A DNA stretch of 36,739 bases, taken from the NCBI GenBank assembly GCA_001464585.1, contig LNFF01000030.1:1-36739 (forward strand), read 5' to 3'. The position numbers and the translations under genes are program-made. The notes under the pieces were generated by a model. It did not search any database. It was given only the letters and a program-made list of their open reading frames with translations, and was not told the origin of the DNA. Shown here piece after piece: positions 1 to 36,739 of the stretch. The stretch is from Gammaproteobacteria bacterium Ga0077554. GTDB lineage: Bacteria > Pseudomonadota > Gammaproteobacteria > Ga0077554 > Ga007554. Numbering within the stretch: position 1 is the stretch's first letter; each line of letters opens with the position of its first letter.

Positions 1-28
1 CATCGCCGCCACATTTCGGACAATCCAT
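1..28 (-). CDS. N-terminus of a zinc-ribbon protein, probably a transposase (runs off the window)
   Basis: Only the first nine codons are visible: MDCPKCGGD. The Cys-x-x-Cys-Gly pattern at the very start is what zinc-ribbon transposase subunits (IS1 InsA type, IS1595 type) and other small zinc-ribbon proteins look like. A strong ribosome binding site (GGGAGG, five bases before the ATG) supports the start. The gene begins about 70 bases from the point where the neighbouring AAA ATPase reading frame loses its expected sequence, which fits an insertion sequence lying mostly left of the window. The transposase identity is inference from nine residues and position. Confidence 0.35.
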
Positions 29-87
29 CGCAACCTCCCGCCACCAATAAATGATTGTCCGGCTATTATAATAATATCTATATTAGA

Positions 88-276
88 TTAGCAATGCCTA
101 TTTTTAACGGAGCGATGCGGTTCGCTCATGCCTGGCGCTAGGTCAAGCGTCTCCAAGACGGTAGTTTTACCGGAGTTATTCGCGCCAACAAACAGGTTAA
201 ATCCACGTTCAAGTCTTATCTTCCGTGGCTCCCAGAAGCACTTGTAATTCTCAATTTCAATGGATTGAATATGCAT
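88..276 (-). pseudogene. Truncated AAA-family ATPase (RecF/SMC/OLD-like N-terminus)
   Basis: The 62-residue product starts MHIQSIEIENYKCF and contains a Walker A motif, GANNSGKTT, at about residues 32-40. This is the usual beginning of AAA_15/AAA_21 type ATPases, which are normally several hundred residues long and need a Walker B and signature motif absent here. The frame ends in RHC-stop shortly after the conserved-looking EPHRSVKN, so the gene is cut at about position 100. The zinc-ribbon start codon lies 70 bases further on, and insertion of a mobile element is the simplest explanation. No functional ATPase can be made from what remains in the window. Confidence 0.75.
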
Positions 277-551
277 GAAGGTCTCATCCTCTTACTGCGA
301 TTTGGTGCAGCATATGCCGTAGCAGTATTGAGCAATATTGTGCCGGTCTTGCAATGCAACATCACCCATTTGAGATGCATTGCCAAAAGATATGATGTGT
401 TAACGCAAGACTTGGTGCCGTTGTGTGCATATGCCGTTTAACGTATGATGAAAACCTGCCTTTTGGACACGCATTGCGTGTGCCATGGGTAGATAATCAA
501 TTTTTTTACCCACGTAAACTGCGTCGTGAATAAGCAATAGGTGTGTTAGGC

Positions 552-1643
552 TCATGTTGGGGTTCCCGGCCTTGCATTCACATTGAGCAGCAGTTCATAC
601 AGCGCATCATTCAGGTAGTAGTTGTCTTTGCCCAGCTTGTGTTTGGAGAGCAGTCCTATGCGTACCGCTTCGTCGAGATATTTGGCTGCGGTTTTACGGG
701 TGATTTGCAAGTCGCTCGTCACAAACTCAATCTTGGTGTAGGGGTGGCGGAATAAATTGTTAATCAGCTCCTGGCTGTAAACCTTGGGCAGCTGCTCGCG
801 CAGTGTGTGCTTGTGCCGCTGCATCAAGGCGACGATGCCAATAGTCAGCTCAGTAGTTTGGCGCGAGGTTTGTTCCACGCCGTCCAGCATGTACAGCAGC
901 CAGTCTTCCCAGTTGCCCGTGTCACGGGTAGCCTGCAGCAGGCGGTAGTAGTCGGCTTTGTTTTGGTTGATGTAGCGGCTTAAATATAGCACGGGGCTGC
1001 CCAGTAAACCGTGTTGCACCAGATACAGGATGTTAATGATGCGGCCGGTTCTGCCATTGCCGTCGTAGAAGGGGTGGATGCTTTCAAATTGGTGATGGAT
1101 CACCGCCATTTTGGTGAGCGCGTCCCAGTCACACAAATCGTCTTCATTGATGAAGCGCTCCAGATTAGTCATCAGGGCAATGATTTCATCGGGGTGTTGC
1201 GGCGGGGTGTATACGGTTGCGCCAGTGAGGCCATTTTTCAGCGCGGTGCCCGGCAGCTTGCGGAAGCCCGCGCGGCTTTCTTCGATGCAGGCTTGTATTT
1301 CCAGTATGTCATTGTTGGAGAGTAGTCCAGTGCGTTTGACCTGCTCAAAACCGTTGCGCAAGGCGGTGGCGTAGTTATGTACTTCTTTCGCCGCCACGGT
1401 GACAAAGTGCCGTGCAATGCTGTCGCTACGGTACAGGTCATCGTGGGTGGTGATGATGTTTTCAATCGCGGAACTGTCTTTGGCTTCCTGCAAAGACAGC
1501 GTGCTGATGAGAATGCTCTGGTTGGGAATGCCGGCAACCACGCCTTTCAGCTCCGCAAGTGCCTGATGTGCCTTGGCGAGTTTTTTCAATACCGCCCTGG
1601 TTTCGATGTCTTGGGTTAGCGGCAAGAGGTTTATTTGGCTCAT
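552..1643 (-). CDS. Fic-domain protein (class II, predicted AMP-transferase)
   Basis: This 363-residue protein has the Fic core motif HPFYDGNGRTGR at residues 190-201, with the catalytic His190 and the phosphate-binding DGNGR loop. Fic enzymes usually transfer AMP from ATP to a hydroxyl of a target protein. The N-terminal segment carries SSAIEN (57-62), matching the inhibitory-helix motif [S/T]xxxE[G/N] of class II Fic proteins, so self-inhibition is expected. The C-terminus (about 290-355) looks like a winged helix, the usual arrangement of Fic proteins with a Fic_N region. Its ATG overlaps by ATGA the stop of a degenerate upstream ORF, so it was once translationally coupled to that gene. 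Lone Fic genes often sit in restriction-modification or toxin-type accessory loci, which fits the damaged genes around it. The target is unknown. Confidence 0.93.
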   Translation of the reverse strand: MSQINLLPLTQDIETRAVLKKLAKAHQALAELKGVVAGIPNQSILISTLSLQEAKDSSAIENIITTHDDLYRSDSIARHFVTVAAKEVHNYATALRNGFEQVKRTGLLSNNDILEIQACIEESRAGFRKLPGTALKNGLTGATVYTPPQHPDEIIALMTNLERFINEDDLCDWDALTKMAVIHHQFESIHPFYDGNGRTGRIINILYLVQHGLLGSPVLYLSRYINQNKADYYRLLQATRDTGNWEDWLLYMLDGVEQTSRQTTELTIGIVALMQRHKHTLREQLPKVYSQELINNLFRHPYTKIEFVTSDLQITRKTAAKYLDEAVRIGLLSKHKLGKDNYYLNDALYELLLNVNARPGTPT

Positions 1644-1791
1644 AGCTGAAATCCCATCTTATTCAGGTGCGTTTCCACCTCCGCGCTCAGGCTTGCGACT
1701 TCACTGGTCAGCATGGGCGCGGGGTTTCGTAGCGTTTGGTGTCGTGGTCAATAGCCATGTTATCAATATCACGGTAAAGTGGGGAGACCAT
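1640..1791 (-). pseudogene. Frameshifted small ORF coupled to the Fic gene
   Basis: From ATG at 1791 the frame reads MVSPLYRDIDNMAIDHDTKR and then YETPRPC before a stop near 1713. One added base in the run of Cs near 1717 would join it to a second frame, MLTSEVASLSAEV and so on, ending in HLNKMGFQL. Its TGA overlaps the Fic ATG (ATGA). The corrected product would be about 50 residues. It may be a small partner of the Fic protein or the tail of a larger gene such as a type I restriction-modification subunit; I do not recognise the family. A sequencing or assembly error in the C run is an alternative to real decay. Confidence 0.5.
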
Positions 1792-1896
1792 GGTTGTCCT
1801 TACCTGCTAAATTGATACGTTAAACAGGCTCGGACTCGGGTCTTGCTATTTCTCTGGCACCGGTGCGAGTAATCAAATGCTACGAACGGCGGTATA

Positions 1897-1938
1897 CATA
1901 GCGACATAAATCGTATCTGGCGAATTTATGTCGCTATG
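1897..1938 (-). terminator. 15-bp perfect hairpin just downstream of the pdh operon
   Basis: Arms at 1897-1911 and 1924-1938 are perfectly complementary over 15 bp, with a 12-base loop. The hairpin begins about ten bases after the stop codon of the E2-E3 gene, the position expected for a transcript-end structure. No T run follows on the minus strand, so it may instead be an mRNA-stabilising hairpin or a palindromic repeat. Confidence 0.45.
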
Positions 1939-1947
1939 CAGGGTTTT

Positions 1948-4900
1948 CTATTTCCCCGCCACTTTCTGACTACGCCGTAACCGCGACAACAACCGCCGCG
2001 CCATTTCGCCGAACATTTCGGTTTGGGTGGGGTGCGGATGAATGGCGTGCGCCACTTGTGAGAGGGTCATGTTGCCGGAGACCATCATGACCGCTTCGCC
2101 GATCAGGGTGTCGGCATGGTCGGCGAGAAAGTGCACGCCGATGATGCGTTGGCTGGTTTTGTCGGCGACGATCTTGATCAGGCCTTGGGTTTCGGCGGTG
2201 ATCATGGCTTTGGCGTCGATGCTCATGGGCATTTTCACTTCGGCGGCGTCGATGCCGCGCGCCTTGGCTTGATCCACCGACAGGCCAACAAACGCGGCTT
2301 GCGGACGGGTGAAGATCACGCCGCAGTCTTTGTCCTGATCGTACTTTGCATCTTCACCCAAAATGGTGGACGCGGCCACGCGGCCTTGATGACCGGCGGT
2401 ATGGGCGAGCATGTAGCCGCCGATCACATCACCCACGGCAAAGATGTGCGGCACGCTGGTGCGGCCACGCGCATCGGCTTTGATGACGTGGTTGTCTACG
2501 GCTACGCCTGCGGCTTCCAGCTTGAGCGGGGCGAGCGCCGGGCGCTTGCCGGTGGCCATCAGCACGTAGTCGCAACTGAACGCCTGTGCGGCGCCCTGGT
2601 CGTCCTGATAGGCGATGGTCATGTCGCCCGCCTTGCCTTTGATCTGCTGGATCTTGACGGAGGTGTGGACGGTCAGGCGTGGGTCGCTGTTAATAATCGC
2701 GGTGAGGCTTTTGGCGATTTCCGGTTCGACTTCGGCGAGAATGCGGTCGCGGCCTTCCAGCAGCAGCACTTCCGTGCCGAAATCCTGGAAGATCTGCGCC
2801 ATTTCCAGGCCGATGGCGCCGCCACCGATAATGCCGAGGCGCTTGGGCGCCTTGGTGAGATTCCAGATCGTGTCGGAGGTCAGTACGCCGCCGCTATTCA
2901 ATCCAGTGTCTGCGCCGGGAATCGGCGGTACAAAGGGCGGGGCGCCGGTGGCGATGACGGCGCAGCCGAAGCTAAGGTGTTCGCCCTTGGAGGCGTCGCC
3001 CTGCGGTGCTCGTGCATGCGGGTCTTTGCTGTTGCCGGAGGTGTCGATAAAAATCCGGTGGTCGCTTTCAAACCAGGCAAATCCCTGGATCACCTTGATT
3101 TTCACGCCGGTGTCGGTCTTCAGCGCCATCTCGCCACGGGTTTGCAGCACGTGACGGCGGGTTTTTTCCAGTGCATCCCAGTTGAGCTTGGTTTGGGTGG
3201 TGCCTTCCACGCCCAGATGGGCGTCGTGGACGCGGTCACGCATGCGGTCAGCCGCTGCGCGCCAGGCCTTGGAGGGGATGCAGCCGCGCCACAGGCACTC
3301 GCCGCCGGGTAACGGTGAGTCGTTGATCATGGCGACCTTGATGCCGTGTTCAGCCAGCTCGCGGGCGCAATCTTCGCCGCCCGGGCCGCCGCCAATGACG
3401 ATGACGTCATAGTCCCATTTGCCTTCGGGAATACCGTGGGCTATGACGGCGACGCCTTCAGTAGTTGTGGCGCCCATCCATTCATCGGGGTTTTCGATAT
3501 GCTGCTTCAGGGTGTTGAGGTACATTGCCACCTCGGCTCCGTTAGCGACACGATGATCGGCAGTGATGGTGAGCGGCATGCCCTGCGCGCCCGCCGAAGA
3601 AATGGCCAGAATCGCCGCTGTGCCCGGGGTGGGAATGGCGTCGAAATAACTCACGCCCAACATGCCCATGTTGGATACCATGAAGGTCGGATTGGCGTAT
3701 TCTTCGGGCTTGAGACGGCGCACGCGGGCGCGCGCCACCAGATCTTTCCACGACGCATCCAGATCTTCCAGGCTGCGGGATTCGCAATGGCGCAACACCG
3801 GCACCACCAGCCCGCCACCATCGGCAGACACGGCCATGCCGATGTCCACCACATCGCGTTCCACCAGTTTGTCCACCGGCTGGTAAGCCCAGTTGAGCGT
3901 GGGGTGTTTCTTCATCGCCAGTGCGCAGGCCTTGGCGATGGCGACGGTGAGCGACACACCTTTTTTCTTCGATGCCTTGATTAAAGCGTCGGGTTTGGCA
4001 TTGACTGTCACATGGAATGTCGGCATGGTCAGCGAGGCCGTCATGGAATGGCTGACCGCGCGCTCCATGGCATTCATGGCGCGACCGTGGCCGGGCACCT
4101 GAATTTCGGACATGGCATGTGCGGCGGGTTGACGCGCAATCTCGGTAGGCCGCTCGATGGGTTGGGCATTTAGTACATCGTGACCCACGATAACACCCGT
4201 GGGGCCGCTGCCGCGCAGGTTGTTGAGATTAACGTGCAACGCGCCCGCCAGTTTACGCGCATAGGGTGTGGCGTGTTTGTTGTCGGGGCGCGGCGCGGGT
4301 GCGGCGCCTGTGTCGGGTTTTGGCTGATGTGCGGCAGGTTGCGTCGTTGCGTTTGTAATGGCAGTGGCAGCGTGAGCCGTTGCATGTGCAGCGTTGGCAC
4401 CGCTGTTGGTTTGGGCTGTGGCGCTGGTTTGGGTCAGGGCAGTAATAACCTGTTCGGGCTTTTCTACCAGATAAGCGAGTGCGCCGCCCACCGGCACGAT
4501 GCTGTCCACGGCCGCAATCGGGCCGGACAGATAACCGTCGCGGAACACTTCGACATCCATAATCGCCTTGTCGGTTTCCACCTGCGCCACGATGTCGCCG
4601 CGCTCGATTTTATCACCGGGATTTTTGCTCCAGCTCACCATCACACCTTCCGTCATGGTGTCGGAAAGCTGCGGCATCTTGATGGTGTGCAGCGCACCCG
4701 TGGGTTCGGTATTTACGTTAGGTTGCACTGTCGATGACATAGTTGCGGCGGCCGTTTCCGGCGCATCTGTGGGCACACGCGGCGCCATCGTGGCAGTGCC
4801 ACTCACTACCTCTGCGGCGCTGGCAACGATATACGCCATGGCACCGCCCACAGGCACCACGCTATCCGGCGCGACCAGCGGACCCGATAAGTAGCCATCG

Positions 4901-5100
4901 CGGAATACTTCCACGTCCATAATGGCCTTGTCGGTTTCAACCGTGGCCACGATGTCGCCACGGTTGATCTGGTCGCCAATCTTTTTTTCCCAACTGACAA
5001 TCACGCCTTCGGTCATGGTGTCGGAAAGCTGGGGCATTTTCACTGCATATTGCTGCATTACGGCGCCATTATTGGATTGGGTATCGGACTCGGCCATCAT
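1948..5100 (-). CDS. Fused dihydrolipoamide acetyltransferase (E2) - dihydrolipoamide dehydrogenase (E3)
   Basis: The 1050-residue protein joins two pyruvate dehydrogenase subunits that are normally separate. Two near-identical lipoyl domains (about 18-93 and 138-213) each carry the lipoylated lysine in ETDKA (Lys58, Lys178). An Ala/Pro/His-rich linker and a peripheral-subunit-binding domain (about 275-310) follow. The E2 catalytic domain (335-542) has His516 in DHRVANG. The E3 part (about 560-1050) has an FAD motif GGGPGG at 570, the redox disulfide CLWRGC (Cys602/Cys607), a second dinucleotide motif GGGAIG and the His-Glu pair HPHPTQTE (His1023, Glu1028). Both activities therefore look possible, although the E2 HxxxDG motif reads HxxxNG. 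The start overlaps pdhB by ATGA. The lipoyl domains would carry acetyl groups from PdhAB to CoA, with the attached E3 reoxidising lipoamide using NAD+. The whole stretch is one uninterrupted frame. Confidence 0.95.
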   Translation of the reverse strand: MMAESDTQSNNGAVMQQYAVKMPQLSDTMTEGVIVSWEKKIGDQINRGDIVATVETDKAIMDVEVFRDGYLSGPLVAPDSVVPVGGAMAYIVASAAEVVSGTATMAPRVPTDAPETAAATMSSTVQPNVNTEPTGALHTIKMPQLSDTMTEGVMVSWSKNPGDKIERGDIVAQVETDKAIMDVEVFRDGYLSGPIAAVDSIVPVGGALAYLVEKPEQVITALTQTSATAQTNSGANAAHATAHAATAITNATTQPAAHQPKPDTGAAPAPRPDNKHATPYARKLAGALHVNLNNLRGSGPTGVIVGHDVLNAQPIERPTEIARQPAAHAMSEIQVPGHGRAMNAMERAVSHSMTASLTMPTFHVTVNAKPDALIKASKKKGVSLTVAIAKACALAMKKHPTLNWAYQPVDKLVERDVVDIGMAVSADGGGLVVPVLRHCESRSLEDLDASWKDLVARARVRRLKPEEYANPTFMVSNMGMLGVSYFDAIPTPGTAAILAISSAGAQGMPLTITADHRVANGAEVAMYLNTLKQHIENPDEWMGATTTEGVAVIAHGIPEGKWDYDVIVIGGGPGGEDCARELAEHGIKVAMINDSPLPGGECLWRGCIPSKAWRAAADRMRDRVHDAHLGVEGTTQTKLNWDALEKTRRHVLQTRGEMALKTDTGVKIKVIQGFAWFESDHRIFIDTSGNSKDPHARAPQGDASKGEHLSFGCAVIATGAPPFVPPIPGADTGLNSGGVLTSDTIWNLTKAPKRLGIIGGGAIGLEMAQIFQDFGTEVLLLEGRDRILAEVEPEIAKSLTAIINSDPRLTVHTSVKIQQIKGKAGDMTIAYQDDQGAAQAFSCDYVLMATGKRPALAPLKLEAAGVAVDNHVIKADARGRTSVPHIFAVGDVIGGYMLAHTAGHQGRVAASTILGEDAKYDQDKDCGVIFTRPQAAFVGLSVDQAKARGIDAAEVKMPMSIDAKAMITAETQGLIKIVADKTSQRIIGVHFLADHADTLIGEAVMMVSGNMTLSQVAHAIHPHPTQTEMFGEMARRLLSRLRRSQKVAGK

Positions 5101-6080
5101 GATTTTCCAAACATCTTTAACACCGCGTGCACCACATCTTTCGAACTGGGGACAGCCGCTTTTTCCAAGGTGTGATTGTAAGGGATCGGCACGTTCTTCG
5201 CGGACACCCGCACCGGCGCTGCATCCAGTTCAAAAAAACATTCTTCGTTGATGATGGCCATCACTTCTGAGCCGACGCCGACAGCCGCTTCCGCTTCTTC
5301 AGCAATCAGGGCGCGGTGGGTTTTGCTCACAGATGCCTTGATGCCGGCACGGTCCAGCGGGCTCAGCGAAAAAAGATCTATTACTTCGCAATCAATACCA
5401 TGATGCGTGGCTAGAAACTCTGCGGCCTGCAAGCACCAATGCACCGAGATGTTATAACCAAACAAGGTAATGTCACGGCCCGCGCGCGCAACTTCAGAAC
5501 CCTCCAGCGGATGGAAATATTCGCCGTCAGGCACTTCGCCTTTCATGTTGTACATCAGTTCATGTTCGTAGATGAACACCGGATCATCGCAACGTACCGC
5601 TGATTTCAGCAAACCATACGCCTGCCGCGCATTGGACGGCGTGACTACGCGCAAGCCGACCACACCCATAAATACTTTTTCCATGCGTGCCGAGTGCTGC
5701 GCGCCCAACTGGTGCGCGGTGCCGCCGGGCGAGCGAATCACCACCGGCGCCGTGAGCTGACCGCCCGACATGTAACGCACTTTGGCGGCGGAATTGAAGA
5801 TCTGATCCATCGCCAGCCAGGCAAAGTTGACCGACATCAATTCAATGATGGGACGCACGCCAATGAAAGACGCGCCGATGCCCAGGCCGGTAAAGCCGTT
5901 TTCGGAAATGGGCGTGTCCATAATGCGTTCCGGGCCGTATTTATCGTATAAGCCTTTAGTGGCTTTGTACGTGCCACCGGCGACGCCCACGTCTTCGCCC
6001 ATCACAATCACCAGCGGGTCGCGCGCCAACTCTTCATCGTGCGCGCGTTGCAATGCTTCCCAATACATAATGATCGCCAT
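5097..6080 (-). CDS. pdhB: Pyruvate dehydrogenase E1 component, beta subunit
   Basis: This 327-residue protein matches the transketolase-type beta subunit of alpha2beta2 E1 enzymes. It begins MAIIMYWEALQRAHDEELAR and has MGEDVGVAGGTYKATKG at about 27-43. The conserved glutamate that activates thiamine diphosphate lies in DTPISE. With PdhA it decarboxylates pyruvate and transfers the acetyl group to the lipoyl domains of E2. A branched-chain or acetoin E1 beta is possible by family, but the coupled E2-E3 gene and the paired alpha subunit favour pyruvate. It overlaps pdhA by one base (TAATG) and the E2-E3 gene by four, indicating translational coupling through the operon. Confidence 0.92.
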   Translation of the reverse strand: MAIIMYWEALQRAHDEELARDPLVIVMGEDVGVAGGTYKATKGLYDKYGPERIMDTPISENGFTGLGIGASFIGVRPIIELMSVNFAWLAMDQIFNSAAKVRYMSGGQLTAPVVIRSPGGTAHQLGAQHSARMEKVFMGVVGLRVVTPSNARQAYGLLKSAVRCDDPVFIYEHELMYNMKGEVPDGEYFHPLEGSEVARAGRDITLFGYNISVHWCLQAAEFLATHHGIDCEVIDLFSLSPLDRAGIKASVSKTHRALIAEEAEAAVGVGSEVMAIINEECFFELDAAPVRVSAKNVPIPYNHTLEKAAVPSSKDVVHAVLKMFGKS

Positions 6081-7096
6081 TAACGTGCTCCCCTATTTAG
6101 ATTAGGGGTCATATCAGCACGGACATAAGGATCGTTTTCGGCAAGCACATATTTTTCCAGTTCAGTGACCACGGGTTCAGGGGACTCTTCAGCAAATTTA
6201 ATGATCTGGTTTTCGATCTGGTCGAGAATCTCGGTGTCCATGGATTTGTAAACTTCCAGTGATAGGATGCCGGCTTCAATCAGGCGGTCACGCAATATGA
6301 TAATCGGATCGCGCTTGCTCCACATGCGCTCTTCATCTTTGGCGCGGTAGGCGTTGGAGTCCGACATCGAGTGGCCGCGATAACGGTAGGTCATCAGCTC
6401 CAGAAAATACGGACCCTTGCCGGAGCGCACATGATCCACGGCTATTTTGGCGGCGTCATAGACGATCTCTACGTCCTGACCATCAACCTGCGTGGCGGGA
6501 ATGCCATAACCACTGACGCGTTTATATTGCTCAATCACTGCGGTTGAGCGGTCGATGCGTGTGCCGATGCCGTACAGATTATTTTCGCAGACGAACAACA
6601 CCGGCAAATTCCACAGCTTGGCCATGTTCATGGTTTCGTGGAAGGTGCCCTGGTTGTTGGCGGCGTCGCCGAGGAAGCAGATTGAAATCGCATCCGAGCC
6701 TTTCATCTTCAAGCCTTTGGCAATGCCGGCGGCGAGCGGAAACGGGCCACCCACCAGGGCGTAACCGCCCATCATGTGATGCGCTACATCGAAAATGTGC
6801 ATCGAACCGCCGCGCCCCTTGCTGGAGCCGGTTTCCTTGCCATACAGCTCGGCCATGACGGCCTTGGGGTCAGCGCCACACTTGATTGCGTGGATATGAT
6901 CACGGTAACCCGTGATAACATAGTCGTGTCCGGGACGTGCGGCTTCCATGACGCCTTGTGCGCAGGCTTCCTGGCCTGGGTAAAGGTGGAGAAATCCACC
7001 GATCTTGCGCTCCACGTAAGCTTCATAGCAGCGCTCTTCAAAGCGCCGCGCAAACAGCATTTCGCGCAACACCCGTTTTTTGTCGGCGGGCTTCAT
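6080..7096 (-). CDS. pdhA: Pyruvate dehydrogenase E1 component, alpha subunit
   Basis: This 338-residue alpha subunit of a heterotetrameric E1 is the first gene of the operon. The thiamine diphosphate/Mg binding region reads GDAANNQGTFHE and runs to CENN (about 167-200), close to the family GDG...NN motif but with GDA in place of GDG. The loop YRYRGHSMSD that contacts the lipoyl domain is present. A ribosome binding site (AAGGAGT) lies just before the ATG. The 253-bp gap to the divergent aminopeptidase gene at 7350 must hold promoters for both directions, but I could not assign boxes with confidence. Acetoin or branched-chain substrates are the family alternatives. Confidence 0.92.
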   Translation of the reverse strand: MKPADKKRVLREMLFARRFEERCYEAYVERKIGGFLHLYPGQEACAQGVMEAARPGHDYVITGYRDHIHAIKCGADPKAVMAELYGKETGSSKGRGGSMHIFDVAHHMMGGYALVGGPFPLAAGIAKGLKMKGSDAISICFLGDAANNQGTFHETMNMAKLWNLPVLFVCENNLYGIGTRIDRSTAVIEQYKRVSGYGIPATQVDGQDVEIVYDAAKIAVDHVRSGKGPYFLELMTYRYRGHSMSDSNAYRAKDEERMWSKRDPIIILRDRLIEAGILSLEVYKSMDTEILDQIENQIIKFAEESPEPVVTELEKYVLAENDPYVRADMTPNLNRGAR

Positions 7097-7349
7097 GGGA
7101 CTCCTTTGTGTCGTACCTGAAAAATAAAATAAACAAAGCTGAACATCCTGGCGAGCGTGTCAAATAAAGCCAGGCGCATGCAATACGCAGTTTTTGAAAG
7201 ATGTAAAGACCATATTACACTGGTGCTTTTCAATCCAAAAAACACCTTACGGCCGTTTCCCGGACGCCTCAAACGGAATATGATCTGTTTTTTAGAGAAA
7301 TAGGTCAAGGTAAACCACACTTTTTCCATACTTTGCCAGGGGTAATCAG

Positions 7350-8888
7350 GTGACGAAACTCAAAATAAAACAATCTCCAACGCTTCCCGAAGCGGTAGTT
7401 ATGGACGCTCTGGGGCACATAATCATCATTTTGTCGGACACACCCGCAGGCATCGGTTGGCCTGCCACTGATAATGAGTGGCCCTATGCAGACCTGCTCA
7501 AACAGCGCTGGAGCCAGCAAAAAGACAAAGATGATCTGACGCCGTTGACCACTCATTTACCCAATGCGGCAGGCAGCCATGTGACGCTGGCGTGCGTCAA
7601 ACCGGATATCTCGGCCTTTGATCTGCTCACGCTGGCGCGCAAGCTGTGCGGCGCCCAGTTGGGCTACAACCCTTCCGAAGTTATGTTATTGCTGCCTGGG
7701 TTAGATGAGATCCTGGCCTCTCGTATTACCGAAGCTGTGGCAGCTGCACTGTTGGCAGGGGTATTTGCCATGCCCAGCTTCAAGAGCAAGCCACCCAAGC
7801 CCAAGCGACTGGCGACGCTGCATGTCTATGGCGTCGCTGGCGTAAATCTGGAACGCACCTTTGCCGAAGCCGAAGGCAATAACCTGGCGCGCTATCTTAC
7901 TAATCTGCCACCCAATGAGTTGACGCCAGCCATGTACCGTCAACGCATTGCCGAGTTGGCGGAGCAAAATGGCTGGAACATGCACTTTTTTGATAATAAG
8001 GCGCTGCGGCGGCAAAAAGCTGGCGCGTTTCTCGCTGTGGCGCAGGGCAGCGCGGATGATGATGCCGGTATTGTGCAACTGTGCTATCACCCGCCGAAAA
8101 CAACCCGTACCACCGCAAAAATACCCGCCAAGCAGCGTCTCTGTCTGGTCGGCAAGGGTATTTGCTACGATACCGGCGGCAATAATCTCAAGCCTGCCAA
8201 GAACATGTTCGGCATGCATGAAGATATGGAAGGCAGCGCGGTGGCGTTAGGCACACTGCTGGCGCTGACGCGTCTCAAAGTGAATTTTTCCGTACACTGC
8301 TGGCTGGCGCTGGCGCAAAACCACATTGGTCCCAAAGCCTACAAACAGAATGACGTGGTGACCGCCAGCAACGGTGTGACCATTGAAGTCGTGCATACCG
8401 ATGCCGAAGGCCGCATGGTGCTTGCGGATACCCTGGCGATGGCCAGCGCCGAACGGCCGGATCTGATTATTGATTACGCTACATTGACCGGCACCTGTGT
8501 GTATGCGTTGGGTACAAGCTATAGTGGTGCCTTCACTAATCGTGACGAACTGATGTTTGACATCATCCGCGCGGGACGCGACAGCGGCGAACGCGTCTGG
8601 CCGTTTCCCACCGACAGCGATTACGATAAAGAACTTGAAAGCGATATCGCGGATGTTAAGCAATGTGTGCTGGCCGGTGAAGCCGACCATATTCTCGCCG
8701 CGCGTTTTCTGAATCGTTTTGTGCGTGAAGAGGTGCCGTGGTTGCACATTGACCTTTCCGCCTGGAACCATAAAGGTGGCTTGGCGCATATTCCTACTGA
8801 CATTAGCGGCTTTGGTGTGCGTTTTACGTTGAACCTGGTGCTGGATCGGGGGGTGATGGACAAGCACAAAAAAATTGAGGCATCGTGA
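7350..8888 (+). CDS. Leucyl aminopeptidase family protein (M17)
   Basis: This 512-residue protein has the M17 cytosolic aminopeptidase signature. The motif GKGICYDTGG at about 267-276 contains the metal-binding lysine and aspartate, EDMEGSA follows at about 290, and HTDAEGRMVLAD at about 350 contains the Asp and Glu metal ligands. The NLPPNELTP segment before them marks the junction of the N-terminal and catalytic domains. The family removes N-terminal residues from peptides with two divalent metals, usually as a hexamer. The variants YDTGG and EDMEG (most members have FDTGG and DMxGA) place it in a side branch, so substrate preference is uncertain. The start is a GTG preceded by a purine-rich stretch. 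It is divergent from the pdh operon. Confidence 0.88.
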   Translation: MTKLKIKQSPTLPEAVVMDALGHIIIILSDTPAGIGWPATDNEWPYADLLKQRWSQQKDKDDLTPLTTHLPNAAGSHVTLACVKPDISAFDLLTLARKLCGAQLGYNPSEVMLLLPGLDEILASRITEAVAAALLAGVFAMPSFKSKPPKPKRLATLHVYGVAGVNLERTFAEAEGNNLARYLTNLPPNELTPAMYRQRIAELAEQNGWNMHFFDNKALRRQKAGAFLAVAQGSADDDAGIVQLCYHPPKTTRTTAKIPAKQRLCLVGKGICYDTGGNNLKPAKNMFGMHEDMEGSAVALGTLLALTRLKVNFSVHCWLALAQNHIGPKAYKQNDVVTASNGVTIEVVHTDAEGRMVLADTLAMASAERPDLIIDYATLTGTCVYALGTSYSGAFTNRDELMFDIIRAGRDSGERVWPFPTDSDYDKELESDIADVKQCVLAGEADHILAARFLNRFVREEVPWLHIDLSAWNHKGGLAHIPTDISGFGVRFTLNLVLDRGVMDKHKKIEAS

Positions 8889-8928
8889 TACTATGTCCTG
8901 TGGTTAGGGTCGAAAAAACAGGGGGATA

Positions 8929-9090
8929 ATGAAAATCCGACAGGGTTTGATGGCGGTGGAAGGCAAATTCACTGAAACCGCCATACGTGGCAATTATTCA
9001 CCGCAAGGAGTTGATGGCACAGTCGCCATGCAAACGCTTGCATTGTACGGTGCGTATCGTAGACCCGGCACGTTTTATTTCAAAACCTGA
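8929..9090 (+). pseudogene. Fragment of an outer-membrane beta-barrel protein gene
   Basis: A 53-codon frame begins at an ATG with a good ribosome binding site (GGGGG) and ends in TGA directly before the GTG start of the next gene. Its product, with segments MAVEGKFTET and LALYGAYRRPGTFYFK, has the alternating pattern of two transmembrane beta strands. It resembles an internal piece of OmpA-like or porin-family barrels, where the pattern (A)YGVYRSPGDFYFK is common. It has no signal peptide and no barrel ending, so I read it as a gene remnant. It could now serve as a leader ORF whose translation feeds the following gene. Confidence 0.45.
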
Positions 9091-9726
9091 GTGCATCCTA
9101 TCGTTTCTAAATGTTATAGAAATATCGCGCAGGGTCTTGCCCTGCTGCTGGTACTGCTGCTTACGGGATGCGGTACTGATCATCCAAAATTGCCGCGCTT
9201 ATCACCTGATGCTGTGGTGCTGGCGTTTGGTGATAGCCTGACATATGGAACAGGCGCGGCAGAAAAAGACAGTTATCCAGTGGTGTTGCAGCGCCTTATT
9301 TCACGCACGGTGGTGAGATCGGGTGTGCCAGGTGAAGTGACTGCGGATGGCTTGGTGCGCTTGTCTGATGCGCTGGATGAGCATACGCCGAAATTGCTGA
9401 TTTTGTGCCATGGCGGCAATGACTTGCTGCGCAACATGGGCGAACAGCAAGCGGCTGCGAATATTCGCGCCATGATTGCTTTGGCCAAAGGGAAAGGCGT
9501 GGATGTGGTGCTGGTGGGCGTGCCCAAGGCGGGATTACTGTTGTCATCCGCAGAGTTTTATCAGAACATTGCGCAGGAATTTGCCATTCCATATGAGGCT
9601 GCCGCGCTCAGCGAAATTCTTGCCAGTCGCACGCTTAAATCAGATACCGTGCACCCGAATGCGCAAGGTTATCGAAAGCTGGCGGAAGCGCTGGCGAGCC
9701 TGTTGCAGGAAAGTGGTGCGATTTAA
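9091..9726 (+). CDS. GDSL-type esterase/lysophospholipase lipoprotein (TesA-like)
   Basis: This 211-residue SGNH hydrolase has block I LAFGDSLTYGTGA (catalytic Ser), block II glycine in PGEVTADG, block III HGGNDLLRN (Asn), and block V DTVHPNAQGY (Asp and His). Together they give the full Ser-Asp-His triad of TesA-type acylhydrolases, which cleave fatty acyl esters or thioesters. The N-terminus has a hydrophobic stretch ending in LLTGC, a lipobox, so a periplasmic lipoprotein is likely. The GTG start abuts the stop of a small upstream ORF and has no clear ribosome binding site of its own, so translation may depend on re-initiation. Confidence 0.88.
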   Translation: MHPIVSKCYRNIAQGLALLLVLLLTGCGTDHPKLPRLSPDAVVLAFGDSLTYGTGAAEKDSYPVVLQRLISRTVVRSGVPGEVTADGLVRLSDALDEHTPKLLILCHGGNDLLRNMGEQQAAANIRAMIALAKGKGVDVVLVGVPKAGLLLSSAEFYQNIAQEFAIPYEAAALSEILASRTLKSDTVHPNAQGYRKLAEALASLLQESGAI

Positions 9727-9764
9727 CCCGTGATTGAATCGCCTGATACTTTACAATACACCTT

Positions 9765-10820
9765 ATGACTACGTTATCACGCCATCTCACGCTTGTTGTT
9801 CCTGGATTGTTTGGCCCTCCCGGTTTAAGAGCCATTGATTTTTCCATGCTGAATTGCGCGGCGCTGGAATTGTTGTTATCGCGCGCGGTGCTTGCGTCAT
9901 TGCCTGTTAAAGGTCTGGAAGCCACGCTGTTTAATTTAATGGGTATGCCGCGTGATCCCGCACAGGATTTGCCGGTTGCTGCGGTGGCGCGGTTGGCTGA
10001 AGGGGATGAACGCTCCGGCGATTGGTGGATACGCGCCGACCCGGTGCATTTGCGTGCTGATCAGTCGCGGCTGGTGTTGATGGACAGCGCGATGTTGTCC
10101 ATCACCCGCGCAGAAGCGGATTCGTTGGTGGCGCAATTTAATACGTTTTTTGCTGATGATGGCTGGCATCTCGAAGCGCCTCATGCCGAACGCTGGTATT
10201 TAAAATTGCCACACGATCCGCACATGCGCACGTATGATGTTACAGAAGTTTTAGGGCGACACATTGATGGCTTTTTGCCGAGCGGTGCGCAAGGCAAGCG
10301 CTGGCATACCGTGCTCAATGAAATTCAAATGCTGTTTCACTCCAGCCCTGTCAATCAGGCGCGCCAAATGCGCGGTGCAGCGCCGATTAATAGTGTATGG
10401 TTGTGGGGTGGCGGATGTTTGCCGCGCCCTATACCATTAGCTATCACAGCGTCTACGTGGAATACGGTGCTGAGTGATGAACCTGTGGCCGCCGGGTTGG
10501 CGTGTCTGGCAGGTATTCCACATGCGCATGTACCTGAATCCCTGCGCGCATGGTTAGCCACTCCTGCGCCGGGTACGCATTTAATGGTGTTGGATTATGG
10601 CTACCGTGATGCGCTGTACGGTGATGCAAGTGCGTGGGGCGCGGCAATGGAACGTATGGCTGACCAGTGGTTTACGCCGTTAGTCACAGCATTAAAACAG
10701 CGTCAACTGGACAGCGTATCAATCTGTGCCGCAGATGGACGGATGTTTCGCATCACACCCGCCCTGTTGCGGCGTTTCTGGAAAAGGCGGCATTCTCTGG
10801 AGACCTTGCGTGACAGCTAA
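9765..10820 (+). CDS. RpfE-type / phosphoglycerate-mutase-like conserved protein (COG4255-like)
   Basis: The 351-residue protein starts MTTLSRHLTLVVPGLFGP and has LRADQSRLVLMD and the tryptophan-rich SVWLWGGG segment. I recognise these from the conserved proteins annotated as RpfE-type regulatory protein or predicted cofactor-independent phosphoglycerate mutase. In Xanthomonas and several betaproteobacteria this gene sits beside recJ, as here, where it overlaps the recJ start by 11 bases. I see none of the metal-binding motifs of true alkaline-phosphatase-superfamily mutases clearly enough to claim catalysis. The biochemical role is not known to me, and the link to recJ is positional. Confidence 0.65.
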   Translation: MTTLSRHLTLVVPGLFGPPGLRAIDFSMLNCAALELLLSRAVLASLPVKGLEATLFNLMGMPRDPAQDLPVAAVARLAEGDERSGDWWIRADPVHLRADQSRLVLMDSAMLSITRAEADSLVAQFNTFFADDGWHLEAPHAERWYLKLPHDPHMRTYDVTEVLGRHIDGFLPSGAQGKRWHTVLNEIQMLFHSSPVNQARQMRGAAPINSVWLWGGGCLPRPIPLAITASTWNTVLSDEPVAAGLACLAGIPHAHVPESLRAWLATPAPGTHLMVLDYGYRDALYGDASAWGAAMERMADQWFTPLVTALKQRQLDSVSICAADGRMFRITPALLRRFWKRRHSLETLRDS

Positions 10821-12645
10821 ACTTATTGTAAGACGTGATTACGAAAATAAAACCGCTCTATTGGCAGACTTGCATCCGGTATTGCGGCGAGTCTATGCGG
10901 CGCGCAATGTAGTCGCGGCGCATGAGCTGGAGCGTTCGCTGGAACACCTGCCAGCAGCATCAAAACTGCGTGGCATCGACGCTGCCGTTGAAGTGCTCTA
11001 TAACGCGCTACGCCATGATCAGCGTATCGTGATTGTCGCGGATTATGACGCGGATGGCGCCACAAGCTGTGCCGTGGCAGTACGTGCGTTGCGCATGATG
11101 GGCGCTAAAGACGTGCGCTTTGTCGTACCCGACCGCTTCAAGTTTGGTTATGGATTAACGCCTGAAATTGTTGAGGTCGCCAGCGGCCATCAACCCGATC
11201 TGCTCATTACCGTAGATAACGGTATTTCCAGCCTTGAAGGTGTTGCCGCCGCCAAACAGCGCGGCATGCAGGTGTTAATTACCGATCATCACTTGCCTGG
11301 CGCCGTGCTTCCCGCTGCAGATGCCATTGTTAATCCCAACCAGCCCGGTGATGAGTTTCCCAGTAAAGCGCTGGCTGGCGTCGGCGTGATTTTTTATGTG
11401 ATGCTGGCGTTGCGTGCAAAGTTACGGGAGTCAGGCTGGTTTGAGAGCAAGGGGTTGCCCGTGCCGAATCTGGCATCTGTGCTTGATCTGGTCGCATTGG
11501 GAACGGTGGCGGATGTGGTGCCGCTGGATCATGTTAATCGTATTTTAGTGTCGCAGGGTCTGGCGCGGATTCGTAGTGGCGCATGTTGCGCAGGTATTCG
11601 CGCCTTGCTGGAAGTGGCGGGCAGGCCGCAACAGTGTATCGCTGCCAGTGATCTGGGTTTCACGGTAGGGCCGCGTTTGAATGCCGCCGGGCGCCTGGAT
11701 GACATGGCGCTGGGCATCACCTGTTTGCTCACCGATGATTTATCGCAGGCACGCACTATTGCCACGCAACTTGATCAGCTGAACCGGGAACGGCGCAGTA
11801 TTGAAGGGCACATGCAGGCGCAGGCGCAGGCCGCGCTGGATAGTCTCGCTGCATCCGCCGTGCAGGGAAGAGCGCCAGCGAAGGGTTCCACAAGTGTTGC
11901 GGGAGAGCGAAGCGAGGGGTTCAGGATGCCGGGAGCGACCAGTGTTGACGCGCCCATGCCACATGGCCTGTGCCTGTTTGACGAAACATGGCACCAAGGC
12001 GTCATCGGTATTCTCGCATCACGTATTAAAGACCGCTGGCATCGCCCCGTGATCGCCTTTGCCGCCGCATCTGAAACAGAAATGAAGGGTTCGGCGCGTT
12101 CGGTTAATGGTGTGCATATTCGTGATGTACTCGATACCATCGCCGCGCGTTATCCTGGTTTGCTGGTGAAATTTGGCGGCCATGCCATGGCGGCGGGATT
12201 GACGTTGAAACGCGAACACTTCAGCGTATTCAGCACTGCGTTTGATGAGGAAGTGCGTCGCTTATTGGGCGATGAAGCGTTGTGTGGCATTGTCTTGAGT
12301 GATGGTGAGTTAGCCTCTGCCGATATCAGTATGGAGTTGGCCGAAGCATTACGTAGCGGTGGCCCGTGGGGGCAAGCATTTGCCGAGCCGGTGTTTGATG
12401 GCCAATTCCAGATCGTCAATCAGCGTGTGGTCGGTGAAAAGCATCTGAAGATGCTGCTACGTCCCGTATACACGTTACAGAATGGAATTGGAGCTGCGCC
12501 GCTGTTTGACGCTATCGCTTTTAACATGCAGGATAACCCCGCATTGCAGGAAGCCGCGTGTGTGCATATGGCATATAAACTGGATGTTAATGAATATAAG
12601 GGTCAGCGTAACGTACAATTGATTGTTGAGCATATTGTGCAGTGA
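10810..12645 (+). CDS. recJ: Single-stranded-DNA-specific 5'-3' exonuclease RecJ
   Basis: This 611-residue DHH-family nuclease carries the RecJ motifs in order: VADYDADGAT (I), TVDNGIS (II), ITDHHLPG (III, the DHH motif), ALGTVADVVPL (IV), GPRLNAAGRLDD, then DHHA1-type HQGVIGILASRIKDR and FGGHAMAAGL. RecJ degrades single-stranded DNA 5' to 3' in recombination and mismatch repair. I chose the GTG at 10810 because MTAKLIVRR is a plausible beginning and it overlaps the previous gene's end; the longer frame from 10726 would lie inside that gene. Between the DHH and DHHA1 regions, residues about 355-385 form an unusual Gly/Ser/Ala-rich insert (see the repeat at 11893). Motif spacing elsewhere looks normal. 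Confidence 0.93.
   Translation: MTAKLIVRRDYENKTALLADLHPVLRRVYAARNVVAAHELERSLEHLPAASKLRGIDAAVEVLYNALRHDQRIVIVADYDADGATSCAVAVRALRMMGAKDVRFVVPDRFKFGYGLTPEIVEVASGHQPDLLITVDNGISSLEGVAAAKQRGMQVLITDHHLPGAVLPAADAIVNPNQPGDEFPSKALAGVGVIFYVMLALRAKLRESGWFESKGLPVPNLASVLDLVALGTVADVVPLDHVNRILVSQGLARIRSGACCAGIRALLEVAGRPQQCIAASDLGFTVGPRLNAAGRLDDMALGITCLLTDDLSQARTIATQLDQLNRERRSIEGHMQAQAQAALDSLAASAVQGRAPAKGSTSVAGERSEGFRMPGATSVDAPMPHGLCLFDETWHQGVIGILASRIKDRWHRPVIAFAAASETEMKGSARSVNGVHIRDVLDTIAARYPGLLVKFGGHAMAAGLTLKREHFSVFSTAFDEEVRRLLGDEALCGIVLSDGELASADISMELAEALRSGGPWGQAFAEPVFDGQFQIVNQRVVGEKHLKMLLRPVYTLQNGIGAAPLFDAIAFNMQDNPALQEAACVHMAYKLDVNEYKGQRNVQLIVEHIVQ
11893..11947 (+). repeat. In-frame repeat element inside recJ, flanked by a 7-bp direct repeat
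   Basis: The tract encodes SVAGERSEGFRMPGATSVD (RecJ residues 362-380) in the linker between nuclease subdomains. It is bounded by two copies of AGTGTTG (11893-11899 and 11941-11947). A related tract occurs at 31907-31945 in the methyltransferase gene in the same frame (SVAGGRMPEATAD). Shared DNA includes GCGGGAG near the left end and CAGGATGCCGG followed by AGCGACC on the right. It is not needed by any RecJ motif I can identify. Confidence 0.6.
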
Positions 12646-12707
12646 GGTTTTATTTCGTATAAACCCGCAAATCCAACAAATATTTTATCGTGAATTGTCG
12701 CTCAAGA

Positions 12708-12850
12708 CCAAGATCCCTCTCTACGTTCGGGATGACAACCCTCTGTCATTTCGACCAACGGGAGAAATCCTTGTCTCGACCGCAGGCGACCGCCATGGAT
12801 GGCGGAAGGTAGAGCAACGCAGGAGCAGTTGCCGGGAGAGATCTTTGCGT
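12708..12850. repeat. Composite intergenic palindromic repeat
   Basis: This stretch between recJ and ald combines half-elements seen elsewhere in the window. A segment ending TTCGGGATGACA is followed by TGTCATTTCGACC, GGGAGAAATCC and GGGAGAGATC. The same words recur at 21816, 22575 and 24284. They are dispersed short palindromes of the kind common between proteobacterial genes. No promoter could be assigned inside. Confidence 0.6.
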
Positions 12851-12878
12851 TTCAGCAGTTCCTTAAGGAGACTCACTC

Positions 12879-13985
12879 ATGTTTATCGGTGTTCCAAAAG
12901 AAATCAAAGACGACGAAAACCGCGTTGGCATGACGCCGGGCGCAGTGCAGACACTGGTAGGTCGCGGTCATCGCGTGCTGGTACAGAATGGCGCGGGATC
13001 AGGCAGCGGTATCGCAGATGCCGAGTATCATGCGGCGGGCGCAACGCTGGCGCCGGATGCCGGTTCCGTATGGTCTGCCGAAATGGTGGTGAAGGTAAAA
13101 GAACCGGTGACTTCCGAATATGGTTTTCTGCGCCCCGATTTGTTGCTGTTTACTTATTTACATCTTGCCGCAAACAAGCCGCTCACAGAGCGCCTGCTTT
13201 CCTCTGGCACTACGGCGATTGCGTATGAAACGGTTACGGGTGTGCAGGGCCACTTACCATTGCTCGCGCCCATGAGCGAAGTGGCAGGGCGCATGGCAAC
13301 CCAGGTGGGCGCGACCTGCTTAGAGAAACATCGCGGCGGACGCGGTGTATTGTTGGGTGGCGTACCGGGTGTGGCGCCCGGCCAGGTCACTATTTTAGGC
13401 GGTGGTATTGTAGGGCTGAATGCCGCCAAGATTGCGTTGGGTATGGGCGCGCTCGTCACGATTCTCGATACCCGCCATGAGCGTTTGCAATATCTCGATG
13501 ATATTTTTGCCGGACGCTTGCAGACCCGCGCCAGCAATCAAGCCAATATTGAAGAAGCGGTATTACATGCTGATCTGGTGATTGGCGCCGTGCTGATTGC
13601 CGGACGCCGCGCACCATGGCTGGTAACGCGCGACATGCTGCCGCGCATGCGACCGGGCAGTGTGATTGTGGATGTTGCGGTTGATCAGGGCGGTTGTGTG
13701 GAAACCAGTCGTGCTACTACGCATCACAGTCCCACTTTTGTAGTAGATAACATAGTGCATTATTGCGTTGCCAACATGCCCGGCGCCGTGCCGCGCACCA
13801 GCACGTTTGCGCTGGTGAACCAGACCTTGCCCTATACACTTGAGTTGGCCGATCAAGGTTTGCAGGCATTACGTGTCAGTCCATCATTGCAGAATGGCGT
13901 TAACACTCATCAAGGAAAATTAACCTATCGTGCAGTGGCAGAGAGTTTGAGTCTTCCCTATACGGATGTTGCGAGCGTGCTGTAA
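12879..13985 (+). CDS. ald: Alanine dehydrogenase
   Basis: This 368-residue protein is the usual length of alanine dehydrogenase, which interconverts L-alanine and pyruvate plus ammonium with NAD. It starts MFIGVPKEIKDDENRVG with the substrate-binding Arg/Lys region. KVKEP (about residue 74) and YLHLAAN (about 95) contain the catalytic Lys and His. The NAD-binding Rossmann motif is GGGIVGLNAA at about 174, and VDVAVDQGG contains the catalytic Asp. A ribosome binding site AAGGAG stands before the ATG. It could balance pyruvate and nitrogen together with the glutamate synthase genes in this window, but that link is inference. Confidence 0.93.
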   Translation: MFIGVPKEIKDDENRVGMTPGAVQTLVGRGHRVLVQNGAGSGSGIADAEYHAAGATLAPDAGSVWSAEMVVKVKEPVTSEYGFLRPDLLLFTYLHLAANKPLTERLLSSGTTAIAYETVTGVQGHLPLLAPMSEVAGRMATQVGATCLEKHRGGRGVLLGGVPGVAPGQVTILGGGIVGLNAAKIALGMGALVTILDTRHERLQYLDDIFAGRLQTRASNQANIEEAVLHADLVIGAVLIAGRRAPWLVTRDMLPRMRPGSVIVDVAVDQGGCVETSRATTHHSPTFVVDNIVHYCVANMPGAVPRTSTFALVNQTLPYTLELADQGLQALRVSPSLQNGVNTHQGKLTYRAVAESLSLPYTDVASVL

Positions 13986-14010
13986 TGATTCAACAGGGCT
14001 GGGGAGGCAA

Positions 14011-14760
14011 TTACAAAGAAATCATCGGCTCACTTTCTTCAGGCCGCAAAGGTGGCGCCACCGGCTTGGGATTTTTCTGTTGCCATTCGGCGAGCTTGTT
14101 ACGTGCCTGCGCTACTTGTTCGGGCGTCATGCGCTGCTTGAGTTGCGCAACATTCCTCATCGCCTGGGGATCACCGTCACCAGCCACCAGGCTAAACCAC
14201 ATATAGGCCGCCTCCACATCGGGAGCCACGCCTTTACCGATAGCATACATCAGCCCCAGATTGAATTGCGCGTCAATTGAGCCTTTTCCTGCGGCTTTTT
14301 TATACCATTTAATGGATTCTGCATAATCGCGTTTAACTCCCTGGCCTTGCTCGTAAGCGTAGCCCAGGTTGGTCTGTGCTTCTACAAAACCCTGTTCGGC
14401 GGCTTTGCGGTACCATTTCACGGCTTCAGTGTAATTTTTCTTTAGCCCTTTGCCATTGTCATAAGCAACGCCCAGCTCATATTGGGCAACGGTGAAACCC
14501 TGTTCGGCGGCTTTGCGATACCATTTGACCGCTTCCACATCGTTTTGGGAAGTGGCTTTGCCCAAGGCATAGGTCATGCCCAGTACGGTTTGCGCCTTAA
14601 CATCGCCGGACTGCGCATGCTTTTTAACGATGACAACGTCTTGCGGGGTAAGCGACATGACGGTGGCGACAATCGCCTCTTTGTCGCTGGCCCAGGCAAA
14701 GCCCGCGAAGAGCGATGGCATCAACAGCATCAATAATGTAAAGCGATATTTTGGTCGCAT
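14011..14760 (-). CDS. Secreted Sel1-like (TPR-type) repeat protein
   Basis: The 249-residue protein has a signal peptide (hydrophobic stretch to about residue 24, ending FAWA-SDKEA). About four to five Sel1-like repeats follow, recognised by the recurring AVKWYRKAAEQGFxxAQxxLGxAYxxGxG pattern. Such repeats form solenoids for protein-protein contacts. The C-terminus is Pro/Lys/Glu-rich with no further domain. It lies 24 bp downstream of the chemotaxis receptor on the same strand, so the two may be co-transcribed. The partner is unknown. Confidence 0.88.
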   Translation of the reverse strand: MRPKYRFTLLMLLMPSLFAGFAWASDKEAIVATVMSLTPQDVVIVKKHAQSGDVKAQTVLGMTYALGKATSQNDVEAVKWYRKAAEQGFTVAQYELGVAYDNGKGLKKNYTEAVKWYRKAAEQGFVEAQTNLGYAYEQGQGVKRDYAESIKWYKKAAGKGSIDAQFNLGLMYAIGKGVAPDVEAAYMWFSLVAGDGDPQAMRNVAQLKQRMTPEQVAQARNKLAEWQQKNPKPVAPPLRPEESEPMISL

Positions 14761-14784
14761 AAATAACCTTTATGTAATAGGCGT

Positions 14785-16443
14785 TCAGCTCCTGCCCGCA
14801 CCGTATTTTCGCGTCGCGTCCACTTTGAACTGCTCGATCAACTGGAATAGTGTCTGGGCGTTTTCTTTCAGTGAATCCGCCGTATTATCGACAGCTTTGA
14901 AGGCATGCATATTTTGTTCCATGCTTGCGGCGATTTCTTCCATATTACGTGCCGCGCTTTGTACAGCGGTGGATTGTTCATGCGTGGCAGTGGCAATATC
15001 CAGCGATTGTTCTGTGACCTTACCGGCCGCGTGAACGATCTGTTCCAGCGTTTCCTGGGTTTTGTGCGCGTATTCCAGGCTGGTGGCCACTTCCTTGGCA
15101 ACATGCCCCATGGATGCTACTGAAGCGCTGGTGGCACCTTCGATGAGCGCAATCATTTGCGTGATATCGGTGGTGCTGGCGGCGGTGCGTCCCGCCAGTG
15201 TTCTTACTTCATCGGCGACCACTGCGAAACCGCGACCCTGTTCACCGGCACGCGCCGCTTCAATGGCGGCGTTGAGTGCCAGCAGGTTGGTTTGGTCGGC
15301 AATGCCTTTAATGACGCTGGCGATAGCCCCGATTTTTTGTACTACCTTGCTGAGTTCATCTATCTGCGTGGCAGAGGCTTGCACAGTACTCGTCATCTGT
15401 TGCGTTACTTTATAGCTTTTCAGCATCGCCTCATGTCCTGCTTTTGCAATAGAGCGGGTTTGCGTAGCGGTTTCAGTGGCAGTCTGGCTGCTGGCGGCAA
15501 CACCATGAATGGAGACGCTCATTTCCTCCATGACAGCACTGGTTTGCAGTACACGGTCATTTTGCGTGCCCGCATTGGCTTGTGCAAGATTTGCTTGTTG
15601 CGAGAGGTCTGCTGAAGACTCTACCATGGATTGCGCCGCCACTTTAAAGCGTTGCATGGTTTCATGGAGCCTGTCTATAAAATCATTGAATGTGGCAACA
15701 ATGCTGGAAATCTCATCGTTTCCGGTTTGCGGTACGCGTTTGGTCAAGTCGCCCTGCCCGGCAATTTCCTTAATGTATTTTTTGAATTGATCCAGCCGGA
15801 TTGTGATGCCTCGGGTCAATAACCAGGAAATGATTAACAGTGCAATGAAAGAAGAAAGAGTGGCAAAAGCCAGTAATTCCTGTGAATGCTGCGCGGCATT
15901 CGCACCTTCGTGCTGTGATTGTTGGGTGCTTTTCTCCACTAGGTCGCTCAGCGTGGCCATTTCTTTTTCCAGGTTTTCGAAACTTTCCACAAACGCCGGT
16001 AATTGTGCATCAGCGGTTACACGGTCTTTGAGAGCGACACTTACGAGGTCATTGGCGCTACGTATGTAATCTTCTAAAGCCGGTTTTACCTGTTCAATGG
16101 CGTTTTTGATGTCGGCAGGCAATGGTAGCGCGGCGTTGCTTTCCAGATGTTGACGTAATTCCGCAGAATGTCCTTTCAGGTCATTTTCTGCTTCCTGAAA
16201 TTGCGCGGTATTGCCATTATGGCTGGCATACAAGGCAGATATCACATCCGCGCGAATCGCATCGTGCATCATATCCGCTTCAAGATGATTTTTTAATGCT
16301 GAAAAGTTAGTTGTAATGTGCGTGAGTGAGTCAGTTAGCTCACGGTTACCCCAGTAACCGCTGCCCGCCACGCCCACCACAAAGGTGAGTGCTAATAAGC
16401 TAAAGGCCAGCAGTTTTTGCTTGATAGTGAAATTGCGCATCAT
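14785..16443 (-). CDS. Methyl-accepting chemotaxis protein
   Basis: This 552-residue receptor has a first membrane helix at about 10-30. A periplasmic helical sensor region follows to about 185, with leucine/alanine-rich helices typical of a four-helix bundle. A second membrane helix lies at about 186-206, then HAMP and a cytoplasmic signalling domain. The hairpin tip reads [21 protein letters not shown], the near-invariant CheA/CheW interaction site. Glu/Gln pairs for methylation are visible in the flanking helices. Ligand is not predictable. There are no chemotaxis or flagellar genes nearby, so this is an isolated receptor. Confidence 0.93.
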
Positions 16444-16460
16444 GATAAATCCTCTAAAAA

Positions 16461-17327
16461 TCAGAATTTCGCGGATAGCCCCATGGTCCAGCTAAAATCA
16501 GGGGCGGCATCGCTGGCGCCCCACGACATCGCCATATCTGCTTGTACCGTGTTGGTGATCAGGTAAGCTCCGCCGACATCATAGGTGACGACCGAACCGC
16601 CATATTTCTGCTCCGCTATTTGTGAGGCGGTAATCTCAGCGAAGGTGCGAAATTTTTCTGTCCAGGATCTGCCGGTGACGATACCAAAAATACCGGCGGT
16701 GAAGCGTTCGCCGGTGACATATTTGTCATGGATGATACCCGGCATAATACCTAAAGAATAAACTTCCGAAAACTCCCATTCCATCGTCACGCGCACCGAG
16801 GGACGCAGGCCGTTGCCATGAAAGTTATCTGATCCTGACGGCACGTCGACATGAAACAGCCAGGCGACGGCGGGACGCAGGCCGGTCTCGGCTTCGTCCT
16901 GGGTGTGCCACTTCACACCGAGCGACAGATCCGTCGCGCCGCGTTCCAGAGTAGTGATGCCAGTGGTCAGTTCGCGTGTTTCATAGTGAATGGCGCCATC
17001 GGTTTCCAGGCGCGCTTCCCACACATCGGCAAAACCGTAGCGTAGCAGTGTCGGTGTGGTGTAAGCATCTTCTTCCAGCGTGCCGGTTTTTTTGGTGTCG
17101 AAGGCAATGCTGGTTTCAACCTGAAAGCGGTTTTTGCCAACGGTAGCGCTGGATTCAACGAAATCTGGCCGATCCGTGGCAATTTTATCTTTCTCCGCTG
17201 CCAGCAGCGTACCGCTCATCAACAGCAACGCCAGACTGATTACTCGCGCGATCCTGCTATGGGCACCTCTATGTGATACGTTAACTTTTCCGTGTGGATT
17301 GAATTTAATGTATTGATTGATAGTCAT
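16461..17327 (-). CDS. Outer-membrane transporter-like protein (phenol-degradation MetA family type)
   Basis: The 288-residue protein has an N-terminal hydrophobic segment (about 28-45, ending TLLAA-EKD) that fits a signal peptide. The mature part has the alternating beta-strand pattern of a barrel and ends in Phe (SAKF), as outer-membrane proteins do. The opening DRPDFVESS and the later [20 protein letters not shown] resemble proteins annotated as putative MetA-pathway of phenol degradation transporters. Substrate is unknown. It lies 17 bp upstream of the chemotaxis receptor on the same strand. The signal peptide is preceded by an unusually long (about 25 residues) N-terminus, so a start downstream of 17327 is possible. 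Confidence 0.75.
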
Positions 17328-17436
17328 ATTAGGTCCATTTTGTGTAGTTTTTGCAATGTGTAAGGGGGTGAGCCAGGAGAATACTGGAAAAACTCATACA
17401 ACCTGTTTAACGGTTGCTGCCACTAAAGCTTTAGCC

Positions 17437-17445
17437 TGCTAGAAT
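17437..17445 (+). promoter_or_regulatory. Extended -10 promoter for the aminotransferase gene
   Basis: TGCTAGAAT is an extended -10 element (TGn plus TAGAAT, five of six matches to TATAAT). It would start RNA near 17452, giving a leader of about 37 bases to the ATG at 17489. I see no convincing -35 box, as is common with extended -10 promoters. It also argues against the upstream in-frame ATG at 17444. Confidence 0.45.
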
Positions 17446-17488
17446 GCGTGCAGCACCTTTTACCAATAAAACTAACGTGGGGAAGTAC

Positions 17489-18688
17489 ATGGATACCTCA
17501 ACCTATAAAAATATTGTTTCTTTTCTGCCACCCGCGCGCACGTTGATGGGGCCGGGGCCTTCAGATGTTCATCCCCGCATACTGGCGGCGATGGCGCGGC
17601 CTACCATCGGCCATCTTGATCCGGCATTTGTGGGCATGATGGAAGAATTGAAAACCTTATTGCGCTACGCTTTTCAAACTGAAAATGCGCTCACCTTTCC
17701 GGTGTCTGGCCCAGGGTCGGTAGGTATGGAGACGTGCTTTGTGAATCTCGTGGAACCGGGAGATAAAATCATCGTGTGCCGCAACGGCGTGTTTGGTGGG
17801 CGCATGATCGAGAATGTGCGCCGCTGTGGCGGCGTGGCGGTGGTCGTCGAAGATGTCTGGGGCACGGCGGTCGATCCTGGCAAGGTGGAGGAAGCATTCA
17901 AAGTTCATTCGGATACCAGGATTCTCGCCTTTGTCCATGCCGAGACCTCCACTGGCGCGCAATCCGATGTTAAAACCCTAGTGGATATCGCCCATCGCTA
18001 TGGCGCGCTCACGATTGTCGATGCCGTGACGTCACTGGGCGGTACGCCCTTGAAGATCGACGCATGGGACGTGGATGCCGTGTATTCCGGTAGCCAGAAA
18101 TGCCTGGGTTGCACGCCGGGCTTGTCGCCAGTAAGTTTTGGCGAACGTGTGGTAGACGCCATCAAACACCGTAAAACGCCCTGCCAGAGCTGGTTTATGG
18201 ATTTGGATCTGGTGTTGGCTTACTGGAACGCCACCCAGCGCACCTATCACCACACTGCCCCCATCAACCCCTTGTACGGCTTGCACGAAGCCTTGGTGAT
18301 GCTCAAAGAAGAAGGGTTGGAAAATGCCTGGGCGAGGCACGCGCTCAATCATCGTGCGCTCAAGGCGGGCATTGAAGCGATGGGGTTAAGTTTTTTTGTC
18401 AGTGAAAGCCAGCGTCTGCCACAATTAAATGCCGTCACCCTTCCACAAGACGCGGATGATGCCGAAGTGCGGCGGCGTTTGCTGGCGGATTACAATCTCG
18501 AAATCGGCGCTGGCTTGGGCGACATGGCCGGCAAAATCTGGCGCATCGGCCTGATGGGTTACAGCAGCCGCGAGGAAAACGTCTTACTGTGCCTGCGCGC
18601 GCTGGAAGAAACGCTGGCAGCAACGGGCGCACAGATTAAAACCGGTGTTGCGCAGGCGGCGGCGAAGGGTGTGTATGCGGTTAAGTGA
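17489..18688 (+). CDS. Alanine-glyoxylate / serine-pyruvate aminotransferase (class V)
   Basis: This 399-residue PLP enzyme starts MDTSTYKNIVSFLPPARTLM, followed by GPGPSDVHPRIL, the opening typical of AGXT/SPT family proteins. The PLP lysine lies in SGSQKCLG (about residue 206), and HAETSTGAQSD and VDAVTSLGG line the cofactor site. It probably moves the amino group from alanine or serine to glyoxylate or pyruvate. The ATG at 17489 is preferred over 17444 because GGGGAAG stands just upstream and an extended -10 promoter overlaps the earlier ATG. Purine-catabolic or photorespiratory-type roles are possible, but no neighbour supports either. Confidence 0.88.
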   Translation: MDTSTYKNIVSFLPPARTLMGPGPSDVHPRILAAMARPTIGHLDPAFVGMMEELKTLLRYAFQTENALTFPVSGPGSVGMETCFVNLVEPGDKIIVCRNGVFGGRMIENVRRCGGVAVVVEDVWGTAVDPGKVEEAFKVHSDTRILAFVHAETSTGAQSDVKTLVDIAHRYGALTIVDAVTSLGGTPLKIDAWDVDAVYSGSQKCLGCTPGLSPVSFGERVVDAIKHRKTPCQSWFMDLDLVLAYWNATQRTYHHTAPINPLYGLHEALVMLKEEGLENAWARHALNHRALKAGIEAMGLSFFVSESQRLPQLNAVTLPQDADDAEVRRRLLADYNLEIGAGLGDMAGKIWRIGLMGYSSREENVLLCLRALEETLAATGAQIKTGVAQAAAKGVYAVK

Positions 18689-18721
18689 TGGTTGGTTAGC
18701 AGCGTAATATCTATGGATTCG

Positions 18722-19252
18722 TCACCGAAAATGACGGTGCATGAGAAAATGGCGGTGCATGAAAGGCGAAGGCCAGAAAGGATCATAAAAGCCGTAGGGA
18801 TAATAATTAGGCGGCGGCATGGTAGAAAAGTCGGGACGTTCCGGCCACAGGTAAAGGCGTTCAATTGTTACTTGCGGATAGCGATAATCGTACTCACCAA
18901 TCTTACCACTCACCGGCTCTATCACCGTACCCATCACGGTGATTTCCCTACCCTTGGTGTACACGGCAGGATCGAAGAATTGAGGTGCGCAGGCAATAAA
19001 GCGGCCCTCTGCGTTGTCACTGCGCAGAGGGCGCGCCGAACGATCAAGTGGCTTGGCGAGCAGTTCGAAACAGGTGTCCTCCTTGTTCACCGTAACCTTG
19101 ACGATCTCTCCGCCCCAGCGCACACGATTGCCAACTGCACCCTCCTGCAACGTCTGTTGCGGCGAAATGGCTGCGACATTCCCACTGATGGGCTGGGGAA
19201 TGGAAGCACAACCAGACAACAGCACAACGATTAATACAATCCAGCGCAACAT
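18722..19252 (-). CDS. Slp-family outer-membrane lipoprotein
   Basis: The 176-residue protein begins with a lipoprotein signal, hydrophobic from residue 4 and ending LLSGC (lipobox, Cys15). The body matches the Slp family: RWGGEIVKV, TCFELLAKPLD and GREITVMGTV, then a tyrosine-rich YPQVTIERLYLWPER. Slp proteins are starvation- or acid-induced lipoproteins of unknown mechanism. The extreme C-terminus repeats MHRHF twice, from a tandem 18-bp DNA duplication near 18730-18765. It faces the aminotransferase gene tail to tail. Confidence 0.85.
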   Translation of the reverse strand: MLRWIVLIVVLLSGCASIPQPISGNVAAISPQQTLQEGAVGNRVRWGGEIVKVTVNKEDTCFELLAKPLDRSARPLRSDNAEGRFIACAPQFFDPAVYTKGREITVMGTVIEPVSGKIGEYDYRYPQVTIERLYLWPERPDFSTMPPPNYYPYGFYDPFWPSPFMHRHFLMHRHFR

Positions 19253-19629
19253 TCAATTACTCCGCATGTATACTTTAATCATACTATTTCGACCAATCAG
19301 CGTGGCAATAGTTTCACCGCAGCTATATCGCCAACAGGGATTGCCGGGGCATGGCAAAAAGGCGCGTGTGGGCGGGTTCGTTTTTGTTGACATAGTATGT
19401 TGGCGGAATAATGTTAAAATGGAAAGAACTTGGCAGGCAATCATGGTTGTGAAATGTGACAGGGATAACAGTATCTACGCGCTGGTTCCAGCCTGAAACA
19501 TTCGGGTTAAAACCGGATGTATTTTTTCTGGAAAAAATTAAAGCGATCACCATGGCTTGTCGACACGGCTTACATTAAGGCTATATATAAAAGCGTTTCA
19601 CCCAACGTACTTCATGGAAAGGTTCTGCA
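19253..19629. other. 377-bp intergenic region, no gene recognised
   Basis: It separates the divergent Slp and coiled-coil genes and should hold both promoters. TTGACA at 19387 is a perfect -35 box, but the -10 candidate 16 bp later (TAATGT) is weak. A 25-codon ORF from 19419 has no supporting ribosome binding site or family. Nothing else stands out. Confidence 0.5.
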
Positions 19630-20031
19630 ATGGCTATTGGTTGGCTGACGGTATTACGGATGGTTCCTTGGGCGGAAGTCATAAGCAATGCGCCTAAGGT
19701 CGCCGATGGAGCAAAGAAGCTGTGGAACGCTGTCAGCAAGAAGTCTCCTGCCCAAGAGGCGCCAGATGAGAGCACAGACCTTCCACTTGCCACTGACGCT
19801 CAAGCTATCGCCACACTGCAGATGCGTCTCGCAACTATGGAATCCGCTACCGTCGACCTGCACAATCAAATGCTCGCCTCCTCCGAGTTGATTAAAATAC
19901 TCGCCGACCAGAACACCCAACTCATTAAACGTATGGAAGTCAACCGTATCCGCGTTGTGTGGCTAGCGGGCGCCACGGTTGTTTTCGGTATTATTGCTGT
20001 ACTTAGCCTGATTCTCGCAGTTGCGCGCTGA
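19630..20031 (+). CDS. Small conserved-looking protein with coiled coil and C-terminal membrane anchor
   Basis: The 133-residue product is not a family I can name. It begins MAIGWLTVLRMVPWAEVIS, then a Lys/Ala-rich segment containing ADGAKKLWNAVSKK. Residues about 55-105 are a heptad-like helix with QMRLATMESATVDLHNQM and similar. Residues 109-131 form one strongly hydrophobic helix (VVWLAGATVVFGIIAVLSLI), so it is probably tail-anchored in the inner membrane. GGAAAGG precedes the ATG, and codon usage resembles neighbouring genes. No Cys or catalytic motif is visible. Its 3' end lies close to a convergent decayed antitoxin-like locus. Confidence 0.7.
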   Translation: MAIGWLTVLRMVPWAEVISNAPKVADGAKKLWNAVSKKSPAQEAPDESTDLPLATDAQAIATLQMRLATMESATVDLHNQMLASSELIKILADQNTQLIKRMEVNRIRVVWLAGATVVFGIIAVLSLILAVAR

Positions 20032-20054
20032 TATCGCTTAACCTGGCTCGGAGC

Positions 20055-20296
20055 CTACCATTGAAATGGTGCCCGACGCAGGTTGTTCCGGGCTTCTTCG
20101 ATGGTATTATTATCTTGGCTTGTGATATACAGTTCAGGGCAAAGCGAAACATAGCCATCGGCCTCCCGTTCAATGATGGAAATATGCCGCGCTGAATTTT
20201 TCCAAAAACGTAGGGATGATACTGCACGTCTTCAACCGCGCAATCCTCGGGCAGCTTTTCAAATAGCCCCCGTATTTTTTCCTTTGCTACATTCAC
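20055..20296 (-). pseudogene. Fused remnants of two antitoxin-like genes, including a HicB-type fragment
   Basis: From a GTG at 20296 with GGAGG upstream, the frame reads MNVAKEKIRGLFEKLPEDCA and then VEDVQYHPYVFGKIQRG. This resembles the small antitoxin-type proteins with the pattern LPxDxxxEDxxYxxYVxxKIxxG. After about 20190 the meaningful sequence moves to another frame, reading ISIIEREADGYVSLCPELY, then ITSQDNNTIEEARNNLRRA, and stopping at 20055. That is the core of HicB-like antitoxins (usual pattern IEREEDGYVALCPEL plus TxEEAxxNL). A deletion has joined two adjacent genes out of frame and removed both the C-terminus of the first and the start of the second. No toxin gene is visible. Confidence 0.65.
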
Positions 20297-20567
20297 TTTG
20301 GCCTCCGATAATTTTGTTTCATTGAGCGCCTGACTGCAATGATGCAATACACGGGCAATATTGAAGATACGCCTGATAACCCCATCCGTACATTCGCCAA
20401 AGGGCACATTCAAGGCACAAGAAAATGTCAAATCTCTAAACCGGCCTGGAACAGCGAGAAACAGTGGAGAAAAAATGGGTCAGACACTGGGGTTTCTCCC
20501 TCTTCAACACCCCTTTTCATTGGCATAAAAAATATCAAACTTCATATAAGTCATTGAAAAATATGGA
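20297..20567. other. Intergenic stretch entering an AT-rich tract, no gene recognised
   Basis: It lies between the antitoxin remnant and the sites upstream of the PEP-CTERM gene. Base composition drops to clearly AT-rich from about 20530 to 20820. The words AAAAAATGGGTCAGACACTG near 20470 resemble debris seen around REP-associated transposase genes, but no transposase frame is present. A 108-codon frame from 20464 to 20790 has low-complexity codon content and is rejected. Confidence 0.5.
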
Positions 20568-20584
20568 TGTCGGATTTTCTTACA
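20568..20584. promoter_or_regulatory. 17-bp inverted-repeat site, copy 1, upstream of the PEP-CTERM gene
   Basis: The site begins TGTCGGATTT and ends TTACA, so its TGT/ACA ends are complementary. A copy with two differences lies at 20690-20706. The spacing upstream of a sigma-54 type promoter suggests binding sites for an enhancer-binding activator. PrsR is the known activator for PEP-CTERM genes in some species, but naming it here is inference. Confidence 0.5.
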
Positions 20585-20689
20585 CGCTTTATTTCGACGC
20601 TGAAATGATAAAATTTATTAAAAATCAATGGCATATCAAAAATAAATGTTATGGGTTTCTTATATGCCCTCTAATTTCAACGCTTATTT

Positions 20690-20706
20690 TGTCGGATTTC
20701 TTTACA
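20690..20706. promoter_or_regulatory. 17-bp inverted-repeat site, copy 2
   Basis: This is the same 17-bp pattern as at 20568, differing at two central positions. It lies 122 bp downstream of copy 1 and about 65 bp upstream of the sigma-54 type promoter. That distance is typical for activator sites. Confidence 0.5.
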
Positions 20707-20771
20707 TTAACCCTTAGAAAAAACACCTTATTAATGTTTATAACATTGATATTTATAATAAAAAAAATAAC

Positions 20772-20785
20772 GGCATGGTTATTGC
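20772..20785 (+). promoter_or_regulatory. Sigma-54 type -24/-12 promoter
   Basis: GGCATGGTTATTGC has the invariant GG and GC separated by exactly ten bases. Good matches surround them (GGCA at -24, TTGC at -12) relative to the consensus TGGCACGnnnnTTGC. RNA would start near 20797, about 52 bases before the ATG of the PEP-CTERM gene. Confidence 0.6.
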
Positions 20786-20848
20786 TTTAATTTTAAGTGC
20801 GGAATTATGTTATTTTTTACTGCAACCAAAATCTAACGGGAGATCAAC

Positions 20849-21703
20849 ATGAAAAAATTTATTAGCAAGAGCTTGGCGGCCACTGCGCTTATGCTCGCTA
20901 TGTCCACTAGCGCCATAGCAGGAAACATCCTGATCACCGGGCATGACACCGATGATCACAATGCCAGCAACTACATGAACTGGGGCTTAACCTATCTGTT
21001 AACAGGTAACGGTTCTTCTGTTCCAGCAGCGCCTACCAACAAGATCGGCTATCTCGGAAACTCCAACCCAGGGCTGGCCAGCTACCTGGGAAACTATAAT
21101 AACTTTCAGTTTTATGATTTAGGCCTCGCTAGTTGGACCAATGCCTTCTCAGACGGCAATGATGTACTGGTGATTGGTTCCGGGTTCGATTTCGTAACCA
21201 ACGCGGGTTCGGCCGCCATGAACGCTGCTGCTGCACAGTTCACCACCTATTTCAATGCTGGTGGCAGCCTGTTCGTGAATACTGAACAAGGCATGGGTGC
21301 CAGTTTTTATGGTTTCATCCCCGGCTTTGGCACGACCACCAACGCACCACTACCCGGCTGTACCTCAGGCGCCCCTGCTTGCATGCAAGCTACCGCAACC
21401 GGCGCACTGGTTGGCATGACGAACGCGCTGATTAACGAAGCAAACATTACCCACACCCGCTTTCCAAGCTTGGATCCGGCCTTCCAGTCTCTGGAGTTTT
21501 ACTATAACAATGGCGCGGGTCCCACTGACGCCATTACGATCGCCCTGCGTGGCGGCACCATCGGTCCTGGTCCTGGTGGCGGTTTCCAAGGCTGCGGCGC
21601 GGCCGGCCAGCCCAACTGCCCTGTCCCGGAGCCGACTGTATTACCCTTGTTAGGGATCGGTTTACTCGGCATGGTCGCTGCCATGCGCCGCAAAAAAGCT
21701 TAA
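20849..21703 (+). CDS. PEP-CTERM sorting-domain protein
   Basis: The 284-residue protein has a signal peptide (about residues 1-24, ending SAIAG). The mature domain is rich in Gly, Asn and aromatic residues, with GHDTDDHNASNYMNWG near the start and GNDVLVIGSGFDF in the middle. It ends with a PEP-CTERM tail: VPEPTVLP, a hydrophobic helix LLGIGLLGMVAA, and basic MRRKKA. Such tails are recognised by an exosortase (EpsH/XrtA type) that must be elsewhere in the genome. Four Cys pairs may be formed near GCTSGAPACMQ and GCGAAGQPNC. I do not recognise the mature domain; a surface or exopolysaccharide-associated role is inferred from the tail. GGGAG precedes the ATG, and a sigma-54 type promoter and a terminator bracket the gene. 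Confidence 0.9.
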   Translation: MKKFISKSLAATALMLAMSTSAIAGNILITGHDTDDHNASNYMNWGLTYLLTGNGSSVPAAPTNKIGYLGNSNPGLASYLGNYNNFQFYDLGLASWTNAFSDGNDVLVIGSGFDFVTNAGSAAMNAAAAQFTTYFNAGGSLFVNTEQGMGASFYGFIPGFGTTTNAPLPGCTSGAPACMQATATGALVGMTNALINEANITHTRFPSLDPAFQSLEFYYNNGAGPTDAITIALRGGTIGPGPGGGFQGCGAAGQPNCPVPEPTVLPLLGIGLLGMVAAMRRKKA

Positions 21704-21749
21704 ACATTTTACTTTAACTCATAATAAATTTCATAAGCAGTGCATGATT

Positions 21750-21777
21750 ACCCACCCCTTGCGGGTGGGCTTTTTTT
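21750..21777 (+). terminator. Rho-independent terminator after the PEP-CTERM gene
   Basis: CCCACCC, a short TTGC-containing loop and GGGTGGG form a GC-rich stem followed directly by C and seven Ts. It is 47 bp after the stop codon. Confidence 0.88.
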
Positions 21778-21815
21778 GGGATCTTGTTGCCCCCTCCAGG
21801 AACCTTGAGATGTGT

Positions 21816-21888
21816 TGTCATTTCGAGCGTAGCGAGAAATCCTTTACGAAGCAACCCCACAAGATTTCTCCCGTTGGTCGAAATGACA
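21816..21888. repeat. Intergenic palindromic repeat (TGTCATTTCGA type)
   Basis: The ends TGTCATTTCGA and TCGAAATGACA are perfect 11-bp inverted copies, with inner arms GAGAAATC and GATTTCTC. The whole 73-bp unit can fold into one hairpin. Related units are at 12708, 22575 and 24284. Confidence 0.8.
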
Positions 21889-22039
21889 TATACAGTATGG
21901 GGCATGCAGCATTAGCACCTCCTTTACAGATTGCCGAAAAACTCCACACCTTCCCTCACCCCCCAGAAACCGCTGGACGAATCCTTCTCCAAGCCCTACG
22001 CTTACATCACACGATACCCCAACCTTAAGGTGCTGCCCC

Positions 22040-22564
22040 ATGAAACTGCTTGTAATCCGCCACGCCCCCGCTGAAGACCGCGAGATTTTTGCCAGTACGG
22101 GGGAGCCTGATGAGGCGCGTCCCTTAACTGATTATGGCCGTAAAAAAATGCGCAAGGCCGCGCAAGGGCTGAATGCGGTGATGCCGTATGTGGATTTGCT
22201 CGCCACCAGCCCCCTAACGCGCTGTGTGGAAACCGCCCAGATTATTTCTGATGCCTACAGCGGGCTGGAGATTCTGGAAGCGCCGGTGTTGGCGCCGGGG
22301 CACACGCCGGAAAAAGTGACCGCCTGGCTGAAAACCCAGAAAAAACACGGCGTAATTGCTATTGTCGGCCATGAGCCTGACTTGGGCCGCGTTGTCAGTT
22401 GGCTGCTCACGGGGCGCAAAAAGCCGATCCTGGATTTCAAGAAAGGCTCGGCCTGCCTGCTGGATTTTTCTGACACGGCATCTACAAAGATCGCGCATGG
22501 CAAAGCACGTCTGATCTGGATGCTGCACCCTGCACAACTGCGTGCACTGCGGGCACGGGGATAA
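22040..22564 (+). CDS. sixA: Phosphohistidine phosphatase SixA
   Basis: This 174-residue histidine-phosphatase-superfamily protein begins MKLLVIRHAPAEDRE, with the RH catalytic motif (His8 accepts the phosphate). It has RPLTDYGRKKMRKAA and SPLTRCVETAQII, and the second catalytic His is in IVGHEPDLG at about 112. SixA removes phosphate from histidine phosphotransfer proteins such as ArcB and PtsO/NPr-type domains. In many proteobacteria it sits near ppx or ppk, as here. The gene is flanked on both sides by palindromic repeats. Confidence 0.9.
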   Translation: MKLLVIRHAPAEDREIFASTGEPDEARPLTDYGRKKMRKAAQGLNAVMPYVDLLATSPLTRCVETAQIISDAYSGLEILEAPVLAPGHTPEKVTAWLKTQKKHGVIAIVGHEPDLGRVVSWLLTGRKKPILDFKKGSACLLDFSDTASTKIAHGKARLIWMLHPAQLRALRARG

Positions 22565-22574
22565 GAAACCCCGC

Positions 22575-22652
22575 TGTCATTTCGAGCAGCCTTTAGCGCC
22601 CGCGAAAGCGGGGGGAGAAATCCTAAGATCCCTCGCTACGTTCGGGATGACA
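22575..22652. repeat. Intergenic palindromic repeat between sixA and ppx
   Basis: The unit begins TGTCATTTCGAGCAG and ends TTCGGGATGACA. The left end matches the unit at 21816 and the right end matches that at 24284, so it looks like a hybrid of the two subtypes. The inner part has a separate small hairpin, GCGCCCGCGAAAGCGGGG. Confidence 0.7.
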
Positions 22653-22734
22653 CAATACGCTGTGTTTTGGGATCACAGTCACCGCCACAAATGGCGGGGA
22701 ATGGGACTCAAAGAAATTGATAGGGATTTAAAGA

Positions 22735-24237
22735 ATGGCTGACGCCAATACATCCGAATCTGTCGTGGCCGCTGTAGACCTGGGCTCCACCAGTTTTCAT
22801 CTGATTATAGCGCGCATCCTCAACGGCCAGTTGCATGTGGTAGATCGCATGCGCGATATGGTGCTGCTCGCCAATGGCTTGGATCACAAAAATCGTCTGA
22901 GCGAAGAGGCGCAGAAACGTGCCGTGGAATGTCTGGCGCGCTTTGGTCAGCGGCTCCGTGACATGCCAGCCAGCAATGTGCGCGCGGTGGGCACCAATAC
23001 CCTGCGCCGCGCCACCAATGCCGAGCAGTTTTTATCTGTTGCACAACATGCGCTCGGCTTTCCCATTGAAGTGGTGGCCGGGCGCGAAGAAGCGCGGCTG
23101 ATTTATCTGGGCGTGGCGCACAGCGTGGCGCCACACGCCGGGCGGCGGCTGGTGATAGATATTGGCGGTGGCAGCACCGAACTGATCATCGGCGAAGGTT
23201 TTGCGCCGCTCTCAATGGAGAGTTTGCATATGGGGTGCGTGAGCATGAGCCGCGCGTATTTTGCCGAGGGCGTGATTCGCGCGCGCGATATGCGTCGCGC
23301 TGAAATTGCGGCGCGCCTGGAACTGCAACCTATCGAACGCCAGTACCAGCGATTGGGATGGCAAAGTGCTGTCGGCGCATCGGGCACGATTCGCACCGCC
23401 GACAAAATACTGCGCGCCAATGGCTGGAGCGATAATGGCATTACACAACAGGCGCTGCATAAACTGCGCGATGCGATGCTCGCGGCAGGCCATGTGCAAC
23501 GCTTGAAATGGGACGATGTGAGCAGCGACCGCATCTCGGTATTGCCCGGCGGTGTGGCGATCTTGCTGGCGATCATGGAAGCATTAAATATTGAGCGTAT
23601 CGAAGTCGCTGAAGGCGCATTGCGTGAAGGCACATTGTATGATCTGCTGGGCAGAATTCAGCATGAAGACGCGCGTGAAACCAGCATCCATGCGCTGATG
23701 GCGCGTTATCAGGTGGATGTTGCACAAGCGGCGCGTGTGGAAAATACTGCCATGACGTGCCTGGCGCAGGTCGTTCAAGACTGGAAACTGGTTGATGAAG
23801 AGCATGCCCATTTGCTGCGTTGGGCAGCGCGCCTGCATGAACTTGGCCTGGCCATCGCCCACAATCAATACCACAAACATGGCAGTTATATTGTGGAAAA
23901 TTCCGATTTGCCAGGATTTTCGCGCCAGGAACAAACCCGCCTGGCAGGACTGATTCGCGGTCACCGCCGCAAATTTCCCCTGGAGGTTTTTTCACAACTG
24001 CCCTCCGCGCAAATAGACCAGGAATGGCGTTTGTGCGTACTGCTGCGTCTGGCCGTGCTATTGCATCGTAACCGCACGGATACTGAACTGCCCAAATTTA
24101 CCCTGGCGGCAGGCAAGAGGTCGCTACGCATTCAGTTTCCTGCCGACTGGCTGGCGCAACATCCCCTCACTGAAACCGAATTAGGATGCGAAGCCGAATA
24201 TCTGGCAACGGCTAATATAAAACTGGAATTCGCGTGA
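22735..24237 (+). CDS. ppx: Exopolyphosphatase (Ppx/GppA family)
   Basis: The 500-residue protein has the ASKHA-fold phosphatase motifs: AAVDLGSTSFHLI (phosphate 1), GTNTLRRA, GREEARLIYLGVAH with the catalytic Glu, and VIDIGGGSTELI (phosphate 2). The C-terminal half (about 310-500) has the helical HD-like domain typical of long Ppx proteins (RWAARLHELGLAI, HGSYIVEN, LAGLIRGHRRK). It hydrolyses terminal phosphates of polyphosphate, and GppA-type pppGpp hydrolysis is a family alternative. Its length and the second domain favour Ppx. Placement after sixA fits a phosphate-metabolism pairing. Confidence 0.92.
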   Translation: MADANTSESVVAAVDLGSTSFHLIIARILNGQLHVVDRMRDMVLLANGLDHKNRLSEEAQKRAVECLARFGQRLRDMPASNVRAVGTNTLRRATNAEQFLSVAQHALGFPIEVVAGREEARLIYLGVAHSVAPHAGRRLVIDIGGGSTELIIGEGFAPLSMESLHMGCVSMSRAYFAEGVIRARDMRRAEIAARLELQPIERQYQRLGWQSAVGASGTIRTADKILRANGWSDNGITQQALHKLRDAMLAAGHVQRLKWDDVSSDRISVLPGGVAILLAIMEALNIERIEVAEGALREGTLYDLLGRIQHEDARETSIHALMARYQVDVAQAARVENTAMTCLAQVVQDWKLVDEEHAHLLRWAARLHELGLAIAHNQYHKHGSYIVENSDLPGFSRQEQTRLAGLIRGHRRKFPLEVFSQLPSAQIDQEWRLCVLLRLAVLLHRNRTDTELPKFTLAAGKRSLRIQFPADWLAQHPLTETELGCEAEYLATANIKLEFA

Positions 24238-24283
24238 TGCGATTCTCTGGTGTACGTCGAAATAACGCCCCGCTCCGCCCCTC

Positions 24284-24351
24284 TGTCATCCCGAGCGCAG
24301 CGAGGGATCTTAAGCGGGTTATTAAGATCCCTCGCTGCGCTCGGGATGACA
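24284..24351. repeat. 68-bp perfect palindrome (30-bp arms, 8-base loop)
   Basis: Arms at 24284-24313 and 24322-24351 are perfectly complementary over 30 bp, beginning TGTCATCCCGAGCGCAG. This is the best-preserved member of the repeat family in the window and so probably the youngest. It lies about 46 bp after ppx and could also end the ppx transcript, though no T run follows. The rest of the 325-bp gap to gltB holds the promoter at 24442. Confidence 0.9.
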
Positions 24352-24441
24352 GCAAAAATAAGCTCAGGATGACAATAAACACCTCAAGCGTACAACCACA
24401 ATAAACATAAGGCATTGCTTCTCCCACACCAACATTCTCCA

Positions 24442-24470
24442 TTGAATGCCGCTGCATAGAGCGGTATACT
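24442..24470 (+). promoter_or_regulatory. Sigma-70 type promoter for gltB
   Basis: TTGAAT and TATACT (four and five matches to the consensus boxes) are separated by exactly 17 bp. RNA would start near 24477, leaving a leader of about 86 bases before the GTG at 24563. I saw no attenuator in the leader. Confidence 0.6.
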
Positions 24471-24562
24471 TTGAATCATTTCCCCTGGGATTTTGTAAGC
24501 TCAATAAGGGGATATCAGCGCTGGCGCTTATGCGGCGGCTTGAATAACGGGACATTGATTCA

Positions 24563-30507
<5,945 letters not shown>

Positions 30508-30554
30508 GATTAATGCTCATCTCACTTACACATAAATAATAGAAAGAATAACCC

Positions 30555-31619
30555 ATGACCGAATTAAAAAATGACCGTTTTCTCCGCGCGCTGCTGCGCC
30601 AGCCTGTCGATGTTACACCCGTCTGGATGATGCGCCAGGCCGGGCGTTATTTGCCTGAATACCGCGCCACACGCGCACGTGCCGGATCTTTCATGGATCT
30701 GTGCACTAACCCCGAACTGGCGTGCGAAGTAACCCTGCAACCACTGGAGCGTTTTCCGCTCGACGCAGCGATTTTGTTTTCGGACATTCTCACCATTCCT
30801 GACGCGATGGGCTTGGGCCTGTATTTCTCGGAAGGCGAAGGGCCACGCTTCAAAAAGCCGGTGCGCACCGCCCAGGATGTGGCCGCGCTGGGCGTGCCTG
30901 ACCCCGAGCAGGAACTGCGTTATGTGATGGATGCAGTGCGCCTGATTCGCCGCGAACTGCACGGACGCGTGCCGTTGATCGGCTTTTCTGGCAGCCCGTG
31001 GACCCTCGCCACTTACATGGTGGAAGGCGCGTCAAGCAAGGAATATTCCCTCATCAAGGGCATGATGTTCGACCAGCCAGCGCTGCTGCACAAGCTGCTC
31101 GACACCACCGCGCGATCCGTCATCAGTTACCTGAACGCGCAAATTGCCGCAGGCGCGCAAGCGGTGATGATATTCGATACCTGGGGTGGCGTGCTGACGC
31201 CGCGTGATTACCGTGAATTTTCACTGCGCTACATGCAGCAGATCGTGGATGGTTTATGCCGCGAAAACGAAGGTCGCCGCGTACCGGTAATCCTGTTCAC
31301 CAAGGGTGGCGGCAACTGGCTGGAAATCATGGCCGATACCGGCTGTGATGCGTTAGGCGTGGACTGGACCCTGGACCTGGGCGAAGCGCGCGCCCGCGTC
31401 GGCAACCGCGTGGCGCTGCAAGGCAACATGGATCCCTGCGTGCTCTATGCCTCACCGCAACGCATACGCGCTGAAGTAGCCACCATACTCGCCAACTATG
31501 GCTATGGCTCAGGTCATGTATTCAACCTCGGGCATGGCATACATCAGCATGTAAACCCGGAACATGCCGGTGCCTTTATTGCGGCGGTTCATGAGCTGAG
31601 CCCGCAGTACCATACCTGA
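30555..31619 (+). CDS. hemE: Uroporphyrinogen decarboxylase
   Basis: This 354-residue protein matches HemE throughout: [16 protein letters not shown] near the start with the invariant Arg residues, [12 protein letters not shown] with the catalytic Asp, and [13 protein letters not shown] near the end. It removes four carboxyl groups from uroporphyrinogen III to give coproporphyrinogen III in haem synthesis. Length is standard. It is 47 bp after gltD and 14 bp before the methyltransferase gene, so read-through in one transcript is likely. Confidence 0.96.
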
Positions 31620-31633
31620 CTTAGGAAATAGTT

Positions 31634-32542
31634 ATGAATTTTGAACCCCTGCGCGAGATGGAAGCGTTTAGCAACGAGATGTTCACGCGCATTGTCTCAG
31701 TGCAGCAGAAAGAACATCCCGCATGGAACACCGCACTGCCCTTTGCCGAACGCATTAAGGGCCTGCCGCTGTTCAACCTGATCTTCAGCAACCCTGACCG
31801 GAATGCCACCACCACCGGGCCGACGATCAGCCATTATTACCCACTGCGTGCCGAGATGCGCAAAATCGCCCATTATGCGCGTCAAGTCGCCGCACAGGGA
31901 CGTGCTAGTGTCGCGGGAGGCAGGATGCCGGAAGCGACCGCCGATCAACCCACCGTGTGTGACCTGCGTTGCGGCAATGGCTTCATTGGCAGCCTGCTGG
32001 CAAATGAAGGCGTGCGCGTCACAGGCGTGCGCGAACCCACCGCAAAGCTCAATCAAATCCCTGATTTCTATGATTCTTTACGCTACGAAATGCGCACCCT
32101 GCCGATCACGGATATCGACTTTGCGTTTGATGTTGCCTTTTCATCATGGATGCCTTCTGAAATCAACGATACCCCCCACATTCTGCAACATTCGCCAAAA
32201 TTGATTGTCTACATCCATACTGATCATGTCGATGGCTCATCCGGGCGACGTCAGACCGGTACAGCCGAGGCTTTTGTAGATCTGCCGGGACGTTACAAAC
32301 TGATTGACCAATGGTCGGTGATGCGGGCGCAGGACATGCTGCACGAGGTCTGGCCTGAATTGCCGCCCAGCATTGAAGAAACTCGGCACGTCAAAGTCTA
32401 TGCCGACACGCCCTTCCATGGCATTAACCTGCTGGGTTATGCGGAAACGGCAAAAGGTTATGATTGGGAAAATGAACTGGAAATGACACTGCTGGCGTTG
32501 GAAGCCAAAGGCATGCTCAGGGCACGCGGGATTGCCGTTTAG
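31634..32542 (+). CDS. SAM-dependent methyltransferase-like protein
   Basis: The 302-residue protein has a possible methyltransferase motif I, VCDLRCGNGFIGSLLA at about 111-126. Arg stands where most members have Gly (D-x-G-x-G). VRVTGV follows at the expected strand 2. Other methyltransferase motifs are not sharp, and the long conserved-looking N- and C-terminal parts suggest a specialised family that I do not recognise. The N-terminal region is interrupted at residues 92-104 by a peptide that resembles one in RecJ (see the repeat at 31907). It follows hemE by 14 bp. Substrate is unknown, and loss of SAM binding is possible. Confidence 0.6.
   Translation: MNFEPLREMEAFSNEMFTRIVSVQQKEHPAWNTALPFAERIKGLPLFNLIFSNPDRNATTTGPTISHYYPLRAEMRKIAHYARQVAAQGRASVAGGRMPEATADQPTVCDLRCGNGFIGSLLANEGVRVTGVREPTAKLNQIPDFYDSLRYEMRTLPITDIDFAFDVAFSSWMPSEINDTPHILQHSPKLIVYIHTDHVDGSSGRRQTGTAEAFVDLPGRYKLIDQWSVMRAQDMLHEVWPELPPSIEETRHVKVYADTPFHGINLLGYAETAKGYDWENELEMTLLALEAKGMLRARGIAV
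31907..31945 (+). repeat. In-frame repeat element inside the methyltransferase gene
   Basis: It encodes SVAGGRMPEATAD (residues 92-104), matching the SVAG...RMPxATSVD of the recJ element in the same reading frame. Ends TCGC and GCGA at 31911 and 31933, with an inner GGCA-GGA-TGCC hairpin, make it weakly palindromic. It lies just before methyltransferase motif I, between two folded-looking segments. Confidence 0.6.
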
Positions 32543-32588
32543 ATGCTCTTACTGCCACCCCAATCCACCACCATGAAGACGGAACATT

Positions 32589-33020
32589 ATGGAAAGAAAA
32601 ACTCTCTCAGCAGGGGTGGTGGTGATTCGGCGCACAGAAAGTCGCTTGGTGTTTCTGTTGTTGCGTTCCTATCAAAACTGGGATTTTCCAAAGGGCGTGG
32701 TCGAAGCGGGTGAAACGCCCCTGCAAGGCGCCCTGCGCGAAGTCGCGGAAGAAACCACGATCACGGACCTGAATTTCACCTGGGGCGACGGCTACCAGGA
32801 AACCCCACCTTATGGGCGCGGCAAAGTGGCGCGCTACTATCTTGCCGAAACCCGGCAGGCACACATTACCCTGCCCGTAAATCCATTCCTGGGGCGCCCC
32901 GAGCACGAAGAATACCGCTGGGTCAGCTATCCCCAGGCGCAAAGCATGGTGGCGCCGCGCCTCTTGCCTATTTTGAAATGGGCACATACTATGTCATCAA
33001 TACCTATAACAAAAATTTAA
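32589..33020 (+). CDS. Nudix hydrolase
   Basis: The 143-residue protein contains a full Nudix box, GVVEAGETPLQGALREVAEE, at about 36-55, carrying the metal-binding REVAEE. It starts MERKTLSAGVVVIRR, and QNWDFPKG precedes the box as in diadenosine tetraphosphate hydrolase-type enzymes. Hydrolysis of a dinucleoside polyphosphate or modified nucleotide is likely, but the substrate cannot be set. It lies 46 bp after the methyltransferase-like gene and 34 bp before the channel gene, in the same apparent operon. Confidence 0.88.
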   Translation: MERKTLSAGVVVIRRTESRLVFLLLRSYQNWDFPKGVVEAGETPLQGALREVAEETTITDLNFTWGDGYQETPPYGRGKVARYYLAETRQAHITLPVNPFLGRPEHEEYRWVSYPQAQSMVAPRLLPILKWAHTMSSIPITKI

Positions 33021-33054
33021 CCTCCATAATAACCACCCGGGATGCGCAACATAA

Positions 33055-34146
33055 ATGCCCTACCATAAAGTCTATCGCACCCTGCTGTTATGGCTACTCT
33101 GGGCGTCCTTTGCCATTACCGTAATTTTAGGTTTATACATTGATACCGCCGTATGGGAATTCGTAAAACACGATAGCACCAAACTGACCTGGGTTATTCT
33201 GTTGCTATTTTTATTAAGCACTGCCATCAGCCTGTGGCTCACCATCACCCTCACGCGCGAATCTGTCGAATTAATAGAAGTCGATTATGCCGCCCGTCAG
33301 CAAGGCTTGATGGGCATCATCACTACCCCCGAAAACAATGCCGTGCGGCGTTTTTTTAACTCGCTAAAAGCCGTGGTAATGGTCAACGGTGATAACAATC
33401 TGGAAGCGCTGCTTGCCACTGAGCTTGCCTTCTATCAGCGCGTCAGCCACGGCCTGGCGGTGACCGGCAATCTACTCATCATGCTCGGCTTGATCGGCAC
33501 CGTCATCGGCTTGAGCATCACCCTGTCCGGGCTCAGCACTTCGCTTGACGCCCTGGGCCACGACGAAACCCTGTTGCTCGAAGGCCTGCGCAAAGCCATG
33601 AGCGGTATGGGCACCGCTTTTTACGCCACACTATTGGGCGCCGTGTTTGGTGGGCTCCTGTTACGCATATTTGCCTTGATCACTGAAACTGGCGTGGAAG
33701 ATATCGGCGATCGCATCATGAAAATTTCCCTGGTATATTGCGCCGCAGACTGCAAACGCACCGAAGAAAAAGACGTGCGCATCCTCAATGGCGAGATCAT
33801 CGCACTTACAGAAAATGCAAAATTGATGGCAGAAGCTTTCGCCGAATCCCGCGCAGCGATGACGGCATTTCATGAAGAAGCCAAACGCCTGCACCAATTT
33901 AATAATGCGGACGCAACAGGCGACGACATCGCCGCATTGCGCGAAGCGATCCGCATGCAGAAACATTATCGCGCCTTATTGCGCCAGGAAATCAAACTGG
34001 TGGATCAGGTTAACCGTGCCTGGTGGCCGCCATTGCTCAGAGTGTTTATGTCCAAACGTAAATCTCAAGCCATGGCGCCCACCCCGTCCAATCCAGCCAA
34101 GCCCGATAACAAGACCCCGGATATAGATATAAAGGAAAGCCCATGA
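33055..34146 (+). CDS. MotA/TolQ/ExbB-type channel subunit
   Basis: The 363-residue protein has four predicted membrane helices: about 9-28, 43-65, 134-158 and 185-210. A roughly 70-residue cytoplasmic segment lies between helices 2 and 3, the layout of MotA and ExbB/TolQ proteins. Helix 3 reads LGLIGTVIGL and helix 4 GTAFYATLLGAVFGG, both hallmarks of this proton/ion-channel superfamily. A long charged helical tail (about 211-335) extends into the cytoplasm and ends in a Pro/Lys-rich stretch. Its stop overlaps the next gene's ATG (ATGA), so the two are coupled. No flagellar or tonB genes are near, so it is neither a plain flagellar stator nor a TonB energiser. Confidence 0.85.
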   Translation: MPYHKVYRTLLLWLLWASFAITVILGLYIDTAVWEFVKHDSTKLTWVILLLFLLSTAISLWLTITLTRESVELIEVDYAARQQGLMGIITTPENNAVRRFFNSLKAVVMVNGDNNLEALLATELAFYQRVSHGLAVTGNLLIMLGLIGTVIGLSITLSGLSTSLDALGHDETLLLEGLRKAMSGMGTAFYATLLGAVFGGLLLRIFALITETGVEDIGDRIMKISLVYCAADCKRTEEKDVRILNGEIIALTENAKLMAEAFAESRAAMTAFHEEAKRLHQFNNADATGDDIAALREAIRMQKHYRALLRQEIKLVDQVNRAWWPPLLRVFMSKRKSQAMAPTPSNPAKPDNKTPDIDIKESP

Positions 34147-34916
34147 GAAGCAAGCGACGGCGCTTCATGGATGAAAGCGTATTTGTTACCTATTCAGACA
34201 TGGCATTGTTGATGCTCGTGATTTTCATCTTTTTGTTTACCATCATGGTCATCACCTCACGGCTTTCAGGCGGCAGTCAGGTTTCAACTGTCAAAAATCA
34301 GGTAAAAGAATTACAGCAGCAGTTGGCTTCCGCTGAAGCAGACAAAAAAAGCCTGGAAAAAAACATGGAGGAAATCATCACCAGCAGTGAAGAAAGCCAT
34401 CTTGAAAAAATCATCGAAACCTCCACTTTTGGCCGCAAGGATTTCGATCTGTTCATTAAAGGATTGCAGGAATTACCCGGCGACGACTTGCATCTGGTGA
34501 TAGATGCGTCCGGCTCAATGCACGGCCTGGCGTCATTTTTAGTGCCGGTGTTGAGATTAATTGTTACAAGGTCCGGCAAGCGCTTGGCTGCCATTACCTG
34601 GTTTTCTGACAACAAAGCCGACACCTACATCGGCAGCATGGGTGAAATGTTTGACAAGTTGATGCGCGGCGCGCCTTTCTACGGCAGCGTAGAAAGCGTC
34701 GGCCACGGTTTCCGCGCCGCCGCCAGAAACGCGCCGCCGCCCGGCGCTTATTTACTGGTAGGCGACGAACCCGCCAACGACACCGTCTATTACGATCGCA
34801 TCCCCAGCCCCGCCTTCACCCTGCCCCTGGGACGATCAGACCCCGCCACCAATCTCAGCTATGGCACCATCGCCACCAAAACCGGCGGCAAAATGTTACA
34901 TCTGGATTTCAAATAG
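34143..34916 (+). CDS. MotB/ExbD-type anchor fused to a vWA domain
   Basis: The 257-residue protein has a basic cytoplasmic start (MRSKRRRF) and one membrane helix at about 20-38. It is preceded by YSDMALL, the position where MotB has YADF with its essential proton-carrying Asp (here Asp19). A Gln/Glu/Lys-rich coiled coil follows (about 50-92). From about 112 on is a von Willebrand A domain with a complete MIDAS start, DASGS (Asp121, Ser123, Ser125), plus LVGDEPAND later. MotB/ExbD relatives normally end in a peptidoglycan-binding OmpA or a short periplasmic domain, so the vWA replacement is unusual. With the upstream channel subunit it should form an ion-driven inner-membrane complex presenting a metal-dependent adhesion domain to the periplasm; this is inference from domain order. 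Confidence 0.85.
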   Translation: MRSKRRRFMDESVFVTYSDMALLMLVIFIFLFTIMVITSRLSGGSQVSTVKNQVKELQQQLASAEADKKSLEKNMEEIITSSEESHLEKIIETSTFGRKDFDLFIKGLQELPGDDLHLVIDASGSMHGLASFLVPVLRLIVTRSGKRLAAITWFSDNKADTYIGSMGEMFDKLMRGAPFYGSVESVGHGFRAAARNAPPPGAYLLVGDEPANDTVYYDRIPSPAFTLPLGRSDPATNLSYGTIATKTGGKMLHLDFK

Positions 34917-34964
34917 GGCGGCTGTAATATCCTTATGTGGTCATATCACCATAAGGTATATATC

Positions 34965-35098
34965 TGTAGCGAGCAAGTAAACTGTCCTAAGTTGTAAGTT
35001 GTAGCACATGATCTGTCCGGTTTTATAGTGGCCTTCCACAGGGGGGTAAGCTATGAACCATGTGCTACAACTTTAGGACAGCTTACTTGCTCGCTACA
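34965..35098. mobile_element. 134-bp miniature inverted-repeat element
   Basis: The ends are long imperfect inverted repeats: the left begins TGTAGCGAGCAAGTAA and the right is its complement, ending TTACTTGCTCGCTACA. The match continues inward through CTGTCCTAA and GTTGTAGCACATG, with a small insertion on the left, for about 40 bp. Only about 50 bp lie between the arms, with no transposase. TGT...ACA ends are found in several insertion-sequence families, so this may be a deletion derivative of one. I see no clear target duplication. It directly abuts the prs fragment. Confidence 0.8.
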
Positions 35099-35383
35099 CA
35101 GCACGGGAACAACCCTGGCGCGCGCGGCACAGACGTATCATGATCTGGGTGCTGTAAAAATCTACGCCGCGGCGTCGCACGGGTATTTGTTGGCGCCGCC
35201 AGCACATGGGCTGGCGGATAAATTCTTGGAGAAGACCGTGATCACAGATACCATTCCCCCGTTCAGAGCCATCCCCTTCTGGTAAAAGATCAGGTCGTCA
35301 TCCTGGATGCTGCAGCGCTGTTTGCAGAGGCTCTCAAAAGAATTCACGCAAACGGTTCAATTGTGGAGTTACTGGAAACTTGA
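35099..35383 (+). pseudogene. 3' fragment of a ribose-phosphate pyrophosphokinase (prs-like) gene
   Basis: The first frame reads STGTTLARAAQTYHDLGAVK, then IYAAASHGYLL and [11 protein letters not shown]. These match the PRPP-binding loop and C-terminal part of PRPP synthetases (typically GTxxxAAxxLxxxGAxxIYAxxTHG and VVTDTIP). A frameshift near 35275 leads to [20 protein letters not shown], followed by [11 protein letters not shown], the normal ending of the family. The first two-thirds are missing and replaced by the miniature element at 34965. No start codon remains. The identity is clear, the function lost. Confidence 0.85.
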
Positions 35384-35442
35384 TTGGAATCTCTTAGAAG
35401 AGCTCCAGACTTTCAACAGGATAAACTAGCAAGGAGTATAAA

Positions 35443-35763
35443 ATGAAACTTGGCATCGTCATCTATTCATCTGATACAGAAACGGTTTGGAATGCCTTCC
35501 GCCTCGGTGTGTTTGCCTTAAAAAAAGGCGACGCCGTAAAAACCTTCCTTCTCGCCAAAGGGGTGGAATGTGAATCACTCGATACAGAGAAATTTAAAGT
35601 AACTGAACAAATGCAGGCCTTTGTCGATGCAGGTGGTGAAATCCTCGCGTGCGGAACCTGTTTGCAGATTCGTCATTCGCAGGGATCAGATCTATGCCCG
35701 CTATCCACCATGAACGATTTATATGAAATAATTCGGGATAGCGATAAAGTAGTGACGCTTTAA
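35443..35763 (+). CDS. DsrE/DsrF-like small protein
   Basis: This 106-residue protein has the DsrE fold pattern. It starts MKLGIVIYSSDTETVWNAFR, then ALKKGDAVKTFLLAKGVE, with a Cys-containing motif EILACGTCLQIRH near 70-82 and a closing DLYEIIRDSDKVVTL. DsrE-family proteins move or bind sulfur at a conserved Cys, and some act in persulfide transfer. Two close Cys residues (ACGTC) are present. A strong ribosome binding site AAGGAG precedes the ATG. It is one of the few intact genes in this decaying region. Confidence 0.85.
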   Translation: MKLGIVIYSSDTETVWNAFRLGVFALKKGDAVKTFLLAKGVECESLDTEKFKVTEQMQAFVDAGGEILACGTCLQIRHSQGSDLCPLSTMNDLYEIIRDSDKVVTL

Positions 35764-35799
35764 TCTACCCAGGATGCTCCATAAATCCAGCGGCCTACC

Positions 35800-35940
35800 C
35801 TACATTCCAATTTCTGCTAATCCGCGATGAATGTGCTCTTCACCCTTGCCATCACATGCCATTTTACAGCGTCCTGAACTTTCGGTTCCCGCAGATGCAA
35901 GACACAGCCAGCTTGGCCCGCCGAGCCATTCACATTCCAT
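35800..35940 (-). other. Small ORF of unknown nature, possibly a gene remnant
   Basis: A minus-strand frame starts [18 protein letters not shown], includes [19 protein letters not shown] and ends at 35800, giving 46 residues from ATG 35940. The frame extends open upstream to about 36025. Four Cys residues and no ribosome binding site are seen. I do not recognise a family, and it may be the displaced end of the truncated CBS gene or a separate fragment. Confidence 0.25.
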
Positions 35941-35983
35941 GGATAAAAAGGAGAGTTCATCTACCGGATCAAGAATCCGGAAT

Positions 35984-36241
35984 TCACGCTTGAATTCCAG
36001 GCAACCAATGATGACGGGCTACAGTATTGATATCAATCTCTTTGGCAATGACTTCGATAACAATATCCCGATCCGCCACTATCCCGACCGGCACTCGCCT
36101 ACCGTTCTTCTCATCCACAATAACCACGTCACCTACGTGGTTCTGACGCATGAGTTGCGCAGCCTCCAAGGCAGCCTCCAGGAGACTGGTATCTTTTTTG
36201 GCAAATACTACTGCGCGATTGCAAATTTCACCGATAGGCAT
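35984..36241 (-). pseudogene. Truncated CBS-domain protein
   Basis: From ATG 36241 (GAGGAG ribosome binding site) the product begins MPIGEICNRAVVFAKKDTSL. One CBS repeat follows, with VGDVVIVDEKNGRRVPVGIV and ADRDIVIEVIAKEID. Stand-alone CBS-pair proteins are normally about 140 residues with two repeats; this one stops at 86 after an unrelated-looking [11 protein letters not shown]. The second CBS repeat is not recognisable downstream in any frame I read, so I treat it as C-terminally truncated. CBS pairs bind adenosyl nucleotides; a single half would need to dimerise. Confidence 0.7.
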
Positions 36242-36281
36242 GGTAGTTCTCCTCGTGATTTGTTGAGAAATAAAGTAGGAC

Positions 36282-36542
36282 TTATGGTTCCTTATCGATT
36301 TCTGCTTCGGCCCACAGCCAGTCCGCAATCGGATCGCTGTCAGCAAAGCCGCGCTGCTCTGCCCGATAATAGGCCGTTTCAGCAATCATTGCATTGCGTT
36401 GCCCGGGGGCAATGGAAATCTTTCGTGAGTGTTTCGGAGCACCTTTGGCCGTTTTTGATGCATTCACAACCGTCACCTTGTCGGGCGCTTCCTTGTCCAC
36501 ATGTGTTGATTATTTGGCGGCAACCTTTTTAGTCTCACTCAT
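36282..36542 (-). pseudogene. DUF2934-type protein with an in-frame stop at codon 11
   Basis: An ideal start (AAAGGAGG, ATG at 36542) gives MSETKKVAAK followed by TAA at 36510-36512. The same frame then continues openly with STHVDKEAPDKVTVV to a C-terminal IAETAYYRAEQRGFADSDP and a Trp-Leu-Trp-Ala-Glu ending. That ending is the DUF2934 pattern (IAxxAYxRAExRGF...DWLxAExEI). One base change would restore an 86-residue protein. A GTG at 36500 could start a 72-residue product but lacks a ribosome binding site. The function of DUF2934 is unknown. A sequencing error is an alternative. Confidence 0.7.
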
Positions 36543-36670
36543 CGCTACATCCTCCTTTTAAAAAGTAGACACAAACACATGACCCTACAAACGGCTACAT
36601 CTGCGCCAAAGGAAAAATGTTATGTTTGATAAATATGGAGGTTAAACCGAGATTTTCCATTAGAGATTTC

Positions 36671-36739
36671 TCAAGGCGAATAAACGGGTAAAAATTTGGC
36701 TGGCAAGTCGAAGGCTTTCGAAGCATCCCACAAGCCTTG
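36671..36739 (-). CDS. Possible C-terminal end of a gene running in from the right
   Basis: The minus-strand frame QGLWDASKAFDLPAKFLP followed by VYSP and a stop at 36671 is open to the window edge. It has amino-acid usage like a real protein, and phasin-like endings look similar. Twenty-two residues are too few to name it. The 129 bp between its stop and the next ATG would hold the promoter of the DUF2934 gene. Confidence 0.25.
   Translation of the reverse strand, partial: QGLWDASKAFDLPAKFLPVYSP

Follow-up and report, generated by a model that had tools for sequence, protein, structure and literature searches.

A MotA/TolQ-family channel gene paired with a single transpore helix-vWA gene in Gammaproteobacteria bacterium Ga0077554, and its candidate partner c2

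The MotAB, ExbBD and TolQR machines provide the precedents for 5:2 rotation of membrane complexes with a mid-membrane aspartate (PMC9389320). Proteins termed 'transpore helix-vWA' (TPH-vWA), associated with TolQ, were described in 2025 with an Idiomarina query (PMC12204202, Mol Biol Evol 2025, Fig. 4c,d), together with an AF3 model of the TolQ and TPH-vWA architecture. In the passages of that paper which describe them, these systems are proteobacterial, contain no TolR/ExbD gene and have no function assigned, and their vWA genes are 'predominantly found in heterologous pairs'. A literature search yielded this as the one describing paper, and a survey of the relatives of MotAB published in mBio in 2025 (PMC12505986) makes no reference to vWA. 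The combination of a motor with a vWA domain is itself already published, and the novelty that the preliminary description of the present locus had claimed for this architecture does not stand.

The window analysed here is the whole 36,739-nucleotide stretch of contig LNFF01000030.1 from Gammaproteobacteria bacterium Ga0077554, and the locus under study comprises two of its genes, A and B. As in the published systems, a TolQ-like gene lies beside a TPH-vWA gene, with no TolR/ExbD gene (72/72 testable loci). The A/B family represents a distinct version, with a single vWA gene per locus where the vWA genes of the published systems are mostly paired, an invariant glutamate at the MIDAS threonine position, a chromosomal location and largely vertical descent, the two groups being set apart by the published description of those systems rather than by the Idiomarina reference sequence.

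The channel subunit A and its partner B

The features of gene A are:

33055..34146, + strand: gene A, divergent MotA/TolQ/ExbB-family channel subunit, 363 aa (Pfam, AF2, Foldseek, synteny)
33487..33513, + strand: GLIGTVIGL, A residues 145-153, including pore Thr149 (T149 invariant in 72/72 A proteins)
33610..33639, + strand: GTAFYATLLG, A residues 186-195, including pore Thr192 (T192 invariant in 72/72 A proteins)
33763..34062, + strand: predicted cytoplasmic helical tail of A, residues 237-336 (AF2 helices 237-285 and 291-336)

Protein A matches the Pfam family MotA_ExbB above its cut-off (E 2e-7; 31.3 bits vs 22.9), and the MotA/ExbB signatures pointed out in the preliminary description, LGLIGTVIGL and GTAFYATLLGAVFGG, are present. 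In the single-chain AlphaFold2 model four long helices are followed by a helical C-terminal tail, and the closest solved folds identified with Foldseek are those of ExbB, TolQ, MotA and ZorA (best E 1.8e-3). The tail, which extends for about 100 residues past the last membrane helix, is weakly conserved, with E312 occurring in 52 of the 72 A proteins. Seven other MotA/ExbB-family matches are encoded in the genome from which the window derives, all of them stronger and more typical than A, and A/B therefore constitutes an addition to the usual motors.

The features of gene B are:

34143..34916, + strand: gene B, transpore-helix, coiled-coil and vWA protein, 257 aa (ORF, AF2, fold comparison, alignment)
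34176..34268, + strand: MotB-like transmembrane helix, B residues 12-42 (AF2; sub-threshold MotB_plug match at 14-37)
34197..34199, + strand: Asp19 of B, predicted ion-binding residue (invariant, 74/74)
34281..34421, + strand: predicted coiled coil/linker, B residues 47-93 (AF2 helices 47-80 and 83-93, low pLDDT)
34470..34913, + strand: predicted periplasmic vWA domain, B residues 110-257 (VIA-align, Foldseek)
34503..34517, + strand: MIDAS motif DASGS, B D121-S125 (D121, G124 and S125 invariant; S/T123 in 74/74)
34692..34694, + strand: Glu184 of B, at the canonical MIDAS Thr/Ser position (E in 74/74)
34764..34766, + strand: Asp208 of B, third MIDAS motif (GDEP; D208 and E209 invariant, 74/74)

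Both genes are complete and overlap by an ATGA at 34143-34146, which serves as the stop of A and the start of B, confirming the coupling noted at the outset. The single-chain AlphaFold2 model of B contains one helix at residues 12-42, a second at 47-80 and an alpha/beta domain at approximately 110-257; the confidence of the single-chain predictions is modest, with pLDDT values of 74.9 for B and 78.8 for A and a pTM of 0.60. A single membrane helix with a conserved aspartate, as is characteristic of the partner subunits of the motor superfamily, is present in B, and its MotB_plug match falls below the Pfam cut-off (E 2.6e-4; 20.9 vs 24). Conservation of this helix and its aspartate in homologs, on which the preliminary description had made its proposal of a stator-like pair depend, was observed throughout the alignment. 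With the pore threonines of A likewise conserved, that proposal, including the replacement of the peptidoglycan-binding domain by a vWA domain, is borne out, as is the coiled coil at the level of prediction.

The N-terminus of B is cationic and rich in arginine and lysine. According to the positive-inside rule, a cationic flank marks the cytoplasmic side of a membrane helix, and the vWA head is consequently likely to be periplasmic. The vWA fold was found by structure comparison only, with a Z-score of 14.9 and 2.5 A over 144 residues in VIA-align, where many vWA and I-domain structures were matched, and with Foldseek E-values of 7e-5 to 1e-3 against vWA chains; comparison of the B sequence with the PDB gave no vWA match. 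The 'intact MIDAS start' of the preliminary description holds in part, as D121, S123 and S125, and in addition D208, are kept, while the full DxSxS...T...D ligand set is not: DxS/TxS and D208 occur in all 74 proteins, with glutamate in place of the threonine. Glu184 was placed by sequence alignment rather than by coordinates, the reference being the MIDAS serine in a Bat-like vWA protein that the genome also encodes. The invariant glutamate at this position suggests that the metal site is occupied by the protein's own carboxylates. Integrins possess an open, ligand-accepting MIDAS, whereas the site of B would be filled by its own acidic residues.

The A/B pair thus shares with TolQR, ExbBD and MotAB the fold of A, the mid-membrane aspartate of B and the pore threonines. 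Where these machines have a periplasmic domain of the peptidoglycan-binding, TolR or ExbD kind, B has none of these, and its load domain is a vWA domain. With ZorAB it shares a MotA-like subunit with a cytoplasmic helical tail, a MotB-like partner and weak profile similarity; in contrast to Zorya, A/B has no defence partner genes and shows no mobility, and the vWA domain replaces the periplasmic domain of ZorB.

Distribution, descent and gene neighbourhood

The alignment set comprised 74 non-redundant B proteins from a genome sample that includes fragmentary MAGs, with 72 loci testable for A and the other two cut by contig ends. Gene A lies immediately upstream of B in all 72 testable loci, and both this pairing and the conservation of D19 are well beyond chance. 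The A family is discrete in profile searches, with members below 1e-110 and all other proteins at 6e-23 or weaker. Relatives of B are encoded in all eight sampled genomes of the window's family, in 33 of the 369 class genomes as strong matches, with one weak partial match also counted in each class tally, and in 44 of the 398 genomes sampled across the phylum. Besides the window's own genome, nearly all of those in the phylum sample belong to family f207. Their B sequences form one clade in the B tree which includes a Mariprofundus sequence, and f207 is therefore probably the Mariprofundaceae.

The B gene tree follows families, with the zetaproteobacterial group and the window's family each forming one clade (100/100 in both cases). 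A/B is chromosomal and its descent largely vertical. A mobile-element or phage origin was considered and rejected, as searches of phage, plasmid and viral-contig collections recovered no A/B relative. The pair is usually present in single copy. Two or more copies are encoded in G247 (C1:987345-988112 and 3102056-3102835), G465 (two on C3), G394, G404, G429 and G488, and in the B tree the branches leading to the second copy of G247 and to one copy of G394 are long, possibly reflecting a diverging paralogue.

In the window's family the gene order gltB-gltD-hemE-methyltransferase-Nudix-A-B is conserved as local synteny, and the neighbours of A/B are housekeeping-like. The Nudix and methyltransferase genes, which the preliminary description had considered as possible linked parts, were rejected as components of the system because they adjoin A/B in this family only, aside from one further locus for the methyltransferase. 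Just downstream of B, at 34965-35098 of the window, lies a 134-bp element with nested inverted repeats of 26 nt (96%) and 15 nt (100%); contigs C15 and C27 of the window's genome carry partial copies of it, and it is perhaps a miniature mobile element.

Of 46 A/B loci examined with a pattern search, 45 contain exactly one TPH and vWA ORF; the exception has a second match, to a short ORF of 180 aa about 3.4 kb away, and the positive control, locus L122, has two such ORFs. In these 46 loci A/B was not accompanied by a second vWA gene or by a TolR- or ExbD-like partner gene. Locus L122 (3614-6473, genome G031) codes for a TolQ-like protein followed by two vWA proteins that differ from each other, 335 and 349 aa long, a gene arrangement that matches Fig. 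4c of PMC12204202; this paired type was observed in one of the 369 class genomes. L122 is only a distant relative of A/B: among non-members its TolQ-like protein scores best with the A profile (E 6e-23; members <1e-110), and the similarity of its vWA proteins to the B profile is confined to their N-terminal part and extends no further than the first MIDAS motif. Assignment of the paired type to the same family was rejected, given its rarity (1/369) and a vWA part that does not align with B beyond the first MIDAS motif. A further arrangement, at L123 (3868-5774), consists of a TolQ-like gene and genes for a protein of ~200 aa with a transpore-like helix (DPFTDLLFNxLLGFTFLF) and a two-helix protein of ~172 aa. 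Trios of this type also occur at L126, L128, L129, L132, L134, L135 and L137, in at least eight genomes, and are apparently uncharacterised; the second and third proteins of the L123 trio, the one examined, have no Pfam match.

The polytopic protein c2 and the oxidase cluster

Tabulation of the conserved neighbours, as had been proposed for this locus, revealed that a gene coding for a polytopic protein of ~490 aa, given the working name c2, recurs beside A/B across lineages. Depending on the lineage it directly adjoins A/B on the upstream or the downstream side, and in three zetaproteobacterial loci it lies near A/B. Copies include L054:10698-12179 and its relatives, and in the window's genome c2 (C40:12672-14072 of G000) and the oxidase cluster described below sit elsewhere, outside the window. 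All eight genomes of the window's family encode c2, at a place unlinked to A/B. In a targeted test of 57 genomes, c2 was found in 25 of the 27 genomes with A/B and in none of the 30 without (Fisher, 3.5e-14 by genome and 1.4e-8 by family), relatedness being controlled at family level only and the negatives forming a small sample. With kinship and negatives so limited, the co-occurrence could stem from a shared chemolithotrophic lifestyle rather than a direct functional connection. Taken with the adjacency in two gene orders, it supports c2 as a specific partner of A/B. The protein is not mentioned in those passages of PMC12204202 that describe the TPH-vWA systems.

In an alignment of 33 c2 proteins over their length, two features are invariant: the acidic residue E37, which follows the first helix, and the motif P63-D64-x-R66. 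Two of these 33 members match PMT_2 in Pfam (best E 3.3e-5) and one matches Glyco_transf_22, while the PMT_2 match of c2 from the window's genome falls below the cut-off. For most members Pfam gives no match, none of those compared with NCBIfam has one there, and a PDB search gave no match. The weak PMT_2 and GT22 matches in a minority of members suggest a GT-C-like fold, as a lead only. The polytopic character and the acidic motif after the first helix are shared with GT-C/PMT_2 glycosyltransferases; unlike these enzymes, c2 is for the most part without matches in Pfam and has none in the PDB. On the other side of c2 are found mutM, a DUF4340 protein and a conserved ABC transporter made up of a GldG-like subunit (ABC_transp_aux), an ABC-2 permease and an ATPase, in about 15 loci (e.g. 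L189:2420-6307 and L193:4082-7109).

A cytochrome c4 gene adjoins c2 in 20 of 26 c2 loci and represents the cytochrome c end of an oxidase cluster, which codes for a cytochrome c4-like protein, a NorC-like cytochrome, a SCO-like protein and divergent cbb3-type CcoN, CcoO and CcoP-N proteins. In five genomes, drawn from three families, A/B and c2 share a strand and are separated by a stretch of 17-20 kb. In one genome per family (G087, G184 and G028), read gene by gene, the oxidase cluster fills this stretch, with CcoG present in two of them. CcoG also neighbours A/B in gamma- and zetaproteobacterial loci. A/B is thus linked to the oxidase cluster at the level of lineages, in several of them. 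At L199 (1-20000), L200 and L201 the cluster lies between c2 and A/B, with CcoN of 468-475 aa, and additionally codes for a separate, short protein of ~175 aa that resembles the COX1 C-terminus.

Proposed function and alternative explanations

The reading we favour is an envelope task performed together with c2, in which A/B forms a 5:2 ion-driven inner-membrane machine with periplasmic vWA heads and does not act in phage defence; we put its probability at roughly 0.68. By analogy with the motor family and in view of the invariant residues, five A subunits would encircle a homodimer of B, and Asp19 of B would carry ions past the ring formed by Thr149 and Thr192 of A. Ion flow may then turn or pull the B dimer, so that the two vWA heads, placed on the coiled coil in the periplasm, would serve as the working end, their metal site probably being occupied by acidic residues of B itself. 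In the cell envelope the machine may act alongside c2, a polytopic protein in its own right whose fold possibly resembles that of GT-C glycosyltransferases. We infer the stoichiometry and topology, the turning or pulling movement, the kind of ion, the use of metal and what the heads would grip.

The genomic setting would also accommodate a role for A/B and c2 in the assembly or maturation, e.g. metal insertion, of the divergent cbb3-type haem-copper oxidase, which we regard as unlikely, if the foremost of the alternatives. A/B would here be the ion-driven, periplasmic-side counterpart of NorQ-NorD, the AAA+/vWA pair that matures nitric oxide reductase, whose vWA member, NorD, has an enzyme of the haem-copper family as its target. 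The spacing of A/B and c2 in the five genomes, the presence of the cluster between them in the three that were read gene by gene, the position of c2 at its cytochrome c end in 20 of 26 loci, the CcoG genes beside A/B in both gamma- and zetaproteobacterial loci and the NorD precedent are consistent with such a role; a NorQD chain is also among the Foldseek matches of B, as any vWA chain would be. In the window's own family, however, A/B is unlinked to the oxidase cluster, synteny among related genomes is not independent, and NorD is cytoplasmic whereas the head of B should be periplasmic. Ranking below this, a gated ion channel or sensor is improbable: binding of a periplasmic ligand by the vWA head would open ion flow, and the tail of A would relay the state. 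ZorAB is thought to relay its state through the cytoplasmic tail of ZorA, and the possession of such a tail, of ~100 predicted helical residues in A, is common to A and ZorA but not to TolQ or ExbB; vWA is a ligand-binding fold. The tail of A is, however, poorly conserved, no conserved cytoplasmic effector gene occurs beside A/B, and the invariant residues of A/B correspond to those with which MotAB and TolQR generate torque. The boldest reading, a long shot placed lower again, is that A/B and c2 together form an ion-motive-force-powered periplasmic machine for the maturation or coupling of the divergent cbb3-type oxidase in chemolithotrophic proteobacteria. If true, a 5:2 motor with a vWA head would do the work performed elsewhere by ATP-driven AAA+/vWA pairs, and if the oxidase link holds, respiratory-enzyme biogenesis would join the short list of jobs of ion-driven rotary machines.

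The Zorya-like anti-phage defence role with another load, raised in the preliminary description, is very improbable and was abandoned. The PADLOC similarity on which it could draw is weak (ZorA1 E 9e-8; ZorB1 E 4e-5) and lies in the shared membrane parts, and the NCBIfam Zorya scores reach 14-22 bits against cut-offs of 100-500. No recurring ZorC, ZorD or ZorE neighbour or defence-island setting was observed in about 46 loci. The single copy usual for A/B, its presence in every sampled genome of its own family, the largely vertical tree, the housekeeping neighbours and its absence from the phages, plasmids and viral contigs searched likewise argue against defence.

The vWA-tipped 5:2 motors reported in 2025 were described without a known function, partner or phenotype. 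The A/B family is a compact, single-vWA version conserved across the whole family, and it supplies a specific third protein, c2, that co-occurs with A/B almost one to one as a candidate component. In many lineages it borders an alternative cbb3-type oxidase locus. The c2 protein and the place beside the oxidase make the question of what a vWA-headed motor pulls on testable.
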